Shown: positions 1 through 64,000 of the stretch, piece by piece | Numbering within the stretch: the first letter of the stretch is position 1 | How the letters are laid out: every line of letters begins with the position of its first letter | Source: an uncultured Flavobacteriales bacterium | Lineage (GTDB): Bacteria; Bacteroidota; Bacteroidia; Flavobacteriales_E; Vicingaceae | Reading direction: 5' to 3' | DNA length: 64,000 nucleotides | NCBI GenBank assembly: GCA_913056345.1 | Contig: CAJXMH010000002.1 | Coordinates: forward strand, 62,001 to 126,000 | The notes under the pieces: generated by a model | Seen by the model: the letters and a program-made list of their open reading frames with translations, nothing else | The model's database searches: none | Told to the model about the DNA's origin: nothing | Position numbers and translations under genes: made by a program

Positions 1-2
1 AT

Positions 3-179
3 ACCTATGACAGTAAATACGTTACAGATCTACCTGCAACCATTACTACTTTGAAGGGAGAGAATGGCTTTCATGTAGTGGTGAATCGCTACCAAGCACC
101 GGAGCAATTAACGCAATTTGCCCAAGAGTTCGATCAACTCTTTAAAGGTCTAGATTGGGAATCAGTTCCAATCAAATGA
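3..179 (+). CDS. 3' end of an unidentified protein (partial)
   Basis: The window opens inside a reading frame (frame 3) that stays open for 58 codons and stops with TGA at 177-179. The visible C-terminus ends in DWESVPIK and contains a stretch FAQEFDQLFKGL that looks like an amphipathic helix. I do not recognise the family from this fragment. It is followed 38 bp later by the peroxiredoxin gene on the same strand, so the two may be co-transcribed. The 5' part lies outside the window, so no start, signal peptide or domain can be assessed. Confidence 0.55.
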   Translation, partial: TYDSKYVTDLPATITTLKGENGFHVVVNRYQAPEQLTQFAQEFDQLFKGLDWESVPIK

Positions 180-217
180 TTCCTTCAACAAAACACCACT
201 TAAAAGGTTAGCAAAGT

Positions 218-670
218 ATGAGTAAACTAAACGTTGGCGACAAAATTCCTTCTTTCTGCTTGCAAAACCAGGACGGTAAAGAAGTGTGCATTTCACCAGA
301 GGATGGCAAAAAGCGCATCATCTACTTTTATCCCAAAGACAATACAAAAGTATGCACCGAAGAGGCTTGCAGTTTTAGGGATTGGTACGACGAGTTTCTA
401 GATCTCGGTTTTGAAGTGATCGGAATTAGTGGTGACTCTGTCTCTTCCCATCATAAATTTAAAAGTCAACACCACCTGAATTTCGAACTCCTGAGTGATA
501 AGGGGGGTAAGGTGCGAAAGCTTTTTGGAGCTACAACCTTTTTTGGATTAGTGCCGCATCGTAGCTCCTTTGCCATAGATGAAAACGGGAAGGTTTTAAA
601 ACGGTATGATGCTATGTTTGACTCCTCTGAGCACGTAGATGAAATGATCAAAATCCTCAAAACAAATTAA
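218..670 (+). CDS. bcp: Thioredoxin-dependent peroxiredoxin, Bcp/PrxQ type
   Basis: This 150-residue protein should reduce hydrogen peroxide and organic hydroperoxides in the cytoplasm, using thioredoxin. The AhpC/TSA fold is complete. The peroxidatic Cys46 and a resolving Cys51 sit in VCTEEACSFRD, the C-x4-C spacing of atypical two-cysteine Bcp/PrxQ enzymes. The usual TPGC signature is changed here to TKVC, so the Thr three residues before the peroxidatic Cys is kept but the Pro is not. The length is normal for Bcp. The ATG at 218 is the only sensible start. The next gene begins one base after the stop, which suggests co-transcription with the DLH-like lipoprotein. Confidence 0.9.
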   Translation: MSKLNVGDKIPSFCLQNQDGKEVCISPEDGKKRIIYFYPKDNTKVCTEEACSFRDWYDEFLDLGFEVIGISGDSVSSHHKFKSQHHLNFELLSDKGGKVRKLFGATTFFGLVPHRSSFAIDENGKVLKRYDAMFDSSEHVDEMIKILKTN

Positions 671-671
671 G

Positions 672-1520
672 ATGAAGAAGTCAACCCTAAGCATATTAAG
701 TTTGCTTGCTATCTTGCTAATTGCCTGTAACAGCGAATCTACAAAGCAAGCAAGTGAGAACAGTAGCAGCAGTTTTAATAAAAAAAGCGACGAAGAAGGT
801 TTTGCTGAAGCACATGATGAGCCCGAAGCAATAGCGCTTGAGGCAACAGGTAAGATGATGTTACTTCCTACTAAAAGTGGAGATTCCGCAAGGGTATACA
901 GCTTGATTCAGGAGGGGAATAATGCTCAGTATCTTATAGTATTACATGAATGGTGGGGTTTAAACGATTATATCAAACAAGAGTCTGACTACTTTTATCA
1001 AGAATTAGGGAATGTAAATGTTATGGCTCTAGATCTATATGATGGTCGAGTGGCTATCAATAGAGAAGATGCTCAAAACTATATGAAAAGTGTTAGCGAT
1101 GAGCGCGCTTATGAAATAATTGATGCTGCTTTGAATAAAATTGGACCTGATGCAGCTGTTGCTACCATTGGATGGTGTTTTGGAGGCGGTTGGTCAATGA
1201 AAACAGCAATCCGAGCAGGAATTCAAACCCAAGGATGTGTAATGTATTATGGAATGCCGGTCCAAGAAAAGGAAAAGCTTGCTAAGCTGAACAGTGACTT
1301 GCTTTTTATTTATGGAACCCAAGACAATTGGATTAATAAAGAGGTGGCAGACCAACTAAAAGCTAATTTTAGGACAATGAATAAAGAAGTGGAGGTTTTA
1401 GCTTTTGATGCGAATCATGCTTTTGCTAATCCTACTCAAAAAAGTTATAACGAAAAGGCGGCTAGAGAGGCAAATTCAGCTGCACTAGAATACCTCAAAG
1501 CGAAGTTTAATAGCTATTGA
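672..1520 (+). CDS. Dienelactone-hydrolase-family lipoprotein
   Basis: A 282-residue alpha/beta hydrolase predicted to be an exported lipoprotein: the N-terminus is a lipoprotein signal with the lipobox LIAC and acceptor Cys19. A Ser/Asn/Lys-rich linker of about 35 residues leads to a DLH domain. The nucleophile is Cys169 in GWCFGGG, as in dienelactone hydrolase, where many alpha/beta hydrolases have Ser. The likely acid is the Asp in GTQDNW and the base the His in ANHAF. HEWWGLN near residue 92 is the typical oxyanion-side motif. The physiological ester or lactone substrate is unknown. The gene follows bcp by one base and its 3' end overlaps the convergent ktrA-like gene by 7 bp. Confidence 0.82.
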   Translation: MKKSTLSILSLLAILLIACNSESTKQASENSSSSFNKKSDEEGFAEAHDEPEAIALEATGKMMLLPTKSGDSARVYSLIQEGNNAQYLIVLHEWWGLNDYIKQESDYFYQELGNVNVMALDLYDGRVAINREDAQNYMKSVSDERAYEIIDAALNKIGPDAAVATIGWCFGGGWSMKTAIRAGIQTQGCVMYYGMPVQEKEKLAKLNSDLLFIYGTQDNWINKEVADQLKANFRTMNKEVEVLAFDANHAFANPTQKSYNEKAAREANSAALEYLKAKFNSY

Positions 1521-2206
1521 TTGCTTTCATTGATCAATTTTCGGATGTCTTTATTGTTTCCGTAAATCACCATAATATCGTTTTCTTCTAAGACCGTTTT
1601 GGGAGAAGCCACTCCTTGTACTTGATTCACATCATGATTCATACCAAGTAAGTTGCGTTCTTCTTTCTTTTTGATCGTGGTCAGTACAACTAGATTGTGT
1701 CTTCTTCGGAAACCTACTTCCTGTAAAGTTTGACCATAATATTTTTTAGGTACGCTGATCTCTACAATGGAAAACTGACTGCTCAATTCAAAAGATTCTA
1801 CCACTCCTTTCATGCACAACTTCTTGGCCCATCGCTCCGCTGTTTCTTCTTCAGGGTGAACAATTTCATCTACTCCAATCGCTTCTAATACATTTTCGTG
1901 CAGGGGAGTAATGGCACGGCTGATCAAGCGCTTAACTTTGAGGTTTTTGAGCACCGCCGTAGTCATGATGTTGGCCCCTTGATCTTCACCAATGGCAACG
2001 ATCACGACATCTGTATCTTTTAGTGGTAAGCCAGAAACAATCACTTGATCAGTAGAGTCAAGACAAACCGTATGGGTGATCTTTTCTTTGAGCGCATCGA
2101 TCTTATCCATGTTGTTATCTACACCAATAACCTCATTACCTTGCTCTGTAAGTTTTTGACCCAAAGAGGAGCCAAAGTTCCCTAAACCAAAAATGATGTA
2201 TTTCAT
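1514..2206 (-). CDS. KtrA/TrkA-type potassium uptake regulatory subunit (RCK domain)
   Basis: A 230-residue cytoplasmic gating subunit for the K+ transporter encoded just upstream. The N-terminal RCK domain has the nucleotide-binding glycine motif GLGNFGSSLG at residues 7-16 and the acidic residue ending the second strand (GVDNN), as expected for NAD(H) or ATP/ADP binding. The C-terminal part (about 140-225) fits an RCK_C/TrkA-C ligand-binding domain. The single-RCK architecture is KtrA-like rather than the duplicated TrkA of Proteobacteria. The start lies 9 bp after the stop of the transporter gene, so the pair forms an operon. The 3' end overlaps the convergent hydrolase gene by 7 bp. Confidence 0.9.
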   Translation of the reverse strand: MKYIIFGLGNFGSSLGQKLTEQGNEVIGVDNNMDKIDALKEKITHTVCLDSTDQVIVSGLPLKDTDVVIVAIGEDQGANIMTTAVLKNLKVKRLISRAITPLHENVLEAIGVDEIVHPEEETAERWAKKLCMKGVVESFELSSQFSIVEISVPKKYYGQTLQEVGFRRRHNLVVLTTIKKKEERNLLGMNHDVNQVQGVASPKTVLEENDIMVIYGNNKDIRKLINESNQ

Positions 2207-2215
2207 AATGTAAAA

Positions 2216-3994
2216 TTAGTTGATTAAGATCTCTTCCTTAGAGTATCGATAGTTTTTGTATTTCTCTTTCTTCACAATGGCGATTAAAATGGAAAGCATG
2301 CTTACCCGCCCAATAAACATCATAGCAATGATGACTAACTTACTAGCTTCACTTAACTGATTAGTTATTCCAACACTTAAACCTACTGTGCTGTAAGCTG
2401 AAAAGCATTCAAAAGCAATACTCAGCAGGTCTTTTTCAGAATCCAAATAGGCAATCAGAAAAATGCCCATACCAATCACAACTAATGATAGGCTAATTAT
2501 AGCAAAGGCTCTCCTCACTGAAATATCAGCTACTTCTCTGCGGAAGATCTCGATGCGCTCTTTACCTCTTGCCAAACTCCAGAAGTTAAGGGTAGCTATA
2601 GCGAAGGTACTTGTCTTAATTCCACCACCTGTAGAGGCAGGGGATGCACCTACCCACATTAATAAGAAAATGAGCATCAAGGTAGAAAAGTTGAGTCCAC
2701 TAATGTCAACCGTGTTAAATCCAGCAGTACGTGGAGTAGCGGCACTAAAAACTGCGGTTATCACTTTGCCAATTCCCTGATGCTCGGCTAGCGAATTGTT
2801 GTATTCAAAAATGAAAAAGATAGTTGAACCCACCAGAAGGAGGACTCCTGAAGTAATCATCACAATCCTTGAGTTAAGGTTAACCGCCCAGGGCACACTG
2901 TAAGGCCCTTGTTCTTCTTTGGTGAAAAAAGGTACTAAACGGTCCTTGATCAGGTGTTTGACGTAGTTGTACAAATTGAAGACAATTGGAAAACCAAGAC
3001 CACCAATAATAAAAAGCACTAAAATCGAAAGTTGTAGCGGATAATTGAAGCGGTAGCCTAGTTCGTAAAGTCCATCACTTAAGGTGGAAAATCCCGCATT
3101 GCAAAAGGCTGAAACGGAGTGAAAAATAGCAAAATAAACACGTTCAATGTAGCTTGGGCTAAGTTCAGCCTTTAAATTGGAAAAGATCAAAACAGCACCT
3201 AGCGCTTCAATGCTTATGGTAACCACAATAATCCTCCTTAAAGTTTGAAATACTTCTCCAAGTTTATCAGAAGAAGTCATATCGCTGAGCATTAACTGGC
3301 TTTCGTAGCTTGAACCTCCTCTGAAGAAATAGCCAAAATAACTTGCAATGGTCATGATTCCCAAGCCACCGATTTGGATCAGTACCAATATGATTGATTG
3401 ACCAAAAAGGGTGAAGTGGGTACTGGTGTCAACCACGATCAAGCCGGTAACGCATACCGCAGAAGTGGAAGTGAAAAGAGCATCGATAAAATTAAATTCT
3501 GCTGTTGCTGCATTTGGTAATAACAATAGTCCTGCTCCTCCTAAGATGATCAGCAAGAAGCTTAGAATAAAAAGCTGAGCAGGGTTAAAAATGGCTCGAT
3601 TTAGCTTAATCTTAAGGGTTGAGAATTCTCGAATGAATACCAATAACAGGGCTAAGTAAAGCCAGGCAGGTTCACTGAAAAAATCAAGGTATAAATTTTT
3701 ACGGGCGAATTTAAGTGGATATAGCAGTAAGCTTAAAAAGAAAATAACACTGAATAAGTCAAAAATGAAAACCTGTAAAGAAGGTTTAGCCTTTTTTCGC
3801 AAGTAACGACTTACTGCAGAAATGATACCCACCACTAAGGTGCTTTGATACAATAGGTTCAGTTGAAACTCTTGATTCAGACTTTGGTCAAAGCCAAAAT
3901 CATAGATCATGCCTACAAAGCTTGTAAAGCTCAGTAATAAGGGCAAATTCTTCAGGTAGGGTAGAAGTTGCTTAAAAATAGAACGTTCTTCCAA
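2216..3994 (-). CDS. KtrB/TrkH-family potassium transporter with N-terminal membrane extension
   Basis: A 592-residue membrane-embedded K+ translocating subunit. The four pore-loop repeats are visible, each with its selectivity-filter glycine: CVTGL (G184), CNAGF (G301), RTAGF (G425) and STVGL (G538). The conserved STGGGIKTSTFA segment lies at about 454-465. A canonical KtrB has about 450 residues; the first 140 or so here form about four additional hydrophobic segments before the core. The start is TTG at 3992-3994; the first in-frame ATG is codon 29, inside the first membrane region, so TTG is preferred. It pairs with the RCK subunit 9 bp downstream. The dedicated ion, K+ or Na+/K+ symport, cannot be read from sequence. 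Confidence 0.9.
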   Translation of the reverse strand: MEERSIFKQLLPYLKNLPLLLSFTSFVGMIYDFGFDQSLNQEFQLNLLYQSTLVVGIISAVSRYLRKKAKPSLQVFIFDLFSVIFFLSLLLYPLKFARKNLYLDFFSEPAWLYLALLLVFIREFSTLKIKLNRAIFNPAQLFILSFLLIILGGAGLLLLPNAATAEFNFIDALFTSTSAVCVTGLIVVDTSTHFTLFGQSIILVLIQIGGLGIMTIASYFGYFFRGGSSYESQLMLSDMTSSDKLGEVFQTLRRIIVVTISIEALGAVLIFSNLKAELSPSYIERVYFAIFHSVSAFCNAGFSTLSDGLYELGYRFNYPLQLSILVLFIIGGLGFPIVFNLYNYVKHLIKDRLVPFFTKEEQGPYSVPWAVNLNSRIVMITSGVLLLVGSTIFFIFEYNNSLAEHQGIGKVITAVFSAATPRTAGFNTVDISGLNFSTLMLIFLLMWVGASPASTGGGIKTSTFAIATLNFWSLARGKERIEIFRREVADISVRRAFAIISLSLVVIGMGIFLIAYLDSEKDLLSIAFECFSAYSTVGLSVGITNQLSEASKLVIIAMMFIGRVSMLSILIAIVKKEKYKNYRYSKEEILIN

Positions 3995-4050
3995 AAAAGT
4001 TTTTCTTTAAGGCAAATTTCCTCTTTTTAGTGAATTGGCAAGTTTTTAGC

Positions 4051-4082
4051 AAAAAAAAGTCCCCCGACTTAGTCGAGGGACT
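4051..4082 (-). terminator. Intrinsic terminator for the YceI gene
   Basis: Read on the minus strand, an 11-bp stem (AGTCCCTCGAC / GTCGGGGGACT) with a 3-nt loop TAA is followed directly by a run of eight T. The stem is fully paired only on the minus strand, where the one imperfect position becomes a U-G pair; on the plus strand it is a C-A mismatch. It lies 30 bp downstream of the YceI stop and separates that gene from ktrB. Confidence 0.85.
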
Positions 4083-4111
4083 GCTTTATTAACAAATTTG
4101 CAATGCCATCA

Positions 4112-4705
4112 TTATTTTGTGGCACCGACTTTGAATTTAACAGTAAAGTCATCATAAATCATTCGGTCACCCAGATCGTCAAAAAACTTTCCCGAGCCAT
4201 ACTTGATTTTGTAAAGTGTTCGATCGATGTCAGTTTCTCCGACAGCCACCAATTTGTTTCCTTCCATTTTAACGGTGGTTGGAACTTCTACTTTATGAGT
4301 TATCCCTTTAATGGTTAGATCTCCATGCACATGGTGTAAATCACCTTCTTTGTGTACTACTTTGTCAATATCTAGTTGTGCGGTAGGAAAGTCAGTAACA
4401 CCAAAGAAATCTTCCGATTGCAAGTGCCCTAAAAGCTTGGCATTGGTTTCTTTATCGTCAATGTCCGTCACAACGATGGTATTCATATCAATGATTAGCT
4501 TTCCGCCAACAATTTTTCCATCTTCAACTTGAATAGAGCCGTCTTTAACACTTATTGTACCGGAATGTTGACCAGTAACCTTTTTCCCGACCCATTCAAT
4601 GGCACTTAGTTTATTGTCTACTTTATATTCTCCGCCTCCGGGTCCATTGGCTAGAATGAAGGGCGTAATGCTTAATGCGATTAAAGTGTAAAATAATTTT
4701 TTCAT
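4112..4705 (-). CDS. Secreted YceI-family protein
   Basis: A 197-residue protein with a Sec signal peptide (MKKLFYTLIALSITPFILAN) followed by the YceI lipocalin-like beta-barrel. The characteristic opening DNKLSAIEWVGKKVTGQHSG and the later pattern of paired strands (GDLTIKGITHKVEVP) match the family. Members bind isoprenoid chains such as polyprenols or ubiquinone-like lipids, and many are stress-induced periplasmic proteins; the ligand here is not known. The gene is monocistronic: it has its own terminator downstream and a divergent promoter region shared with dinB, where a tandem operator suggests tight control. Confidence 0.88.
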   Translation of the reverse strand: MKKLFYTLIALSITPFILANGPGGGEYKVDNKLSAIEWVGKKVTGQHSGTISVKDGSIQVEDGKIVGGKLIIDMNTIVVTDIDDKETNAKLLGHLQSEDFFGVTDFPTAQLDIDKVVHKEGDLHHVHGDLTIKGITHKVEVPTTVKMEGNKLVAVGETDIDRTLYKIKYGSGKFFDDLGDRMIYDDFTVKFKVGATK

Positions 4706-4730
4706 GGTTTTAGAGTTTGATTTAATGAAA

Positions 4731-4768
4731 CAAATATATGTAAATACATTTAATGTAAAGACATTTAA
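4731..4768 (-). promoter_or_regulatory. YceI promoter with two tandem 15-bp operator-like repeats
   Basis: On the minus strand TATATTTG (complement of 4731-4738) matches the Bacteroidota -7 consensus TAnnTTTG perfectly and lies 25 bp before the YceI ATG. Directly upstream are two abutting 15-bp repeats, TGTAAATACATTTAA (4739-4753) and TGTAAAGACATTTAA (4754-4768), with one mismatch. The first carries inverted TGTA/TACA half-sites. They occupy the -33 region, so a bound regulator would probably compete with RNA polymerase. No regulator gene is adjacent. The regulator family (MarR-like is one possibility) is inference. Confidence 0.6.
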
Positions 4769-4818
4769 AACTTTTTCGTTTCTAGTGGTTATAATTTTTA
4801 ATAATTGAACTTTGTATA

Positions 4819-5898
4819 GTGAACAAAGAAGTCACCAAAAAGATCATTCATATAGACATGGATGCCTTTTATGCATCTGTGGAGCAACTAGATAGGCCCG
4901 ATTTAAAGGGAAAACCGCTAGCGGTAGGTGGCTCTCGTGAAAGAGGAGTAGTTGCAGCTGCAAGTTATGAAGCAAGAGCTTTTGGGGTGCATTCAGCCCT
5001 AGCTTCAAGCATAGCTGCAAGAAGGTGTCCCGATTTAATCTTTGTTAAGCCACGCTTTGAGCGTTACAGAGAAGTATCAAGTCAGATTATGAAGATCTTC
5101 AAACGTTACACTGATTTGGTAGAACCGCTTTCGCTCGATGAAGCTTATTTAGATGTAACCTATAATAAAAAGGGTTTGAAATCGGCCATTAAGATTGCCA
5201 TGCTGATCAGGCAGGCAATTCAAAAGGAAATTGGATTGACAGCTTCAGCCGGAATCTCATTCAATAAGTTTCTAGCAAAAACAGCATCTGATTTGAATAA
5301 GCCCAATGGTTTAGCAGTAATCTTGCCAGAAGAGGCCATTGCTTTTATGCAGAAACTGAAGATCGAAAAGTTTCATGGTATAGGTAAAAAGACAGCTGAG
5401 AAAATGAAAGCACAAGGGATCTTTACCGGAGCTGACTTAATGCAATTGGACCGCAGTGAACTGATCCGTCGCTATGGCAAAGCAGGAAAGCATTATCATA
5501 ACATTATCACCGCCAACGATCAAAGGCAGGTAAAACCCAATCGGATTCGTAAGTCTATTGGTGCAGAGAGTACCTTCTCAAATGATTTAACCCAAGAACA
5601 AGAATGGCTGGAACGCCTTGACCAAATTTTACAAAAGGTGGTGAAACGATTGCAAGAAAAGGGACGCAAAGGAAGAACCATTACCTTAAAGATCAAGTAC
5701 CACGACTTTGAGATCAAAACCCGCTCTAAAAGTTTGGATCACTTTACCGATGATGCTGAAGAGATCTGGGAAATTGTGAAAGACCTTTTGCACCAACCGG
5801 ACTTACCCAATCGAGGAGTGCGCCTCTTAGGCATCACCGTCTCTCAGTTAGATATTCGTGAGGTGGAAGCGGGAGGGCAGTTGACCTTACAGTTTTGA
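4819..5898 (+). CDS. dinB: DNA polymerase IV (Y-family translesion polymerase)
   Basis: A 359-residue error-prone polymerase for lesion bypass. Catalytic residues are present: Asp13 in HIDMDAFYASVEQ and Asp107-Glu108 in SLDEAYLD. The helix-hairpin-helix thumb region (FHGIGKKTAEKMKAQGI) and little-finger domain follow. The last six residues, QLTLQF, resemble the C-terminal beta-clamp-binding motif of E. coli Pol IV. The start is GTG at 4819; no ATG occurs before the catalytic motif. A near-consensus -7 element (GAACTTTG, 4807-4814) lies only 4 bp before the GTG, so the mRNA is probably leaderless or nearly so. It is divergent from the YceI gene. No LexA-type box was evident by eye. Confidence 0.93.
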   Translation: MNKEVTKKIIHIDMDAFYASVEQLDRPDLKGKPLAVGGSRERGVVAAASYEARAFGVHSALASSIAARRCPDLIFVKPRFERYREVSSQIMKIFKRYTDLVEPLSLDEAYLDVTYNKKGLKSAIKIAMLIRQAIQKEIGLTASAGISFNKFLAKTASDLNKPNGLAVILPEEAIAFMQKLKIEKFHGIGKKTAEKMKAQGIFTGADLMQLDRSELIRRYGKAGKHYHNIITANDQRQVKPNRIRKSIGAESTFSNDLTQEQEWLERLDQILQKVVKRLQEKGRKGRTITLKIKYHDFEIKTRSKSLDHFTDDAEEIWEIVKDLLHQPDLPNRGVRLLGITVSQLDIREVEAGGQLTLQF

Positions 5899-5929
5899 AT
5901 GAAGAAGTATTTAAAGTTAAAAGTGCCTT

Positions 5930-5959
5930 AAGTTCTTAAAGTTAGAAGTTCTTAAAGTT
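5930..5959. repeat. Two direct copies of a 14-mer
   Basis: AAGTTCTTAAAGTT occurs at 5930-5943 and identically at 5946-5959, a 16-bp period, just downstream of dinB. A looser related block (TTTAAAGTTAAAAGTG) precedes it. This is the left end of a 497-bp gap between dinB and uvrB that contains no plausible gene and is filled with low-complexity, repetitive DNA. Confidence 0.8.
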
Positions 5960-6044
5960 GCTATTTTTTTAGTGAAACTGATTAATATAATACTAAGAGC
6001 CACCAGGGAGAAACGAATAAAATTGAAAAGAAAAGACTTTCGAA

Positions 6045-6190
6045 GAAACTCTGTGGCTTCTCGTTGTACTTTTTGCAAGAGCTTAAGGCTTAAGATATAA
6101 GTTATATCAAGGAGGGAAAACAGACAAAAGCCTATGCTCTAAAGTCTAAACTCTTTTCTTAGTTTCTGTTTTCAAGTTTTCATTTAATTT
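6045..6190. repeat. Imperfect long direct repeat, copy A
   Basis: About 145 bp that recurs in degenerate form at 6227-6405. Blocks in the same order in both copies: GAAACTCtGTGgCTTCT, TGTACTTTkTGCAAGA, CTTAAGAkATAAGTT, a TCTAAAGTCTAAA core, CTCTTkTTTCTG and TTCAAGTTTyYA. No reading frame of coding quality spans it. Order and spacing show a duplicated non-coding unit, not chance similarity. I cannot tell by eye whether it is transcribed. Confidence 0.65.
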
Positions 6191-6226
6191 ACCGCAAAGC
6201 GCTCAAAGGCTTTAGTTTAACCCTGA

Positions 6227-6405
6227 GAAACTCCGTGTCTTCTATGTACTTTGTGCAAGACTTTTGTCCTTAAGAGATAAGTTGAAACAGTATAAAGTCT
6301 ACTTTCTAAAGTCTAAAGTCTAAAGTCTAAAGTCTAAAGTCTAAAGTCTAAAGTCTAAAGTCTAAGGTCTTTCTCTTGTTTCTGATTTCAAGTTTCTACT
6401 TTTCC
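6227..6405. repeat. Imperfect long direct repeat, copy B (expanded by the microsatellite)
   Basis: Second copy of the unit at 6045-6190. It shares the same blocks (GAAACTCCGTGTCTTCT, TGTACTTTGTGCAAGA, CCTTAAGAGATAAGTT, then TTCTGATTTCAAGTTT). It is longer because the TCTAAAG core, present about once in copy A, has expanded to at least eight copies. The right end runs into the 3' end of uvrB, whose stop codon is at 6396-6398. Confidence 0.62.
6305..6367. repeat. Eight perfect tandem copies of TCTAAAG plus a degenerate ninth
   Basis: Positions 6305-6360 are exactly eight consecutive TCTAAAG units, followed by TCTAAGG at 6361-6367. A heptamer microsatellite of this regularity is a slipped-strand hotspot. 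It lies 29 bp beyond the uvrB stop codon on the transcribed side, so copy-number change would alter only the uvrB 3' UTR, not a protein. Confidence 0.95.
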
Positions 6406-8417
6406 TTTAACTTTTCTTCCAATTCAAACATTTCATCGCGTAAACGAGCTGCTTCCATAAAGTCCATTTCTTTGGCAGCTTTTTCCATTTCTTTTTTGGT
6501 TCGTCTAATGGCTTTTTCCAATTGCTCCTTGCTCATGTATTGCACGACAGGGTCAGCAGCCATGGCACTTTTGGCCTCTTCTTCACTGTAGGCCTTGGGC
6601 TCTTCTTTTCCATCTGCAGCTTTGGTTTGTCCTAAAATGCTAAACTTGTCTTTTTTCAAAGCAGTTGGGGTGATTCCGTACTTCTCATTGTAGGCCAATT
6701 GCTTTTCTCTTCTACGGTCGGTTTCATCCATGGTTTTTTGCATGGAACCGGTAATGGTATCTGCATAAAAAATTACACGACCGTTTACGTTTCGAGCTGC
6801 TCTTCCCGCAGTCTGGGTGAGGGAACGACCGGAACGCAGAAAACCCTCCTTGTCGGCATCCATTACCGCCACTAAAGAAACCTCCGGCAAATCCAAGCCT
6901 TCTCTTAAAAGGTTAACTCCTACCAATACATCGAATTCACCTAAGCGCAATCCTCGCAAAATTTGCACTCGATCTAAAGTGTCTACATCAGAATGTATGT
7001 AGCGTGTTTGTATGCCGTTCTTAGTAAAATACTTGGTTAATTCTTCCGCCATGCGCTTTGTTAGGGTGGTGACTAAGATTCGCTCATCCTTTTCAACTCG
7101 AATGGCAATCTCTTCCATCAAATCATCGACTTGGTTTTGAGTGGGACGAATTTCGATGATCGGATCTAACAAGCCTGTTGGTCGAATTACCTGTTCAACA
7201 AGCACACCTTCTGATTCTCTCAACTCATAATCTGCAGGAGTTGCAGAAACGTAAATTGTCTGATTTCTTAATGCTTCCCATTCATCAAACTTTAATGGAC
7301 GATTATCCATGGCGGCAGGTAAGCGAAATCCGTACTCTACTAGATTGGTTTTTCGAGAACGGTCACCGCCATACATGGCGTTGACTTGTGAAACAGTAAC
7401 ATGACTTTCGTCCACCACCAATAAATAATCATCGGGAAAATAGTCCATCAAGCAGAAGGGGCGAGTGCCCGGGGCCCGATTATCGAAATAACGAGAATAG
7501 TTTTCTATACCTGAGCAGTAGCCAAGCTCTTTCATCATTTCTAGGTCGTAAAGCGTGCGTTCCTCTAATCGTTTGGCCTCTAAGGGTTTGCCGATCTCTT
7601 TAAAATAGTCCACTTGTTTTACCATGTCCTGCTGAATTTGCCAAATTGCATCATTCATACGGTCTTTAGTAGTGACAAAGAGATTAGCTGGGTAAATATT
7701 CAGAGAGTCAAAACGTTCGATGGTGTTACCGTTGTAAGGATCAAAAGAACGGATATCTTCAATTTCATCACCAAAAAAACTGATGCGATAGGCAATGTCG
7801 GCATAGGCCGGAAAAATGTCCACCGTGTCACCTTTTACGCGAAATTTCCCTCTTTCAAAGTCGGTGTGGGTTCGAGAGTAAAGTGCTGCTACGAATTTGT
7901 GCAGTAATTTATTCCGACTGATCAATTCCCCTTTTTTGATGTGGGTGACATTTTGCTTAAAATCAGAAGGATTAGAAATACCGTAAATGCACGAAACTGA
8001 AGAAACCACAATTACATCCCGTCTTCCTGAAAGCAGGGCAGAGGTGGCACTCAGTCTTAGTTTTTCAATTTCGTCGTTGATGGAAAGGTCCTTTTCGATG
8101 TATGTATCGGAACCTGGTAGATAGGATTCAGGTTGGTAATAGTCGTAATAAGAGACGAAATACTCTACCGCATTCTTCGGAAAAAATTGTTTGAACTCTC
8201 CATATAATTGGGCTGCCAAGGTTTTGTTATGACTCAAAACCAAAGTCGGTTTCTCCGTCTGTTGAATCACATTAGCCACTGTAAAGGTCTTTCCTGAGCC
8301 GGTCACGCCCAAAAGGGTTTGTGCACGGTCTCCCGCATCAACTCCTTCTACCAATTGTTGAATTGCTTGCGGTTGATCGCCGGTGGGTTTGTAATCTGAG
8401 GTGAGTTCAAATTTCAT
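6396..8417 (-). CDS. uvrB: UvrABC excision nuclease subunit B
   Basis: The damage-verifying helicase-like subunit of nucleotide excision repair, cytoplasmic, 673 residues from the chosen start. Visible are the Walker A motif GVTGSGKT, the beta-hairpin region with its tyrosines (YYDYYQPESYLPGSDTYIEKD), the DESH Walker B box, the SATP motif III, the TAGRAARN motif VI, and the C-terminal UVR domain that contacts UvrC. The frame is open for 14 more codons upstream, but homologues begin near MKFELTSDYKPTGDQPQAI, so the ATG at 8415-8417 is chosen over 8459. It is divergent from the toxin-antitoxin pair and ends in repetitive DNA. Confidence 0.95.
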   Translation of the reverse strand: MKFELTSDYKPTGDQPQAIQQLVEGVDAGDRAQTLLGVTGSGKTFTVANVIQQTEKPTLVLSHNKTLAAQLYGEFKQFFPKNAVEYFVSYYDYYQPESYLPGSDTYIEKDLSINDEIEKLRLSATSALLSGRRDVIVVSSVSCIYGISNPSDFKQNVTHIKKGELISRNKLLHKFVAALYSRTHTDFERGKFRVKGDTVDIFPAYADIAYRISFFGDEIEDIRSFDPYNGNTIERFDSLNIYPANLFVTTKDRMNDAIWQIQQDMVKQVDYFKEIGKPLEAKRLEERTLYDLEMMKELGYCSGIENYSRYFDNRAPGTRPFCLMDYFPDDYLLVVDESHVTVSQVNAMYGGDRSRKTNLVEYGFRLPAAMDNRPLKFDEWEALRNQTIYVSATPADYELRESEGVLVEQVIRPTGLLDPIIEIRPTQNQVDDLMEEIAIRVEKDERILVTTLTKRMAEELTKYFTKNGIQTRYIHSDVDTLDRVQILRGLRLGEFDVLVGVNLLREGLDLPEVSLVAVMDADKEGFLRSGRSLTQTAGRAARNVNGRVIFYADTITGSMQKTMDETDRRREKQLAYNEKYGITPTALKKDKFSILGQTKAADGKEEPKAYSEEEAKSAMAADPVVQYMSKEQLEKAIRRTKKEMEKAAKEMDFMEAARLRDEMFELEEKLKEK

Positions 8418-8502
8418 GGAGTAAAAATACGAGGAAGCCTTTAGCTTCTTGAATTTCAATACGGCTCTTTATCAATTTTTAAGCAATTCAAGTCTTTCTT
8501 TA

Positions 8503-8530
8503 TTTGCTCTAAAATAAAGCGTTAACTTTG
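8503..8530 (+). promoter_or_regulatory. Promoter of the toxin-antitoxin pair
   Basis: TAACTTTG at 8523-8530 is an exact TAnnTTTG -7 element. TTTG at 8503-8506 can serve as the -33 element, with a 16-bp spacer, slightly short of the usual 19 or so. The antitoxin ATG is 12 bp downstream. This decides the start in favour of the ATG at 8543 over an in-frame TTG at 8528 that overlaps the -7 element. Confidence 0.6.
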
Positions 8531-8542
8531 GTAGAATCGAAA

Positions 8543-8776
8543 ATGAAAATAATGGATTTACGAGCGGAAAAATTAGACCTTATTCAGTGGATGGCTCAGT
8601 TATCAGATGAAAAAGTCATTCGTAAGATCAAAGCGCTAAGGAACGAAAAGTTAGATGACTCAATTCTAACAGAATCCCACAAATCAATCTTAGAAGAACG
8701 TATAGCCAATCACGAAGCCAATCCTGAAAGCGGCAGTTCTTGGGAAGAAGTGAAGCAAAGAGTTACTTCCAAGTAA
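8543..8776 (+). CDS. Putative antitoxin of a ParE-type toxin-antitoxin module
   Basis: A 77-residue acidic protein, mostly helical, directly upstream of a ParE/RelE-like toxin. The N-terminal part (LRAEKLDLIQWMAQLSDEKVIRKI) is predicted as a helical dimerisation or DNA-contact region. The C-terminal part ends in SSWEEVKQRV, a motif shared by small addiction-module antidotes of the TIGR02574 type, which wrap around the toxin. The start is the ATG at 8543 because the promoter -7 element ends at 8530. The stop TAA is immediately followed by the toxin start codon. Such modules are usually autoregulated by the complex; I found no clear palindrome at the promoter. Confidence 0.72.
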   Translation: MKIMDLRAEKLDLIQWMAQLSDEKVIRKIKALRNEKLDDSILTESHKSILEERIANHEANPESGSSWEEVKQRVTSK

Positions 8777-9067
8777 TTGAAATATAAATTAATAATAAAG
8801 CCAAAGGCAGAAGAAGATCTTCAGTCTGCTTTCGATTGGTATGAAGAGCAACAAAGTGGATTGGGAGATTCTTTTCTCCATCAAATCGACCTAGCATTTG
8901 AGCAAGTTCTAAATAACCCTAAGGTCTTCCAAGAGCGATATAAAGAAGTTCGGATAAACTTTACAGATCAATTTCCTTTTGGAGTACATTACAAAGTAGA
9001 GTCAGAAAAAGTGATTGTATTGGCGATACTTCATAGCGCTAGAGATCCAAAGAACTGGAAAACATAA
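8777..9067 (+). CDS. ParE/RelE-superfamily toxin
   Basis: A 96-residue toxin-fold protein. It opens with KYKLIIKPKAEEDLQSAFDWYEEQQ, typical of ParE/RelE proteins (beta strand, then long helices with AxxDLxxaxdWYe). It ends with the diagnostic VLAILHSARDPKNW, close to the HxxRdpxxW tail of ParE-type toxins, which suggests a gyrase-poisoning rather than mRNA-cleaving type; that assignment is inference. There is no Met in the whole reading frame, so translation must start at the TTG at 8777-8779, directly abutting the antitoxin stop. This implies low, coupled expression from the antitoxin mRNA. Confidence 0.8.
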   Translation: MKYKLIIKPKAEEDLQSAFDWYEEQQSGLGDSFLHQIDLAFEQVLNNPKVFQERYKEVRINFTDQFPFGVHYKVESEKVIVLAILHSARDPKNWKT

Positions 9068-9136
9068 AAAGATCAAGCTAATTACTTTAAGTTATCTAAG
9101 GTAAAGAGAGAGGATATTTTAGTTTTGTTGGCTTCT

Positions 9137-10594
9137 TCATTCACTGCTAATAATTTTAAGTTTGCTAATCGACGTAAGTATAGCGTCAGCTAATCTTTGA
9201 TGATAATCAGAGTCTTGCAATTTATTGCGATCGTTTTCATTACTTAAGTATCCACATTCGAGCAAGATGGCGGGACAGTCAGCGGTTTTTAGGAGAAAAA
9301 AAGGAGCAGGTAGGAAATTCAACTTTTCACCCATTGCATTGCTAAAGTTTTGTGCAAACTTTTCAGCAACAAAATAGTTGGGGAGGGTGTCCTCCATCGT
9401 CAATTGGTTAGAGAAGAAAACCTCTATTCCTTGTTTACTCTTGTATTGCTCATTATCGGAATGAATGCTATTGATGTGTAGGTTCAAGTAGAAATCAGCT
9501 TGTGTTGTTTTTTGCAACTTGGCTCGCTCATCCAGTTCCATGAACTGATCTGAAGATCGGCTGAAGATCAATTCAATATTGTAGTCTTTTGCTCTTCGCT
9601 TTATGGCTTCACTGAGCTGAAGTACTAAGTCTTTTTCTTTTAACTCTCCATAGGTAACTCCATGGTCTTTTCCACCATGACCTGGGTCAATTACCACTAC
9701 CATTGGCTTTTCTTTTGGAGCGTATTGAAAAGCGCTGAGGGTAACAAAAGTAGCGGTAGTAAGCGCAAGTAGGTTTGCTTTCCAAAATCTGTTTTGAAGT
9801 GAAACTTTTTTATTCATCATGATCATTCGGTTTTTAAGTTTAGGGAAACTAAAACTGCTCGTTAAATTTTTTGCAGGCTTAGCTTGAGCTAGTTCTAAGA
9901 TTAGGTTTTGGTAGTTTTTAAGGTTTAACTGTTTACTACAAGCCTCATCGGCTAGGTATTCGTGATTTTGTTTGCTCGCTTTTGCAAACAGCCAAATCAG
10001 AGGATTAAACCAAAAGACAATTTTTAGCAGTTCAAAAAATAAGTTATCAAAACTGTGTCCTTGTTTTCGATGAACACTCTCGTGCAATAGGATAGTTTCT
10101 AAGTTGACTGCATTTTGCAGCAATTCTGGATTAATAAATAGATAGTGAAAGAAGGAAAATGCACCTTTTTGTTCTTTCAAAGTGATGAGCGTAAAGCCCG
10201 CCATTTCCTGAGAAGCTTGCCTAGCCGAGCGGAAGAGCGAAGTAAGTTGAAGCATCAAACGCCCCAAAAGTAAAACAGCGCCTAAAAAATAAGTTGCCAA
10301 GATGAGGTTTTGAAGCAAATTTGATTGTGGTTTTACAATCATGCTACTTCGACCTATAGAGCTAGTAGTTGCATTACTTTCAAGAAGCTGTTCGGTTTGA
10401 GTGATGAGATTATGCTCCTGCTTAAGCTCAAGACCAAAATCAAAGTTTATTGCGGGCAAGAGAAGAGCTAAACACAGACTTACCACTAAATAAAAACGGT
10501 TAAACCGAAACCAATTTTCATTTTTCAGCAAGAGTTGATAGCAGGCATAAAAAAGTCCGGTTCCTAAAACGGAGAGCAGCAGGTAACTAATCAT
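9137..10594 (-). CDS. M56 (BlaR1-like) membrane peptidase fused to an N-acetylmuramoyl-L-alanine amidase
   Basis: A 485-residue two-part protein. Residues 1-230 are a BlaR1/MecR1-type M56 metallopeptidase: hydrophobic segments near 2-22, 33-47, 96-113 and 186-203, with HESVH (171-175) and a downstream EYLADEAC supplying zinc ligands. A further membrane segment (about 272-290) leads to a complete Amidase_3 domain with zinc ligands His306 (IDPGHGG), Glu320 (KEKDL) and His373 (NLHINS), and catalytic Glu446 (LLECGYLSN). In BlaR1 this position carries the extracytoplasmic penicillin sensor, so the amidase should be periplasmic. The ATG at 10594 is chosen: it overlaps the blaI stop as ATGATTAG and begins MISYLLLSVLG, where this family usually starts. 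Confidence 0.85.
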   Translation of the reverse strand: MISYLLLSVLGTGLFYACYQLLLKNENWFRFNRFYLVVSLCLALLLPAINFDFGLELKQEHNLITQTEQLLESNATTSSIGRSSMIVKPQSNLLQNLILATYFLGAVLLLGRLMLQLTSLFRSARQASQEMAGFTLITLKEQKGAFSFFHYLFINPELLQNAVNLETILLHESVHRKQGHSFDNLFFELLKIVFWFNPLIWLFAKASKQNHEYLADEACSKQLNLKNYQNLILELAQAKPAKNLTSSFSFPKLKNRMIMMNKKVSLQNRFWKANLLALTTATFVTLSAFQYAPKEKPMVVVIDPGHGGKDHGVTYGELKEKDLVLQLSEAIKRRAKDYNIELIFSRSSDQFMELDERAKLQKTTQADFYLNLHINSIHSDNEQYKSKQGIEVFFSNQLTMEDTLPNYFVAEKFAQNFSNAMGEKLNFLPAPFFLLKTADCPAILLECGYLSNENDRNKLQDSDYHQRLADAILTSISKLKIISSE

Positions 10595-10958
10595 CTTGGT
10601 CGATTTTTTGGTCAATAATTCGCTTGAGTTCTTTGAGCTCTTGCTGACTTAGGTCAGTTTCTTCAGCAAAGAAACTTGCCAATTTAGCCGCTGAGTTATT
10701 GAAGAAGTTTTGGCTTATTTTTTTCAAATGTTCCCCGAAATACTTCCGTTTCTCAAGCAATGGATAGTAGTGTTTGTCTCTTCCTACCTTATCATAGGCA
10801 AGTACATCTTTATCACACAAACGTTTTAGTAAAGTAGAAATGGTGGTGTAAGCCGGCTTAGGATCTTCATAAGCATTTACTATGTCTTTCATGTAGGCCT
10901 TTTTTAGTTCCCACATGTACTTCATTAACTCTAATTCAGCCTCAGTTAATTTTTTCAT
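10587..10958 (-). CDS. BlaI/MecI-family transcriptional repressor
   Basis: A 123-residue winged-helix repressor (LTEAELELMKYMWELKKAYMKDI, then PAYTTISTLLKRLCDKDVL as the recognition region) with the C-terminal dimerisation helix where BlaI proteins are cleaved after BlaR1 activation. It is translationally coupled to the M56-amidase gene through an 8-bp overlap, the usual blaI-blaR1 arrangement. Two inverted repeats of the TACTA/TAGTA class lie at its start, so it almost certainly represses its own operon. Because no beta-lactamase or PBP gene is in the unit, its inducing signal is more likely cell-wall fragments or damage than beta-lactam alone; that is inference. Confidence 0.9.
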   Translation of the reverse strand: MKKLTEAELELMKYMWELKKAYMKDIVNAYEDPKPAYTTISTLLKRLCDKDVLAYDKVGRDKHYYPLLEKRKYFGEHLKKISQNFFNNSAAKLASFFAEETDLSQQELKELKRIIDQKIDQDD

Positions 10959-10994
10959 TACTACAAAAATAGTAATAAAAACTATATTTATAGT
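10958..10994 (-). promoter_or_regulatory. BlaI operators overlapping a leaderless promoter
   Basis: Two perfect dyads. TTACTA-N6-TAGTAA lies at 10958-10975 and ACTATA-TT-TATAGT at 10981-10994. On the minus strand the first reads TTACTATTTTTGTAGTAA and contains an exact -7 element, TATTTTTG (complement of 10964-10971). That element ends 5 bp before the blaI ATG, so transcription should start at or next to the start codon. The first operator covers the -7 element, the start site and the A of the ATG. The second lies just upstream of it. Confidence 0.75.
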
Positions 10995-11000
10995 AATAGG

Positions 11001-12038
11001 CTATTTTTTGTTGAAAGCCCTCATCTCCTCCCAAGTCCAAAAGCGTTTGGGTTCAACACTTTGGTAAGCAGCAGTAAGATACCCCAAAACCTTTGCCTTG
11101 AAGGTCTCTTTTGAAATGCTCGAGGAGTAGATGTCTCGTCGGTAGGGCTGGTCAAAACGGTCGGCTTTACTTAAGTTTTCTGCTTCCAAACGCAATATGG
11201 GGCCGGTGTCCGTGATCTTGTCCACCGACCAATGGTAATTGCTCTTTTCAATTCTATTTAAGCTCTCCGCCAAGGGTTTTAAGTTCACTCTTGGTAGGGT
11301 AGGTCGGCTGGCAATATCAATCCAAGTGGTGTATTTACATTCTAGCTCGTAACGATTATCTTCCAACAAGCTCAAAACCATATCGGTGCCGTAGCTATCT
11401 GAAAAAGCTGCATAATAATGAATTGGTTGAGGTACTTCTTGGACGAGTAACATTAAAGCTTTGTGGATTTCTCTTTTGCCTTTCGTTTTCAAAAGCTTTA
11501 CATCGCTTACTACCCGACTAATTTCCTCTTCCCAATCTGATTTAAATTTCTCTGGTTTTTGTAAAACCTCTGGAAAGGTTTCTAAGAAATAGTCAAACTT
11601 CTGCACGCAAAGCTTCATTTCTTCTTTTTCTCCAAAGGGACGATAAAACTTTTCGCTCTCCACTTTATTCATCCAGCAACAAAGCTTTAAAGCGTATTCA
11701 CTGTTAGTATCCTCAGGTTTATATTCTCGAAAGTCCCCAATCAGAGCCATCTCTCTTAAAACCGGATCATACTTTTTCGCTAATTTAGGATGAAGCAAAG
11801 CAAAAACACCTACAAAACCATCAATGTCGAAATGATTAGCTGAAACATACTGACTTTCTAAGCCGGAAAAGTTAGCTTGTAAGGCATTTAATACAATTTC
11901 GCCAGAAGTGTCTGCCGCAATCTCAGTGTGTTGGTTAGCACCTTTCCAATGTGATAAGACCAAAGCTTTTGGGTGCAAGGCATCAACAATTATGCTCTTG
12001 CTTGCATCCATTTTGGAAAAAGAAATAAATTGTCTCAA
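11001..12038 (-). CDS. Conserved hypothetical protein, DUF6687-like
   Basis: A 345-residue soluble protein with no signal peptide or membrane helix. The N-terminal pattern (QFISFSK...IIVDALHPKALVLSHWKG) and the later SANHFDIDGFVGVFALLHP resemble what I recall of the DUF6687 family; the biochemical role is unknown to me. The HFDIDG box with several Asp/His residues could bind metal, but this is speculation. The frame begins with TTG at 12036-12038; an ATG lies 9 codons in (12011). I keep the TTG because the residues before the ATG match the family N-terminus as I remember it. It lies between the blaI operators and a divergent TMEM175-like gene. Confidence 0.6.
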   Translation of the reverse strand: MRQFISFSKMDASKSIIVDALHPKALVLSHWKGANQHTEIAADTSGEIVLNALQANFSGLESQYVSANHFDIDGFVGVFALLHPKLAKKYDPVLREMALIGDFREYKPEDTNSEYALKLCCWMNKVESEKFYRPFGEKEEMKLCVQKFDYFLETFPEVLQKPEKFKSDWEEEISRVVSDVKLLKTKGKREIHKALMLLVQEVPQPIHYYAAFSDSYGTDMVLSLLEDNRYELECKYTTWIDIASRPTLPRVNLKPLAESLNRIEKSNYHWSVDKITDTGPILRLEAENLSKADRFDQPYRRDIYSSSISKETFKAKVLGYLTAAYQSVEPKRFWTWEEMRAFNKK

Positions 12039-12081
12039 ATTTCTTAGCTTATTAGTATACTTGAATGCAAATTAAGCTTAA

Positions 12082-12873
12082 ATGTTTAGAGATATCTTGA
12101 AAGAAGCAAATTCCCAGTCTAAGTATGGTTTTCGATATCGGGGACTTGAAACTTCAAGGATAGAAAACTTAACAGATGCGGTATTTGCATTTGCGATTAC
12201 CCTTTTGGTTATTGCTTCTGAAGTGCCGAATTCTTATGTAGAGTTACAGGCATCCATGTATGATTTTATTGGCTTTATTTTTTGTGCATTATTGATCTTT
12301 GGGATATGGAACAACCATTTCAACTTTTTTAAGCATTACGGTCTTCAGGATAAGTTGACTAAATCGTTGAATTTTATTTTCATTTTCGTCCTGCTGTTCT
12401 ATATCTATCCGCTCAAATATCTTTTTTCTTTTTTGGGTTCAGCAATTCTAATCAATATTCTGCAAACTTATTCCTATAATTCTCCGGCTATGCAACTAGC
12501 TCTGCAAAAAACCACAGAAGCCAATATGAGCACCGATCAGTGGGCTGATTTGATGGTACGGTTCAGTTTAGGCTTATTTTTTATTTACCTTATTCTTTTT
12601 CTGATGCATTACAATGCGCTTAGAAAAAAGGAAATGCTGAAGTTAAACCAGCTTGAAGTCTTTGAGACAAAAGCATTTATGTCAGCCTTCTTTTACCTGA
12701 TCATTGTGACCCTAGTTAGTATGAGCATAGTTTGGTTAGGAGGCGGAGCTTATGCACCGCATGCAGGATTTAGTTACCTTAGCATTCCGCTTGTTCTTCC
12801 CATTTTAAGGGCTTACCAAAAACGTAAGATCAAACGTAATTATACAGCTTTTTCACAAAAACAAGATTTCTAA
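12082..12873 (+). CDS. TMEM175 (DUF1211)-family membrane protein, putative K+ channel
   Basis: A 263-residue integral membrane protein with about six hydrophobic segments. Near residue 28 it carries RIENLTDAVFAFAITLLVI, corresponding to the signature RxxxFSDxVFAxxxTLL of bacterial TMEM175/DUF1211 proteins, which form leaky K+-selective tetrameric channels. The FSD triplet is altered to LTD here, so the pore-lining helix is present but a position implicated in gating or selectivity differs. A second conserved box, FGIWNNHFNFF, follows near residue 74. The gene ends 21 bp before the S46 peptidase gene on the same strand. The ion specificity is inferred from the family only. Confidence 0.78.
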   Translation: MFRDILKEANSQSKYGFRYRGLETSRIENLTDAVFAFAITLLVIASEVPNSYVELQASMYDFIGFIFCALLIFGIWNNHFNFFKHYGLQDKLTKSLNFIFIFVLLFYIYPLKYLFSFLGSAILINILQTYSYNSPAMQLALQKTTEANMSTDQWADLMVRFSLGLFFIYLILFLMHYNALRKKEMLKLNQLEVFETKAFMSAFFYLIIVTLVSMSIVWLGGGAYAPHAGFSYLSIPLVLPILRAYQKRKIKRNYTAFSQKQDF

Positions 12874-12894
12874 TTTTTAATATAAAAGATCATC

Positions 12895-15048
12895 ATGAAA
12901 AAAGGAATTTCTATCCTATTAAGTCTTTTTTTAAGTCTTTCACTAGTAAAAGCCAAAGAGGGCATGTGGTTGCCCATGTTATTAAAGAGCTTGAACGAAA
13001 GTGAAATGCAAAGTATGGGTCTGAAGCTAAGTGCAGAGGATATTTACAGTGTCAATCAATCTAGTTTAAAAGATGCTGTAATTTCCTTTGGTGGTTTTTG
13101 CACCGGAGAAGTGATCTCTGATCAGGGATTGATCCTGACCAATCATCACTGTGGTTATGGTCAGATCCAATACCACAGTTCGGTTGAAAAGGATTATTTG
13201 ACCAATGGTTATTGGGCGATGAAGCCTGCTGACGAACTCCAAAATCCCGGATTAACAGCTACTTTTATTGTTCGAATGGAGGATGTCACAGCGGCTGTTC
13301 TTGAAGAATTGAGTGATACCTTAACTAAAAAAGAGCGTGAAGCGGAGATCAGAAGTCGAATCAAGAGCATTACAGAAGGAGCAGTAGAAGGGACTCATTA
13401 TGAGGCTTACATCCGACCCTTTTTCTATGGCAATGAATATTATATGTTCATTACCGAGACCTTTAAAGATATTCGCTTGGTTGGTGCACCACCTTCTTCA
13501 ATCGGTAAGTTTGGCGGAGATACCGATAATTGGATGTGGCCCCGACATACGGGAGATTTTTCTTTGTTCAGAATCTACGCCGATAAGGATAATAAACCTG
13601 CTGAGTACAGCGAAGACAATGTGCCTTACAAGCCCAAGCATTATTTTCCCATTTCTATGGAAGGGGTAAAGAAGGGCGACTTTACTATGGTATATGGATT
13701 TCCCGGAAGGACACAAGAATACCTATCCTCATACGCCATAGAGCAGATTAAAGAAGAGATCAATCCCGCTCGAATTAGCATTAGAGAAAAGGCATTAGAA
13801 ATAATGGATAAGCATATGAAGGCTGATGATACGGTTAGAATTAAGTATGCCTCAAAGTACGCTAGAGTGAGTAACTATTGGAAAAAGTGGATGGGAGAAA
13901 ACAGAGGGTTGCAGAAAGCAGATGCCATAGAAATGAAGCAAAAACAAGAAAGGGCTTTTCTTGAAGCCACTAAAGGCATGGAGCAATACCAAGGTTTGAT
14001 GCCTGCCTTTGAAAAACGTTATCAGGCTATAGAGCCTTACGCGCAAGCAAGAAGTTATTTTGTGGAAATTCCTTACCGTAAACTTGAAATGATTGGACTA
14101 GCGGCAAGTTTTAGAAAGGCGGTTGAAAACATTAAAGACAAAGAGATGAGCGATGAAGCCAAACAGGCTGAAGTAGACCGTTTGAAGAAAAAGGTGAAGG
14201 CACACTTTAAAAATTTTGATTATGCCACTGATCTTGAGTTAGCTGTTGAGCTATTGAAGAAATACGTAAAAGAGCTAGATGATGCTTTTGTACCCAAAGA
14301 CTTGCTTAAAAACAAGGATAACATTGAAGGCTTTGTAACGAAGGTTTACGAAAACTCTATTTTCAACAAAGAAGAAGAGTTGGATTTCTTTTTAAAGAAA
14401 TTTAACCGTGGTAGTGCCAATAGGGTTAAGACCGATCAGGGATGGAAACTGATGAAGGGCTTTTACGATATGTACTATAATGAGATTAGACCTGAATACA
14501 GCGATTTATCCAGCGAGATCGACTCTTTGAGTAAGCTTTATGTAAAAGGTTTACGAGATCATGTAGAGGGGAGATATTATCCTGATGCCAACAGTACTTT
14601 GCGCCTAGCTTATGGCGAAGTAGATGACTACGAACCTGCTGATGGGGTAGAGTATACGCACTTTACCACCACTGAGGGCATACTTCAAAAATACGACCCA
14701 TCTAATGTTGACTTTGACCTACCTGACCGTCTAGTAGAATTGATCAAAGCAGGAGATTATGGTCAATACAAAGATGATGAAGGACATATGCCTGTTTGTT
14801 TTACAGCCTCCAATCACACTACAGGTGGTAATTCAGGTAGCCCCGTGCTTAATGCTAAAGGGGAATTGATTGGTTTGAACTTTGACCGAAATTGGGAAGG
14901 TACCATGAGTGATATCACTTATGATATTGACCAATGCCGCAACATTTCTGTGGATATTCGCTATGTACTTTTTGTAGTAGATAAATTTGCCGGAGCAGGG
15001 CATTTGGTTAAGGAAATGAAATTGGTACATAATTCACAAGAAAAATAA
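12895..15048 (+). CDS. S46-family dipeptidyl-peptidase, predicted acidic (DPP11-type) specificity
   Basis: A 717-residue exported serine peptidase with a Sec signal (about residues 1-20, ending SLVKA) and the mature start KEGMWLPM typical of S46. The triad is visible: His85 in TNHHCGYG, an Asp in the GGDTDNWMWPRHTGDF region, and Ser647 in GGNSGSP. Eighteen residues after the Ser lies Arg665 (FDRNWE). In Porphyromonas DPP11 an Arg at this spacing selects Asp/Glu at P1, whereas DPP7 has Gly. It therefore probably removes Xaa-Asp/Glu dipeptides in the periplasm. A second S46 gene at 51659-53806 has Gly at this position. It is followed by the AMP nucleosidase gene after 5 bp. Confidence 0.9.
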   Translation: MKKGISILLSLFLSLSLVKAKEGMWLPMLLKSLNESEMQSMGLKLSAEDIYSVNQSSLKDAVISFGGFCTGEVISDQGLILTNHHCGYGQIQYHSSVEKDYLTNGYWAMKPADELQNPGLTATFIVRMEDVTAAVLEELSDTLTKKEREAEIRSRIKSITEGAVEGTHYEAYIRPFFYGNEYYMFITETFKDIRLVGAPPSSIGKFGGDTDNWMWPRHTGDFSLFRIYADKDNKPAEYSEDNVPYKPKHYFPISMEGVKKGDFTMVYGFPGRTQEYLSSYAIEQIKEEINPARISIREKALEIMDKHMKADDTVRIKYASKYARVSNYWKKWMGENRGLQKADAIEMKQKQERAFLEATKGMEQYQGLMPAFEKRYQAIEPYAQARSYFVEIPYRKLEMIGLAASFRKAVENIKDKEMSDEAKQAEVDRLKKKVKAHFKNFDYATDLELAVELLKKYVKELDDAFVPKDLLKNKDNIEGFVTKVYENSIFNKEEELDFFLKKFNRGSANRVKTDQGWKLMKGFYDMYYNEIRPEYSDLSSEIDSLSKLYVKGLRDHVEGRYYPDANSTLRLAYGEVDDYEPADGVEYTHFTTTEGILQKYDPSNVDFDLPDRLVELIKAGDYGQYKDDEGHMPVCFTASNHTTGGNSGSPVLNAKGELIGLNFDRNWEGTMSDITYDIDQCRNISVDIRYVLFVVDKFAGAGHLVKEMKLVHNSQEK

Positions 15049-15053
15049 AACGA

Positions 15054-15833
15054 TTGAAGACAAAGAAAGAGATTGTAGACAATTGGTTGCCGCGTTATAC
15101 CGGAACACAGCCCGAGGAATTTGGAGATTACATTTTACTGACCAATTTTGGCAATTATGTCCGCATGTTTGCCGAGGAGTTTAAAGTTCCCATTAAGGGA
15201 GAACAAAATCCCATGCAAACAGCCACAGCAAATGGCATTACCATTATAAATTTTGGAATGGGTTCCGCCATGGCTGCAACCGTAATGGATTTACTCTCGA
15301 GTATTATGCCCAAGGCGGTTTTGTTTTTAGGTAAATGCGGTGGATTAAAGAAGAAAACCCAATTGGGTGATGTGATCCTTCCTATTGCCGCTATCAGGGG
15401 AGAGGGAACATCAGACGACTATATGCCTCCAGAGGTTCCGGCATTGCCTTCCTTCCGTTTGCAACGTTCTGTATCATCTATGATCAAAAAGCATGAATTA
15501 GATTATTGGACTGGAACCGTTTACACCACTAACCGAAGAGTTTGGGAGCATGATGAGGAGTTTAAAGATTATCTTAGGGAGGTTCGGGCTATGGCTATTG
15601 ATATGGAAACGGCAACCATTTTTTCAGTTGGCTTTGTCAATAAAATACCCCATGGTGCCTTATTGCTAGTTTCTGATAACCCTATGATTCCCGACGGAGT
15701 GAAGACTGCAGCAAGCGACCAAAAGGTTACGAAACATTTTGTAAATCACCATTTGCAAATTGGTATAGATGCGCTTCTGGAATTGAGAGAAAGCGGTGAA
15801 TCAGTGAAGCATTTGCGTTACGAAAGCGAATGA
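15054..15833 (+). CDS. amn: AMP nucleosidase (PNP/UDP phosphorylase family)
   Basis: A 259-residue cytoplasmic enzyme of the nucleoside phosphorylase fold, predicted to hydrolyse AMP to adenine and ribose 5-phosphate. Motifs include the glycine-rich strand ending LFLGKCGGLKKKTQLGDVILP, which fits the phosphate or ribose-phosphate site, the ribose-binding AIDMETATIFSVGF, and the late VSDNPMIPDGVK. The length agrees with short Bacteroidota AMP nucleosidases, which lack the N-terminal regulatory domain of E. coli Amn. The start is TTG at 15054, five bases after the S46 stop; the first ATG would remove about 34 conserved residues. It is probably co-transcribed with the peptidase. Confidence 0.82.
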   Translation: MKTKKEIVDNWLPRYTGTQPEEFGDYILLTNFGNYVRMFAEEFKVPIKGEQNPMQTATANGITIINFGMGSAMAATVMDLLSSIMPKAVLFLGKCGGLKKKTQLGDVILPIAAIRGEGTSDDYMPPEVPALPSFRLQRSVSSMIKKHELDYWTGTVYTTNRRVWEHDEEFKDYLREVRAMAIDMETATIFSVGFVNKIPHGALLLVSDNPMIPDGVKTAASDQKVTKHFVNHHLQIGIDALLELRESGESVKHLRYESE

Positions 15834-15872
15834 TTGTTGGCAGTTGAGAGTCATTTCTTAGACTCGACCTGG

Positions 15873-16670
15873 TCAATCTCTAATACACCTTACACAGAAG
15901 CCAGATGCTTTCTGAAATTCAATTCGGTATAGGTCGCCATTGGAAAAGTACATGTTTCTAAACCAAGCATAATCTGAACCATTTTCAGTTGAGGACCACC
16001 AATAGCCTCCAGTGCGCCAATCTTCAAAAGAACCACCTGTAGCTCTAAATCCACCGCCTAAGCCGGAAAAACCAAACTCATTAGTTGCTGCAGCGTTGGG
16101 ACTTTTCCAGTGGGTAGTATCGGTAGCTTTGAGTTTCCCACCTGCAACCGGTCGGCCACCTAAAAAATTGCTTAGTGCGGTCCATTCAATGTCAGAAGGA
16201 AGGTGCCAACCCTCAGGGCAAATACCTTGCACCCGATTGGAGAGTTCAGGATCCCTAACACCACCGATGGTAGCAGCTGCAAAATTGTAGAGTACACCAT
16301 AATCCATGTAAAATTGACTTCTCTTAGCGGCGTTTGTGTCGGTGCCTTGGTAACCGTATACGTAGTAAAGCGGTTTTTTCAAAGAGCTTGAATCAGAGCC
16401 TACCACAGCAGGCAAGTATTTCAAATTCTCCTGCATCCAAACTTGTTCGCCTATTGTTATAAAAGTATATCGATTACCGTCTCTGCTGTCTACAAATGAA
16501 TTTTTAGTAGTGTGAGTGATTGAAGTATCTTGAGCTGTCTGGTTTGAGTTGGTTCTGGTAATCAATAGCTCGTCATCTTCCTCTTCTTTACATGAAAAAA
16601 GAAGCAAAACGGCTAAAGAAAATAAGGGAAGTAGTTTGAAAATTTTTGAATGGTGAAGGATTCTAATCAT
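15873..16670 (-). CDS. FISUMP-domain lipoprotein
   Basis: A 265-residue lipoprotein with an N-terminal lipobox LFSC followed by KEEEDD. The body is a Fibrobacter-succinogenes-major-paralogous (FISUMP) domain: RDGNRYTFITIGEQVWMQENL, YNFAAA, CPEGWHLPSDIEWTAL, FGFSGLGGGFR, YWWSSTE and the final FCVRCIRD are all in canonical order. Such domains are extracellular and C-type-lectin-like; their ligands are mostly unknown. The acidic residues after the lipid Cys could act as an outer-surface export signal, as in Bacteroidota surface lipoproteins; this is inference. It stands alone, convergent with amn, with no terminator recognised in the 39-bp gap. Confidence 0.85.
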   Translation of the reverse strand: MIRILHHSKIFKLLPLFSLAVLLLFSCKEEEDDELLITRTNSNQTAQDTSITHTTKNSFVDSRDGNRYTFITIGEQVWMQENLKYLPAVVGSDSSSLKKPLYYVYGYQGTDTNAAKRSQFYMDYGVLYNFAAATIGGVRDPELSNRVQGICPEGWHLPSDIEWTALSNFLGGRPVAGGKLKATDTTHWKSPNAAATNEFGFSGLGGGFRATGGSFEDWRTGGYWWSSTENGSDYAWFRNMYFSNGDLYRIEFQKASGFCVRCIRD

Positions 16671-16869
16671 TTCAAGACTTTTAGTTGGTTAAAATTAGGA
16701 CATTATAATGACTTCCAATTAGGCCTACAAATGGCTAGTTCAATTAGTTCAAAGTAAGCCGATAAGAGCTGTTAGTTAAATACTTTGGTTAATAAGAAAG
16801 AAAGTCAAAACTTAATTAGTTCTTTAATCAAAGTCAATGGGTTGTTTGAATTTCTAAGCAAGCCTGTCT

Positions 16870-17250
16870 TTATTGCCTTAATTCGTTGAAAAGTACTTTT
16901 CCTTCAAATTCCAATTTAGAAATGTGTTTGATTTGATTGTCCCAATCAAGTGGAGTCCAGTAATCAGGGTATTTTACAACTATTTTTTCTCCTATCAATT
17001 TTTTCTCAAGCTCCTTCAGCTTTAGGTCGTTTTCTAGACCTCGGTTAATGTAAAACCTACGACTGGTATTCTTCATCTTGAAAATGATATCGTTTCCTTT
17101 ATTGCTGTGAATACTTGCAACAATCCCTTCTTCTGTTATTGCATGCTCTTCAGACACAATAGGAACTGGACGGAAGATTAATACAAAGGCAATGAAAGCA
17201 AAAATGCCGCTTGTAATCAGGACATACTTGATTGTTTTTTCGTTTTTCAT
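16870..17250 (-). CDS. Small membrane-anchored protein of unknown function
   Basis: A 126-residue protein with one N-terminal membrane segment (YVLITSGIFAFIAFVLIF) and a presumably extracytoplasmic domain of about 95 residues rich in Lys and Glu. The frame is open ten codons further upstream, but MKNEKTIKYVLI from the ATG at 17248-17250 gives a normal N-terminus, so that start is used. I do not recognise the domain. It is the last of four minus-strand genes (kinase, response regulator, helical-bundle protein, this one), though gaps of 130 and 114 bp argue against a tight operon. Confidence 0.6.
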   Translation of the reverse strand: MKNEKTIKYVLITSGIFAFIAFVLIFRPVPIVSEEHAITEEGIVASIHSNKGNDIIFKMKNTSRRFYINRGLENDLKLKELEKKLIGEKIVVKYPDYWTPLDWDNQIKHISKLEFEGKVLFNELRQ

Positions 17251-17364
17251 AGGTTGGTTTGACTTAATCAGTAAACGCAACGGTTTAGCTGTTCAAGTAT
17301 TGTTTAATAGTCCAACACCGTATGCTGCTCAATCAAAAGGCTATAATTCAAAAAATAATTGGAA

Positions 17365-17961
17365 CTAATTTTTCTTTGGGGTGTAGAGAATAATCAGTTG
17401 AAGCACAATACCGAGCAAGAGTAGGATGTAAATTTCAATCTGAGAGAATAGTTCAACATTTTCAAGTGCTTTACTAGCTAAAAATTTCTGCTGTTTTCCT
17501 TCTTCAACTTGTTCTGTAGCTAATTCACCTAATTGGGTATTTATATCGGCGAAAATTTCTTCACATTTTTCGGTGTATAGCGTGTCTTTTTTGTTCAACC
17601 TTTTCTCTAACTTAATTAGGTCATCATGATCTCTTCGAAGTCGCTTTAAGATCAGTTCTTCTTTTTCAGTAGATTCTATGCGGTTAAAGCTTTCAAGCAA
17701 TTCACTTATTTTGGTGTTGATTGCTTGATTTTTATTCTGTAAATAGTTGGTATCGTTTAAGGCGTAAGCCAATTCTTTTTTATGAAACTTCAGGCTGATC
17801 TCAAGCAATAGTTCTTTCGCTAATAGCCTGTCATTGTAGATGTTATCTACAGATTGTTCAACGCGTTTAAAATTGTTTTTATCAATTCGGTTGGTGGCAA
17901 GTACTAGCAGAAAAACACCGAGTATCCCAAGCACCCATTTTACTTTGTTGAAAAGGTTCAT
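17365..17961 (-). CDS. Membrane protein with a periplasmic four-helix-bundle (MCP-like) sensor region
   Basis: A 198-residue protein built like the sensory half of a chemoreceptor: an N-terminal membrane helix (VLGILGVFLLVLATN), about 135 residues of charged heptad-patterned helices resembling the 4HB_MCP domain, then a second membrane helix (IYILLLLGIVLQLIILY) and only four cytoplasmic residues. No HAMP, kinase or methyl-accepting domain follows, so it cannot signal by itself. It lies downstream of a soluble multi-PAS kinase and response regulator, which makes it a possible stand-alone input partner; that link is inference from position. Confidence 0.6.
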   Translation of the reverse strand: MNLFNKVKWVLGILGVFLLVLATNRIDKNNFKRVEQSVDNIYNDRLLAKELLLEISLKFHKKELAYALNDTNYLQNKNQAINTKISELLESFNRIESTEKEELILKRLRRDHDDLIKLEKRLNKKDTLYTEKCEEIFADINTQLGELATEQVEEGKQQKFLASKALENVELFSQIEIYILLLLGIVLQLIILYTPKKN

Positions 17962-18091
17962 ATTTTAATTTTTTGTTCTTTTTTGTATCTGGCTTATCCT
18001 TTATAAAATAAGGCTAAAAGGAAATACTAAGGTAGCGAAATGGCTTGAAATACCGATTACTAATTTTGCATTAAGCCAACATATTGAGGTC

Positions 18092-18472
18092 TTAATTTCC
18101 TGAGTTGTTTATGTTTTCTTGTAATACTTTATCAATATGAGCAGCTTCAGCTGGCTTTTCGAAATAGGCAAGGATGATCTTATTGTCTAATGCTTTTTGC
18201 ATTTCGTCGTTTATCGTATAGCTTGATAGCACAAAGTATTTTTTAGTTTCAAATCTTTTTTGAGCTTCTTGAATAAATTCCATACCCGACATACCGGTCA
18301 TTTTTAAATCACTGATAATTAATTCTATTTCAGCTTTTTCTTCTAAAATGGAAAGGGCTTCGTGACCACTTTCTGCAGTAATCACCTCATACTTTTTATC
18401 TAAAATTCTTTTAAGAATCAAAAGATTGATGGGCTCGTCATCTACATATAAGACTTTCTTTCTTTCCTTCAT
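18092..18472 (-). CDS. Receiver-only response regulator (CheY-like)
   Basis: A 126-residue single receiver domain. The acidic pocket (VDDE at residues 10-13), the phosphoacceptor Asp55 in ISDLKMTGMSG, the switch region SSYT and the conserved Lys in YFEKPAE are present. No output domain follows, so it must act through a protein partner or as a phosphate sink. Its ATG overlaps the stop of the multi-PAS kinase gene by one base (TAATG), which strongly implies translational coupling and that the two are cognate. Confidence 0.88.
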   Translation of the reverse strand: MKERKKVLYVDDEPINLLILKRILDKKYEVITAESGHEALSILEEKAEIELIISDLKMTGMSGMEFIQEAQKRFETKKYFVLSSYTINDEMQKALDNKIILAYFEKPAEAAHIDKVLQENINNSGN

Positions 18473-21243
18473 TAATCAATCTTTGGTAGTTTCAACCTTA
18501 CTTTAGTTCCTTTATTTGGAATGGAAGTAAGTTTAATACTTCCATTGTGCTTTTCTATTATGGTGTGCGTAATATATAATCCCAGACCGGTTCCTTTGCC
18601 AGGCTCCTTTGTAGTGAAAAATGGATCCAATACCTTTTTTAGGTTTTCTTTATTGATGCCAGAACCGTTGTCTTTAAAAGTAAGAACAAGGGTGCCTTTA
18701 ACTAATTGAGATGTAATTTTAATTTTACCGTTTTTGTCAATTGCATCTATTGCATTTGAAAGCACATTAAGTACAGCCTGATGTAGTTTACCGTAATTTC
18801 CTCTAACTTGGTTAGCTTGTGATGAGAGGTTTAGTTCAATGTCAATTCTTCCTTTGAACTTATTTTCTAACATCAACAAGCAGTCATTTATAATTTTTTT
18901 CAAATCGCAAAGCTCATCATAGTTGTCATTGCTTCTACTGAATAGATTTAAGCCTTTGACAATTTGAGTAGCTCGATCTGTTCCCGACTTAATCCAACTA
19001 AGGTATTCTTTTAACTCCTCTTTAATGAGTGTATTATCATCTTTCAGGTGTTCGGAAATAGCTGAATGAGCGCCAACAATATAATTCAAGGGGTTATTAA
19101 GCTCATGGGCTACTCCCGCGGTAAGTGTTCCAAGAGATGCCATTTTTTCTGATTGAATCAGTTGGTTTTGAGTAGCCTTTAGTTCATCTAAGGCTTTCTT
19201 GTATTCTTCGGCAAGCTTCATTTCGTTTGTCACATCCCAATTTGTTCCATATACACGAGTAGGCTTCCCATTCTTGTTACGCTCAACCTTTCCTTTAGCT
19301 TTAATGTGTGACACCTTCCCATTTTCAGGATGAATAATTCGAAAAACTGTGTCTAATGGCTTAATGCCCTCTATGGCCTGTTCCAGCTCTTTTACTGTTC
19401 GATCCTTATCCAGAGGATGTAGGCTTGTTTCCCAAGCATTATAAGCTCCCGAAAATCTGGACTTGTCTATACCGTAAAGACGATACATAATATCATCCCA
19501 ATATAATACATCGTTTATCAAGTCCAATTTCCACACACCTGAATTTGCGTGATTGGCGGCTTCCCAATATAGGTTGAGTTCTTCAGAAACTTTCAAAATA
19601 TCTTTGGTTCTCTCTTCCACTCGATCTTCTAAGTGAGCTGTCAATTCTTTTAATGCTTGCTCCGCTTCTTTTTGTTTTGTAATATCAATAGCAATACTAT
19701 CCCAAATAACGCTCCCATCTCTTTGCTTTTTCGGGCTTCCTTTAGATGAAATCCATTTCATTCTATTACCTGGCAGCTTTATTCTATATTCATAGCTCCA
19801 TATGGAAAGTTCTTCAGCAGATTTTTGAATTGATTTTAAGAAACCTCCAAGGTCATCATCATATACGTTATCCCAAAGCAGCGAATTGTCTTTCATCGCA
19901 TCTTTAGCTGACACTTCATAAATTTCTTCTATACCCTTACTGATGTAAAGCAATTCATCAGTTCCGTCAGGAAATAGTTGATACCTTATGACAGCGCCCG
20001 GAAGATTCTCGGCTATGTTTTGATATTGTTGCTGACTTTTCTGCAATTTCTCTTCAGCTTCCTTCTGTTTTGTTATGTTTAGTAAAACTCCATTGTGAAT
20101 GACATTGCCATATTTATCTAGGTTACCATAAGATTGGCCCTTTAGCCAAACAACTTTACCGCGCTTATTTAATGCTCTTAATTCCTTTGACCATACAGCT
20201 TTGTCTTGTTTTGCTTTCAAGATCGATCTCATAGTGCTTTCATAATCATCTGGGTGTATTCTTGAGAATAGAAAGTCGGGGCTCTTCATTTTTGATTTAC
20301 TAAAACCTAATAGGTTACTAGTTCTATCATTGGCATATGGAATACTAAAAGAGCCGTCTTTGTGGAATACAAATTGATATATCATTCCCGGAATTGCATC
20401 CGTGATTTGCTGAAGTTGCTCTTGAGTCTCACGTTTTTCCCTTTCAATTGCTTTTCGCTCAGAAATGTCTTGAAATACCCCTGAAAGAGAATGAAATTTA
20501 CCATGGTTTAATTTTACTTCACCTTTTGCGTAGACCCATTTTTGATTTCCCTTTGCGGTGATTATTCTTGCTTCAAACTCGAAAGGACTACCATGATTAA
20601 TAGCAGCGTTTACTGCTTTTTTAACCATTTCACGGTCATCAGGATGATAGAACTCTATCCCATTATCAACAGTAGAAACGAAATCATAAGGCACTTCATG
20701 AATATGATACATTTCTTTAGTCCATGAAGTATGTTTCATGTCTTTTTTAATCTCCCATCCACCAACTTTTGCAATCTCACCTGTCTTGTTTAAAAGGGTT
20801 TCATTCTCTTTTAAAACTTCTTTGATTAACTTTTCTTCGGTGATATCTTGACCAAGCCCAAACATATAGGATGGTTCTCCTTTTTCATCAAATGTCACCT
20901 CGCCATCAACTTTTACCCATCTTACTTCACCGTCCTTCTGTCTTATGATTCGATGTTCTATATCGTAAGGAAGCTTTTTTTCAATTGCTTTCCGTATCGC
21001 TTCATTGATCAAAGGGATGTCATCAGGGTGTGCTAATTCCATCAAGGTCTCTTTGTTTACCGATAGGTGCTCAACTCCATGTACAATGTGCCAGTTCTTT
21101 GAAAAAGTCCAAATATCCTTTTTAATATCCCACTTCCAAGAACCTTGATTTGATAATCGCTCTGCTTTATTTATTAAATTTTCTTTTTCTGCGAGTTCCT
21201 TTTTTAAGGCTGCCAATTCAATCCTTAAGTCGTCAATCGTCAT
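18472..21243 (-). CDS. Soluble histidine kinase with five PAS/PAC modules
   Basis: A 923-residue cytoplasmic sensor kinase without membrane helices. After a short coiled coil (1-25), five PAS/PAC units follow at roughly 26-140, 145-265, 275-395, 400-530 and 550-685. Each ends in a recognisable PAC signature such as FGLGQDITEEK, SGVFQDISERK, GVLLNITKQKE, DSIAIDITKQKE and YGTNWDVTNEM. The HisKA box carries His713 in GVAHELNNPLN. The ATP-binding domain has N (NVLSNAIDAI), G1 (DNGSGI), F (PFFTTK) and G2 (GTGLGLY) boxes. Intracellular ligands such as flavin, heme or metabolites are likely but cannot be assigned. It is coupled to a receiver-only response regulator by TAATG. Confidence 0.9.
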   Translation of the reverse strand: MTIDDLRIELAALKKELAEKENLINKAERLSNQGSWKWDIKKDIWTFSKNWHIVHGVEHLSVNKETLMELAHPDDIPLINEAIRKAIEKKLPYDIEHRIIRQKDGEVRWVKVDGEVTFDEKGEPSYMFGLGQDITEEKLIKEVLKENETLLNKTGEIAKVGGWEIKKDMKHTSWTKEMYHIHEVPYDFVSTVDNGIEFYHPDDREMVKKAVNAAINHGSPFEFEARIITAKGNQKWVYAKGEVKLNHGKFHSLSGVFQDISERKAIEREKRETQEQLQQITDAIPGMIYQFVFHKDGSFSIPYANDRTSNLLGFSKSKMKSPDFLFSRIHPDDYESTMRSILKAKQDKAVWSKELRALNKRGKVVWLKGQSYGNLDKYGNVIHNGVLLNITKQKEAEEKLQKSQQQYQNIAENLPGAVIRYQLFPDGTDELLYISKGIEEIYEVSAKDAMKDNSLLWDNVYDDDLGGFLKSIQKSAEELSIWSYEYRIKLPGNRMKWISSKGSPKKQRDGSVIWDSIAIDITKQKEAEQALKELTAHLEDRVEERTKDILKVSEELNLYWEAANHANSGVWKLDLINDVLYWDDIMYRLYGIDKSRFSGAYNAWETSLHPLDKDRTVKELEQAIEGIKPLDTVFRIIHPENGKVSHIKAKGKVERNKNGKPTRVYGTNWDVTNEMKLAEEYKKALDELKATQNQLIQSEKMASLGTLTAGVAHELNNPLNYIVGAHSAISEHLKDDNTLIKEELKEYLSWIKSGTDRATQIVKGLNLFSRSNDNYDELCDLKKIINDCLLMLENKFKGRIDIELNLSSQANQVRGNYGKLHQAVLNVLSNAIDAIDKNGKIKITSQLVKGTLVLTFKDNGSGINKENLKKVLDPFFTTKEPGKGTGLGLYITHTIIEKHNGSIKLTSIPNKGTKVRLKLPKID

Positions 21244-21319
21244 AGATACTATGTTTGGTATTGCTTAAAATCAAAAGCAGTACGAAAGGTTAATCTTTTT
21301 GTTGCCTACAATCGGTAAA

Positions 21320-22675
21320 TTAGGGCTTTTTATCAATAACTTTTTCTAAGGCTTGACCTTTTTTGCTTTTATCAAAGGTTCCATCGGCAAAGGCTAAATG
21401 CCCGTTCACAAAAGTATGGCTCACTTTACTGTGAAATGTCGTTCCTTCTAAAGGTGACCAACCACATTTGTATAAAATGTTCTCCGAACCCACAGTCCAT
21501 TCCTGATCCAAGTCTACCAAACATAGGTCTGCCTGATAACCTTCCCGCAGAAAACCTCGATTTTTAATGCTATAAAGTATCGCCGGATTGTGGCACATTT
21601 TTTCTACCATTTTTTCCAAGCTTATTTTTCCTTCCCGGTGAAACTCCAACAGGCAGTTCAAACTGTGTTGCACTAAAGGTGCTCCAGACATACTCTCAAA
21701 ATAAGGTTTGTCTTTTTCTTCCCAAGCATGGGGAGCATGGTCGGTAGTGATCAAGTCAATGCGGTCATCTAAAAGGGCTGCTAACAAGCCCTCTTTGTCT
21801 TTTTGAGTTTTAATAGCCGGATTCCATTTTATTCGTTTGCCCAATCGTTCATAGTCCGCATCGGTAAACCACAAATGATGCACTGAAACTTCAGTAGTGA
21901 TTTTTTTGTCTTTCAGCGGAATGTCGTTGCGAAAGAATTCAGTTTCAGCAGCTGTAGTAAGGTGAAGAATGTGTAAACGGGCATTGTGCTTCTTAGCTAG
22001 TGCTACTGCATTCTTAGTAGCTTCATAACAGGCCTTTTCAGAGCGAATGATAGGATGATACTTGACCGGTACATCTTCACCGTATTTTTCTCGGTAGATC
22101 TCCTCATTTTTCACTACTTCACTTTCTTGTTCAGAGTGAATGGCCACTATGGCTTCGCAATTCGCTAGTAGTTTTTCCAGCATTTCCGGCTTGTCGGCTA
22201 AAATGTTTCCCCGATCGCTGAAGTAGAGTCCATCATCAGAAACGGCTAAAAGACCAGAGGTATCCAGTTTTAAAACCTCATCCATATTACGCTCATTTAC
22301 TCCTAAAAAGAAACCGTAATTGGCTAATGACTTGTCTGCCGCCAAACGGTACTTTTCTTCTAAAACTTCCATGCTCAGCACATTGGGATTTGTATTTGGC
22401 ATGTCAATAAAAGAAGTAACCCCTCCGGCTAAAGCTGCCTTACTTTCACTATTTAGGTCTGCTTTATGGGTAAAACCGGGTTCCCGAAAATGCACCTGTC
22501 CATCAATTATTCCGGGCAATAGCAGTTTTCCTTTAGCCTCAATGGTCCGATCGGCCTGAACCTTAATTTGAGGTGCTATTTTAGCAATCGTTTCGCCTTC
22601 GATCAGAAGGTCGGCAACAAAGCTTTTTCCTTCATTTACTAGGGTAGCTTGTTTGATCAGGGTAGTTGATTTCAT
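21320..22675 (-). CDS. pyrC: Dihydroorotase, class I-like
   Basis: A 451-residue amidohydrolase for the third step of pyrimidine synthesis (carbamoyl-aspartate to dihydroorotate). The N-terminal metal motif reads IIDGQVHFREPG, so Gln60 stands where the first His of the usual D-x-H-x-H is found; His62 and Arg64 remain. Other family features are present: IDMPNTNP, HILHLTTAAE, and TTDHAPHAW with the catalytic Asp. I recall the same QVH form in other Bacteroidota dihydroorotases, so it is probably a lineage trait rather than loss of function. Allantoinase or another hydrolase is a less likely alternative. An exact -7 element lies 20 bp upstream. Confidence 0.85.
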   Translation of the reverse strand: MKSTTLIKQATLVNEGKSFVADLLIEGETIAKIAPQIKVQADRTIEAKGKLLLPGIIDGQVHFREPGFTHKADLNSESKAALAGGVTSFIDMPNTNPNVLSMEVLEEKYRLAADKSLANYGFFLGVNERNMDEVLKLDTSGLLAVSDDGLYFSDRGNILADKPEMLEKLLANCEAIVAIHSEQESEVVKNEEIYREKYGEDVPVKYHPIIRSEKACYEATKNAVALAKKHNARLHILHLTTAAETEFFRNDIPLKDKKITTEVSVHHLWFTDADYERLGKRIKWNPAIKTQKDKEGLLAALLDDRIDLITTDHAPHAWEEKDKPYFESMSGAPLVQHSLNCLLEFHREGKISLEKMVEKMCHNPAILYSIKNRGFLREGYQADLCLVDLDQEWTVGSENILYKCGWSPLEGTTFHSKVSHTFVNGHLAFADGTFDKSKKGQALEKVIDKKP

Positions 22676-22694
22676 AGGTAAATGATTTGAAATT

Positions 22695-22702
22695 CAAAAG
22701 TA
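22695..22702 (-). promoter_or_regulatory. -7 promoter element of the dihydroorotase gene
   Basis: On the minus strand TACTTTTG matches TAnnTTTG exactly and ends 19 bp before the ATG at 22675. No convincing -33 TTTG was found at the expected spacing. It lies in the 64-bp gap behind the FAD oxidoreductase gene, so pyrC can be expressed on its own. Confidence 0.5.
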
Positions 22703-22739
22703 AGTTTCAAGAAGGAGAAGCGCAGCATTTAAAGAGAGA

Positions 22740-23864
22740 TTATCTCAACATCAATTCTGCTAATTCTTCTCCCACCAAACTGCCGATTGCTACCCCCATG
22801 CCGCCCAAACGAACCCCACAAAAAAGTGTGGGACCAAGGGCTTTAATTAGCGGATATTTAGCGCTACCCACTCCCATCGTACCAGCCCATCGGTAATCAA
22901 TAGTAAAATTTTGCCCTGGCAGGAGCTGTTCTTCTAAAAGTCGGTTTAACTCATTTTGGATCAAGCTAGTGGTTTCCATCTGTTCGGTTTGTTCTGCTTC
23001 AAAGTCTAAATTTCGGCCGCCACCTAACAAAACCCGCTCTCCCACATTTCGGAAGTAATAATAGCCCTGTTCAAAGTGATGTATGCCTTGCCATTTGAGA
23101 TTGGGCAGGAGAGAGGTGACCACTACTTGCGTCCTGGCTGGCTTTACCTCTTCTTTCAGAAAACGAGCTGCCAAGCCGTTGGTGCAAAGTCCGATCTTTT
23201 CTGCTTTTAAAGCTCCGAATTGAGTTTTCACCTGATTGACTTCGATTTGCTTTACTTCAATCCCAAAAAGTAGTTTAACTCCCATGTTTTGGGCCTTCGA
23301 CTGAAGCGCCTGCATCATTCGATCAGGTTCTAACTGTGCTTCCGCTGCATGGGAGATAGCCTTTGTAAAGCCTATGAAACCACTGTCCTCACAATAAGCA
23401 GCCTGTGTTTTAAAAGTCTGCTTCATCCCGCAGATCGGCTCAAGCTGTTGGTTCAAATAAGTCAACTGATCCAAGCAGTTCTCGTAAGTATGTTTTTCTT
23501 TTTGAGAAAAGATCTCATGGGCGCCCAAAGCTTTATAGTGAAGCGCCTCATCGCCTAAACGTTCTCTGAGTTTTTGCAAGCCCCGATAGCGTTTTTCTAC
23601 CGTAGCAAATACTTCTGCTTCACTTTGGTGTTCTAAATCATCTAATAATTCTGAAGGACTGCCGATGCAAGCAAAACCGGCGTTCTTGGTAGATGCACCA
23701 TTGGGTAAATAGCTTCTTTCTAGCACTACTACCTTGGCTTTGGGTTGCTTTTCTTTGATTTCGATCGCGGTGGAAATCCCACTTATTCCGGCTCCAATGA
23801 TCAAAAAATCGATTCCTTCGGTAAAAGTTCGCTTTTCCCAGTAACTCAGCGCTTCGAAGTTCAT
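22740..23864 (-). CDS. FAD-dependent oxidoreductase (DAO family)
   Basis: A 374-residue flavoenzyme of the D-amino-acid-oxidase/GlpO type. The Rossmann dinucleotide motif GAGISGIS lies near residue 24, with the adenine-ribose Glu at the end of the second strand (VVLERSYLPNGASTKNAGFAC). The C-terminal flavin-binding stretch is present (YRWAGTMGVGSAKYPLI, GVRLGGMGVAIGSLVGEELAE). The GASTKNAGFAC segment is typical of amine- or amino-acid-oxidising members. The substrate is unknown. It begins 12 bp after the M3 peptidase stop and is probably co-transcribed with it, which would fit oxidation of released amino acids; that link is inference. Confidence 0.82.
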   Translation of the reverse strand: MNFEALSYWEKRTFTEGIDFLIIGAGISGISTAIEIKEKQPKAKVVVLERSYLPNGASTKNAGFACIGSPSELLDDLEHQSEAEVFATVEKRYRGLQKLRERLGDEALHYKALGAHEIFSQKEKHTYENCLDQLTYLNQQLEPICGMKQTFKTQAAYCEDSGFIGFTKAISHAAEAQLEPDRMMQALQSKAQNMGVKLLFGIEVKQIEVNQVKTQFGALKAEKIGLCTNGLAARFLKEEVKPARTQVVVTSLLPNLKWQGIHHFEQGYYYFRNVGERVLLGGGRNLDFEAEQTEQMETTSLIQNELNRLLEEQLLPGQNFTIDYRWAGTMGVGSAKYPLIKALGPTLFCGVRLGGMGVAIGSLVGEELAELMLR

Positions 23865-23876
23865 ACTTTTGCTCGA

Positions 23877-26048
23877 TTACTCTTTCTTCGGTACAGGAAA
23901 TCCACGATCACGCATCAAAGCTTCAATGCTAGCATCACGGCCTCTAAAATTGCGATAAGCTTCTGCCGGGTCAATGGCATTTCGAGGAGCAAATAGGTGC
24001 TCTACCAACTTTTTTGCCAAATCTTTATCGTAAAAACCACCGGGAGCTTCAGCAAAAGCTTCGGAGGCATCAGAAGTTAATACATCGGCCCACATGTAAC
24101 CGTAATAGGCAGTGGCATAACCTTCGCCTGAGAAAACATGGCCAAATTGAGGCGTGCGATGACGCATGGGTAGCTCCTCAGGCATCTTCATGGCAGCTAA
24201 AGTTTCCTTTTCAAATGTGGCCACATCAAGCTCTTCCGGATCTGCCAAGTGTAACTTCATATCCATTAAGGCGGAAGCCAAATATTCGGTGGTTGAAAAG
24301 CCTTGATTAAAAGTGGCAGCCTTCTTGATCTTAGCCACTAAGGCTTTTGGCATGGGTTCCCCAGTTTCATGATGTACCAAAAAGTTATTGATCACCGAGT
24401 CGGTTGATAACCATCTTTCTAATAGTTGAGATTGAAATTCAGTGTAATCCCTAACTCCACTATTTAAAGTCGGGTAGGTGACGTCTGCTGCAAAAAAGTG
24501 CAGGGCATGACCGAATTCATGGAAAAAGGTCGTTGCATCATCCCAGGAGATTAGCAAGGCTTCTCCTTCTGCTGGTTCAACAAAATTGGAATTGTTAGAA
24601 GCCAATACATTGGTTTGACCGCCTAATTCCTGATAACTTCTGTATGTTGTAGCCCAAGCACCCGAGCGTTTACCTTCTCTAGCATAAGGGTCTAGGTACC
24701 AGAGGCCAATGTTTTTTCCGCTCGACTTTTCATTTACTTCCCAAACTTCAACATCCTCATGAAATACTGGTACTTTGCCTTTTTCTAAAGCTTTAAACTC
24801 ATAGTTGAATAATTTACCGGCCACGTAAAACATGGCTTCTCTTAATTGATCTAACTGCAAGTATTGCTTTACTTCGTCAGAATTAAGGTCGTATTTAGCT
24901 TTGCGCACCTTTTCAGCATAAAAGCGATAATCCCACGGCTTGATGGTAATGTCATCTCCTTGTTCATCGGCCAAGGCTTGCATGTCTTCCACCTCTTCAG
25001 CTACTCGGGCAATAGCAGCAGGCCAAACAGCTTCCATCAGTTCCATGGCATTCTCAGGATTTTTTGCCATCCGGTCTTGCAAGCGCCATTCAGCATAATT
25101 TTTATAACCCAACAACTCTACTCGTTCTCTTCGAAGCTTTAGGATTTCTTCAATGATCGATTTATTGTCGTATTCGTCATTATTATCTCCTCTAGCATAA
25201 TAATTTTCCCATACTTGCTTTCTCAATGCTCTTTCGGTAGAGTAGGTAAGGAAGGGGTCCATAGAAGAACGGGTATTTACTATAGCATACTGCCCCTCTT
25301 TTCCTTTGTTTTTAGCTATGGCTGCAGCAGCTTTTACGAAATCATCTGGCAAGCCTCCCAATTGATCTTGATTTAGATAGGTTACATAATTCTCTTCATC
25401 GTGCAATACATTATTAGAGAATTTGGTGTACAGGCTCGAAAGTTCTTTGTTAATGGCTGCATAGCGCGTTTTTTTGGCAGAGTCAAGCCCTGCTCCATTC
25501 ATTTCAAATCTTTTATAGATCAAATCAAGTACCCGTTGTTTTTCAGCCTCATGGGGATTAATTTGAGATTCGTCATAAAGTGCCTTGATTCGCTTGAAAA
25601 GCTTTGTGTTTTGAGTAATCTTTGATTGGTAGTCAGAGAACATGGGAGAGAGTTTCTGCTGTATTTTACGAAACTCAGGAGAGGAAAGGTTGCTGCTCCA
25701 GATTCCGTAATAGGTAAAAGCACGGTCAATCTCTTTCCCGGCTAGTTCCATAGCTTCTATAGTATTTTCAAAGGTTGGACTTTCCGTATTGTTTGCAATG
25801 GTTTGAATTTCCGCTAAGTGCATTTCCATGCCTTTAAGCATAGCAGGTTCTAGATCGCTTAGCCGCATTTGATCAAAAGCAGGAACACCCCCGAAAGGAC
25901 CTTCCCATTCGGTTAATAATTGGTTCTGCATTGCTGTTTTTTCGGTATTTGTTTCAGTTTGATTCTTTTCTTTGGCTTGCTCACATGCAAGTAAACTTAA
26001 ACTCAAAACTGCAGTTAGAAGTGTTATGCTGAATACTCTTTTATTCAT
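23877..26048 (-). CDS. dcp: M3-family zinc oligopeptidase / dipeptidyl carboxypeptidase lipoprotein
   Basis: A 723-residue thimet-type metallopeptidase exported as a lipoprotein (lipobox LLAC, then a Glu/Thr-rich linker). The zinc motif is FFHEFGHALHFFA, and typical family segments surround it (YDLNSDEVKQYLQLDQLREAMF, YLDPYAREGKRSGAW, SGEGYATAYYGYMWADV). By homology it trims dipeptides from the C-terminus of oligopeptides, here outside the cytoplasm, complementing the S46 dipeptidyl-peptidases that work from the N-terminus. Length is standard for Dcp-like M3 enzymes. It has its own promoter upstream and is followed closely by a FAD oxidoreductase gene. Confidence 0.9.
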   Translation of the reverse strand: MNKRVFSITLLTAVLSLSLLACEQAKEKNQTETNTEKTAMQNQLLTEWEGPFGGVPAFDQMRLSDLEPAMLKGMEMHLAEIQTIANNTESPTFENTIEAMELAGKEIDRAFTYYGIWSSNLSSPEFRKIQQKLSPMFSDYQSKITQNTKLFKRIKALYDESQINPHEAEKQRVLDLIYKRFEMNGAGLDSAKKTRYAAINKELSSLYTKFSNNVLHDEENYVTYLNQDQLGGLPDDFVKAAAAIAKNKGKEGQYAIVNTRSSMDPFLTYSTERALRKQVWENYYARGDNNDEYDNKSIIEEILKLRRERVELLGYKNYAEWRLQDRMAKNPENAMELMEAVWPAAIARVAEEVEDMQALADEQGDDITIKPWDYRFYAEKVRKAKYDLNSDEVKQYLQLDQLREAMFYVAGKLFNYEFKALEKGKVPVFHEDVEVWEVNEKSSGKNIGLWYLDPYAREGKRSGAWATTYRSYQELGGQTNVLASNNSNFVEPAEGEALLISWDDATTFFHEFGHALHFFAADVTYPTLNSGVRDYTEFQSQLLERWLSTDSVINNFLVHHETGEPMPKALVAKIKKAATFNQGFSTTEYLASALMDMKLHLADPEELDVATFEKETLAAMKMPEELPMRHRTPQFGHVFSGEGYATAYYGYMWADVLTSDASEAFAEAPGGFYDKDLAKKLVEHLFAPRNAIDPAEAYRNFRGRDASIEALMRDRGFPVPKKE

Positions 26049-26070
26049 CTTGTTTTAAAAATAGTTTCCT

Positions 26071-26078
26071 CAAAAATA
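26071..26078 (-). promoter_or_regulatory. -7 promoter element of the M3 peptidase gene
   Basis: The minus strand reads TATTTTTG here, an exact TAnnTTTG, 22 bp before the ATG at 26048. A TTTA further upstream could act as a weak -33 element with a 16-bp spacer. The implied leader is about 15-18 nt. Confidence 0.5.
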
Positions 26079-26190
26079 AGCATGACTACTACAGTAAAGT
26101 GCTACAATTTGATAAGCGGGAACAGCGCGTGGAAAACTTGGGTTTTAAAGAATCTCTTTATAACACCGGTGATAAACGCTAATTGAGAGT

Positions 26191-27099
26191 TTATTCTAGA
26201 AATTGATTGGTGTAGAGCGATTCAGCCTCAATATCTTGCTTCTCCATACCCTTTTCTTTCAGCCATTCTACAAATTTTTTGAAGCGGCCAGGCTGCATCT
26301 TCCCCCATGCACCTTCACTTTGAAAAGCATCTACGCTCGCTTTTAAAGCCTGATTCAAGTCAATATCAGCATCTTTAGCAGGTATAGCTGCTTTTAAAAT
26401 GGCGATTGATTCTTCCGGATTGTTTTGAGCGTAGAGGAACCCTTTTTTAGTGGCTTTGGTAAAACTATGAAGAGCATCAGCTTTTTTCTTTATGGTAGAT
26501 TCTGAAGCAGCAATCACCGGTGAGTAAGAATACGGAATCCCATAATCTTCTAACTTAAAATACCGTAGCTCAGCCCCTTTCTGTTTAGCTTCAACTCCTT
26601 CCCAATTCAAGAAGATCCAAGTAGCGTCAGCTTTTCCTTCTAAGAGCGTATCCCAAATACCAAGTTTCTTGGGGTAACTGATCTCTAAATTAGCTGCACC
26701 TCCATCGTTTTTGATCATCTGCTCCACGATCTTATCTTCATATTTTGCTTGGTAAGAAGCATAATGTTTTCCGCTTAAATTCTCGGGCGAGTGGATGTTT
26801 GAGTTTTTTGATACCGCGATTGCACTCAAGTCCTTTTGAAAGATTGCTGCGATAGCTTTTAAGTCGAACGGACTGCTTTTGGTTCGATAAGCAATTAAAC
26901 TTTCTGTTGGGCAGAGGGCTAGATCAGCCTGACCAATTTCTACCTTTTTAGCAGGAGTTATCTTGTAATCATCTTCAGCGGGATCGCTAATTTTTATTTC
27001 TATTCCTACATCATTGTAGAATCCAAGAGATTCAGCTACAAAGAAACCAATGTGGTTGATGTTAGGAGTCCAATCAAGTGCGAGAAAAAGTTTGTCCAT
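26191..27099 (-). CDS. NMT1/THI5-like periplasmic-binding-fold protein lacking an export signal
   Basis: A 302-residue protein of the SsuA/THI5 fold (LFLALDWTPNINHIGFFVAESLGFYNDVGIEI, then GQADLALCPTESLIAY). It begins directly with the first beta strand: there is no Sec signal or lipobox, so it should be cytoplasmic. No ABC permease or ATPase is nearby. In THI5-type pyrimidine synthases a Lys in the equivalent of LALCPT carries the PLP substrate; here that position is Cys, so HMP synthase activity is unlikely. A cytosolic ligand-binding or moonlighting role is possible. I cannot name the ligand. Confidence 0.7.
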   Translation of the reverse strand: MDKLFLALDWTPNINHIGFFVAESLGFYNDVGIEIKISDPAEDDYKITPAKKVEIGQADLALCPTESLIAYRTKSSPFDLKAIAAIFQKDLSAIAVSKNSNIHSPENLSGKHYASYQAKYEDKIVEQMIKNDGGAANLEISYPKKLGIWDTLLEGKADATWIFLNWEGVEAKQKGAELRYFKLEDYGIPYSYSPVIAASESTIKKKADALHSFTKATKKGFLYAQNNPEESIAILKAAIPAKDADIDLNQALKASVDAFQSEGAWGKMQPGRFKKFVEWLKEKGMEKQDIEAESLYTNQFLE

Positions 27100-27214
27100 A
27101 GGGGGTAAAAGATACTACGAAGCAATGGAATTGTGCAACTTAATTCTTTTGGATTACGAACAATCCTTGCAAACATTCTTCTTCTGACTAGCTTGAGGAT
27201 GCTTTTCTAATTAT

Positions 27215-28432
27215 CTATTTGAAAAATAACTTAAAATAGAAAGCTGGTGACCTAAACTGTTTCCGCAGGTCTACATCTTCTAATGATGCGGTGATCAAGG
27301 TTCTAAATGCTTCGTTTTTATTAGCTTTTTTTACCACGTAATTGAAGAGCCAAGGATATTTGAGCATTTTCTGCAGAAATCTACTAATTCTCAATTCAGA
27401 CCACATCCGTCGATAAAGTTCATGGTCGTAAGCGCGGTGAAAAGCTGCATCAAAACGTTTAACCTTGAAGGCGTCCAAGATATGGTCGGCGGCAACACGA
27501 CCACTCCGAATGGCGTTGCCAATTCCTTCTCCAGTAAAAGGGTCGATCAAACTAGCAGCATCACCTAAAAGCAAATAACGATTTCCGGAGCATTTTACTT
27601 TTCTAGATCCTATGGGTAAGCCAAATCCTTTTACTTTTTCTATGGCTCGAGCATTCTTAAAGCGATCTTTTAGCTTAGGGTGAGTGGTGATTAGCTCTTG
27701 CATCATCTTTTTTAAATCAATCTTATGCTTGCTGATGGCAGAAGAAAGCATGCCTATCCCTACATTGGCTTGATCGTTGGGGAGGGGAAAGATCCACAAG
27801 TAGCCTGGCAAGGCTTCTTTGTAAAAATGCAATTCTATTCCCGAATCGGGAGTTATGCCTTCCACGCCTTGGTAATACTGTCTTAAGCCTGCACAATAAT
27901 GGTCTTTATCAAGCTGCTTGCCTTGCAAATTCCGTTTTACAAATGAATTGGCCCCGTCTGCACCCAAGATTATTGGTGCATGAAAAGTACCCTGATCAGT
28001 TTTCATGCTAACCCCTTGCTCGCTTATACTCAAGGCTTGGGTTTGTACACCTTCTAAGATATCTAGATGCTCGGTCTTCTTCAATTGTTGAAATAAGAAA
28101 TTGTCAAAATCTATTCGCTTTGCTACGTAGCTGTCTAATTTTTTTTTAAAGTCTAGGTCTAATCGTTCGTGGTTAGGGGCAAAGAAGTGAATCTTTTTCG
28201 CAGGCCTTTTTTCGCTTAGTTTTTGAAAGTCGGCGATTAGCTTTTCATCAATTAAGCGTAACTGGTTTGTTACGTCTGGGCTCAGCGCATCGCCGCAAAT
28301 TTTATCGCGTGGGAATGTCCCTTTTTCGATCAGCGCAACTTTTAGCTTGCTTTTGCCTAATTGGTAGGCGGCAACACAACCGGCGGGACCAGCCCCGACA
28401 ATTATTACATCAAATTGTTTTTTTTCTTCCAA
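27215..28432 (-). CDS. Geranylgeranyl-reductase-family FAD oxidoreductase
   Basis: A flavoenzyme of about 405 residues. The N-terminal FAD motif is VIIVGAGPAGC, followed by the family-specific FPRDKICGDALSP. A second conserved block, GDAASLIDPFTGEGIGNAIRSG, contacts the flavin. The family saturates prenyl chains (geranylgeranyl groups, archaeal-type lipids, menaquinone side chains), but members also modify other lipids. No ATG exists near the start; TTG at 28432 (LEEKKQFDV) and TTG at 28465 are both possible, and I use the nearer one. It lies next to an isoprenoid-synthase-like gene and a prenyl-type methyltransferase. A decayed paralogue survives at 34572-34757. Confidence 0.82.
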   Translation of the reverse strand: MEEKKQFDVIIVGAGPAGCVAAYQLGKSKLKVALIEKGTFPRDKICGDALSPDVTNQLRLIDEKLIADFQKLSEKRPAKKIHFFAPNHERLDLDFKKKLDSYVAKRIDFDNFLFQQLKKTEHLDILEGVQTQALSISEQGVSMKTDQGTFHAPIILGADGANSFVKRNLQGKQLDKDHYCAGLRQYYQGVEGITPDSGIELHFYKEALPGYLWIFPLPNDQANVGIGMLSSAISKHKIDLKKMMQELITTHPKLKDRFKNARAIEKVKGFGLPIGSRKVKCSGNRYLLLGDAASLIDPFTGEGIGNAIRSGRVAADHILDAFKVKRFDAAFHRAYDHELYRRMWSELRISRFLQKMLKYPWLFNYVVKKANKNEAFRTLITASLEDVDLRKQFRSPAFYFKLFFK

Positions 28433-28591
28433 ACAATGTTCTTTAAAAGTGCTAAATAAAAGCAATTAAACTTTCACTTTGTTTCTCGCTTATTTGACCT
28501 GCCTTCATGAATAATAGAGGTTTAAAAATCTGTAATTGAGAAAACAGTGGATAAATAGCTTGCGGCCATGAATTGTTTCTGCATAGTAGTT

Positions 28592-29641
28592 CTAAGAGGG
28601 ATTATTATTCAACCTAAAGTCAAAGTTATAGGATTTATGACAGTTCTTATAGCGGTAATTAAGGACCCGAGGAAACCAATAACCAACTAACTTTTTAGCT
28701 TGTAACTGAGGTTGTACACCAGCCTTTGGCAAAGTAGCCAATTTTTCCTGCGAAAATTCTTTCTGACAAAGTAAATGATACCGGTATAATTTGGCAATAA
28801 TACCGATTCCCATGCTGTATAGGGTAAAGAGCAAAAAGTCTTTTCGGCGAGTTTCAAAAGGGCATTTTTTGAGCAAAGAAAAGGCAATCACCCTTTGTTG
28901 GTCAAGATCGCTTGCAATTTGGCTTAAGCTTTTCCGGCAAGTACCGAATGTTCTCATATTGGCTTTTAAGTCTTTATGCAGATCTTGAGCATCATTACAA
29001 AATTGAATATAGCCACCTACCTCATACCATGTCCTTTCTTCTAATTCATTTATCTCTCCCTCCAGCATAGCTCGGATAAAGAGTAAGGTGTAGCCGCATT
29101 TTTTAATGCAAATCTGATCTACTTCTGCTTTGGAAAGATTTGGATCAAATTGTCGCTTGCTTTCGATCTGAGCCTCATAAAGTAGCTCGTAATAATTTCG
29201 AACTACTTCTGCAGATTTTCCTAAAGAATCAAAAAAAGTATGGTAGAGTAAACTGTAGAGCTTAAAAATATCCCCTTCCGTTGAGCTATTTTTTGCAGGT
29301 CTTTTCAATGCTCTGATCTCTGCTATTCCCAAATCTAGATCATCGATAATGAGGTCACAAATTACTACCACAGCACCGCTAAGAAGATAACCTCTCCGTT
29401 GAGCGGGACTCGACTTTATGCCCATCACTTCGTTCAACATTTCGGCAGAGTAAATGAATTCTGCCATGTACCACTGCATTTTTGAAAGGGCATTAAAGGG
29501 CAGCTTTGGGTCTTTGCTTAAGTCAAAGTCAGAAGTGTATTCTTGCAGTAGTTTTTTGGCCTCACGGTGGTACTTTGAATTGGTGTGATTAAACTTTTGG
29601 ATGTTAAAAACTGATTTGATCAACTTCGAGAAAAGGTTCAT
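28592..29641 (-). CDS. Divergent class I isoprenoid-synthase-like protein
   Basis: A 349-residue all-helical, soluble protein that I cannot place in a named family. Two acid-rich motifs sit at the spacing expected for metal-diphosphate binding in class I prenyl or terpene synthases: DLIIDDLD at 96-103 and NDAQDLHKD at 216-224, about 115 residues apart, each on a predicted helix. The first departs from DDxxD (D-x3-DD-x-D). The C-terminal 60 residues are rich in Lys/Arg/Tyr/Asn. Neighbours are a geranylgeranyl-reductase-like enzyme downstream and a tocopherol-type methyltransferase upstream, all on one strand, which supports isoprenoid chemistry. The substrate and whether it condenses or cyclises are unknown. 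Confidence 0.6.
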   Translation of the reverse strand: MNLFSKLIKSVFNIQKFNHTNSKYHREAKKLLQEYTSDFDLSKDPKLPFNALSKMQWYMAEFIYSAEMLNEVMGIKSSPAQRRGYLLSGAVVVICDLIIDDLDLGIAEIRALKRPAKNSSTEGDIFKLYSLLYHTFFDSLGKSAEVVRNYYELLYEAQIESKRQFDPNLSKAEVDQICIKKCGYTLLFIRAMLEGEINELEERTWYEVGGYIQFCNDAQDLHKDLKANMRTFGTCRKSLSQIASDLDQQRVIAFSLLKKCPFETRRKDFLLFTLYSMGIGIIAKLYRYHLLCQKEFSQEKLATLPKAGVQPQLQAKKLVGYWFPRVLNYRYKNCHKSYNFDFRLNNNPS

Positions 29642-29669
29642 CCGTTTACGTTTTATGAGGTGGGTTGCT

Positions 29670-29677
29670 CAAAGTCA
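29670..29677 (-). promoter_or_regulatory. Probable -7 element of the isoprenoid-synthase-like gene
   Basis: TGACTTTG on the minus strand matches TAnnTTTG at all but one position and ends 28 bp before the ATG at 29641. A TTG about 15 bp upstream may serve as the -33 element. The 115-bp gap to the methyltransferase gene and this site suggest the gene can be transcribed separately. Confidence 0.35.
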
Positions 29678-29756
29678 GCCCATAGAATCAGGCAACTAAA
29701 GTAACCTTCTTTTACTTTTTGTACTGAAAATTATTGGGAATAGATTTACAGGCAGT

Positions 29757-30617
29757 TTACGCTTTCTCAAATACCATCAACATGTATTTCCATTCTCCTT
29801 TTTCAAAGGTTTTCTTTTGGGCTAAGCAGGTCTTATAGTGGATGGCTGCAAATCTTCTGGCTCCAAATAAGAAATTATAGATCTTGGATCCAAAACGACC
29901 AATCAGATATGCTTTATAGATTTTATCTACCGATTTTTGGATTTGAGGGCTTGCATCATACTCTACTTTAGTTGAAAAGCCATGAGCTGCGGCTACTTCT
30001 TTAATCTCTTCAACGGAAAGAATATCGCTAATTGCCCAACCGTTTAGCATCATCTTCATATACTTATTATCAGAAATGTCTGCCGGTTTCGGTTTAAGGG
30101 TGTCAGCTACTAAGATCCGTCCACCAGGCTTCAGCACTCTACTCATTTCTTTAAAAAAATCGCCTTTGTTTTGAGCAGACCCTAAACTCTCAATAGCCCA
30201 ACTAATGTCAAAGCTCTCCTTTTCAAAAGGGGTTTCGGTGTAACTACATTTCATAAATTCACAGTGCTCCGACAAGCCTTTTTCTTTAGCAAACTTTGTT
30301 GCAGTTTCTACTTGTTGCTGACTTAAGGTTACTCCAACCGTTTTGCACTTTTTGTGCGAAGCCAAATAAAAACTCGATCCTCCAACCCCGCAACCAGCAT
30401 CAAGTACTCGATCACCTTCTTTTACCTCTCCCAATTCCATTAAAACTCGGTTTAAGTTCAAGATGGCATCAGCCGTGGTTTTGGTAGTAGCGTCCCAAAC
30501 ACCATAATGAAGTCCCAAAGACTTTTCCATTTTCCACCACATGCGATAGTGAACTTCGGTTTGGTCATAATAATCTTCTATATCCTGATAACTAAAATTC
30601 TCCATATTACGCTGCAT
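29757..30617 (-). CDS. SAM-dependent methyltransferase, tocopherol/prenyl-acceptor type
   Basis: A 286-residue class I methyltransferase. Motif I is VLDAGCGVGGSS, followed by VGVTLSQQQV, the acidic loop SWAIESLGSA, and the LKPGGRILVADT strand. The N-terminal LGLHYGVWDATTKTTADA resembles gamma-tocopherol methyltransferases and related C- or O-methyltransferases acting on prenylated or terpenoid substrates. It has no membrane helix; the C-terminal basic and aromatic helices could contact lipid. The start could be the ATG at 30617 or the one at 30605 (MENFSYQDIEDYY). It lies upstream of the isoprenoid-synthase-like gene on the same strand. The actual acceptor is unknown. Confidence 0.78.
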   Translation of the reverse strand: MQRNMENFSYQDIEDYYDQTEVHYRMWWKMEKSLGLHYGVWDATTKTTADAILNLNRVLMELGEVKEGDRVLDAGCGVGGSSFYLASHKKCKTVGVTLSQQQVETATKFAKEKGLSEHCEFMKCSYTETPFEKESFDISWAIESLGSAQNKGDFFKEMSRVLKPGGRILVADTLKPKPADISDNKYMKMMLNGWAISDILSVEEIKEVAAAHGFSTKVEYDASPQIQKSVDKIYKAYLIGRFGSKIYNFLFGARRFAAIHYKTCLAQKKTFEKGEWKYMLMVFEKA

Positions 30618-30638
30618 TTTGCGAAAACAAGATTAGCC

Positions 30639-30657
30639 AAAAAAGGCATTAGCCTTT
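30639..30657 (-). terminator. Short intrinsic terminator after the 56-aa membrane protein gene
   Basis: On the minus strand AAAGGC-TAAT-GCCTTT forms a 6-bp stem with a 4-nt loop and runs straight into six T. It lies 20 bp after the stop of the small ORF at 30677-30847 and just upstream of the methyltransferase start, so it separates the two. The stem is short, so read-through is likely. Confidence 0.55.
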
Positions 30658-30676
30658 CATTCAACCGACAGGAAAC

Positions 30677-30847
30677 TTACTTTTTTACATGCCTTTTGCG
30701 CTCTATTAGTGCGCTACCTATCAACACCACACCAATAAATAGAGGATAATAGACCTCGTGCAATTCTTTTCCTCGGGCTAGTTGAAGTATGGCTACGAAT
30801 ATGCCCAAACTGCCAATACCAATTAATAAGGGGAAGACTTTTTTCAT
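30677..30847 (-). CDS. 56-aa two-helix membrane protein
   Basis: A short reading frame of 56 codons with ATG at 30845-30847 and TAA at 30677-30679. The product starts MKKVFPLLIGIGSLGIFVAIL and has two hydrophobic helices (about 5-23 and 34-48) separated by ARGKELHEVYY; it ends in a basic tail (ERKRHVKK). It is probably real: a near-consensus -7 element (TATCTTTA, complement of 30853-30860) lies 5 bp upstream, a terminator-like hairpin follows, and the shared palindrome at 30875-30899 lies between it and padR. Function unknown; it may be regulated together with the PadR-linked membrane protein. Confidence 0.6.
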   Translation of the reverse strand: MKKVFPLLIGIGSLGIFVAILQLARGKELHEVYYPLFIGVVLIGSALIERKRHVKK

Positions 30848-30874
30848 ATTTCTAAAGATAAAAAATAAAATAAT

Positions 30875-30917
30875 CTATACATAAGACTTTTATGTATAGG
30901 AATTAAATGTATATTTG
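30875..30917 (+). promoter_or_regulatory. PadR operator (perfect palindrome) and padR -7 element
   Basis: CTATACATAA (30875-30884), 5-bp spacer GACTT, then TTATGTATAG (30890-30899): a perfect 10-bp inverted repeat. It is followed by an exact -7 element TATATTTG (30910-30917), which ends 4 bp before the padR ATG at 30922. The palindrome covers the expected -33 region of padR and also that of the divergent 56-aa gene. It is the obvious candidate for autoregulation by the PadR protein. The short distance implies a leaderless padR mRNA. Confidence 0.75.
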
Positions 30918-30921
30918 CCTT

Positions 30922-31272
30922 ATGTATTCAAAAGAAATTATAAAAGGAACCCTCAAGCCTATTATTCTTAAACTGCTACAAGAGAATAATCGCATGTACG
31001 GCTATGAGATCACTCAAGCAGTGAAAGACCTAACAGCAGATAAGATCAAAATAACCGAAGGTGCGCTTTATCCTTTGCTCCATAAATTAGAGGCAGAAGG
31101 GGTGGTGTTTACTGAAAAGGAAAGCATCGGAAAGCGAGTCCGAAAATATTATGCTCTTACCCCAAGCGGAAAAGAGAAAACTCAGGAATTAATTGAAGAG
31201 TTCGTTGACTTTATGGCGACGATGAAACATATATTTGAACCCAATCTTCAGCCAGGATATGGCACAGCTTAA
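30922..31272 (+). CDS. PadR-family transcriptional regulator
   Basis: A 116-residue winged-helix repressor: KGTLKPIILKLLQENNRMYGYEITQAV, KITEGALYPLLHKLEAEGVV and RKYYALTPSGKEK follow the PadR_N pattern exactly, with a short dimerisation helix at the C-terminus. The frame extends five codons upstream (MYICL), but those codons overlap the -7 promoter element, so the ATG at 30922 is the start. It overlaps the next gene by 14 bp, a typical PadR/membrane-protein pair. A perfect palindrome lies just upstream. The inducer is unknown. Confidence 0.9.
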   Translation: MYSKEIIKGTLKPIILKLLQENNRMYGYEITQAVKDLTADKIKITEGALYPLLHKLEAEGVVFTEKESIGKRVRKYYALTPSGKEKTQELIEEFVDFMATMKHIFEPNLQPGYGTA

Positions 31273-31972
31273 GCAACATCAGGTAGATTCAATTTATGAT
31301 TTATTGTTAACCCATGGGGTAAGCTATGAATCTCTTCAGTTAGACTTGCTCGACCATATTTGTTGTATGGTTGAACAAAAAATGGACAATGGTTTGGAAT
31401 TTGACGAATCCCTTTCATTGTCCACTCAAGAATTTGGTCTCTCAAAACTATCAGAAATCCAAGAGGCCACATTCCATTTATTAACCCTAAAATTAAACAA
31501 AATGAAAAAAGTAATCGGCGTTATTGCCATACTTACCGCAGCCTTTGTAATGCTCGGAATTGTCTTGAAATTGTACCATTCTTTAGGTGCAGGATTATTA
31601 ATCTTTAGTGGCTTTAGCCTTGCAGCGGTAGTGGTTTTTCCCGCTATGATGTACATCGATTTGAAAAACCAATCGAATGCTTTGCAAAAAACAGCTACCA
31701 TTTGTGGCTATGTGGCCGGTATCTTACTCAGTTTAGCCACCTTATTTAAATTTATGCATTGGCCAGGCTTTTACCTTTTATACTATAGTGGTCTGGCGAT
31801 TCTTGTAGGATTATTCCTGCCACTTTATACCTTCAGGAACTACAAGACCAATGAGAATAAGATTTTCGCCTTAGCAAAATCTATGTTGATTATGGCAGGA
31901 GTAGTCACAATTTGGGCTTCCTACCGCATGGCTGAGCATGCCCGAGTATTAATGGAAATGAGCGCCCAATAG
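31259..31972 (+). CDS. PadR-associated membrane protein with N-terminal HAAS-like helical domain
   Basis: A 237-residue protein. The first 75 residues are a soluble helical region (VDSIYDLLLTHGVSYESLQLDLLDHICCMVEQKMDNGLEFDESLSLSTQEFG) like the HAAS-type domains found downstream of PadR regulators. About five to six membrane helices follow (from VIGVIAILTAAFVML to MLIMAGVVTIWASY). The ATG at 31259 overlaps the padR stop region by 14 bp; an in-frame TTG at 31235 is less likely. Coupling to padR suggests a membrane sensor or anti-regulator acting on PadR, as for other PadR-DUF1700 pairs; direct interaction is inference. Confidence 0.72.
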   Translation: MAQLKQHQVDSIYDLLLTHGVSYESLQLDLLDHICCMVEQKMDNGLEFDESLSLSTQEFGLSKLSEIQEATFHLLTLKLNKMKKVIGVIAILTAAFVMLGIVLKLYHSLGAGLLIFSGFSLAAVVVFPAMMYIDLKNQSNALQKTATICGYVAGILLSLATLFKFMHWPGFYLLYYSGLAILVGLFLPLYTFRNYKTNENKIFALAKSMLIMAGVVTIWASYRMAEHARVLMEMSAQ

Positions 31973-31999
31973 TCCAAACTTCAATCTAAAATAGAAATC

Positions 32000-32893
32000 A
32001 TGAAAAAGTTAAATGAATTCGTCCTACTTGGGACGTTGATGGTCTCTCTTGCCTTTTTGTTTGCGTGCCAAAGAGAAGAAGTTAAACAGTACGCTGCAAC
32101 CGAAATCTATCCTGAGGACACCATCCTGCAGACTGTCAAGAACAAACGAGCCATGATCGTAGTGGCACATGACGATGACATGTGTGCTACTAGCGGAACC
32201 ATAGCCCTTTTGAATAAGAATGGGTGGGAGATTGCGGTGCTCAGCATGACAAAGGGAAGAGAACGCAATGAGGCACAACGAAAGGCCTGCCGGCCTATCT
32301 TGGATTCGGTTCTTTTTGTCAATTTAACTCCCCTGCAGATCTGGAAAGATTATGCAGGGGTGGAAAAACCCTATCAAGCATTCCCAAGAGATCAGTTTGA
32401 GGATGCGTTTCACCGGGAGAGGCTTGAAAAGGAGTACATTAAACCTATCCTTGATTTTAAGCCCACTGTAATCTTCACCCTCGACAATCAATTTGGAGGA
32501 TATGGTCATCCCGAACATGTGTTAGTAAGTCAGCTGGTTTTGGATCTTGCCAAGGAAGGAAAGATTGATGTTGATCATATTTATCAGTCAGTTTTTACCG
32601 ATCATATGGAAGAGACAATTATGGCAAGACACTCGGCACGGATGAAAAGTTGGGGTTTTCCAGGCGATGATTGGGAAAAGGCTAAAGAAGCCTATCAAGT
32701 TGACGGCATGCCTGAACCAAATGTGCAGATTAAGATAAGCGAAGTAGCTGAGCTTAAAATGAACTACTTAAGGTCTTACAATGAAGAGGAAAAAAAGAAA
32801 ATAAACTTTTTTTTACCTGCTTTTGAAGATTATTCGGCAGAGGATTATTTCAAGATCTTCGATCGGGAGTTTTTTCGGATCATAAGCCTTTAA
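32000..32893 (+). CDS. PIG-L-family deacetylase lipoprotein
   Basis: A 297-residue exported lipoprotein (lipobox LFAC, Cys23) with a PIG-L/LmbE zinc deacetylase fold. The usual AHPDDE box is AHDDDM here: zinc ligand His57, base Asp59 and ligand Asp60 are kept, while the Pro and the Glu are replaced by Asp58 and Met61. Other family parts (VLSMTKGRERNEAQRKACR, then GGYGHPEHVLVSQL with the third His ligand) are intact. It probably removes an acetyl group from an N-acetyl sugar outside the cytoplasm; the substrate is unknown. It is 27 bp behind the PadR-linked membrane gene and ends at a bidirectional terminator. Confidence 0.82.
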   Translation: MKKLNEFVLLGTLMVSLAFLFACQREEVKQYAATEIYPEDTILQTVKNKRAMIVVAHDDDMCATSGTIALLNKNGWEIAVLSMTKGRERNEAQRKACRPILDSVLFVNLTPLQIWKDYAGVEKPYQAFPRDQFEDAFHRERLEKEYIKPILDFKPTVIFTLDNQFGGYGHPEHVLVSQLVLDLAKEGKIDVDHIYQSVFTDHMEETIMARHSARMKSWGFPGDDWEKAKEAYQVDGMPEPNVQIKISEVAELKMNYLRSYNEEEKKKINFFLPAFEDYSAEDYFKIFDREFFRIISL

Positions 32894-32910
32894 CAACCCT
32901 AGTGGACTCA

Positions 32911-32946
32911 AAAAAGCCATCTGCCCTCAGTGGATGGCTTTTTTTA
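32911..32946. terminator. Bidirectional intrinsic terminator between convergent genes
   Basis: AAGCCATC (32914-32921), 11-nt loop, GATGGCTT (32933-32940), with a T run to 32945 on the plus side and an A run from 32910 on the other. The hairpin can stop transcription from both the PIG-L gene (plus) and the GT-C-like gene (minus), whose stop codon lies inside the plus-side T tract. Confidence 0.85.
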
Positions 32947-34569
32947 CGGCTTCACTTCCCATTTTATCAATTTCGCTCCTTCTTCGTTTTTCCATAGCTC
33001 AATTTCTTCAAGCTTTTTTCCTTCAGCTTGAAAAGCTAGTATCCGTTGCTTAATGGATGGCCAACCTTTGGTTTCGGGACCAGTGTATACATAAAGCTGT
33101 TTGCTTTTATTGAAAAGTCGATTAATTTCTACGAAATTATCCCAGTGATTAAATTTTTCTGTCCAGCCAACATGCAGGTAAAAATTGGGGAAATCTTCCC
33201 TAAGTTGTTCTTTAAAATAAGTCTTTCTGCGATAGGTATGCATAAAACCAAAGGCGTGAGCATAGGCCGGAAAGGGAGTACCCCAGTAGGGGGCGTCTAC
33301 AATTAAAGAAGCTCCTTCATCTTGATCAAGCAAAGCGTTTATGGTTTTAGCTTCCATTGCCCGCTTTTCAGCCACGGTTTGTTGGGTTTTGAAATGATTT
33401 CTTGACGCTGTAGAAGTACCGCTGATCACAAATACTCCAATTAGCACACAGGCTAAATTCAAAACTTTCTTCCTTAATCCGTGGAGTTTACTCCAAAACA
33501 CATAAGGAAAAATAAACCACAGCGCACTTAAAACATAAAAGGGCATAAAATAATGCAGGGCAAAATGCTTAAGCGTTAAAAATAGAAGCAGTAGCATTGC
33601 TAGTACAATCGATAAAAGACTCCTTCTTAGTCTTTTTACCGTAGCTGATGTTGCTGGCTTGGCTATTAAATAAATCAGTAACATACAATTCAAGCCGAAA
33701 AGCATCCAATACAAGGGAAAATCTTGAAATAAGGTAAGCGCATTAGTTGGTATATCCGTTAGCTTGATCAATCCTGCCTGCCCACTTCCATGCATACCAC
33801 TATGGGTGAGCATATTGCTGATCCATTTAAAAGACTCCTCGAAATTGGTGAAAAGCGGATAAGCAAAAAGTAAAATAGCTAAGAAGGTATTTCTTGAAAC
33901 CACCCAAAAGTTTCGCCAAGAATTGACTAACAAAACATAGGGAACTAAAATAAAGGGAGCAAAAGACAACTTGCAAGCAATCCCAAAGCCAATCAATAAA
34001 GGAATTTGCCATCTCAACTTTTTCTCCACGGCTTGATTGCCTTCTTCGAAAATATAAGAGCTGATCAAGGCAACGAGTAAAACAAGTGGAATGATCAGAG
34101 TGGTTTCTGCCAAAAAACGTGAAGCAATGCTCAACAGATGGTGATGGCTAAAAAGACCGAGGAGCAAGAAAAAGCTGTAGGTAATCTTTCTACTGGAAGA
34201 TCTCACTTTCAAAGCAGCCAAGAAAGAAGCAGCTCCTATGATTAGTAATTGCATCAAGTTAGCCGCTGTAAGGTAAAATTCAGGCCGTTTAATAAAGTCT
34301 AAAACAAAGGGAGAATATTCAGCAAAAGGCCGAAGTAATAAACTACTCAAACCAGCTATAAAGATGGTAGGGGTAGCAGGATGGTGAATGAAATTGATAG
34401 CAAAACTACCGGTACTTACTACAATGCCATTATAAAGTAGCGTATATTCAGGGTCGGTGGAATTTTGGTAAAAGGCTCCATAATTTGCATGGAAAAAGGC
34501 AGCAATAAAAACAAACAGGCTAGGTATGATCAGCAAATACCAATGCTTTAAGATCAGTTGTTTTTTCAC
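32944..34569 (-). CDS. Polytopic membrane protein, putative GT-C-fold glycosyltransferase
   Basis: A 541-residue protein with about ten to eleven membrane helices and a C-terminal extramembrane part of about 120 residues. The layout, with an early loop holding acidic and aromatic residues (HANYGAFYQNSTDPEY) and the long hydrophobic core, resembles GT-C enzymes that use polyprenyl-phosphate sugars. No exact motif confirms this. It begins with GTG at 34567-34569, two bases after the stop of the decayed oxidoreductase remnant, so translation may still be coupled to that short frame. The C-terminus lies at the bidirectional terminator. Substrate unknown. Confidence 0.6.
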   Translation of the reverse strand: MKKQLILKHWYLLIIPSLFVFIAAFFHANYGAFYQNSTDPEYTLLYNGIVVSTGSFAINFIHHPATPTIFIAGLSSLLLRPFAEYSPFVLDFIKRPEFYLTAANLMQLLIIGAASFLAALKVRSSSRKITYSFFLLLGLFSHHHLLSIASRFLAETTLIIPLVLLVALISSYIFEEGNQAVEKKLRWQIPLLIGFGIACKLSFAPFILVPYVLLVNSWRNFWVVSRNTFLAILLFAYPLFTNFEESFKWISNMLTHSGMHGSGQAGLIKLTDIPTNALTLFQDFPLYWMLFGLNCMLLIYLIAKPATSATVKRLRRSLLSIVLAMLLLLFLTLKHFALHYFMPFYVLSALWFIFPYVFWSKLHGLRKKVLNLACVLIGVFVISGTSTASRNHFKTQQTVAEKRAMEAKTINALLDQDEGASLIVDAPYWGTPFPAYAHAFGFMHTYRRKTYFKEQLREDFPNFYLHVGWTEKFNHWDNFVEINRLFNKSKQLYVYTGPETKGWPSIKQRILAFQAEGKKLEEIELWKNEEGAKLIKWEVKP

Positions 34570-34571
34570 CT

Positions 34572-34757
34572 TTAGTTAAATAGCAATTTAAAGCAGAAGG
34601 AAGGAAATTTGAATTGCTTACTGAGGTCTACATTTTCAACCGTTTCGCTACGAGCGCTTCGCATAGTATTACCAATTCCTTTTCCGGTAAAAGGATCGAC
34701 TAAAGCTGCGGGACTTGCGCCTAAAATAATCACCTCGTATTGCTGTACTTTACTCAA
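34572..34757 (-). pseudogene. Remnant of a second geranylgeranyl-reductase-like gene with two in-frame internal deletions
   Basis: A 61-codon frame whose three parts match three separated regions of the intact enzyme at 27215-28432. QQYEVIILGASPA equals the N-terminal FAD motif. ALVDPFTGKGIGNTMRSA equals the block about 280 residues later. VENVDLSKQFKFPSFCFKLLFN equals the final 22 residues (intact gene: LEDVDLRKQFRSPAFYFKLFFK). Roughly 275 and 70 codons are missing, both without a frameshift, and a start (TTG 34757) and stop remain. It cannot fold as a flavoenzyme. It lies 21 bp after the cytochrome gene stop and 2 bp before the GT-C gene start, as if the original operon spacing were kept. 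Confidence 0.85.
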
Positions 34758-34778
34758 GAGGGTTAGGTTTCAGTGCGT

Positions 34779-35258
34779 TTATATTGATTTCTGTTGTATC
34801 GGTCTTTGCAGCTTTTTTATTCTAACTACAGGACCGGGACAAAGTGCTTGATGACAGCTTAAACAGTTTTCTACTAGCGTATTGAAATGCTTTTGGGCTT
34901 CATCTCCTTTAGCATTTTCAAGCTTTTGCAAGTGATTCAGATAAACCTTTGCAAAACCTTTATACTCGGCAGATGCTGCTTTTTCAGGTTCCGTAGCATG
35001 AGCGGTGAGGATTTTTCCGTGATCAAGTTTAAGTTCTACCGCTTCTCCCGCAGCAATTTGCTTTTTGATGCGGTCTGCTTCATCGTACATAGAGCGCATC
35101 ATGAGAGCTAATTCACTATCCCCATTTGGGTTTAAAGGTCGCTTTGTTTTTACCTTTCCTTGCTGCTCTTGTTTTTCGGCTTCTTTTATTTCTGCCTGAC
35201 AGGCGAAAACAAAAGTTAGAATGAAAAAAATGGTAATTAGTTGGATTGATCGTTTCAT
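34779..35258 (-). CDS. Cytochrome c'-like lipoprotein (class II, C-terminal heme site)
   Basis: A 159-residue lipoprotein (lipobox VFAC, Cys20) with a single heme-attachment motif C132-L-S-C135-H136 close to the C-terminus. The preceding region is a helical bundle (ALMMRSMYDEADRIKKQIAAGE, YKGFAKVYLNHLQKLENAKGDEAQKHFNTLVENC). This arrangement is that of class II cytochromes (c', c556). Such proteins transfer electrons or bind NO/CO in the periplasm. A basic tail of about 20 residues follows the heme site. It may head an operon with the oxidoreductase remnant and the GT-C-like gene. Confidence 0.78.
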   Translation of the reverse strand: MKRSIQLITIFFILTFVFACQAEIKEAEKQEQQGKVKTKRPLNPNGDSELALMMRSMYDEADRIKKQIAAGEAVELKLDHGKILTAHATEPEKAASAEYKGFAKVYLNHLQKLENAKGDEAQKHFNTLVENCLSCHQALCPGPVVRIKKLQRPIQQKSI

Positions 35259-35332
35259 AGCTTAGAAATAATAATCCAAATTAAAGAATTTATCTGGCTG
35301 GCAATAAGCACTAGACTAATTTTACAAACTGC

Positions 35333-35809
35333 TTAATTTGAGCAAATTATAATTACCATTACGGTCAAGCTCACAAAAACTCTGAGGTAGTAGCTGTATA
35401 TGTGTAAGCCACTTAAAATCAAAATATTGTTTTCTGTGCTGCTATTCAACTGCCCTTTCATAAACTTGCTACGGTAATTGATGAGCGCTTCCTCACCATC
35501 ATTGAGGCTCCATTTACTCGACCACAGATTATCGAATTTCCACAGATAACGCTTCTCTCCTAATTCTACCTCTGCTTCACTTTTTAGAGAATGGTAGATA
35601 ATCTCTCCTACTACTTCTTGGCTTTCTGACTCTATAATTTCCACTTTGTTGTTGAACACACCTTTTCGCTTAAAAAGGTATCGTTCGGAATTTAATAGGC
35701 CATCTTCAGTAGAAGAAAATAGCTTGAAGTTCATTTCTCCCACTTCTTCATCTTCCCTCAATAAGTGATACTTGCTACTAAAGAAACCTTCTTTCCATCT
35801 TAATTCCAT
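35333..35809 (-). CDS. Hypothetical protein with a C-terminal membrane helix
   Basis: A 158-residue protein of unknown family. Residues 1-120 are a beta-rich domain with repeated short strands (LRWKEGFFSSKYHLL, YLFKRKGVF, EVVGEIIYHSL, YLWKFDNLWSSKWSL). One hydrophobic helix lies at the end (YYLRVFVSLTVMVIIIC), so it may be tail-anchored with the domain in the cytoplasm. The strand pattern is somewhat reminiscent of Tubby/LURP-like phospholipid-binding barrels, but I would not assign that. A near-consensus -7 element (TATTTTTA) lies 9 bp upstream of the ATG. Confidence 0.6.
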   Translation of the reverse strand: MELRWKEGFFSSKYHLLREDEEVGEMNFKLFSSTEDGLLNSERYLFKRKGVFNNKVEIIESESQEVVGEIIYHSLKSEAEVELGEKRYLWKFDNLWSSKWSLNDGEEALINYRSKFMKGQLNSSTENNILILSGLHIYSYYLRVFVSLTVMVIIICSN

Positions 35810-35839
35810 GCTGCAATAAAAATAGAGATAATGTCTTTC

Positions 35840-36925
35840 TTATTTAGAAATACGCTTGGCAACTACTTCTCTAAAGTCATCCGACTGAATGCAATTTAGC
35901 TCAAATTGATTCATCGACAGCTGTAAACTACTCATCTGCATCAAATTCAATTCATTTAAAAAATAAACCATTTCTAAGCGGTTGCCTTCTAGATCAGTAG
36001 CGTAAAGGGCTTTTGTCAACACAAAAGGGGTGGACCCGCCTTTCATCCCGCTGTGCTTTAGCCAGTTTTGATTGGCCGGGTTTTCCATGATGGTTTCCAT
36101 TACCTCATTAAGGTAGAGTTGAACCTCTTTGCTAAAGTATGCTCGAGAATTTAGTTTTTGCATCATGGAGGCATATTCCTTCACGGTAGAGGCCGGTAAT
36201 CGATCTGACCAGACCTTTTGAACTGCCATGCTTAAATCCCCAAATTCCTTTTTGTAAGTGGTATCCTGTTTCAGTTTTTGGTGAATTTTTTCGGTAGCTG
36301 ACCGATATTCTGAATCTGAGAGTGCTCGTAGTGCTTTTACAAGATCATCACCTTCTTGCTCAGGGAAAAGCTCTTTACCAACAAAAAGGGCAGAAACGAA
36401 ATAGTATAAAGGAGTGTGTTGCTTAACTCCTAAGCTATCAAGCCTCTGATTTACGTGCTCAATTCCCAGTTTCTCGAGCAGCCATTCAGTATTGGCATTT
36501 GAGCTAAATTGAATCATGCCTTTGGCCACAAGTCGCAGCGGTATACTATCGTTTTCAATTTCTTTTTTTGAATTTGTCAACCAAGCTTGATGCGCTCCAC
36601 CATCGGTCATAGGAACGTAGTACCGATCAAGTTCAGCAAGAGAAACTTTTCGATCAGGATCAAGCTGACCGCTAGCGGCCTGATGCGCATATTCTATGGC
36701 TATTACAGTTTTTACGGTACTCGCCAAAGGCATCATTTTATTGGCATTTTGGCTTGCTAAAACTTCATCGTTATAAACTAAATGGAGGGCAGTCTGAGCA
36801 GGATGTTCTTCTATGAATTCCAAGACTTTGTTTTCATCCGGTAAAAAGTAATAGACCCCGACAGCCCCGGATATTATTAAAAGGCCAAATAAAATGCCTC
36901 CGATAATGAGAATTTTCTTGATCAT
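35840..36925 (-). CDS. Serine hydrolase of the class A beta-lactamase fold
   Basis: A 361-residue protein with one N-terminal membrane anchor and a periplasmic active-site-serine domain. Motifs: Ser69-x-x-Lys72 in LASTVKTVIAIEY, an SxN-like element in FSSNANTEWLLEKLG, and KGGSTPF, which corresponds to the KTG triad. The KGG form and about 100 inserted residues after the second motif separate it from true beta-lactamases, so a peptidoglycan or peptide esterase role is as likely as antibiotic hydrolysis. GTG at 36940 is also in frame; the ATG at 36925 (MIKKILIIGG) gives a normal anchor. Confidence 0.75.
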   Translation of the reverse strand: MIKKILIIGGILFGLLIISGAVGVYYFLPDENKVLEFIEEHPAQTALHLVYNDEVLASQNANKMMPLASTVKTVIAIEYAHQAASGQLDPDRKVSLAELDRYYVPMTDGGAHQAWLTNSKKEIENDSIPLRLVAKGMIQFSSNANTEWLLEKLGIEHVNQRLDSLGVKQHTPLYYFVSALFVGKELFPEQEGDDLVKALRALSDSEYRSATEKIHQKLKQDTTYKKEFGDLSMAVQKVWSDRLPASTVKEYASMMQKLNSRAYFSKEVQLYLNEVMETIMENPANQNWLKHSGMKGGSTPFVLTKALYATDLEGNRLEMVYFLNELNLMQMSSLQLSMNQFELNCIQSDDFREVVAKRISK

Positions 36926-37129
36926 AGGTGAGATTTTCACGCTAAGTTAAAGACAAGAAATGGGAACTTTACACCAATTGGACTGGCGGTAATTAGCTTG
37001 TTTATAAGGTCTTATGTTCAGTGCTAATGGTCTGTAGCTAAAGCTATTTTACAGTGTGTGTACAAGTAGTGAACGAAAAGTCACTTTAAGTTTTAAGGAT
37101 TTAAACTGTAAAGCTCAGAGAAATAGGAA

Positions 37130-38338
37130 TTACAAACTTGCTTGTGATGGAATCTTAAAAATAAACTTTGCGCCTGACAGTTTTAGCGGGTCTAGTTTGA
37201 TATCACCGTCCAATGCTTTTAGGGTTTTTTGAACTGCTGCAAGGCCTAGACCACTTCCTTTTTCTCCCTTATTATCTTTTGAATTTAAAGTGGTAAATGG
37301 CTGAAATAACTCTTTATGGTAATTTAATTCTATTCCAGGTCCATTGTCTTCTACTTCAAATTGGTAGTAGCCTTTCTCCAAAGTTGCTCTAAGAATGATT
37401 TCAGCTTTTTCTTTATCGTTATACTTGATTGAATTGCTTAAAAGGTTCAGTAAGATCATTTTGAGAGCTGCTCGGTTTGTTTCTAGATCATTTAATTCTC
37501 CTTCAATCTGGAGATCGTAGGGATGATGGTTTGGTAGTAAACTATTTAATTCTGTGGTCAGCTCCTCCAATAAAAAATTTTCTTGCTGCGTAGGGTCAAC
37601 TTTTTCAGCTTGACTGTAAGCTAGCAGGTCTTTGATCAATTTGAGCATTTGATTACTTGATTCTTGAATCAACTCAATGTACTCTAAGGTTTCTTCATCA
37701 AGGGATTTATCTTCTAGCACCAATTCAACTAAGGATGCAATATTGCCTAAAGGTGATTTTAAGTCATGAGCTGCCATAGTAGAGAATAATGCTACCTTTT
37801 CATTTTGTTCAAGTAATAGCTCATTGGTTCTTTCAAGTTCACGAGACTTTTTGCGTAGCTCAATCAATTTCATGGTCTGCTTTGCTAGTGTTTCAAGCGA
37901 CCTTATTTGCTTGTCTGATAATTTCTTAGGCTGATCATGAATCACACATAGGGTGCCAAGTGGATTACCTGATTCTGATACCAAAGGCATGCCTGCATAA
38001 AAGGCTATGTTTGGATCATCAGTTACTAAAGGATTGTCGTGAAATCGTTCGTCTTCTTTTGCATTTTCTACGATAAAAGGTCTATCTGCGCGGTGAATCG
38101 CATGTCCACAAAATGAGATTTCTTTGGGTGTTTCGGTTGCCGCCAAACCTTTACGCGATTTAAACCACTGTCTTTTGTCATCTAAAAGGCTTACCAATGA
38201 AATCTTGGTCCCACAGATCTCGGAGGCCAATTCGGTAAGTCGATCAAAATCTTCCTCCTCTTCGGTGTCCATGATCCGGTAAGATTCAAGATCTTTTAAA
38301 CGGTCTAATTCGTTAAGTGTATTGAGAGGAGAAAGCAT
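37130..38338 (-). CDS. GAF-domain sensor histidine kinase
   Basis: A 402-residue cytoplasmic kinase. The GAF domain spans about 20-165 (SLVSLLDDKRQWFKSRKGL, SFCGHAIH, FYAGMPLVSESGNPLGTLCVI), the short form often found in cyanobacterial and Bacteroidota kinases. A coiled coil follows (ELERTNELLLEQNEKV), then HisKA with the phospho-His in MAAHDLKSPLGN, and HATPase boxes N (NLLSNSIKYND), G1 (DNGPGI) and G2 (GSGLGLA). No response regulator is adjacent, so it is an orphan. An exact -7 element lies about 40 bp upstream. Confidence 0.9.
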   Translation of the reverse strand: MLSPLNTLNELDRLKDLESYRIMDTEEEEDFDRLTELASEICGTKISLVSLLDDKRQWFKSRKGLAATETPKEISFCGHAIHRADRPFIVENAKEDERFHDNPLVTDDPNIAFYAGMPLVSESGNPLGTLCVIHDQPKKLSDKQIRSLETLAKQTMKLIELRKKSRELERTNELLLEQNEKVALFSTMAAHDLKSPLGNIASLVELVLEDKSLDEETLEYIELIQESSNQMLKLIKDLLAYSQAEKVDPTQQENFLLEELTTELNSLLPNHHPYDLQIEGELNDLETNRAALKMILLNLLSNSIKYNDKEKAEIILRATLEKGYYQFEVEDNGPGIELNYHKELFQPFTTLNSKDNKGEKGSGLGLAAVQKTLKALDGDIKLDPLKLSGAKFIFKIPSQASL

Positions 38339-38376
38339 TCTTTAGGTGATTAAGTGGTTTACTAAACTTCAAAAAG

Positions 38377-38384
38377 CAAAATTA
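38377..38384 (-). promoter_or_regulatory. -7 promoter element of the GAF kinase gene
   Basis: TAATTTTG on the minus strand matches TAnnTTTG exactly, 38 bp before the ATG at 38338. The sequence upstream is A/T-rich; a reliable -33 element could not be chosen by eye. Confidence 0.45.
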
Positions 38385-38435
38385 ATTTTATACAATGGTT
38401 GCGCAAACTAAGAGTTTCCCTAAGGTAAAAATTAT

Positions 38436-39161
38436 TTAGCAGCTGAGGGCTTTTATCTTCCCATAGATTTTGTTGAGTTCATCAACCAATTTTCTTTTTT
38501 CTTGCTCAAGTTTACCTTGTGTATTTTTTGTTGAGGGTTTAAAACCAGTTGATTGATGAACGTTGGTATACCAATGTTTGGCCCATATACCATCTTCCTC
38601 TCTCGCTCCTTTAGGCCAAGAAAGCATCTTTTCAGAAAAGGGAATGTTTAAGTCTGAACACAGTAAGTTTAACCGCTCCTTAGGTTCATGAATCACTGAT
38701 TCGGACTCCAAGAGAACAAAGGGTATTTTGTTTAGGTGTAATTCTTCGACCAATTTTAACTGATCTAGGTAGCCAAAGTCACGAATGTTTGGCTTCTGTA
38801 TTACCTTACTAAACGAGCGAACCATAGCCTCAGGCCTGCGCAGTAGAATAATGTGTTCAAATGACTTCAAAAAACTCACAGGCGCTTTGGGAATATGATG
38901 AGGCATATTCTTTATGAAATAGATTGGCTTCTTATCAAAGGCAAGCAGTTTATCTATTATTACCTCGGCATCACATTCCATGCTTTCCATTATTTCTTCA
39001 GCTGAAGGATGATAGCTTGCTGCATCAGAATTTTTTAAATAATAACCGTAAAATGGTTCATCAATCACAGCAGTATCTGCTCTGTTTCCAAAGGAGTACA
39101 TTAGAGCAGTACTGATATTTCTTGGCCCCGACCAGAGGCAAATGCGTTTAGTCGATTTCAT
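38436..39161 (-). CDS. Sulfotransferase-like P-loop protein
   Basis: A 241-residue protein that starts with ICLWSGPRNISTALMYSFGNR, a P-loop of the type that binds the 5'-phosphosulfate of PAPS in sulfotransferases. A later IILLRRPEAMVRSFSKV matches the 3'-phosphate-binding RxxxxxxS region. The frame is open 26 codons upstream, but the ATG at 39161 overlaps the aminotransferase stop by 14 bp and gives the expected N-terminus. Co-translation with the class IV aminotransferase suggests one pathway; from memory, plant proteins exist in which a related P-loop domain is fused to this aminotransferase type. The sulfated product, or whether it really transfers sulfate, is unknown. Confidence 0.72.
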   Translation of the reverse strand: MKSTKRICLWSGPRNISTALMYSFGNRADTAVIDEPFYGYYLKNSDAASYHPSAEEIMESMECDAEVIIDKLLAFDKKPIYFIKNMPHHIPKAPVSFLKSFEHIILLRRPEAMVRSFSKVIQKPNIRDFGYLDQLKLVEELHLNKIPFVLLESESVIHEPKERLNLLCSDLNIPFSEKMLSWPKGAREEDGIWAKHWYTNVHQSTGFKPSTKNTQGKLEQEKRKLVDELNKIYGKIKALSC

Positions 39162-40053
39162 GCTGGATCTTTTCTTTGTACCATTCGCTAAGTTTTTTAG
39201 TCTGCTTAAAGCTGCCATCCCCAATTGATTTACCATCAATGGTATGCACAGGAGTTAATCCTCCAAATGATCCTGTCACAAAAGCTTCTTCCGCTCCATA
39301 AACATCAAATAGCGAAAAGTTTTTTTCATGACAGCTAACACCCTTTTCCTTACACAATTCGATCACTTTGCCCCTTGTAATACCATTCATGCAATACTGC
39401 CCGGTAGAAGTCCATACCTCATCCTCTACAACAATAAAAAAGTTGGTCGCGTTACAAGTTGAGACAAAGCCGTGGGGGTCGAGCATTAATGCTTCATCTG
39501 CTCCTGCTTCTAGAGCTTGCATAAGGGCTTGTACTTCGTGGAGTTTACTGTGGCAGTTCAATCGCGGATCTAGGTAGTCAGGACGCCCTCTTCTAAAAGT
39601 TGAAGTAAATAAGCTAATGCCTTTTTCTTTGGTTTCTAAAGAGGCAGCTTTATGCTCTGCAATAATCACTACATTGGCTTTCCCAATTGTAAGGCGCGGA
39701 TCTTGAGAAGGGGTTTTCTTAATTCCCCTGCTGACCATAATTCGAATGTGAACCTGATCATGCATCTTATTCGCCTCTACCGTTTGCATTACCCATTCTT
39801 TTAATTCAGCTTTACTAAACGGTAGGTTAATGCCCACCACCTTGGCACTCTGCCACAGTCTGCTACTATGATCTTTCCAGAAAACCAACTTCCCATGGTG
39901 TAAACGAATGCCTTCCCAAACCCCGTCTCCTACCAAGTAAGCACTGTCAAATACCGATATTTTTGCTTCATGACGGTCATAGAAATCTCCATTGATAAAG
40001 ATTTTTACTTTTTCATTTCTTGGATCTTCTTGAGCATTATGGGTTCCATGCAT
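39148..40053 (-). CDS. Class IV PLP aminotransferase (branched-chain / D-amino-acid type)
   Basis: A 301-residue fold-type IV transaminase. Landmarks: FINGDFYDRHEAKISVFDSAYLVGDGVWEGIRLHHGKL at the N-terminus, the PLP Lys in RLNCHSKLHEVQA, ADEALMLDPHGFVSTCNATNFFIV, and GITRGKVIELCKEKGV. It should swap amino groups between an amino acid and a 2-oxo acid in the cytoplasm. The motifs do not separate BCAT, D-alanine transaminase and aminodeoxychorismate lyase firmly. The first 15 residues (MHGTHNAQEDPRNEK) are a poorly conserved lead, so a later start is possible. It overlaps the downstream sulfotransferase-like gene by 14 bp. Confidence 0.8.
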   Translation of the reverse strand: MHGTHNAQEDPRNEKVKIFINGDFYDRHEAKISVFDSAYLVGDGVWEGIRLHHGKLVFWKDHSSRLWQSAKVVGINLPFSKAELKEWVMQTVEANKMHDQVHIRIMVSRGIKKTPSQDPRLTIGKANVVIIAEHKAASLETKEKGISLFTSTFRRGRPDYLDPRLNCHSKLHEVQALMQALEAGADEALMLDPHGFVSTCNATNFFIVVEDEVWTSTGQYCMNGITRGKVIELCKEKGVSCHEKNFSLFDVYGAEEAFVTGSFGGLTPVHTIDGKSIGDGSFKQTKKLSEWYKEKIQHEID

Positions 40054-40217
40054 AGATTAAATTTTATGCTTTAAATGTAGGAAAACTACTGCATCTGCCA
40101 TTTACGGGAACCTTTAGTTAAAATTAGGGTCATTTGCGGATGCTAATACGTTGATTACCTTATTTTAATTAGTCTAGAGAGTGCTTTCATTTGACTTGAA
40201 TTTTAAAAATCATACCA

Positions 40218-40970
40218 ATGAAAAAATCACGTTTTTTAGCGCTCTTGATGATCCCACTTAGCATAGGCTTATTTAGCTGCAGTGAGGAGGATGAAGATGA
40301 AGACCCAACCCCTACAACAACCAACAACAATGGAGGAGGTGGTTCCAATAATAATTCAAGTGCAAGCAGTCCACAATTTAGTGATGCAGATGCTGCATTA
40401 ATAGCTGTTGAATCAGTAACAAAAACCGTGGGGTTATCTATCACGATTGGAACTGCTGTTGCCACCTTTAACGACGGCAGTGGCACTTTAGTTGATGCAG
40501 GAACTGTAATGGTAGAGGGAGAGACCATGACGAAAAACTCAAATAACAGTTATACTTACACCGCTAGTCAAACTGCTCCTCAGGGCATTAGTTTTAGCCA
40601 ACCTATTGCATGGAGTATCTCTGGTTCATCTGATGTAACAGCTTTTTCAGAAAACAGAACACAGACTTTCCCCACTGTGGGCGATGTGAACTCTGCTGCT
40701 ACGGTTGATAAAAGCGATGGCTATACTTTAAGTGTTCCAAACGTTTCAGGAGCAGACTCAGTAATGTTTTTTGTGGGAGATGTTAGTAAAACATTGGGTG
40801 GTAGCACTACCTCATACACTTTTAGCAGCGCAGAACTAGGGAGTTTAGCTAATGGCACTAGCATTGCGCAAGTAGCTGCTTTTGACATAGATAATAAAAC
40901 CATTAACTCCAAAAAGGTTTATTTCTTGACCGAAACCGTGAAACAGTTGAGTGTAACAATTCAAGATTAG
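40218..40970 (+). CDS. Hypothetical lipoprotein with low-complexity linker
   Basis: A 250-residue exported lipoprotein: signal MKKSRFLALLMIPLSIGLFSC, then a run of Glu/Asp (residues 22-30), a Pro/Thr/Asn/Gly/Ser linker to about 57, and a beta-rich domain without recognisable family motifs. The acidic residues right after the lipid Cys are typical of surface-exposed Bacteroidota lipoproteins. TTCATTTG, one mismatch from the -7 consensus, lies about 27 bp upstream. A terminator follows directly, so it is monocistronic. Function unknown. Confidence 0.7.
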   Translation: MKKSRFLALLMIPLSIGLFSCSEEDEDEDPTPTTTNNNGGGGSNNNSSASSPQFSDADAALIAVESVTKTVGLSITIGTAVATFNDGSGTLVDAGTVMVEGETMTKNSNNSYTYTASQTAPQGISFSQPIAWSISGSSDVTAFSENRTQTFPTVGDVNSAATVDKSDGYTLSVPNVSGADSVMFFVGDVSKTLGGSTTSYTFSSAELGSLANGTSIAQVAAFDIDNKTINSKKVYFLTETVKQLSVTIQD

Positions 40971-40987
40971 ACCTTAATTCAATTGAG

Positions 40988-41016
40988 AGGCCTCACTTTT
41001 AGTGGGGCTTTTTTTT
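40988..41016 (+). terminator. Intrinsic terminator of the hypothetical lipoprotein gene
   Basis: AGGCCTCACT (40988-40997), loop TTT, AGTGGGGCTT (41001-41010): a 10-bp stem with two G-U pairs on the plus strand, followed by T to 41016. It lies 18 bp after the stop of the gene at 40218-40970 and also shields it from the convergent membrane-protein gene. Confidence 0.85.
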
Positions 41017-41072
41017 GAACTCAATGTTGAAAGGCAGATTGAACCTAAAGCTATGAGGAAAAGATTTTGAAT

Positions 41073-41807
41073 CTATGGAGATTCAGCCTTCAAAGCAGCT
41101 TCCCATCTTTTTGCAAGATCGCTCGCTTCTTTATTGTAAGCATCTAGAGTAGGAATAAAATTTCCATAATTAACCAGCCAAAAAGCGGCAACTCTGTTTC
41201 GAAAATCTGGGTTCTGATACATGTATAAATCAAATTCTCTAGGAATTTCACCTACCACCCAATCGGCAAACCATGGGTAATTATTTTTCCAATGATGCAG
41301 GCCGTCAATTACCTCATTTTCTAAAAGACCTGTTACAATTTCAAAAAGTGGGACATGTTTAGTGTAGAATTGCTTTGTATCATGAATCAAACTGTCCAAA
41401 TTAGTCTTTAGATCGGTATCCTGATTTTTCAATATGGAAAATCCATTAACGCTTGGTTCAAAAGTCTGAAATCGAGAGATTAAGTAAGGGCAAAGACTGC
41501 AGGTATCGTAAAAGTTTTGTTCAACAGTATCACTCATGATCGCAAGAAACATAGACTTTCTTTCGTTTTCTGCTCGAATGATTGCGGAGCTATGTAGTGT
41601 GTCTTTTTTTAGATCTTGTAATACTTGTAATCCTGTTCGTTGAATGTGCTTTAATTCTTGCTTTTCTGTGTATGCTCCCTTTATGAAAAGTGCTATTAAA
41701 ATGCCGATCACCACCAAGATGATTTCTCCAAGCGCATACCTTAAATACGACCCAATATTCCCGCTTTTCATAAGCTCATTGCGTTTTAAGTTAAAAATGG
41801 GACTCAT
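41073..41807 (-). CDS. DUF6090-like single-pass membrane protein
   Basis: A 244-residue protein with the N-terminal signature KSGNIGSYLRYALGEIILVVIGILIALFIKG, a membrane helix preceded by the (K)YLxYAxGEI motif seen in DUF6090-type proteins of Bacteroidota. The remaining 190 or so residues are a helical, charged extracytoplasmic domain with a C-x-x-C (TCSLCPYL) near residue 105. Function unknown. The ATG at 41807 overlaps the stop of the upstream membrane gene by 4 bp (ATGA), which decides the start over an in-frame ATG twelve codons later. Confidence 0.7.
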   Translation of the reverse strand: MSPIFNLKRNELMKSGNIGSYLRYALGEIILVVIGILIALFIKGAYTEKQELKHIQRTGLQVLQDLKKDTLHSSAIIRAENERKSMFLAIMSDTVEQNFYDTCSLCPYLISRFQTFEPSVNGFSILKNQDTDLKTNLDSLIHDTKQFYTKHVPLFEIVTGLLENEVIDGLHHWKNNYPWFADWVVGEIPREFDLYMYQNPDFRNRVAAFWLVNYGNFIPTLDAYNKEASDLAKRWEAALKAESP

Positions 41808-42202
41808 GTTTCAGTTTCTTTTGATTTTATTCCAGATTGATTTTTAGCCTTTTTTGATTTCGGAGGGGTGAAATATAAAAGGAGTGCTAACAAAAAGATC
41901 AGTGCCATGAGAAGGTAGATGCCTGAGTTTTGAAGCCAATCAATTACGGCATCTAAGTTTTCACTAGCCCATAGATAATATAAAAGAGCAAGAATAACTC
42001 CTACAATTCCACTGATTAGATAATTCCTTCTGAGTCTAAGGGACTTAAAATTTCCCAACAGGGCAGAAGCGCTAAAAATTGCAGAGAGTGCGACAACTAA
42101 GGTGCTAATCAAGATGAGAGTATCGGCACTCATTTTTAAAATCAAGACAGCCGTAATTAAGATTTCACAAACTACAATCGTCAATAGGGCACCTAGTCTC
42201 AT
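41804..42202 (-). CDS. Small polytopic membrane protein
   Basis: A 132-residue protein with four hydrophobic helices (about 6-23, 27-47, 59-77, 92-112) and a short basic tail (TPPKSKKAKNQ). I recognise no family. It is coupled through an ATGA overlap to the DUF6090-like gene, so the two products may form a membrane complex. The 277 bp upstream of it (42203-42479), shared with a divergent VPS10-like gene, hold no gene and no clear palindrome. Confidence 0.6.
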   Translation of the reverse strand: MRLGALLTIVVCEILITAVLILKMSADTLILISTLVVALSAIFSASALLGNFKSLRLRRNYLISGIVGVILALLYYLWASENLDAVIDWLQNSGIYLLMALIFLLALLLYFTPPKSKKAKNQSGIKSKETET

Positions 42203-42479
42203 CTGCTAAAGATAAGGACTCTAAACTAATGGTGTTTTACAAAATCTGGCAATCCTATAAAAATAATTGAGGCGTTCAATCCTTTTTAGCCTAATACGAT
42301 TATTTAAAAGATAGAAATGGAAGTAAGCTGTTTGCTAACTTTTGATCAAAGGGAAATTGAATCTTTTAATTTTGCCTAGGTCTTCTTCAATTTCCACAAA
42401 CTACTACCGCTCCTATATTTTAAAATGAACTATTATTGGCTTTTCCTTATTCTTGTATTGAACAATTAAATTAAACCTC

Positions 42480-45400
42480 ATGCTAAAACGTTTTTTAGGT
42501 CTTTTTCTACTACTCCTATCATTTGGAGCATACAGTCAATATAATCGAGTGGCAGACTCCACTCTAAGTGGAATGAAGTTTCGCAGCATTGGGCCTGCTT
42601 TTATGTCAGGCAGAATCGCCGACATTGCCATACATCCGAAGAATGATAATATCTGGTACATTGCTGTAGGATCAGGTGGAGTTTGGCGTACCGAGAATAG
42701 TGGAGTAAGCTGGAAACCACTTTTTGACAAGCAGAAAGTTTACAGTACAGGATGCTTGACAATTGATCCACAACAACCCTCTACCATTTGGGTAGGAACG
42801 GGAGAAAATGTTGGAGGACGACATGTTAGTTTTGGCGATGGGATCTACCGCAGTTTAGATGGAGGTAATAGTTGGAAAAACATGGGGTTGAAAAAAACTG
42901 AGCACATTTCAAAAATTATTGTTCACCCTAAAAATTCAGCCATCATTTACGTTGCTGCTCAAGGCCCACTATGGAGCAAAGGAGGAGAGCGAGGTTTCTA
43001 CCGCAGCAGTGATGGAGGTAAAAGCTGGGAGAAAACTTTAGGCAATGATGAATGGACAGGAGTTACTGATATTGAAATTGATCCGACAAATCCTGAAGTA
43101 ATTTATGCTGCCACTTGGGACAGGCACCGCACGGTTGCAGCCTATATGGGTGGAGGCCCCGGGACTGCACTGCACAAAAGCACTGATGGTGGCAAAACAT
43201 GGAGAAAACTCAAGCAAGGATTACCTAAAGGAAACCTTGGAAAAATAGGTTTAGCAGTTAGTCCGCAAAAACCAAATGTGGTTTATGCGGCCATTGAATT
43301 GGATCGAAGAAGCGGGGCAGTTTACCGCAGTGAAGACCATGGTGCCAGCTGGAAAAAAATGTCCAATACCGTTTCCGGAGCAACAGGACCACATTACTAT
43401 CAAGAGTTGTATGCTTCTCCTCATCAATTTGACCGACTTTATTTAATGGATGTAAGGGCTCAAGTCAGTGAAGATGGTGGTAAGACATTTAAGCGAATGC
43501 CTGAAAAACACAAACACAGTGATAATCATGCAATGGCTTTTCGCAAAGATGATCCCAATTACCTTTTATTCGGAACCGATGGTGGCTTGTACGAGTCTTT
43601 TGATCTAGCAGAAAACTGGCGCTTTATTGCAAATTTGCCGCTAACACAATACTACAAAGTAGCGGTAGATGATGCTGAACCTTTCTACAACATTTATGGC
43701 GGAACTCAGGATAATAATACTCAGGGAGGCCCTTCTCGCACGGATAATGTCCACGGTATTATGAATTCTGATTGGTACGTGGTGTTGTTTGGAGATGGAC
43801 ATCAACCAGCTACCGAGCCTGGCAACCCTGATATTGTTTATGCTGAATGGCAGCAAGGTAATTTAGCTCGAGTAGATAAAACTACCGGGGAGTTAGTTTA
43901 CATTCAGCCGCAGCCAGAAGAGGGAGATCCGGTTGAGCGCTTCAATTGGGATGCTCCAATCTTGGTAAGCGCTCACGATCCTAAAACCTTGTATTTTGCC
44001 TCACAAAGAGTTTGGAAGTCTACTGATCGCGGAGACAGTTGGAAAGAAATTTCGGGAGACTTAACCAAAGACCTTGAACGCATTGAACTTCCCATTATGG
44101 GTAAACAACAAAGTTGGGACAATCCATGGGATATTTATGCTATGTCAAACTACAGTACCATTACTTCTTTGGCGGAATCTCCAATTCAAGAGGGCTTGGT
44201 TTATGCTGGTACAGATGATGGTTTGATCCAAGTCTCTGCCGACGATGGAGCAAATTGGCGTGAAATACCGGTAGCAAAACTCGGAGCTCCTGCCACAGCT
44301 TTTGTAAACGATATCAAAGCTGATTTGTATGACGCCAATACCGTTTATGTAAGCTTAGACAACCATAAGTTTGGAGATTATAAACCTTACTTCTACAAGA
44401 GCACTGATCAGGGCAAGAGTTGGAAAAAGTTGACAGAAGGACTTCCTGAAAAGACTTTAGTTTGGCGCATGGTGCAAGACCATAAACAAGATAAGTTGCT
44501 TTTTTTAGCAACTGAATTCGGCATCTATGCCTCTTTTAATGGAGGGCAAAAATGGCATCAAATGAAAGGTGGCTTGCCAACCATTTCTTTCCGCGATTTG
44601 GCCATTCAAAAAAGAGAAAACGATCTGGTTGCTGCCTCTTTTGGTAGAGGGTTTTACGTATTAGATGATTATAGTCCACTTCGTGAAATGACAGACGAAA
44701 ACTTAAAGAAAGAGGGGCATTTATTTCCCATTAAAGATGCATGGTGGTTCATTCCTCGTCCAAAGCTAGGTTTTGGAGGCAAGGGCTCACAAGGAGCAGC
44801 ACATTATGTGGCACCTAATCCTGACTTTGGGGCCATCATGACTTATTATTTAAAAGAAGACTATCAAACATTAAAGCAAGAACGAAAAGCAGCAGAGAAA
44901 AAGCAAAAAGAGAATGGAATACCCTTCCCCGGCTGGGAAGCATTAGAAAAGGAACGCCTTGAAGCGATGCCGAAAGTTTACCTTTTAATTAAAGATGAAT
45001 CAGGAAAAGTGATTCGCCGTCTTAGAGCCGCTACAAAAAAAGGAGTTCATCGTTTGGCTTGGGATCTCCGCTATCCTTCCACCAATCTCGTAAAAAGTGG
45101 AAAACTGCCTAAGAATGCAGATCAGGAGCCTAAGGGATTTATGGTTGCTCCGGGAAAGTATTCAGCCACTTTAATGAAAATGGAAGAAGGCAAAGCAGTC
45201 ACTTTATCTGAAGCACAAAGCTTTGAGGTTAAAAGGCTGCGCAACGGAGCTTTAAAAAGAAGTGAAGATGCGGCAACTGCTTCATTTTGGAGAGAATTGG
45301 AGGAAACCAATTTACTTTTAAGTGCTACCCAACAAGCCTTGAATGATCAGCTCGAGAAGCTTAAACGCATGATGGTAGCTTTGAGCCGCAGTCAGAGTGA

Positions 45401-45728
45401 GCCAGGTAAATTAGATGATGATTTACACGCGATGGGTATCAAATTAGAGCTCATGAAAAAACAATTTAGTGGCGATCCGCTCAGGAACGAAGTAGGGGAG
45501 AAGTCGAAGCCCACCATTGGGAGTCGCTTGTCAGCGGCAACAACAGGGACAGCCTACAGCACTTATGGACCAACTCCTAATCACCAAAAGACGCTTAGTA
45601 TTGCCAATCGGCAGCTTCAGCAATTACGAATTGAATTAAAGAACATAGTTGAAGAGGAGATACCTGCATTGGAAGAGCGTTTGATCGAGGCAAAGGCTCC
45701 TTATGTTAAAGGCATGCCATTACGGTAA
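42480..45728 (+). CDS. Large secreted VPS10/BNR-repeat protein
   Basis: A 1082-residue exported protein. A signal peptide (MLKRFLGLFLLLLSFGAYSQ) is followed by a sortilin/VPS10-like propeller in which Asp-box repeats recur: GGVWRTENSGVSW, GIYRSLDGGNSW, GFYRSSDGGKSW, ALHKSTDGGKTW, AVYRSEDHGASW, RVWKSTDRGDSW, FYKSTDQGKSW. These run to about residue 700. The last 300 residues contain a helical, Lys/Glu-rich tail and no type IX sorting domain, so it may stay in the periplasm. Bacterial members have been annotated as glycosidase-like or peptidase-associated, but no catalytic residues can be assigned here. It may form an operon with the DUF5916 gene 169 bp on. Confidence 0.78.
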   Translation: MLKRFLGLFLLLLSFGAYSQYNRVADSTLSGMKFRSIGPAFMSGRIADIAIHPKNDNIWYIAVGSGGVWRTENSGVSWKPLFDKQKVYSTGCLTIDPQQPSTIWVGTGENVGGRHVSFGDGIYRSLDGGNSWKNMGLKKTEHISKIIVHPKNSAIIYVAAQGPLWSKGGERGFYRSSDGGKSWEKTLGNDEWTGVTDIEIDPTNPEVIYAATWDRHRTVAAYMGGGPGTALHKSTDGGKTWRKLKQGLPKGNLGKIGLAVSPQKPNVVYAAIELDRRSGAVYRSEDHGASWKKMSNTVSGATGPHYYQELYASPHQFDRLYLMDVRAQVSEDGGKTFKRMPEKHKHSDNHAMAFRKDDPNYLLFGTDGGLYESFDLAENWRFIANLPLTQYYKVAVDDAEPFYNIYGGTQDNNTQGGPSRTDNVHGIMNSDWYVVLFGDGHQPATEPGNPDIVYAEWQQGNLARVDKTTGELVYIQPQPEEGDPVERFNWDAPILVSAHDPKTLYFASQRVWKSTDRGDSWKEISGDLTKDLERIELPIMGKQQSWDNPWDIYAMSNYSTITSLAESPIQEGLVYAGTDDGLIQVSADDGANWREIPVAKLGAPATAFVNDIKADLYDANTVYVSLDNHKFGDYKPYFYKSTDQGKSWKKLTEGLPEKTLVWRMVQDHKQDKLLFLATEFGIYASFNGGQKWHQMKGGLPTISFRDLAIQKRENDLVAASFGRGFYVLDDYSPLREMTDENLKKEGHLFPIKDAWWFIPRPKLGFGGKGSQGAAHYVAPNPDFGAIMTYYLKEDYQTLKQERKAAEKKQKENGIPFPGWEALEKERLEAMPKVYLLIKDESGKVIRRLRAATKKGVHRLAWDLRYPSTNLVKSGKLPKNADQEPKGFMVAPGKYSATLMKMEEGKAVTLSEAQSFEVKRLRNGALKRSEDAATASFWRELEETNLLLSATQQALNDQLEKLKRMMVALSRSQSEPGKLDDDLHAMGIKLELMKKQFSGDPLRNEVGEKSKPTIGSRLSAATTGTAYSTYGPTPNHQKTLSIANRQLQQLRIELKNIVEEEIPALEERLIEAKAPYVKGMPLR

Positions 45729-45897
45729 CTTTCTAGCATAAGTAGATTTATTCGTACAAGACTGCGGTAATTGATTGTTGTAAAGCAGTAGAGCTTGATT
45801 ACCTTAAGACATTTTGAGATTTTACGCTATTTTAAGCGTTCAATTCAACTTGTAAAAGGCAGTCAAGTAAGAAAGGGCTTTTGGTAATTTCGCCCCC

Positions 45898-48087
45898 GTG
45901 AAAAAGCTTTTTCTAATATGGCCTTTCTTGCTATTGTTGCTTGTTTATTCAAGAGCTTATGGACAAGCGCTTGATCCTAACTTAGGAGTTTTACCCGTAG
46001 AATCTATTGAGGCTTCACCCTTAGAAAGCAATTTTGTTTTTGATGGAATATTGAATGAAGCAGAATGGCAGACAGCACAAAGAATTTCTGACTTTACGCA
46101 AAGGGAGCTTGATCTCGGAGAACCCATCACTGAAAAGACCGAAGTAGCCATTTTGATCGATGATGAATTCATGTACATTGGGGTGTGGTGCTATGACCGA
46201 GAGCCAGAGAAAATCATTGCTAAAGAGATGCGTCGAGATTTTAGTTTTAACCTTGAAGATAATTTCATGGTAATCATCGACACCTATTTAGACCGTCGTA
46301 ATGGTTTTCAATTCGTGATCAATCCCAATGGAGCTCGGGCCGACCTGCAAACCTTTAATAATGGAGGGTCTTCTAATCAGTTTTGGAATGGGGTGTGGGA
46401 TGTAAGGACACAAATCACGAAAGAAGGTTGGTTTGCTGAAATTCGAATTCCATTCTACACCCTAAAGTATCGACCGGGTGAAGAGGAGCAAATATGGGGA
46501 ATAAATTTTGAGCGAAACATTAGAAGAAATCGACAGCAAGCGCGATGGAAAGGTTGGCAGCGGAATTACGACATCTCGGATGTTAGTCAAGCTGGTTTAC
46601 TAAAGGGTTTAAAAGATCTAAGAGACAAACGATTTATTGAGGTAAAGCCCTATGCTTTGGGTGGGGGAGAGAATATCAATGGAGACACAGAAGGAGTTGG
46701 AAATGTTGGTGGAGACATCAATGCTTTGTTGGGACCTACTTACCGCTTGAATCTCACTTTCAATACTGATTTCGCTCAGGTGGAAGCAGATCGGCAGCAG
46801 ATCAACCTGACGCGCTTTCCACTCTTTTTTCCTGAATTGAGAGAGTTCTTTCTTGAAGGAGAAGACTTTTTTGACTTTGGACTAGGTGGAAATCGAATCA
46901 TACCTTTTTATTCAAGGAGAATTGGATTGAGTGAATCTCGAGAGACTGTTCCAATTATTGCTGGTGCTCGAATATTAGGCAAAGAAGAGAAAACCACCCT
47001 TGGCGCCATGAGTATACAAACAGCCGAGGCAGAGGGAGATCCATCTACTAATTTCTCAACCTTGAGTTGGAGGCAGGATGTGGGCAAACAGAGTGTGATT
47101 GGTGCTATGACGACCAATAAGATCACCAATGGTCGTTGGCACACTACCACAGGAGCCAACGGACGCTACAGCACAGCAAACTTCTTAGGAAAAAGTAACC
47201 TTGATGTTGGAGGGGCTTTTATTCAAACATACAATACCGATGATGGCTATGCTTCAGACGCCAACGCTTACCGTGCTTTTATAAGTCTCCCAAATGACTT
47301 TTTAAGGGTATTTGCCTCAACCCAAAGAGCCCCCGCATCCTTTGATCCAGAGGTTGGTTTAATGCGCCGAAGAAACTTTCAAGAGAGTTTTGGTCAGGTC
47401 TTTTTTCAACCAAGGCCTAAGAATAATTTCAAGTGGATCCGGCAATTTTATTTTTCGCCTGTTGCACTTACTTACGTGCAATTTGAAGATACGAGAGATT
47501 TGCAGTCTTTTTCTTACCGCATCCGCCCTTTGGGCTTTGAAACTCGATCAGGGGAAGGCTTTTACTTTGATGTTGAGCGCGTAGCGGAAGGCTTGCGAGA
47601 AGATTTTGAAATCTTTCCTGGAATCGTGATTCCGAAAGGGGAATATTGGTGGAATCGGTATACTTTCTTCTTTGAAACCTTTGAAGCCCGAGCGTTTTCT
47701 TTTAATACTCAAGGGAATTTCGGTGAGTTTTTTGGAGGAAGTAGTTTTTCGGCCCAAGGTACTCTACTCTGGCGTGCCACTAAAAATTTCAACATCAATG
47801 CCAACTATGAGAAGAACATAGTTGACCTACCGCAGGGGAGCTTTGATACTGACTTATTTGGATCTCGCATTGAGTATGCTTTCCATCCCCAAGCTTTTGG
47901 TTCTTTGCTAGGTCAATGGAATTCGGCTCAACAAGAACTAAATGTAAATTTTAGATTGCAGTTAATTCCTAAGATTGGAACAGATTTTTTTCTCATCTAC
48001 AACCAAATTGTAGATACTCAATCAGGCCAATTTGATAACCAACGTAGTACTTTACTCGCTAAATTGATTTGGCGTTTCGTGCTCTGA
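45898..48087 (+). CDS. DUF5916 outer-membrane-type protein with CBM9-like domain
   Basis: A 729-residue exported protein. After the signal peptide (to about AYGQA), residues 35-230 form a carbohydrate-binding-module-9-like domain (FDGILNEAEWQTAQRISDFTQ, FMYIGVWCYDREPEKI, WNGVWDVRTQITKEGWFAEIRIPF). The rest is a DUF5916 region with alternating strands and a final RLIWRF-type aromatic strand (LLAKLIWRFVL), consistent with an outer-membrane beta-barrel. Translation begins with GTG at 45898; TAATTTCG, one base from the -7 consensus, lies just upstream. Role unknown; family members often sit near peptidase or polysaccharide-use genes. Confidence 0.82.
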   Translation: MKKLFLIWPFLLLLLVYSRAYGQALDPNLGVLPVESIEASPLESNFVFDGILNEAEWQTAQRISDFTQRELDLGEPITEKTEVAILIDDEFMYIGVWCYDREPEKIIAKEMRRDFSFNLEDNFMVIIDTYLDRRNGFQFVINPNGARADLQTFNNGGSSNQFWNGVWDVRTQITKEGWFAEIRIPFYTLKYRPGEEEQIWGINFERNIRRNRQQARWKGWQRNYDISDVSQAGLLKGLKDLRDKRFIEVKPYALGGGENINGDTEGVGNVGGDINALLGPTYRLNLTFNTDFAQVEADRQQINLTRFPLFFPELREFFLEGEDFFDFGLGGNRIIPFYSRRIGLSESRETVPIIAGARILGKEEKTTLGAMSIQTAEAEGDPSTNFSTLSWRQDVGKQSVIGAMTTNKITNGRWHTTTGANGRYSTANFLGKSNLDVGGAFIQTYNTDDGYASDANAYRAFISLPNDFLRVFASTQRAPASFDPEVGLMRRRNFQESFGQVFFQPRPKNNFKWIRQFYFSPVALTYVQFEDTRDLQSFSYRIRPLGFETRSGEGFYFDVERVAEGLREDFEIFPGIVIPKGEYWWNRYTFFFETFEARAFSFNTQGNFGEFFGGSSFSAQGTLLWRATKNFNINANYEKNIVDLPQGSFDTDLFGSRIEYAFHPQAFGSLLGQWNSAQQELNVNFRLQLIPKIGTDFFLIYNQIVDTQSGQFDNQRSTLLAKLIWRFVL

Positions 48088-48196
48088 TGGTTTTATCGTT
48101 CCTGCAGTTAAGACAGGAAAAAATTAAAAGTATCATAAGCTTATTAAACTTCGAAAGCATTTGTAAGTGCTAGAACTAATTCAATTCAAAACTATT

Positions 48197-49735
48197 TTAT
48201 TCCTTCCTAATCAAATCTAAGGTAAAGTTCAATTGTGTGTCTTGATTGCTTAAAAAGTCCTGATAGCTTTGCTCAACTTCAATATCAGGAATAATACCTC
48301 TTGCGTCAATTTGGTTTGGTCTTTCAGCTACATCCTGAGTTAGGTTAACAATTGAAAATTGAGTTACTAGCTTCGATTCAGGTAATTTGTACTCCATACT
48401 CGTATGTCCATTATGTCCATAGTAGCCACCTGCAGACTCCTCTCCAATTACTGTGGTGTTTTCATTTCCTGCTAACATAGCTGCAAATAAGCTGCCAGCT
48501 GAGGCAACCGCAGGTCCAATAAGTAAGTAGACTTTTCCATTAAAGGCTTTATCACTAGGATACCTTATGGTGTGGTCTTTACTGTTACTATCTTGAAAAT
48601 ACTTGCCATTTTTTTCTAAAGGAAAAATTTCTTGAAGTTTTCGATTGTATTTTCCCACGACTAGCGGCCTAATGAATTTTGGGATATTAATGTTATAATA
48701 CCTTATTAAAGGAATCTTTTTAAAAGCGATCCACGCCTGCTTATTTTCTTGAAATTCCCTCTGGCTTAAATAGGAATAAGTAATGAGATCATTGGGGTCA
48801 TCGCCTCCGCCATTATAGCGCACATCTACAATCAAGTTTTTTAGCTGATTGCTTTGGATGCTAGTAAAAATACTGTCTAAGAACTTTGCGTATGCCTTAT
48901 GTTCTTTGGTTGATTCATTTCCCATACCAAAGGAATGAATGCTAAGTAGTCCACTTACAGAGTCAATTCTTTTAAATGAATACTTTTGATCATCATCAAG
49001 CTTTGCATAGTTGATTTGGTCAAAGGGTCGGGAATGCCTTTGGTTGAATCGTTCATAGTATTTCGCATAACTCACGCTTTTCAATACTACTTCTTCACTT
49101 GCTTTTTGCCCTTTTCGTTTCAACCGAATCCTAAAACTGTCTTGAAGACCAAATGCCAATCTATAGTAACGCGCAAAATGGGTGCTTACACCTAGTTTTT
49201 TACCGCTTAGGTTGTTGCCATCTGTAGTATAATACATGTCTAATTTAGCCACCAATTCAGCTATTGGAGTGTCATTTATTTCGACTAATTCAGTTCCTAA
49301 AGGGATTGGCCCATCCGCATAATTAATAATCCATTTGTCTTGAATGCATTTAACCGGCAAAGGGAAATAGCCATTCTCTTCCTTCCGAACTTTTTGCCAT
49401 CTTTTATGTGGCATATTGGTTTCATTATGCAAGCTGCCTTCGTAGTCAGTTAGTTTAGCAATTAAATTGAAGAAGTCCCGATAAGTCGAGAGGCTATTGA
49501 TTTTTTCTTCCGCCCAATTGTAAGTGCTGTCTATTTGTTCTTTGGTTCTGTATTTATAAAGTCCGGAATTTACTTTCTGCCTTATTTCTTTAAAAACGGC
49601 TAAATCTTTCTTCATTTTCTTCTGCGAAAAAGAATCGTCAATTGATTGTCCAAATCCACTAATTTGTAGAAGGACTAAAAAGAAAATTATCAGTCGTTTG
49701 ATTTTCAAGTTGCTCGTTTTTTTAATGCTAGTCAA
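48197..49735 (-). CDS. S41-family (C-terminal processing type) secreted peptidase
   Basis: A 512-residue exported peptidase. A signal peptide (IIFFLVLLQISGFG) is followed by an N-terminal helical domain and a tail-specific-protease-like core: LIVDVRYNGGGDDP, then KVYLLIGPAVASAGSLFAAML with the nucleophile Ser, and TTVIGEESAGGYYGH. No PDZ domain is obvious in its usual place; instead residues 120-230 hold a distinct insert (VELVEINDTPIAELV resembles a degenerate PDZ). The C-terminus keeps the ARGIIPDIEVE motif. Likely acts on peptides or misfolded proteins in the periplasm; natural substrate unknown. Confidence 0.82.
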   Translation of the reverse strand: MTSIKKTSNLKIKRLIIFFLVLLQISGFGQSIDDSFSQKKMKKDLAVFKEIRQKVNSGLYKYRTKEQIDSTYNWAEEKINSLSTYRDFFNLIAKLTDYEGSLHNETNMPHKRWQKVRKEENGYFPLPVKCIQDKWIINYADGPIPLGTELVEINDTPIAELVAKLDMYYTTDGNNLSGKKLGVSTHFARYYRLAFGLQDSFRIRLKRKGQKASEEVVLKSVSYAKYYERFNQRHSRPFDQINYAKLDDDQKYSFKRIDSVSGLLSIHSFGMGNESTKEHKAYAKFLDSIFTSIQSNQLKNLIVDVRYNGGGDDPNDLITYSYLSQREFQENKQAWIAFKKIPLIRYYNINIPKFIRPLVVGKYNRKLQEIFPLEKNGKYFQDSNSKDHTIRYPSDKAFNGKVYLLIGPAVASAGSLFAAMLAGNENTTVIGEESAGGYYGHNGHTSMEYKLPESKLVTQFSIVNLTQDVAERPNQIDARGIIPDIEVEQSYQDFLSNQDTQLNFTLDLIRKE

Positions 49736-49943
49736 GATACATTCTTTAGAGAAGTTATAGATACATGCATTAAACTAAATTAGTCTCTAACCTCATTGAT
49801 TGCCCGCCCGGTTGTCCCGTTCGGACTTGTTCTATGTTTCTTAATCTTTACTCTTTCATCACTTTCTCTCTTCTCGTTTTCCTCTTTTAATCGCTTTCGA
49901 CTTTTTGATTAAAATTGCTTTTAAAAGGTTTATATAATTAATG

Positions 49944-50007
49944 GTAAATTTACATTAAACGCATGCGTCATCGTTGATTTTTATTGCGTCTACTATGCAA
50001 TAATCAA
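49944..50007 (+). promoter_or_regulatory. Three inverted repeats upstream of the seven-repeat surface protein
   Basis: Within 64 bp lie GTAAATTTAC (49944-49953), ACGCATGCGT (49959-49968) and a long hairpin: TTGATT-TTT-ATTGC (49974-49987) pairs with GCAATAATCAA (49997-50007), 11 bp with a 3-nt bulge and a 9-nt loop. The gene starts at 50026. A TATCTTTT -7-like element lies between hairpin and ATG, so the dyads are more likely operators than mRNA structure. The rest of the 290-bp gap (49736-50025) holds no gene; a short GC-rich patch near 49802-49828 is unexplained. Confidence 0.5.
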
Positions 50008-50025
50008 TAACTATATCTTTTAAAG

Positions 50026-51513
50026 ATGTCGAAAATCGCAATAATTTCATTTCTTGTTTTTTTTCTAATTTCAATTTTTTTGAATGCTCAAATTCAGATT
50101 GGACAGGACATTGATGGTGAGGCTATGTGGGATGATTCAGGAAAATCTGTAAGCATGCCCGATAATAATACCCTTGCCATTGGTGCTCCCGGGAATAATG
50201 CGAGTGGATCATTTTCTGGTCATGTCCGAATATTTACTTTCAATGGCTCAGTATGGGTTCAAAAAGGCTCTGATATTGATGGTGAAGCCAGTAATGATGA
50301 ATCAGGCTTTTCAGTTAGCATGCCTGATTCTAATACTGTTGCTATTGGAGCATATGGAAATGATGGAAGTGGATGGGATGCAGGCCATGTTCGCATTTTT
50401 GCATGGAATGGAAATGCTTGGGTTCAAAAAGGAATAGACATTGATGCTGAATCAGCATGGGATAATTGTGGTTGGTCTGTTGATATGCCAGATGCAAATA
50501 CAGTAGCAATAGGTGCACCAAATAATAGTGGAGTAGCTAGTTCTTCGGGACATGTACGAGTTTTTGAATGGAATGGAACTGCTTGGGTTCAGAAAGGACA
50601 AGATTTAGATGGAGAGTCAACCCTAGACAATTTCGGTTGGTCTACAAATATGCCTAATGCAAATACAATTGCAATAGGGGCCCCTTACAATGATGGCAGT
50701 GGAAGCCAAGCAGGTCATGTAAGAGTTTACGAATGGAGGATCAATAGATGGATTCAGAAAGGATTTGATATAGATGGAGAATCAGCTGGTGACAATTCGG
50801 GTATTTCAGTATCTATGCCTAGCCCTAATACAGTAGCGATAGGTGCTTATTCTAATGATGGTAATGGGTCTAATTCAGGACATGTTAGAATTTATTATTG
50901 GAATGGAACAGCGTGGATTCAAAAGGGACATGACATAGACGGTGAAGCTGCAAGTGATTATTCAGGCATTTCCGTAAGCATGCCTGATCCTAATTCTATC
51001 GCCATTGGAGCTACGGGCAACAATGGAAATGGATTTCGGTCTGGTCACGTTCGAGTTTATTCATGGGATGGTAGTTCATGGATACAAAGAGGTAGTGATA
51101 TAGATGGTGAAGATAGGACTGATGTTTCTGGTGGTTCTGTAAGCATGCCTGATGCGAATACCATAGCTATTGGAGCCATAGGGAATGATGATAATGGCAC
51201 CTATTCCGGTCACACTAGAGTTTATTCATTGGGATCAATTGTATCAAATTCTTTCATTGAAGCTGATATTGAAGGAAATATAAATGTCTATCAAGCTAAT
51301 CAACGTATTTGGGTTGACCTAAGAAAGACAAATAAATCTTGGTCCAATCTTCAGTTGTTGAACATGAAGGCTCAAGAAGTTTATGTTAGACTAATTAGTG
51401 ATGGGAATCAGCTGTTTAGTTTAGTTACTGAAAACCTTTCAAAAGGTATTTATTTAATTCGATTAACTGATGAGGAGGGTGGTTCCGTTACTCAAAAAAT
51501 TGTTATACCTTGA
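50026..51513 (+). CDS. Seven-repeat (FG-GAP-like) propeller protein with type IX sorting tail
   Basis: A 495-residue secreted protein: signal peptide (ISFLVFFLISIFLNAQ), then seven consecutive 55-residue repeats (about 25-400), each of the form DIDGEx3D.SG.SVSMPd.NT.AIGA..NDG.G...GHVR.Y.WNG.aW.QKG. Seven copies fit a seven-bladed beta-propeller of the FG-GAP/integrin-alpha type. The Asp-rich DIDGE turns may bind Ca2+. The C-terminal 85 residues (LLNMKAQEVYVRLI...LSKGIYLIRLTDEEGG) form a type A Por sorting domain for T9SS export, although the family's usual YPNP start is not seen. Probable role: adhesion or ligand binding at the cell surface. Confidence 0.85.
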   Translation: MSKIAIISFLVFFLISIFLNAQIQIGQDIDGEAMWDDSGKSVSMPDNNTLAIGAPGNNASGSFSGHVRIFTFNGSVWVQKGSDIDGEASNDESGFSVSMPDSNTVAIGAYGNDGSGWDAGHVRIFAWNGNAWVQKGIDIDAESAWDNCGWSVDMPDANTVAIGAPNNSGVASSSGHVRVFEWNGTAWVQKGQDLDGESTLDNFGWSTNMPNANTIAIGAPYNDGSGSQAGHVRVYEWRINRWIQKGFDIDGESAGDNSGISVSMPSPNTVAIGAYSNDGNGSNSGHVRIYYWNGTAWIQKGHDIDGEAASDYSGISVSMPDPNSIAIGATGNNGNGFRSGHVRVYSWDGSSWIQRGSDIDGEDRTDVSGGSVSMPDANTIAIGAIGNDDNGTYSGHTRVYSLGSIVSNSFIEADIEGNINVYQANQRIWVDLRKTNKSWSNLQLLNMKAQEVYVRLISDGNQLFSLVTENLSKGIYLIRLTDEEGGSVTQKIVIP

Positions 51514-51534
51514 TTTTAGATTATTGAAATTCTC

Positions 51535-51566
51535 AAAAAAGCCCCAAGCTATACGCTTAGGGCCTT
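51535..51566. terminator. Terminator between the surface propeller and S46 peptidase genes
   Basis: GCCCCAAGC (51541-51549), loop TATAC, GCTTAGGGC (51555-51563). The stem is fully paired on the minus strand, where it is followed by six T (complement of 51535-51540) and fits as the terminator of the S46 gene, about 100 nt after its stop. On the plus strand it has one C-A mismatch and a weaker T-rich tail (TTCTTATTTTA), so it may also serve the propeller gene. Confidence 0.75.
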
Positions 51567-51615
51567 CTTATTTTAATCTACTTCTCTTCCTCAATCAAAT
51601 CCTCCTTCAAGCTTG

Positions 51616-51655
51616 CTGAGCTTAGCCGAAGTAGGTTCTCTGAGCGGAGTCGAAG
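51616..51655. repeat. Two direct copies of a CTTCGACTCCGCTCAG-type intergenic repeat
   Basis: CTGAGCTTAGCCGAAG (51616-51631) and CTGAGCGGAGTCGAAG (51640-51655) share 13 of 16 bases at a 24-bp period. Read on the minus strand, the second is CTTCGACTCCGCTCAG, a short intergenic repeat that I recall from many Bacteroidota genomes. The pair lies in the 3' UTR of the S46 gene, between its stop (51659) and the terminator. Confidence 0.75.
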
Positions 51656-51658
51656 TGA

Positions 51659-53806
51659 CTACTTCACTAACTTCATCTCTTCAATCAAGTGGCTTGCACC
51701 AGCATACTTATCAATAATAAAGAGGGTGTAACGAATGTCTACCCCAATGGTACGCTGCAATTCCGTTTCAAAGGCAATGTCACCACTCATGGCTTCCCAA
51801 TTGCCATCAAAAGCTGTTCCGATCAATTCGCCATTTCCGTTAATCATTGGTGAACCAGAATTACCACCGGTAATGTCATTATTCGAGATAAAATTCACGA
51901 TCAAATCGCCATTCTCATCCGCATACTGTCCGTAGTCTTTATTCTTAATCAGCGTTTTCAGCTTTTCAGGTACAATAAATTCAAAATCACTTGGATCTTC
52001 CTTCTCTAAAATTCCCTCTGCTGTAGTTACAAAATCATACTTTACTGCATCTCTAGGGTGGTAAGATTTTACCTGCCCATACGTAAAGCGCATGGTAGAG
52101 TTGGCGTCAGGTGCGTAGGTTTTGTCAGCATTCATAGCGCGTAAGCCTTTTACAAACAGACGCTTCGATCTGCTCAAACCTTCGTTCTCAGCCACAATGG
52201 TAGGCCTCACTTCCGACATGTAGTGGTTAAACACTGCACGCATTACTTGGTAAATTGGATCTTTCTCGATTGTTTTAGCCTTTGGCTTTTCTAAGAAAGC
52301 GGCGGTTTTTTCCTTATCGGCGAAAATCGTTTTCTCAAAAGCATCAGCTGCTAGTTTTTCATAATTGCCTTTGTACTTCGCAATCATGTCTTTAACTTCT
52401 TTGGGTTGCATGCTCTCGTCAATGTCGTCATGGTAGTTCATCAACATTGTGGCAAAAACCTGTTCGTCAATCACCTTACTGTAATCTTTGTAGTGGGCGT
52501 CTAATCCTGCCTTCAAGCGCTCAACTTCAGCTTTTATTGCCTCTTCATCATCACCTTCAAGCAGTTTCTTTAAGTTAGAAAAAGCCCGAGAATAACGGAT
52601 CGCTTCTGTTCTAAAAATGGCCTCATTCAAGTAAATGGCAATCTTATTCACTTCCGTTAGGTTAGCGTAGCCTTTTTCAAAACCATCTAACACCCCAGTA
52701 TACAATTCTTTTCGCTTAGCATCTTCTTCGATCCAGGCCGCTAATTGGTCTTCAGTAGCTTTCTTCTTATCATAAACTTTTAGCCTTTTTAAACCGGCTG
52801 ACTGACCTTTAAAATACTTCCAATAGTTACTAATGCTAGCATGTTTAGAAGCGTACTGCAACCTTACTTTATCGCTCTCAGCCATTTCAGCTTCATAAAT
52901 ATCAAGCACTTGTCTTCTTAACTTAACGTAAGAAGGCTGACGTGTTTCCAATTCATATTGAATTCCTGCTGAAGTTAAATAACGGTCAGTAGAACCTGGG
53001 TAACCAAAGATCATAGAGAAATCACCCTCTTCAACGCCTTTCAACGAAATAGGGAGGTAGTGCTTTGGTGTGTAAGGCACATTCTCTTCAGAATATTCAG
53101 CTGGATTATTGTCTTTGTCTGCGTAAACGCGGAAAAGAGTAAAATCACCCGTATGGCGCGGCCACATCCAGTTATCGGTATCTCCACCATATTTCCCTAC
53201 TGAAGAAGGAGGAGCACCAACTAAACGTACATCAGGAAAAGTTTCATAAACGAATAGGTAAAACTCATTGCCTTCGTAAAAGCTTCTCACGTTTACATCA
53301 TAATCGCTATCGCCTTTGGCATCCTCTTCCAAAGAATCAGCCACCATTTTAATGGCTTTATTACGCTCTTCAAGCGTCATTTCTTCATTTAGTGCTGCAT
53401 TAACCGCCTCACTCACATCTTCCATACGCACTAAAAAGGAAACTGAAAAACCCGCTGGTAACTCATCCGATTTTTTCATGGCCCAAAAGCCATCGTCTAA
53501 GTAGTTGTTTTCTTCTGTACTTTTTTCTTGAATTACACCATAACCACAGTGGTGGTTGGTTAACATCAGTCCTTGATCAGAAATGATTTCGCCTGTACAA
53601 AAACCTCTTCCTAGCCTTACAATGGCATCTTTCAAAGAAGCGTTGTTCACATCATAGATCTCTTCTGGGGTAAGCTGCAGACCTTGTTTTTGCATGTCTA
53701 CATAATTCAAGCGCTTCACAAATAGTGGAAGCCACATTCCCTCATCGGCTTTAACCGTAGTGGTAGCTAGCATTAATCCTGCTAGTACAATTAAAATTTT
53801 CTTCAT
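51659..53806 (-). CDS. S46-family dipeptidyl-peptidase, predicted hydrophobic (DPP7-type) specificity
   Basis: A 715-residue exported serine peptidase, paralogous to the one at 12895-15048. Signal peptide MKKILIVLAGLMLATTTVKA, mature start DEGMWLPLF. Triad residues: His in TNHHCGYG, Asp in the GGDTDNWMWPRHTGDF segment, Ser650 in GGNSGSP. The position 18 residues after Ser650 is Gly668 (FDGNWE), as in DPP7, which accepts aliphatic and aromatic P1 residues. With the Arg-type paralogue it would cover complementary peptide bonds. Its promoter has an exact -7 element; its 3' UTR holds the intergenic repeat pair. Confidence 0.9.
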   Translation of the reverse strand: MKKILIVLAGLMLATTTVKADEGMWLPLFVKRLNYVDMQKQGLQLTPEEIYDVNNASLKDAIVRLGRGFCTGEIISDQGLMLTNHHCGYGVIQEKSTEENNYLDDGFWAMKKSDELPAGFSVSFLVRMEDVSEAVNAALNEEMTLEERNKAIKMVADSLEEDAKGDSDYDVNVRSFYEGNEFYLFVYETFPDVRLVGAPPSSVGKYGGDTDNWMWPRHTGDFTLFRVYADKDNNPAEYSEENVPYTPKHYLPISLKGVEEGDFSMIFGYPGSTDRYLTSAGIQYELETRQPSYVKLRRQVLDIYEAEMAESDKVRLQYASKHASISNYWKYFKGQSAGLKRLKVYDKKKATEDQLAAWIEEDAKRKELYTGVLDGFEKGYANLTEVNKIAIYLNEAIFRTEAIRYSRAFSNLKKLLEGDDEEAIKAEVERLKAGLDAHYKDYSKVIDEQVFATMLMNYHDDIDESMQPKEVKDMIAKYKGNYEKLAADAFEKTIFADKEKTAAFLEKPKAKTIEKDPIYQVMRAVFNHYMSEVRPTIVAENEGLSRSKRLFVKGLRAMNADKTYAPDANSTMRFTYGQVKSYHPRDAVKYDFVTTAEGILEKEDPSDFEFIVPEKLKTLIKNKDYGQYADENGDLIVNFISNNDITGGNSGSPMINGNGELIGTAFDGNWEAMSGDIAFETELQRTIGVDIRYTLFIIDKYAGASHLIEEMKLVK

Positions 53807-53831
53807 CTTTTCTTATTAAAATTTAAGTTTT

Positions 53832-53839
53832 CAAAAATA
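53832..53839 (-). promoter_or_regulatory. -7 promoter element of the DPP7-type S46 gene
   Basis: TATTTTTG on the minus strand matches TAnnTTTG exactly, 25 bp before the ATG at 53806. A TTTT/TTTTC about 18 bp upstream is a possible -33 element. The leader would be about 20 nt. Confidence 0.5.
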
Positions 53840-53883
53840 ACGGATTGTTCACAGTATGAAAACCCCATGCCAAATTATTAGCC

Positions 53884-56433
53884 TTAGGGCTGAAGCTGGA
53901 CTTTGAGTTGTTCTATTTCTCCGTTTTGCTTCATAATTCTTAATAGGTAAAGCCCTTGTGGTAAACGGCTTAGGTCAACTTGGTGCACTGTTTGCTGATT
54001 TAAGGCTATTTGCTGCACTTTTTTCCCTTTTAGGTCAAAAACGCTTACCAACCTTGCTTGGGCAGCTTCATCTTGCAAAGCAAAAAGGCCTTTATTGGGA
54101 TTCGGGTACACTAAAAAGCCAGATTTTTTGCTGAGTTGTTTTGTTTCCTTAACAGAAGTAATAGTTGGCCGCATCAATGGACTTTCCCAAATTCCCCTGC
54201 CATAAGTAGATGCTCGCAGCATGCCTGAACGGTAGTGGATTTCCAATTCTGTTACGATCACATTGGGAAGTCCTGTCATATAGCTTTGCCAAAAGGGACT
54301 CACATTTCGGTTGCGGTAATAAACTCCCACATCGGTGCCCACATATTCAATTCCCGTAGCCGTATCAATGGCAATGGTGTTAGCCGGGAGATTGGGCAAA
54401 TTGGCTGAAATATTTTGCCAAGTAGAGCCACCATTGCCACTCACGTACGCTTTTCGGTTGGTATTGAAGCCACTAAAGGTAATCCAAACCGAATCAGGGT
54501 CAGTAGGGTGGACTTCAATATCAGAGATAGCAAGGCTAGGTAAGCGGCTGTTGATTACCGTCCAGTTTTGTCCGCGGTCAGTAGTTTTCCGAATGGAATT
54601 GTTATTTGGTGCCGTATAAATGATATTTGAATTGCTTGGGGCTACTTTTAAAGTCCGCAGGGTGTTGTTCCAACCCCAACTAGACAACTGAACCCAACTG
54701 CTTCCGCGATTAGGGCTGTACCAAACATTCTCATAGGCTGCTACCAGGGCAAAACGATTATTCGGATCAATTTGGAAAGGCGTAACCCACGCGCCATTCT
54801 CCTGACTTCTTATGCTTCCAGAAACGCCACCTTTGGTCACACCGCCATCAAAAGAGCGTTGAATGTTTCCAAATTGAGAGGTAAAGTACATCACCCTTGG
54901 ATCTTGCGGATCAATGGCATTGTCCATCCCATCTGCTCCGTATACATGCGCCCAAGTCATGCTGTCGGTGCGCAGTAAACTCCCATTGTCTTGCGCTCCG
55001 CCAATTAAGATGGTGTCGCTTTGTTCCGTCTGCGAAAAGCGGTAAAATTGCGTGATTTCCAGGCCATCGCTCAGGTCGTTCCAGCTATTTCCTAAGTCAC
55101 TTGTGGTGAAAATTCCCCCATCAGAGCCACAATAAAGCACATTGTTGTAAAAGTCTAAAGCGTGGATGTCAGCATGAGTATAGCCTGCATTGTTGTTGAT
55201 TACCCAATGGCTTTTAATGCTCCAATTACTTCCCCCATCGATAGAACGCCAAACGTTTATCCCACCTACAAATACATCATTGGCATCTTGTGGATTGACG
55301 GCAATGGCTAGATCATAACCACTTTGTCCACCATTATTTAAACCATTAATGTCATGGCTCAAAATGTTGGGGGTGGTCGACATGCGCTGCCAATTTAATC
55401 CCGCATCATTTGAACGGTAAAGGGCATAAAAACCCTGATCTGATTGTTTACCACAAACGGCATAAACCACATCTGCGCTGTCGGGTGAAACGGCAATCTC
55501 CATGCGGTTGATCTGTGCGGGTGAATTCATGCCAGTTCCATTGTTAGAAGCAGTAAAAGTGGTGCCTCCGTCGGTAGAGCGGTAAAACTGATCGGTGGTG
55601 GCATAAACGATGTTCGTATCAGTTGGATGCATTTTAACGCTTCTTATGTTATCATTCAAAACGTTGGTCCAAGTGCTTCCTCCATCGTTGGTGCGGTACA
55701 AGCCAATGTTAGTGGCCACCCAAAGCGTATCAGGATTTTGAGGATGAATCAACATTCTTCGCATGCTTACATTTTGCGACCTGATTAAGCTTAAAGCCGT
55801 ATTGACCCAAGTTTGTCCGCCATCGGTTGATTTTAAGATCCCAATGCTGTAAGTGTCGGCTCCAAAGCCATCACCGGTTGCAATGTACAAGTGGTTCGAA
55901 TTAAGCGGACTGATGGCGATGTCACTCACCCCGATAATGGCAAGATTATCGGCCAAAGGCATCCAATTTTGCCCACCATCTGTAGTTTTCCAACACCCTC
56001 CTGAAGGGGTGCCTATGTAAATGGTCAAGGAGTCTTTCGGGTCTACCCGGATGTTGTTGATCCTTCCCAAGCCGGGACTGTAGCTGTAATTTTGCCAATC
56101 ATCAGGCCCTAGCGGTCGCCATGAAGCAGTTTTGGCCAACTGATTTCCTTTGCCGTAAATTTTCTCAAAAGCCCGAGCTTCTTCCATGGGGTTAATGCTG
56201 CGGCTGCGGTCTCCACTTGGGTATACCCTCGGTTCCATAAACCATTCATAGCGCTTAAACTGCTTGTAACCCCTGCCTTTTGCATCTTTAAGGTCGCCCA
56301 TTTCTTCATAAAAGGTTTCCTGCAATTCGTAAAAATTGACATTCGGATCACTCATTTGATCCATCCATTGCTGGGCTGAGGCAACTAGAGCAAAAAGGCT
56401 CAAGCAGCTAATTAGGCTAAGTGCTTTTTTCAT
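53884..56433 (-). CDS. Secreted VPS10/BNR-repeat protein with T9SS sorting domain
   Basis: An 849-residue protein from the ATG at 56433. Signal peptide MKKALSLISCLSLFALVASA, then a pro-like segment, then Asp-box propeller repeats across about 110-740: GCWKTTDGGQNW, GILKSTDGGQTW, GLYRTNDGGSTW, FYRSTDGGTTF, VWRSIDGGSNW, IFTTSDLGNSW, SIRKTTDRGQNW. The last 75 residues (FLVYPNPNKGLFAL...LSRLPQGLYLLRIMKQNGE) are a type A Por sorting domain, so it is exported by T9SS. An upstream in-frame Met would add 13 residues; the ATG chosen overlaps the rhodanese stop as ATGA. Possible sialidase-like or adhesin role; no catalytic site identified. Confidence 0.85.
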   Translation of the reverse strand: MKKALSLISCLSLFALVASAQQWMDQMSDPNVNFYELQETFYEEMGDLKDAKGRGYKQFKRYEWFMEPRVYPSGDRSRSINPMEEARAFEKIYGKGNQLAKTASWRPLGPDDWQNYSYSPGLGRINNIRVDPKDSLTIYIGTPSGGCWKTTDGGQNWMPLADNLAIIGVSDIAISPLNSNHLYIATGDGFGADTYSIGILKSTDGGQTWVNTALSLIRSQNVSMRRMLIHPQNPDTLWVATNIGLYRTNDGGSTWTNVLNDNIRSVKMHPTDTNIVYATTDQFYRSTDGGTTFTASNNGTGMNSPAQINRMEIAVSPDSADVVYAVCGKQSDQGFYALYRSNDAGLNWQRMSTTPNILSHDINGLNNGGQSGYDLAIAVNPQDANDVFVGGINVWRSIDGGSNWSIKSHWVINNNAGYTHADIHALDFYNNVLYCGSDGGIFTTSDLGNSWNDLSDGLEITQFYRFSQTEQSDTILIGGAQDNGSLLRTDSMTWAHVYGADGMDNAIDPQDPRVMYFTSQFGNIQRSFDGGVTKGGVSGSIRSQENGAWVTPFQIDPNNRFALVAAYENVWYSPNRGSSWVQLSSWGWNNTLRTLKVAPSNSNIIYTAPNNNSIRKTTDRGQNWTVINSRLPSLAISDIEVHPTDPDSVWITFSGFNTNRKAYVSGNGGSTWQNISANLPNLPANTIAIDTATGIEYVGTDVGVYYRNRNVSPFWQSYMTGLPNVIVTELEIHYRSGMLRASTYGRGIWESPLMRPTITSVKETKQLSKKSGFLVYPNPNKGLFALQDEAAQARLVSVFDLKGKKVQQIALNQQTVHQVDLSRLPQGLYLLRIMKQNGEIEQLKVQLQP

Positions 56434-56930
56434 TTGTATACTTTTTCTCCTTTCGAAAGCCAAACTCCCCAAATCCGATTATAGGCATGAACTTTTTCCG
56501 TTTCTTCCATTTGAGCGTTAACTACTGCTTTTCCTTGGTTTTTCCATTCAAAGATACCACCGTAAAGGTTATAGACTTCATTAAATCCCATTTCCTTTAT
56601 TTTTAGTGCAATTCGCTCACTCCTGTAGCCAACAGAACAGTAAACAACCATGGGCTTCGACCGATCTACTTTTTCCAAAGCTGAAAGATTTACCGATTCA
56701 TATCCAACCCAAACTGCATCTTCAATGTGACTGACTTCAAATTCTCCTTTTTCTCGGCTATCTACAAAAACGGCTTCTTGCATTTTGGCAGCTTCGTTTA
56801 CCGAAATAAAAAGGCTATCATGATCTAAAAGTCCTTTTAAAAGGAGATCGTATGCTTTATTCTCAACCTTTTGTGCCATAAGAAAGCTCTGGATTAAAAG
56901 TAAAAATACTAGGCTATTGGTCTTGCGCAT
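56430..56930 (-). CDS. Exported rhodanese-like protein
   Basis: A 166-residue protein with a signal peptide (MRKTNSLVFLLLIQSFLMAQ) and one rhodanese domain. FVDSREKGEFEVSHIEDAVWVGY is the conserved entry, and the active-site loop holds Cys98 in VVYCSVGYRSE. GFNEVYNLYGGIFEWK is the C-terminal signature. It could carry persulfide sulfur or act as a thiol-dependent redox protein in the periplasm. It overlaps the upstream DUF547 gene by 17 bp and the downstream sortilin-like gene by 4 bp, so the three are translated together. Confidence 0.85.
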   Translation of the reverse strand: MRKTNSLVFLLLIQSFLMAQKVENKAYDLLLKGLLDHDSLFISVNEAAKMQEAVFVDSREKGEFEVSHIEDAVWVGYESVNLSALEKVDRSKPMVVYCSVGYRSERIALKIKEMGFNEVYNLYGGIFEWKNQGKAVVNAQMEETEKVHAYNRIWGVWLSKGEKVYK

Positions 56931-57708
56931 AATAGTCTAATTTAAGGTTCCAATCATAATCTGCATAGCTGATGGAAGGATGATCAGTTTCAGCGATAAT
57001 GCCATATTTTTTCAAGAAAGCTAAGGTTCCATCGCTTCCGTCGAAATCACCTCTAAACCAACTGAACAGTTTGCTTACTTCAACTTGGTTTTTCTTAGGA
57101 AAGTAAGTACTGCTTTGCTCAAGAAAGCTTTTGCTCAATCCATCCAATTGCTCATCAATGCTTGCCGCATACAAAATAGCCACAGGAGGACAGGAGGCTG
57201 CTCCACAATTTAAAGCAAAGTGAATCCGTGCGTCAGTTTTTACCGTGCGAAATTGCTTTTCGAAATCATCGGCAAAGGGATTTTTGATCAGGCCTAAAGC
57301 CAATTTAAGCTCAGAACTTCTTATTATGCCGTGTTCCACATCATCAAAGCTTAGCTTTTTGCCGGCTACAGTGAAACGTGGCTCTGAAAAGAAGTCACTC
57401 CGATCTTCATATAGGTTTGGTTCTTCCCTTAAAATAAGCTGGATGTAAGCATTGTACACATTGATCCAAAAAGCCTTTTTTTGCGCATCAGTCTGCAAGG
57501 CTTGGTTTAAACGGGCAGCCTCAACTTCCGCTAGTTCTGCCTGCAGGCTAGCAGTTTTTTTTTGCGCTTTAACAGCTTCCATTAATTGCGCTGAAAGCAA
57601 GGTATGGTAATTGTCTTCTCCTTTTTGTGCTTGCGCAGAAACTATTATAAGGAATAAACAAAACAAGGTGAGAGGTTTGCGTACTAAAGTTTGAAAAGGC
57701 TTGCTCAT
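56914..57708 (-). CDS. Secreted DUF547 protein
   Basis: A 264-residue protein with a Sec signal (LTLFCLFLIIVSAQAQ). DUF547 signatures are visible: AFWINVYNAYIQLILRE near residue 83, GIIRSSELKLALGLIKNPF, and FALNCGAASCPPVAILYA near 164. The paired Cys in NCGAASCP and nearby His/Asp suggest a transglutaminase- or thiol-protease-like fold, but activity has not been established as far as I know. The downstream rhodanese is coupled by a 17-bp overlap, an arrangement that suggests a joint sulfur or thiol function. Start ATG at 57708. Confidence 0.82.
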   Translation of the reverse strand: MSKPFQTLVRKPLTLFCLFLIIVSAQAQKGEDNYHTLLSAQLMEAVKAQKKTASLQAELAEVEAARLNQALQTDAQKKAFWINVYNAYIQLILREEPNLYEDRSDFFSEPRFTVAGKKLSFDDVEHGIIRSSELKLALGLIKNPFADDFEKQFRTVKTDARIHFALNCGAASCPPVAILYAASIDEQLDGLSKSFLEQSSTYFPKKNQVEVSKLFSWFRGDFDGSDGTLAFLKKYGIIAETDHPSISYADYDWNLKLDYYAQDQ

Positions 57709-57739
57709 AAATACTTTTAATGCAATTGGTAGACCAAAA

Positions 57740-59023
57740 TTAGGCTTCAGCCGAAAGGCCCAAGGCAGCTCTCAACTTAATGATCTTTCTTATCTCTTCT
57801 TGAACATAAGAAGAGTCGCTTTGGTTTGCTTTCATTTTCTTGATCCACAAAAGCGTTCTGATTTTTTTCCACCTTTTATGATTTTGCCGAAAGACCTTGT
57901 AGGTGTAAAGCAAAACTAGCGGACTCAAAACGAACCAAGCTGAAAATGCAGTACTCAAGTAAATGCTGATTACCGCTGCCCAAGCCAACCAGAGCAAAGT
58001 GCCTGCTGCAAAGCGAACAGAAAGGTAAAATTCAGGCGCCTTTTTGGTAGTTGATTTGGCGATCAGATAAGCCATACCAAAAGGGATTGCATTGCCGAGA
58101 TAGCCTAAAATACTTAAGGGTAAGCTCAAGAAAAAAAGTAAAAAGTCCTTACTGCTTACCGCTACCTTATGTTTTAAGCTTTCAAAATCGAGGTGATAGG
58201 GGATTAACAGCTCTTCCATTTGGGCTACTTCCTTTTTCAGCTCGCGGTACTTATCACTTTTTCGCTGCTTTAGGTTCTCAATTTTCTTTGCGATCAATGA
58301 TTTTCTGATCAGTGAATTTTGCTCATAGCAAGGGTCAAGTTCCACTAAAGCTTGATGAAAGCGCTCATCTTCAGGCTCCACCAATATGGAGTGTTCCCGA
58401 AGCATTTCTTCCAAACGCAGGTTCAAGGCTTGTATCGCTTTTCCCTGATTGATGGGAGCATCTTCAACTAAATCACTATAATCGATCAAGTCGCTGTAGC
58501 CCAATAAAACCCGACTACCAAAAGAATTGATCTTTTCATAATTGATACCACAAGCCATTAGCTGTGGTTGAGCAGCCTCAGGATGTTTTGCCATAAAGCG
58601 AAAAAGAATCTTCGCTAAACCCTTTTTGAGGGGTCTAATTTTTTTATCGCCTACGCTGATTCCTTCAGCGAAGATCAAGATTGCTCCACCCGAGGCTAAA
58701 ATGTCGTAACAGGCTTCAAAACTCTGGTGATTCTCAATCAATTTATGCCTGCCATCACGCTGCCGATAAATGGGAATTAAATTCATTTTTTTCAGCAGGG
58801 CAGCTACCAAGGGCGATTTGAAGACATCAGACCGAGCCAAAAAGTGCATTGGTCTCTTTACACTCGCGGCAATAATAATGGCATCTAAAAAAGAGTTGGG
58901 ATGAGTAGCAGCAACGATCAGCGGACCTTGAGCAGGAATTGCAGCATGGTTAAAGCTTTTGATCTCATCAAAATGACGGTTAAGGCTTTTTTGTAACAGA
59001 AAATGCAGTAAGCGGTAGATCAA
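57740..59023 (-). CDS. PlsC-family acyltransferase with C-terminal membrane region
   Basis: A 427-residue glycerolipid acyltransferase-like protein. The catalytic motif is H41-PNSFL-D47, i.e. H-x5-D, the form seen in a subset of glycerol-3-phosphate acyltransferases rather than the H-x4-D of classical PlsC. FAEG (usually FPEG) follows near residue 118. Residues about 290-390 hold three to four membrane helices, unlike the short PlsC of E. coli. It probably acylates a glycerophosphate or lysophospholipid at the inner membrane. It lies 3 bp behind the GT39-like gene and ends a five-gene minus-strand run starting with rmuC. Confidence 0.82.
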   Translation of the reverse strand: MIYRLLHFLLQKSLNRHFDEIKSFNHAAIPAQGPLIVAATHPNSFLDAIIIAASVKRPMHFLARSDVFKSPLVAALLKKMNLIPIYRQRDGRHKLIENHQSFEACYDILASGGAILIFAEGISVGDKKIRPLKKGLAKILFRFMAKHPEAAQPQLMACGINYEKINSFGSRVLLGYSDLIDYSDLVEDAPINQGKAIQALNLRLEEMLREHSILVEPEDERFHQALVELDPCYEQNSLIRKSLIAKKIENLKQRKSDKYRELKKEVAQMEELLIPYHLDFESLKHKVAVSSKDFLLFFLSLPLSILGYLGNAIPFGMAYLIAKSTTKKAPEFYLSVRFAAGTLLWLAWAAVISIYLSTAFSAWFVLSPLVLLYTYKVFRQNHKRWKKIRTLLWIKKMKANQSDSSYVQEEIRKIIKLRAALGLSAEA

Positions 59024-59026
59024 AGT

Positions 59027-60928
59027 TTAATTGATTTCATAAAAGCGGTAGTCGCTATCCAAGTAATTGACAACTTTAAGATCATGCAGGTAAAATTCGG
59101 ATTTATCAGGATTCCACAAGTAGATTTTGATCTCATCTTCATCTTTTAATGCTTTGTCTCTGGTCCAAACGTACAGCACTTGGTACCATTCGTTTTCTTT
59201 GTAAAAAGTCTGACTATCAAAACTGCGCCAGAAGATTGTTTCACCTTCACGGCTTACGTCAACCACAATTTTAAAGTTACTTTCTATCGCACTTTTCGCC
59301 TTTAGGCTAATAACAAGCCATGGGTGCTGCTCAGAACTGAGCTTACCCAATTTGTTCTTGTAGGTAAAGGAATAGAGGCTATTGCTTTCTATTTTATAAG
59401 GCCGTGCTAAGCCTTGAATGCTTGTGTCTAGCCAAAGGCTTTCATCAAACTCCCAGCGTTCACTCGCTCCCCAACTTTCGCTAAAGTAAGTGGCTCTTTC
59501 TTGCTCACTCTCACTTAATACGAGAAATTCAGAATTGAAGAAACGTTTCTGTATTTCAACATTAGGATACCTCGTTTTTGCCAATTCGTATATTTCTAGA
59601 GGTATAGCAACTCCTGCAAAAGCCAACATGACTTGATCGGCATCCTGCTTTTTGAGCAATTTGCTGGCTATATTCAGCTCTTTTGTGCCTCTAAATTGCG
59701 GAACATCAAAGGCTGCTTTTTCTCCAAATTGGCGGTAGTAATAGTCAAAATAAGTTGAATCGTTATTGTTGGCAAAAGCCACTAATTTCTGCTCTTCGTT
59801 TACTTTGGGGTAATTAATGCTCGAGGCGATCACTTCCTTGAAATTAGCAAAAGGCCGGCTACGAAAAAAACGTGCACTTTGATATAAGCTAACTAAACCG
59901 AGTGCTGATACTAAGAGCATACCAAGCCGCACTTTTTTGATTGAAACTCCTTTTGGAACAAAGGCATAGAAAAAGAGAATGCCAAAGGGTAAGCTAAAAA
60001 GCAAGACTGAATATTGCAAAATAGGCTGATAATGCAGGGAATAATAATGCCCAACTGCATAGGGAGTGATGAAAAGTATGAGCAAGATCAAGCTCCCTTT
60101 GATGTTGAAGTTTGGCTTTTTAAAGAAGAGGAACATAAACCCTAAAATCAAAGGCAGGGCTAGGAAAATCAACTGATGATTAAAAGCATTGAGCAAGAAA
60201 CTAAATAGAAAATCGTCTTCCGCGACCGGCAGCCAACTAAGGCCGCCAATTTTTAGATGCTTTAAGGTTATAGGAAGGTGAAGTGTTAAGAACCCTGCAG
60301 CTAAAAGACTAAGCCCAAAATAGCGTTTTTTGCTTTGCTTATTTTTTAGTTGAGTGAAGCCCAATAACAAACTCAAAAGAGCAGTAAAGGCTGCAAAATA
60401 ATGGGCAGTAAAACTGAGGATGAGTCCGATAACTAAACCCCATTGAGCTCTTTTTTTGTGCTTTTCTGCTTCAAAATGACTGATGCTGTAAACGACCAGC
60501 ATACACGCCATAAAGCCAAGCGCATAGGGTCTTGCCAGTTGCCCATAGTTCAAAAAGAATTGAGAAAATACCAAAGTGCTTGTAGCCAAAAGAGCAGCAG
60601 GGTAGGAGAACCACTTATGTGCAAAGCGGTAAAAAAAGAAAAGTCCCGCTAAGGTAAAAAGCACTGAAGGCAAACGAAGTAGCCAGGTATTTTCTCCGAA
60701 TATTGCGGTCCAACCGTAGAGAAAAAGCTGCATTAGAGCTGGATGTCCATCGGGCATAATGCCTTTTTGGATCAGCTCACCAAGCGAATCATATTGCAAG
60801 CGGTTTAAAGCGCTAAGCTCATCATTGGTGATCGACCAGCCACCATAATTCCAAAAGCAAAGCACTAGTGCTAGCAGCGTTAAGCCCCATTCAAGCGGGG
60901 TAATTGTAGCAAAGCGATTCGCTTTCAC
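59027..60928 (-). CDS. GT39-type (PMT/ArnT-like) glycosyltransferase
   Basis: A 633-residue GT-C membrane enzyme with about ten helices and a C-terminal periplasmic beta-rich domain of about 230 residues. The first periplasmic loop carries the expected acidic pair in SITNDELSALNRLQYDSLGELIQKGIMPDGHPAL, and the second block RLPSVLFTLAGLFFFYRFAHKWFS matches PMT family members. Donors are polyprenyl-phosphate sugars; acceptors (protein, lipid A, other lipids) cannot be told. The start is GTG, overlapping the rlmB stop by 4 bp (GTGA). The plsC-like gene follows after 3 bp. Confidence 0.8.
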   Translation of the reverse strand: MKANRFATITPLEWGLTLLALVLCFWNYGGWSITNDELSALNRLQYDSLGELIQKGIMPDGHPALMQLFLYGWTAIFGENTWLLRLPSVLFTLAGLFFFYRFAHKWFSYPAALLATSTLVFSQFFLNYGQLARPYALGFMACMLVVYSISHFEAEKHKKRAQWGLVIGLILSFTAHYFAAFTALLSLLLGFTQLKNKQSKKRYFGLSLLAAGFLTLHLPITLKHLKIGGLSWLPVAEDDFLFSFLLNAFNHQLIFLALPLILGFMFLFFKKPNFNIKGSLILLILFITPYAVGHYYSLHYQPILQYSVLLFSLPFGILFFYAFVPKGVSIKKVRLGMLLVSALGLVSLYQSARFFRSRPFANFKEVIASSINYPKVNEEQKLVAFANNNDSTYFDYYYRQFGEKAAFDVPQFRGTKELNIASKLLKKQDADQVMLAFAGVAIPLEIYELAKTRYPNVEIQKRFFNSEFLVLSESEQERATYFSESWGASERWEFDESLWLDTSIQGLARPYKIESNSLYSFTYKNKLGKLSSEQHPWLVISLKAKSAIESNFKIVVDVSREGETIFWRSFDSQTFYKENEWYQVLYVWTRDKALKDEDEIKIYLWNPDKSEFYLHDLKVVNYLDSDYRFYEIN

Positions 60929-61659
60929 CTCCTTTGTCTAATAGCTTCATACAAGATCACACCAGTGGCAACCGAAACATTAAGCGAAGCTGTTTCTCCT
61001 TGCATTGGAATTTTAGCTTGATGATCTACCCGTTTCATAATCTCTGAATTGACCCCATCTTCTTCCGATCCCATCACGATGGCGGTAGGCAGACTGAAGT
61101 CGCAAGCATACAATTCTGTTTCGGCTTTTTCAGTACAGGCCACTACTTGTAAACCAATGGCTTGAAGGTCCTCAACCACTTGTGCCAAGTCTCTTTCTCT
61201 GGCAATGTTAACGTTTACCAAAGCACCAGCAGAGCGTTTGATCGCTTCTGCATTTACTTGCGCTGATCCCTTTACGGGAATGATTACCGCATCAACACCA
61301 CTACATTCAGCGGTGCGACAAATGGCTCCAAAGTTTCCCACATCGCTAATGCGATCTAAAACCAAAACTAAGGGCACCCTTCCTTGCTCATAGGCTAAAT
61401 TCAAAACCTCTTGGTAAGGCTGGAATTCGATAGGAGAGATTAGCGCTACCACTCCTTGATGGTTTTTCTTGTAGTAGTGGTTTAGCTTTTCCTGCGGTAG
61501 GTTCTGACTGCTAATTTTATAGGTTTTGATCAACTTACGCAGTTCAGTGATGTTTGGTCCCCTCAAGTCTGATTGGATCAGCACTTTCTCGATCTGCTTC
61601 TCTGCTTTAATTGCTTCCATTACAGAATGCATTCCAAATAGGTAATTCTCTTTTGCCAT
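60925..61659 (-). CDS. rlmB: 23S rRNA (guanosine-2251-2'-O)-methyltransferase
   Basis: A 244-residue SpoU/TrmH-family enzyme. The N-terminal substrate-binding domain (LFGMHSVMEAIKAEKQIEKVLIQSDLRG) is typical of RlmB. The trefoil-knot SPOUT domain has motif 1 LDRISDVGNFGAICRTAECSGVD with its Asn and Arg, motif 2 AIVMGSEEDGVN and motif 3 IPMQGETASLNVSVATGVILYE. It methylates G2251 in the P-loop of 23S rRNA. It starts one base after the stop of the GWxTD gene and overlaps the following transferase by 4 bp. Confidence 0.93.
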   Translation of the reverse strand: MAKENYLFGMHSVMEAIKAEKQIEKVLIQSDLRGPNITELRKLIKTYKISSQNLPQEKLNHYYKKNHQGVVALISPIEFQPYQEVLNLAYEQGRVPLVLVLDRISDVGNFGAICRTAECSGVDAVIIPVKGSAQVNAEAIKRSAGALVNVNIARERDLAQVVEDLQAIGLQVVACTEKAETELYACDFSLPTAIVMGSEEDGVNSEIMKRVDHQAKIPMQGETASLNVSVATGVILYEAIRQRR

Positions 61660-61660
61660 C

Positions 61661-62920
61661 TTAAAATATTTTTCCTTGTCTCCAATTATCCACCGCTCGG
61701 TACCAATTGTTTTTATATTCCTCTTTGCGCACCAGGCGGAAATCGTTTCTACTTAAAGGGTTGTCGATCAATCGAAATTCAAACCGAATGGAAAGGATCT
61801 GATTTTCCTCTCCATAGGTCCAAACCTCACGATTTAAGTCTTTATAAATGTTGTTAGGTTCTCCGTAAACGATCAGTAAAATGCCGCGGTCAGTTTTCCA
61901 ACCTTCACGGTAATCTGTAAAATATTGATTAGCCAATTCCACTCTTCGATAATATTCCCGAATGATTTGCTTGGTTCGACTGGCATCTTTGCCAATCTTA
62001 AGCCAAAAAAGGTCGAGCTCTTTCTTCAGGTTTACTGCCTGTTGTAGTTTTTTGTATTCTGCTGAGGTGCTGATGTAGCGAATCGGGCCAACCATTTCTT
62101 CGTATTCGATTACTTCAGGATAATGGTTGCTGAAGTGGTAAAAGAAGAACGGTCTTAGGCTAGTATCTTCAGCCGTTGTGATTAGGTTAATGTCTTGAAT
62201 AGAGTCAATGTAAACTTCCTGACCTTCAAAACGAATGGGGCTAAGGTTATCAATTTCAGGATACTTCAACTCCCCAATTTTTGTGGCAAATGGCGGCGGA
62301 GTCATCTCGTATTCCATAGCGCTCATCGACTTGTCAAATTCATTTGCTTCAACCAGTTGGCTTTTCTTTAGGTTGTAAGCCTTGCCTTTCTTCAAATGGG
62401 GTTCAACCAATACTTGCTCACCTTGACTCATGAGGTAATATTGATCGTTACCGTTATCCCGCTTGTCGATCCAATGGTAATACACCACATTCAAATCGCG
62501 GTAAACGTCTCGAAAACGAATCTCCAAAGGGTATAATTCTCCTGCCTTGGCTTTGACCTTTACATAGCCTTGCAATATGCTGTTGCTTTGGTTTTCACCG
62601 GTAGAGATCATCGGAGTAGTAGCACTGTCTAATATATCGCGCTCACCTTTTTTGCCGTATAGCTTGTACTTGCATAAAATACGTGCTTTTGAAATGCTAT
62701 CCTGCCCCAATTTACCATACAATATATCATTGCTTTCGATTTGAAAATAAAGGAGCGAAGTGTCAGCATCTTGGTGAAAGACCTTAAATTTTGGTTTGAT
62801 TAAGCGCTGCTCCTCTTGGTATAAGTAACTGTAATCATAACGGCTCAAACTTCCGCTTGAGCTGCAAGCAAAAAGAAAAATAAGCGGGATGATTCCCCAA
62901 AGTAGGCGGTAGTTACTCAT
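61661..62920 (-). CDS. GWxTD-domain lipoprotein
   Basis: A 419-residue lipoprotein (lipobox LFAC, then SSSGSLSRYDYSYLYQ). The middle is beta-rich; near residue 345 it has the name-giving motif in YREGWKTDRGILLIVYGEPNNIYKD, followed by EVWTYGEENQ. GWxTD proteins are widespread in Bacteroidota and related phyla; their function is unknown, though envelope or secretion roles are suspected. It lies 11 bp downstream of rmuC and one base before rlmB, in one transcription unit. Confidence 0.85.
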   Translation of the reverse strand: MSNYRLLWGIIPLIFLFACSSSGSLSRYDYSYLYQEEQRLIKPKFKVFHQDADTSLLYFQIESNDILYGKLGQDSISKARILCKYKLYGKKGERDILDSATTPMISTGENQSNSILQGYVKVKAKAGELYPLEIRFRDVYRDLNVVYYHWIDKRDNGNDQYYLMSQGEQVLVEPHLKKGKAYNLKKSQLVEANEFDKSMSAMEYEMTPPPFATKIGELKYPEIDNLSPIRFEGQEVYIDSIQDINLITTAEDTSLRPFFFYHFSNHYPEVIEYEEMVGPIRYISTSAEYKKLQQAVNLKKELDLFWLKIGKDASRTKQIIREYYRRVELANQYFTDYREGWKTDRGILLIVYGEPNNIYKDLNREVWTYGEENQILSIRFEFRLIDNPLSRNDFRLVRKEEYKNNWYRAVDNWRQGKIF

Positions 62921-62931
62921 TGCTTTTCTGC

Positions 62932-64000
62932 CTATAGTTCTGGTGGTAAGGTTTTTTGTGTGTTGGCTCCTAAGTCTTTCAGTAACTCTGCTTGTCGCAT
63001 TAAGTTACCGTTGCCTGTACTGAGTTTATTTAAAGCTCCTTGGTAAGATTCTTGAGCCTGATCCAGACGTCCGCCAACCTTTTTTAAGTCCTCTACAAAA
63101 TTGGCAAACTTATCATATAAACTACCTGCTCTGTCGGCTATGTCTTTGGCATTTTGTGCTTGTCGTTCATGTTTCCAAACAGAAGCAATGGTTCGGAGGG
63201 TAGCGAGCAGGGTAGTCGGACTAACGATTACTACTTTTCGATCCCATGCGTAAGCATAAAGTTCAGGGTCGTTTTGAATGGCAATGCTAAAAGAGGATTC
63301 AATGGGAATGAATAAAAGCACAAAGTCAGGGGTGTTTACTCCAAGTGCACTCTGGTAATTTTTTTCGCTCAAAATTTTAACGTGTCCTCTAACACTAGTA
63401 AGGTGCTGTTTGAGGAGTTTGATTTTTTCAATTTCATCTTCAGCAGAGCTAAAGCGCTCGTAGGCAGAAAGCGAAACCTTCGAATCAACCACAATATGTC
63501 GATCGTCGGGTAAGTGCACGATCACATCAGGCCTGATGGTTTGATTGTTTGCGTTTTTATCGACAACCTCGGTTTCATATTCTTTGCCTTTAATCAAGCC
63601 ACTGCTTTCTAAAATCCGCTCCAAGACCAATTCTCCCCAATTTCCTTGGGTCTTATTGTCGCCTTTTAAAGCATTGGTCAAGTTTTGAGCTTGTTCATTA
63701 AGTTCAGTATTCAAACTTGTAAGCTGCTTAATCTGCTCTTTAAGCGAGATCTGTTCATCTCGGTTTTTAGAAAAACGTTCTTCTACCTTGTTTTCAAAGG
63801 ATTTTAATTTCTCCTTAAAAGGGGAAAGCAACTGGTCTAAGGCCTCATGGTGCTTTTCTGAGATCTGACTAGAATTATCTCGAAGTAGTTGATTCGCGAC
63901 CAATTTGAATTCTTTAGTGAAGCGTTCATTAAGCTTTTCTAGTTCAGCTTGTTGCTCACTTAGTTTTGCCTGTAAATTTTTGTAATCTGCCTTAGCTACT
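62932..64000 (-). CDS. rmuC: DNA recombination protein RmuC (5' end outside window)
   Basis: At least 355 residues are visible. The frame stays open to the window edge (upstream residues run ...ERFTKEFKL before VANQLL), so the start and the N-terminal membrane anchor expected for RmuC are missing. A long coiled coil (to about 95 residues of the visible part) leads to the PD-(D/E)XK-nuclease-like core: GNWGELVLERILESSGL, RPDVIVHLPDDRHIVVDSKVSLSAY and VVSPTTLLATLRTIA. RmuC restrains recombination at inverted repeats and has been linked to anti-phage defence. It heads the minus-strand run rmuC, GWxTD, rlmB, GT39, plsC-like. Confidence 0.92.
   Translation of the reverse strand, partial: VAKADYKNLQAKLSEQQAELEKLNERFTKEFKLVANQLLRDNSSQISEKHHEALDQLLSPFKEKLKSFENKVEERFSKNRDEQISLKEQIKQLTSLNTELNEQAQNLTNALKGDNKTQGNWGELVLERILESSGLIKGKEYETEVVDKNANNQTIRPDVIVHLPDDRHIVVDSKVSLSAYERFSSAEDEIEKIKLLKQHLTSVRGHVKILSEKNYQSALGVNTPDFVLLFIPIESSFSIAIQNDPELYAYAWDRKVVIVSPTTLLATLRTIASVWKHERQAQNAKDIADRAGSLYDKFANFVEDLKKVGGRLDQAQESYQGALNKLSTGNGNLMRQAELLKDLGANTQKTLPPEL

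Follow-up and report, generated by a model that had tools for sequence, protein, structure and literature searches.

The window analysed here is the whole 64,000-nucleotide stretch G000:C2:62001-126000, from an assembly of 2.9 Mb in 66 contigs that is 99.7% complete. On its minus strand lies a two-gene operon encoding a BlaI/MecI-type repressor and an M56 metallopeptidase joined to a wall amidase. Its features are as follows.

9137..10594 (-): fusion gene M56-Amidase_3, 485 aa, supported by Pfam and by seven homologues sharing the join
10587..10958 (-): blaI, BlaI/MecI-type repressor, 123 aa (Penicillinase_R, E=9.4e-29)
9818..10114 (-): Peptidase_M56 match, residues 161-259 (Pfam, conservation, Foldseek)
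9851..9856 (-): equivalent of the autocleavage site, S247/F248, by alignment with BlaR1 Ser283/Phe284
9731..9790 (-): predicted fourth transmembrane helix, residues 269-288, the canonical TM4 of BlaR1 (AlphaFold helix, charge pattern)
9164..9697 (-): Amidase_3 domain, residues 300-477, of CwlV/CwlD/LytH type (Pfam, domain model, fold matches)
10959..10974: proximal candidate BlaI box, TACTATTTTTGTAGTA, abutting the blaI start codon
within 10980..10995: distal candidate BlaI box, palindrome ACTATAAATATAGT, 21 bp from the proximal box

The open reading frame of the fusion gene is uninterrupted; its length is counted from the ATG at 10594, and an alternative TTG start 21 nt upstream would give 492 aa. 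Both Peptidase_M56 (E=2.4e-15) and Amidase_3 (E=1.6e-38) scored above the curated Pfam cut-offs, which bears out the claim of the first-pass annotation that an M56 peptidase and a complete amidase share one protein. The adjoining repressor gene, also called there, is its upstream neighbour on the same strand, and the two genes share 8 nt. BlaI has a winged-helix domain followed by C-terminal helices, with a Phe aligned to the P1' position of MecI/BlaI cleavage. A Pfam scan of the window genes found no beta-lactamase or PBP2a gene adjoining the operon, and Pfam found no transpeptidase (penicillin-binding) domain in the fusion protein, where Amidase_3 stands at that place.

Immediately upstream of blaI, and in the same orientation, is a DUF6687 gene, the blaI boxes occupying the short gap after its stop codon, and an S46 peptidase gene lies further on (both within 11001-15048). 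The same two genes flank the fusion operon of a second genome, G040 (locus L171), and are not seen beside it in G607 or L035. On the plus strand, the neighbourhood also holds a two-gene toxin-antitoxin pair beside the fusion (8528-9067; Unstab_antitox, PF09720, and ParE_toxin, PF05016) and a TMEM175-like potassium channel family protein (12082-12873; PF06736).

Homologues of the fusion and their M56 relatives

Homologues were sought in the order, the class and the phylum, with one genome per species, and among M56 proteins already collected. Seven further proteins carry M56 followed by Amidase_3 (G040, L035, G607, G267, G314, G758 and G377). They come from four families and share 25-34% identity with the window protein; the G040 fusion belongs to the family of the window genome and the L035 fusion to Psychroserpens. 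Because all seven have the identical join, the fusion is no artefact, and a sequencing or assembly error linking two genes between residues 240 and 290 is ruled out. Two of the seven (G758 and G314) continue, on reading their sequences, into TonB- or Plug-like tails. The fusion is rare, occurring in at least 5 of the 395 genomes of the class sample (G000, G040, G267, G314 and G377), a lower bound owing to the E-value cut. Plasmid records held no full-length relative of the fusion protein, and no description of an M56-Amidase_3 protein was found in the open-access literature searched. The parts of this combination of a BlaR1 protease with a wall amidase are known, and most likely they work in known ways.

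Thirty-six alignment columns are invariant across the eight fusions. In the M56 half these include H171, E172 and H175 of the HESVH motif (residues 171-175, zinc and catalytic Glu), the third ligand E212 and D216 of the ExxxD motif, F248 and R256; in the amidase half they include D303, H306, E320, H373 and E446. The M56 motifs and the amidase's zinc ligands and catalytic Glu (H306/E320/H373/E446) are thus all in place, as annotated on the first pass. Since both active sites, F248 and R256 are preserved at 25-34% identity, both enzymes are under selection.

How special is the association with BlaI? The fusion is paired with BlaI in 7/7 testable cases, so the pairing proposed in the first-pass annotation stands, but it says nothing special about the amidase: BlaI lies directly upstream at 133/140 testable M56 loci, and BlaI pairing is therefore the general rule. 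One Bacteroidota-type M56 protein without BlaI (L055) sits on a contig labelled Candidatus Aminicenantes, by transfer or binning error. The earlier description of a BlaR1 whose sensor has been replaced is misleading, because a Pfam scan found a penicillin-binding sensor in none of 89 Bacteroidota M56 proteins; it is a contrast with Staphylococcus and not a local event. The C-terminal modules among the 89 proteins were TonB_C (25), Plug (16), Amidase_3 (5), MORN_2 (4) and M23 (3), three further M56-Amidase_3 fusions lying outside this set. Other M56 proteins have TonB_C or Plug modules at this position, which shows that the C-terminal module is easily swapped and need not be the sensor. No paper found in our literature search names the signal of the Bacteroidota BlaI-M56 pairs that lack a penicillin sensor.

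A single origin of all amidase fusions was also considered. The M56 tree needs 4 changes to account for the eight fusions and is weakly against placing them in one clade (p-AU 0.034, lnL 34.5 lower), whereas the amidase tree, built on a short alignment, allows it (p-AU 0.32). Grouping the window fusion with those of G040, L035 and G607 was not rejected (p-AU 0.40). On these trees, the window and G040 fusions may share a lineage with the two Flavobacteriaceae-type fusions, other lineages are possible for the f35 group and for G377, and the fusion may have arisen repeatedly.

A BlaR1 core carrying a CwlD/LytH-like amidase

A profile built from the 89 Bacteroidota M56 proteins and run against the PDB retrieved BlaR1 (E=1.7e-7), and its alignment matched ...LSHS/F284NGKKSLLKRR294... 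of BlaR1 with ...LTSS/F248SFPKLKNR256... of the fusion protein. In BlaR1, autocleavage occurs at the Ser283-Phe284 bond, and Arg294 pairs with Asp246 across a domain-swapped dimer (PMC9834060); D246 aligns with D216 of the fusion. AlphaFold modelled the M56 half with a pLDDT of ~94 over most of its length and placed helices at residues 2-23, 29-48, 93-124 and 269-288, and Foldseek returned five significant matches, all to BlaR1 (8exp, 8exq, 8exs, 8ext and 8exr). The membrane segment that the first-pass annotation had called extra (residues 269-288) is therefore the ordinary fourth transmembrane helix of BlaR1.

BlaR1 has its protease directed to the cytosol and both chain termini outside (PMC9834060). 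For the fusion protein, too, four transmembrane helices with N and C termini outside are predicted. The equivalent of EL1 (residues 49-92) is negative in all eight fusions (net -2 to -7) and the loop before TM4 carries +5 to +9, a charge pattern that argues for an amidase outside the membrane. Loop charges and AlphaFold helices thus predict that the amidase is not cytoplasmic, in keeping with the topology the first-pass reading called for. A tether of only ~8 residues joins the amidase to TM4. H180 (window 10055-10057), invariant in the eight fusions, sits where BlaR1 has D210, a residue nearly strictly conserved among BlaR1 proteins; the invariant His is a feature of the Bacteroidota M56 proteins sampled.

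In the full-length AlphaFold model most of the amidase half had a pLDDT <50 and was unusable, because only one other alignment row contained the amidase. Modelled alone (197 aa), the domain reached a pTM of 0.80, with 5emi, 1jwq and 4rn7 as top structural matches; among solved structures it is closest to Nostoc AmiC2, CwlV and further enzymes of the CwlD/LytH-like kind. It probably acts as an N-acetylmuramoyl-L-alanine amidase. The genome's other Amidase_3 protein, which stands alone, has a domain of 229 aa. At ~180-190 aa, the fused domain is too short to hold the autoinhibitory-helix insertion of AmiA, AmiB and AmiC; it shares their catalytic fold and lacks their self-blocking helix. Amidases that lack this helix either need no other protein for activity (CwlV, AmiC2) or have a partner that licenses them, as GerS does CwlD in C. 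difficile and the membrane protein ActH does LytH in S. aureus (PMC8496864). By analogy, a membrane protease fused to a helix-less amidase is compatible with licensing, although the licensing partner is a separate protein in those systems and in the window it would be the signalling protease to which the amidase is fused, accompanied by a repressor. Standalone amidases akin to the fused domain occur in G031 (L109) and G034 (L111), each beside a GH16-like secreted glycosidase. That of G031 (197 aa) has an N-terminal transmembrane or signal segment and a tether of about the same length, and groups close to the fused domains in a tree with weak support.

BlaI boxes and a sister operon

The interval described in the first pass ends at 10994 and takes in two palindromes at 10959-10995 that went unmentioned there. 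Contig C4 of the window genome carries another blaI operon, in which M56 is fused to an M23 endopeptidase of LytM type:

G000:C4:141301-143000 (-): M56-M23 operon (L002), HxxxD and HxH motifs present

It is flanked by a pyrophosphatase-like gene and a photolyase-like gene. M56-M23 fusions occur in ~11/395 class genomes. A survey of M23 proteins, <1% of which have another catalytic domain, mentions the combination, and a role for M56 in peptidoglycan cleavage is not shown in these proteins (PMC9662197). They resemble the window protein in joining an M56 core to a peptidoglycan hydrolase, in having BlaI upstream and in sharing the same box (in its own genome and in G029), and differ in carrying an M23 endopeptidase instead of an amidase.

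The sequence TACTACATTTGTAGTA stands upstream of blaI in G040, G607 and L035, and the M23 operon of the window genome has the box TACTACATTTGTAGTC and, at a distance of 20 bp, another box. The exact motif TACAttTGTA is present at all four of these loci, and both window boxes are degenerate versions of it. This core equals TACANNTGTA, the motif given for CopY, BlaI and MecI; it is required for CopY to bind but does not suffice (PMC7253601). BlaI proteins with a TACAttTGTA box have PAYTT[IV]ST in common in the DNA-binding domain; the G267 BlaI, with PHSNTVAT, has the palindrome AACTAATTTATTAGTT instead, and for the f35 family and G377 the search gave a different box or none. BlaI probably binds the boxes at 10959-10995, and the amidase and M23 operons may cross-talk.

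We sought BlaI targets by pattern search with ≤3 mismatches, a ceiling that weaker targets could therefore escape. Matches showed no excess over a reversed-pattern control (46 vs 102), and a large BlaI regulon was rejected on this ground. Only two box pairs were listed genome-wide, C2:72959/72980 and C4:143029/143009, both at blaI promoters; the one other good palindrome, C17:52133, lies inside an ABC ATPase gene. In G040 (3.4 Mb) and G607 (4.5 Mb) the genome's single exact TACTACATTTGTAGTA precedes the M56-Amidase_3 operon, and in G029 the single box with ≤1 mismatch precedes the M56-M23 operon; a simple calculation gives an expectation of ~0.002 for an exact 16-mer in a genome of this kind. 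Since the only close box pairs found are at the two M56-hydrolase operons, the hydrolase itself looks like the regulated product, and the hydrolase fusions are probably the main product that these BlaI repressors control.

A wall amidase in a BlaR1-type circuit

The fusion is a variant of the BlaR1-BlaI device. With BlaR1/MecR1 and BlaI/MecI of Staphylococcus and Bacillus it shares the M56 gluzincin core, four predicted transmembrane helices, the active-site ExxxD with its Arg, the autocleavage Phe, an outer module, BlaI as operon partner, an operator resembling TACANNTGTA and the P1' Phe in BlaI. It differs in having an amidase where BlaR1 has a penicillin-binding sensor like a class D beta-lactamase, in the invariant H180 in place of D210, and in its targets: the close box pairs found in the fusion genome (≤3 mismatches) are confined to M56-hydrolase operons, and the searches revealed no beta-lactamase target.

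What would such a protein do? The reading we prefer, though tentatively, is an autorepressed protein that is signal transducer and effector at once, in which the tethered amidase would report the state of the wall to M56, which would destroy BlaI. It takes up the first-pass proposal that peptidoglycan binding or cleavage by the amidase may drive BlaI release. BlaI on the two boxes before its start codon would repress the two-gene operon. The M56-amidase would sit in the inner membrane as a dimer like BlaR1, its protease site toward the cytosol, and the amidase, ~8 residues above the membrane's outer face, would have access to peptidoglycan that is nascent or close to the membrane. The condition of this peptidoglycan (substrate bound, product bound or empty) would shift the amidase relative to EL1 and TM4, much as beta-lactam acylation does in BlaR1. 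The autocleavage loop would then leave the M56 site and BlaI would be cut at its conserved Phe, giving more repressor and more amidase, with the hydrolase as regulated product. Dimerisation, the wall signal with its direction, and BlaI cleavage are steps that we infer. In favour of this reading, the outside sensor of BlaR1 moves relative to the membrane and alters the protease site; how the signal passes the membrane is described as an open question there (PMC9834060). The restriction of close box pairs to the two M56-hydrolase operons, and the second wall hydrolase fused to M56 in the same genome, also speak for it. A more speculative extension, which we hold unlikely, is a self-metering wall hydrolase in which substrate availability would set the amount of enzyme without a kinase or diffusible signal, M56-Amidase_3 and M56-M23 with their matching boxes forming a paired controller of wall turnover.

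Alternatively, the amidase could be output only. M56 would sense the membrane state, an EL1 ligand or cytosolic peptidoglycan fragments, and autocleavage at S247/F248 would free a TM4-anchored amidase (residues 248-485) to act as a membrane-bound wall enzyme. The invariant cleavage-site Phe precedes TM4, so that autocleavage would leave TM4 plus amidase, the very layout of the standalone signal-anchored amidase of G031; the fusion operon is the only strong BlaI target, and the M23 of the sister operon is also an enzyme, so a hydrolase as output would cover both. An output enzyme, however, needs no shared chain with its protease, retention or repeated gain of the join across several lineages points to a mechanical connection, and the BlaR1 dimer holds cleaved and uncleaved loops alike (PMC9834060). 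We consider this route unlikely, if still a serious competitor. It is quite improbable that M56-BlaI operons merely gain C-terminal modules without common logic, the amidase having no regulatory link to M56: the variety of modules among the 89 proteins (TonB_C, Plug, Amidase_3, MORN_2, M23) would fit such accretion, but both active sites are deeply conserved and two different wall hydrolases are recurrently fused at the same place.

Two further explanations assign the amidase a different part in signalling. Stem peptides freed by the amidase might be imported, trimmed and used as a BlaI coactivator. Direct binding of a gamma-D-Glu-diamino acid dipeptide to BlaI/MecI has been reported in Bacillus and Staphylococcus (PMC3305447), and the amidase would yield the precursor stem peptide while the paired M23 enzyme may cut cross-links. 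Such a loop requires import and an L-Ala-removing step, though, and purified S. aureus BlaR1 cleaves BlaI alone with no other component (PMC9834060), which leaves it a slim chance. Very improbable indeed is an amidase degenerated into a binding-only sensor, on the analogy of the BlaR1 sensor, which turns over very slowly and resembles class D beta-lactamases (PMC7593790), for its three zinc ligands and catalytic Glu are invariant in the eight fusions.

Bacteroidota commonly have BlaI-M56 pairs that lack a penicillin sensor. The fusion has as its outer module an enzyme whose substrate is known; the signal can therefore be guessed, and the guess tested by active-site point mutations. These observations suggest that the BlaR1-BlaI device may serve wall sensing itself, and that beta-lactam sensing may be one specialised use of it.

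Follow-up and report, generated by a model that had tools for sequence, protein, structure and literature searches.

The locus and its reading frames

The 61-codon open frame studied here runs from TTG to TAA on the minus strand of the window (the whole stretch of 64,000 nucleotides analyzed), where it occupies positions 34572..34757. As its alignment with an intact paralog and its score on a family profile show, it carries the remnant of a gene of the geranylgeranyl reductase (GGR) family. An in-frame TGA codon lies just 5' of the TTG (34757), the TAA ends at 34572, and the plus strand is not open across 34572-34757 in the frame read. The upstream gene (34779..35258, minus strand) encodes a 159-aa protein with a lipoprotein-like N-terminus and a CxxCH motif, and ends 21 bp from the start of the remnant. 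The downstream gene (32944..34569, minus strand), which the earlier note called GT-C, encodes a 541-aa protein which no Pfam or NCBIfam model matches above cut-off. As that note had claimed, the stop codon of the remnant precedes the start of this gene by 2 bp: the TAA is followed by two bases and then by the GTG start codon.

The intact paralog (27215..28432, minus strand) belongs to the NCBIfam family TIGR02032 (geranylgeranyl reductase family protein), with a score of 226.7 bits as compared to a cut-off of 158.8. The paralog plausibly starts at a TTG codon, which aligns with the TTG of the remnant, at the place where the start of the GGR family would fall. The codon-by-codon alignment between the two frames, in which the residues of the paralog are numbered on its 416-aa frame, divides the remnant into three pieces, all on the minus strand. 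Piece 1, the N-terminal Rossmann start (LSKVQQYEVIILGASPA; 34707..34757), consists of residues 1-17 and corresponds to residues 12-28 of the paralog; piece 2, the LxDPFTGxGIGNxxRSxR block (ALVDPFTGKGIGNTMRSAR; 34650..34706), consists of residues 18-36 and corresponds to residues 305-323; and piece 3, the C-terminus (SETVENVDLSKQFKFPSFCFKLLFN) with the TAA (34572..34649), consists of residues 37/40-61 and corresponds to residues 392/395-416. The pieces therefore stand in the same order as in the family, and the two frames end at the identical aligned C-terminal position (residue 416), which bears out the exact C-terminal match proposed previously. By comparison with the paralog, about 276 and about 64-68 codons are missing, each loss being a multiple of three. 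The earlier description of a 61-codon frame assembled from three GGR-like parts thus holds on the minus strand, and the losses of about 275 and about 70 codons given there are close to the values of about 276 and 68 obtained from the alignment, with the frame kept at both sites.

Relationship to the GGR family

Matches to GGR at an E-value of 1e-30 or better were found in 129 of the 395 genomes of the class, that carrying the remnant included. The set of 30 intact sequences used for comparisons consists of the paralog and 29 of 36 sequences drawn from the best matches among these 129 genomes. Those left out were the copies of the paralog itself (L014, L017, and L024), L003, which is the same gene as L045, the long or fused frames L054 and L006, and L015, which belongs to a shorter subfamily. 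On a profile of 29 homologs of the class, from which the paralog was excluded, the remnant scored 27.5 bits, whereas the maximum reached by 20,000 shuffled copies of it on the same profile was 6.5 bits. When the window was translated in six frames, the paralog alone outscored the remnant, and a 20-base pattern of the DPFTG block, searched for with up to 3 mismatches, matched the window at the two copies only, with 0.01 matches expected. A chance resemblance to GGR is excluded by the profile score as compared to those of the shuffled copies.

By itself, the remnant does not qualify as a member of the family (TIGR02032). It gave no TIGR02032 match at an E-value of 0.1, its score is below every family cut-off, it has no Pfam match, the N-terminal GxGxxG is altered, and the catalytic region that should link the FAD motif to the DPFTG block (about 276 codons) is absent. 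Two features of a deletion pseudogene are present, namely collinear pieces separated by internal gaps and a looser constraint at positions conserved among GGRs.

Deletion junctions

In the codon alignment, junction 1 falls within codons 16-18 (34704..34712, minus strand), where some 276 codons are gone, and junction 2 within codons 36-40 (34638..34652, minus strand), where some 64-68 codons are gone. The earlier note placed a shared GCAG at junction 1 (34709-34706, minus strand). In the register of this junction, the longest run of bases shared by the two sites in the 30 intact genes measures 1-4 bp (mean 2.6 bp), as compared to a mean of 1.9 bp in random in-frame registers, and runs of at least 4 bp occur in 4 of the 30 genes versus 6% of the controls, which is a weak signal. 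A short match is in part a consequence of the coding at this point, since at both sites an alanine codon precedes that of a small residue. A microhomology deletion through the GCAG is plausible but unproven, the parent sequence being lost.

A third loss of four codons near junction 2, where the remnant reads SETV and the family RETI, is conceivable; random 4-mers fit equally well 13% of the time, and the resemblance is not significant.

Decay of the retained residues

Among the columns of the alignment, 11 are invariant in the 30 intact sequences, and 4 of these are altered in the remnant: a G to S substitution in the FAD motif, E to K and G to A substitutions in the DPFTG block, and a Y to C substitution near the end. 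In a leave-one-out analysis on the same 30 sequences, 27 showed no altered invariant column and 3 showed a single one. Piece 1 has GASPAA in place of the GAGP[AGS]G of the aligned family, so that GxGxxG has become GxSxxA. The nonsynonymous distances to four other GGRs range from 0.42 to 0.51 in the case of the remnant and from 0.29 to 0.36 in that of the paralog; the synonymous distances to these four sequences are mostly saturated, as is dS between the remnant and the paralog. The altered invariant residues and the larger nonsynonymous distances indicate that the remnant is evolving under weaker constraint. If the excess stands for some 0.13 neutral substitutions per site, the frame would have stayed clear of new stop codons with a probability of about 0.42, so its being open is not in itself remarkable. 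That both deletions should keep the frame has a probability of 1 in 9 by chance.

These data also bear on whether the frame might encode a functional small protein of 61 aa derived from GGR, as its intactness and the survival of the best-conserved GGR blocks might suggest. The changes at the invariant residues, those of the FAD motif among them, and the lack of any Pfam match argue against this reading, as does the fact that no homolog of the short arrangement occurs in 40 other genomes, genome_contigs or viral_contigs. It was in these same collections that a 61-aa protein conserved as such in distant species, the finding which according to the earlier note would speak against gene decay, was sought and not seen. 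The matches in the 40 genomes are parts of larger frames or chance resemblances only, and the phage collection yielded no match. A functional small protein is therefore very unlikely. Seven weak matches from the 40-genome search, inspected singly, look like chance resemblances.

Origin of the parent gene and a second remnant

Among the sequences compared, the paralog is the closest to the remnant, with identity at 34 of 60 retained residues, while the next best of the 29 other GGRs reaches 29 of 59. In the IQ-TREE phylogeny, in which, as in the other trees, the remnant's residues 37-39 stayed unaligned, the remnant and the paralog are sisters with modest support (79.8 SH-aLRT / 72 bootstrap); the AU test carries no information here, as the best tree already contains the clade tested. 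With FastTree, the remnant adjoins a wider group including the paralog, L027, L028, and L052, and when the stub described below was added, the remnant paired with the paralog with a support of 0.55. The parent was thus likely, but not provably, a diverged duplicate of the neighboring intact copy, resulting from a duplication within the lineage; that the sister relation is only modestly backed by these trees tells against this origin. Within the family, a close full-length GGR at 1e-40 is carried by 1 of the 46 genomes, namely the present one, so that two separate acquisitions of GGR genes are also possible. A profile of 17 GGRs gave some match at 1e-6 in 16 of the 46 family genomes, the best outside the present genome being that in G050 (profile positions 4-356, 4.1e-42), which shows that more distant relatives do occur in the family.

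The intact GGR gene adjoins the genes for a 349-aa protein and a 286-aa methyltransferase (27215-30617 of the window, minus strand). For the 349-aa protein, neither Pfam nor NCBIfam gives a match above cut-off, and an aspartate-rich DDLD motif in it is reminiscent of isoprenoid synthases; the three genes are perhaps a small terpenoid-modifying cluster.

On another contig of the same genome (G000:C4:130969-131154, minus strand; locus L026, 1647..1465), a 60-aa N-terminal GGR stub was identified, which matches TIGR02032 at 3.9e-15 over residues 5-56. It opens as a normal GGR with an intact N-terminal FAD motif, followed by a short tail and a stop codon, and no further GGR pieces were found in the 3.1-kb L026 locus. 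Its nearest relative is L028 (28/48 identical residues), the paralog reaching 24/48. The presence of this second remnant suggests that surplus GGR copies have been lost repeatedly in this genome; as a single close GGR is intact and two others are shrunken, plain gene loss is the simplest account.

The genome is a draft in 66 contigs, and the short frame might accordingly be an artefact of assembly or amplification masking a full-length gene. The junctions, however, probably share few bases at most, which is not enough to mislead an assembler into collapsing them, and the residues within the retained pieces have decayed too; a second GGR remnant on another contig likewise makes an artefact highly improbable.

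Neighboring genes and the question of a translated leader

The genes flanking the remnant were compared with their relatives in other genomes, among which the genus is represented by the present genome alone. Very few genomes carry the 541-aa membrane gene: matches at 1e-40 occur in 2 of the 395 genomes of the class, the present one included. Its single strong relative in these genomes, that in G004 (41% identity), has as its upstream neighbor a LysR-type gene (as labeled from its sequence) and no GGR, and no GGR piece occurs beside the three relatives of the 541-aa gene. Relatives of the CxxCH gene are present in 30 of the 46 family genomes, again including the present one, and no GGR piece was found near them at the 11 loci read in the family. 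One other match at the loci of the flanking genes, with an E-value of 0.42, looks like a chance one.

Relatives of the CxxCH gene lie inside 2 of 22 GGR regions of the class, both of which were known before the count was made: one (L044, 926-1321) is located 88 bp from the GGR gene in G107, and the other (L090, 2474-2971) about 3.7 kb from that in G131. Both belong to other families of the class, and these locations may be due to chance. In at least a few more genomes, a GGR gene and a CxxCH relative share a contig and stand tens of kb apart. We make no claim about an ancient GGR-CxxCH neighborhood.

The tight spacing at the locus raises the question as to whether translation was kept after the enzyme function had gone, ribosomes ending at the TAA resuming at the GTG that follows after 2 bp, and mutations breaking the frame being selected against. 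This would agree with the fact that the remnant, on the same strand as its neighbors, stands 21 bp behind the upstream gene and 2 bp ahead of the downstream one, that both losses are in frame with no stop codon since, and that no terminator-like sites were found in 34000-35400. The 2-bp spacing, however, is equally expected if the parent merely stood in an operon, and the absence of a stop codon so far is unsurprising (P ~0.42). The GTG of the 541-aa gene has an A of its own at -3, which is given in PMC6847099 as a positive determinant of initiation in Flavobacterium johnsoniae; the TTG of the remnant has a C at this position, which makes its start context poor. The RNA around the junction between the remnant and the 541-aa gene is no more structured than shuffled sequences (z 0.78). 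Promoter predictions showed no excess (2 versus a mean of 2.8 in shuffled sequences), and in the literature searched, no earlier case was recognized in which the remnant of a gene is retained as a leader. We consider it unlikely that translation of the frame has been maintained by selection, and slightly less likely still that the enzyme copy was turned into a minimal translated leader that delivers ribosomes coming from the upstream gene to the GTG of the 541-aa gene. To our knowledge, the mRNAs of the host phylum are devoid of Shine-Dalgarno sequences; if a leader did exist here, dead genes could persist as control elements in bacteria lacking these sequences.

Probable gene decay at the locus

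The 61-codon frame is most probably an in-frame deletion pseudogene of a GGR-family gene. A gene of this family would once have stood here, with the lipoprotein-like gene upstream and the 541-aa gene downstream, likely as a diverged duplicate of the intact copy. Two large internal stretches would then have been lost, perhaps by joining at short homologies, their lengths being multiples of three by happenstance, and substitutions would since have gathered at residues which the enzyme needs, leaving a frame which probably yields no useful product. The earlier reading of the locus as what in-frame deletions left of a second GGR-like gene is supported by the ordered homology, the closeness of the paralog, the common position of the TTG, and the loss of invariant residues. 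That the frame was kept in both losses and has suffered no later stop or frameshift speaks mildly against a pseudogene.

The remnant is an ordinary case of bacterial gene decay, and provides a small, clear example of how redundant paralogs vanish. It also calls for caution in annotation, as such remnants resemble intact small genes. Like members of the GGR family (TIGR02032 / Pfam GGR_cat PF22578), it keeps parts of the FAD motif, the DPFTGxGIGN block and the C-terminus, but unlike them, it is short of some 345 codons, comprising most of the FAD and substrate domains. It resembles the bacterial deletion pseudogenes formed under deletional bias, as described in PMC5447742, in that a redundant gene has been cut by internal deletions and has undergone point decay; it differs in still forming a single open frame from start to stop, both deletions having remained in frame.
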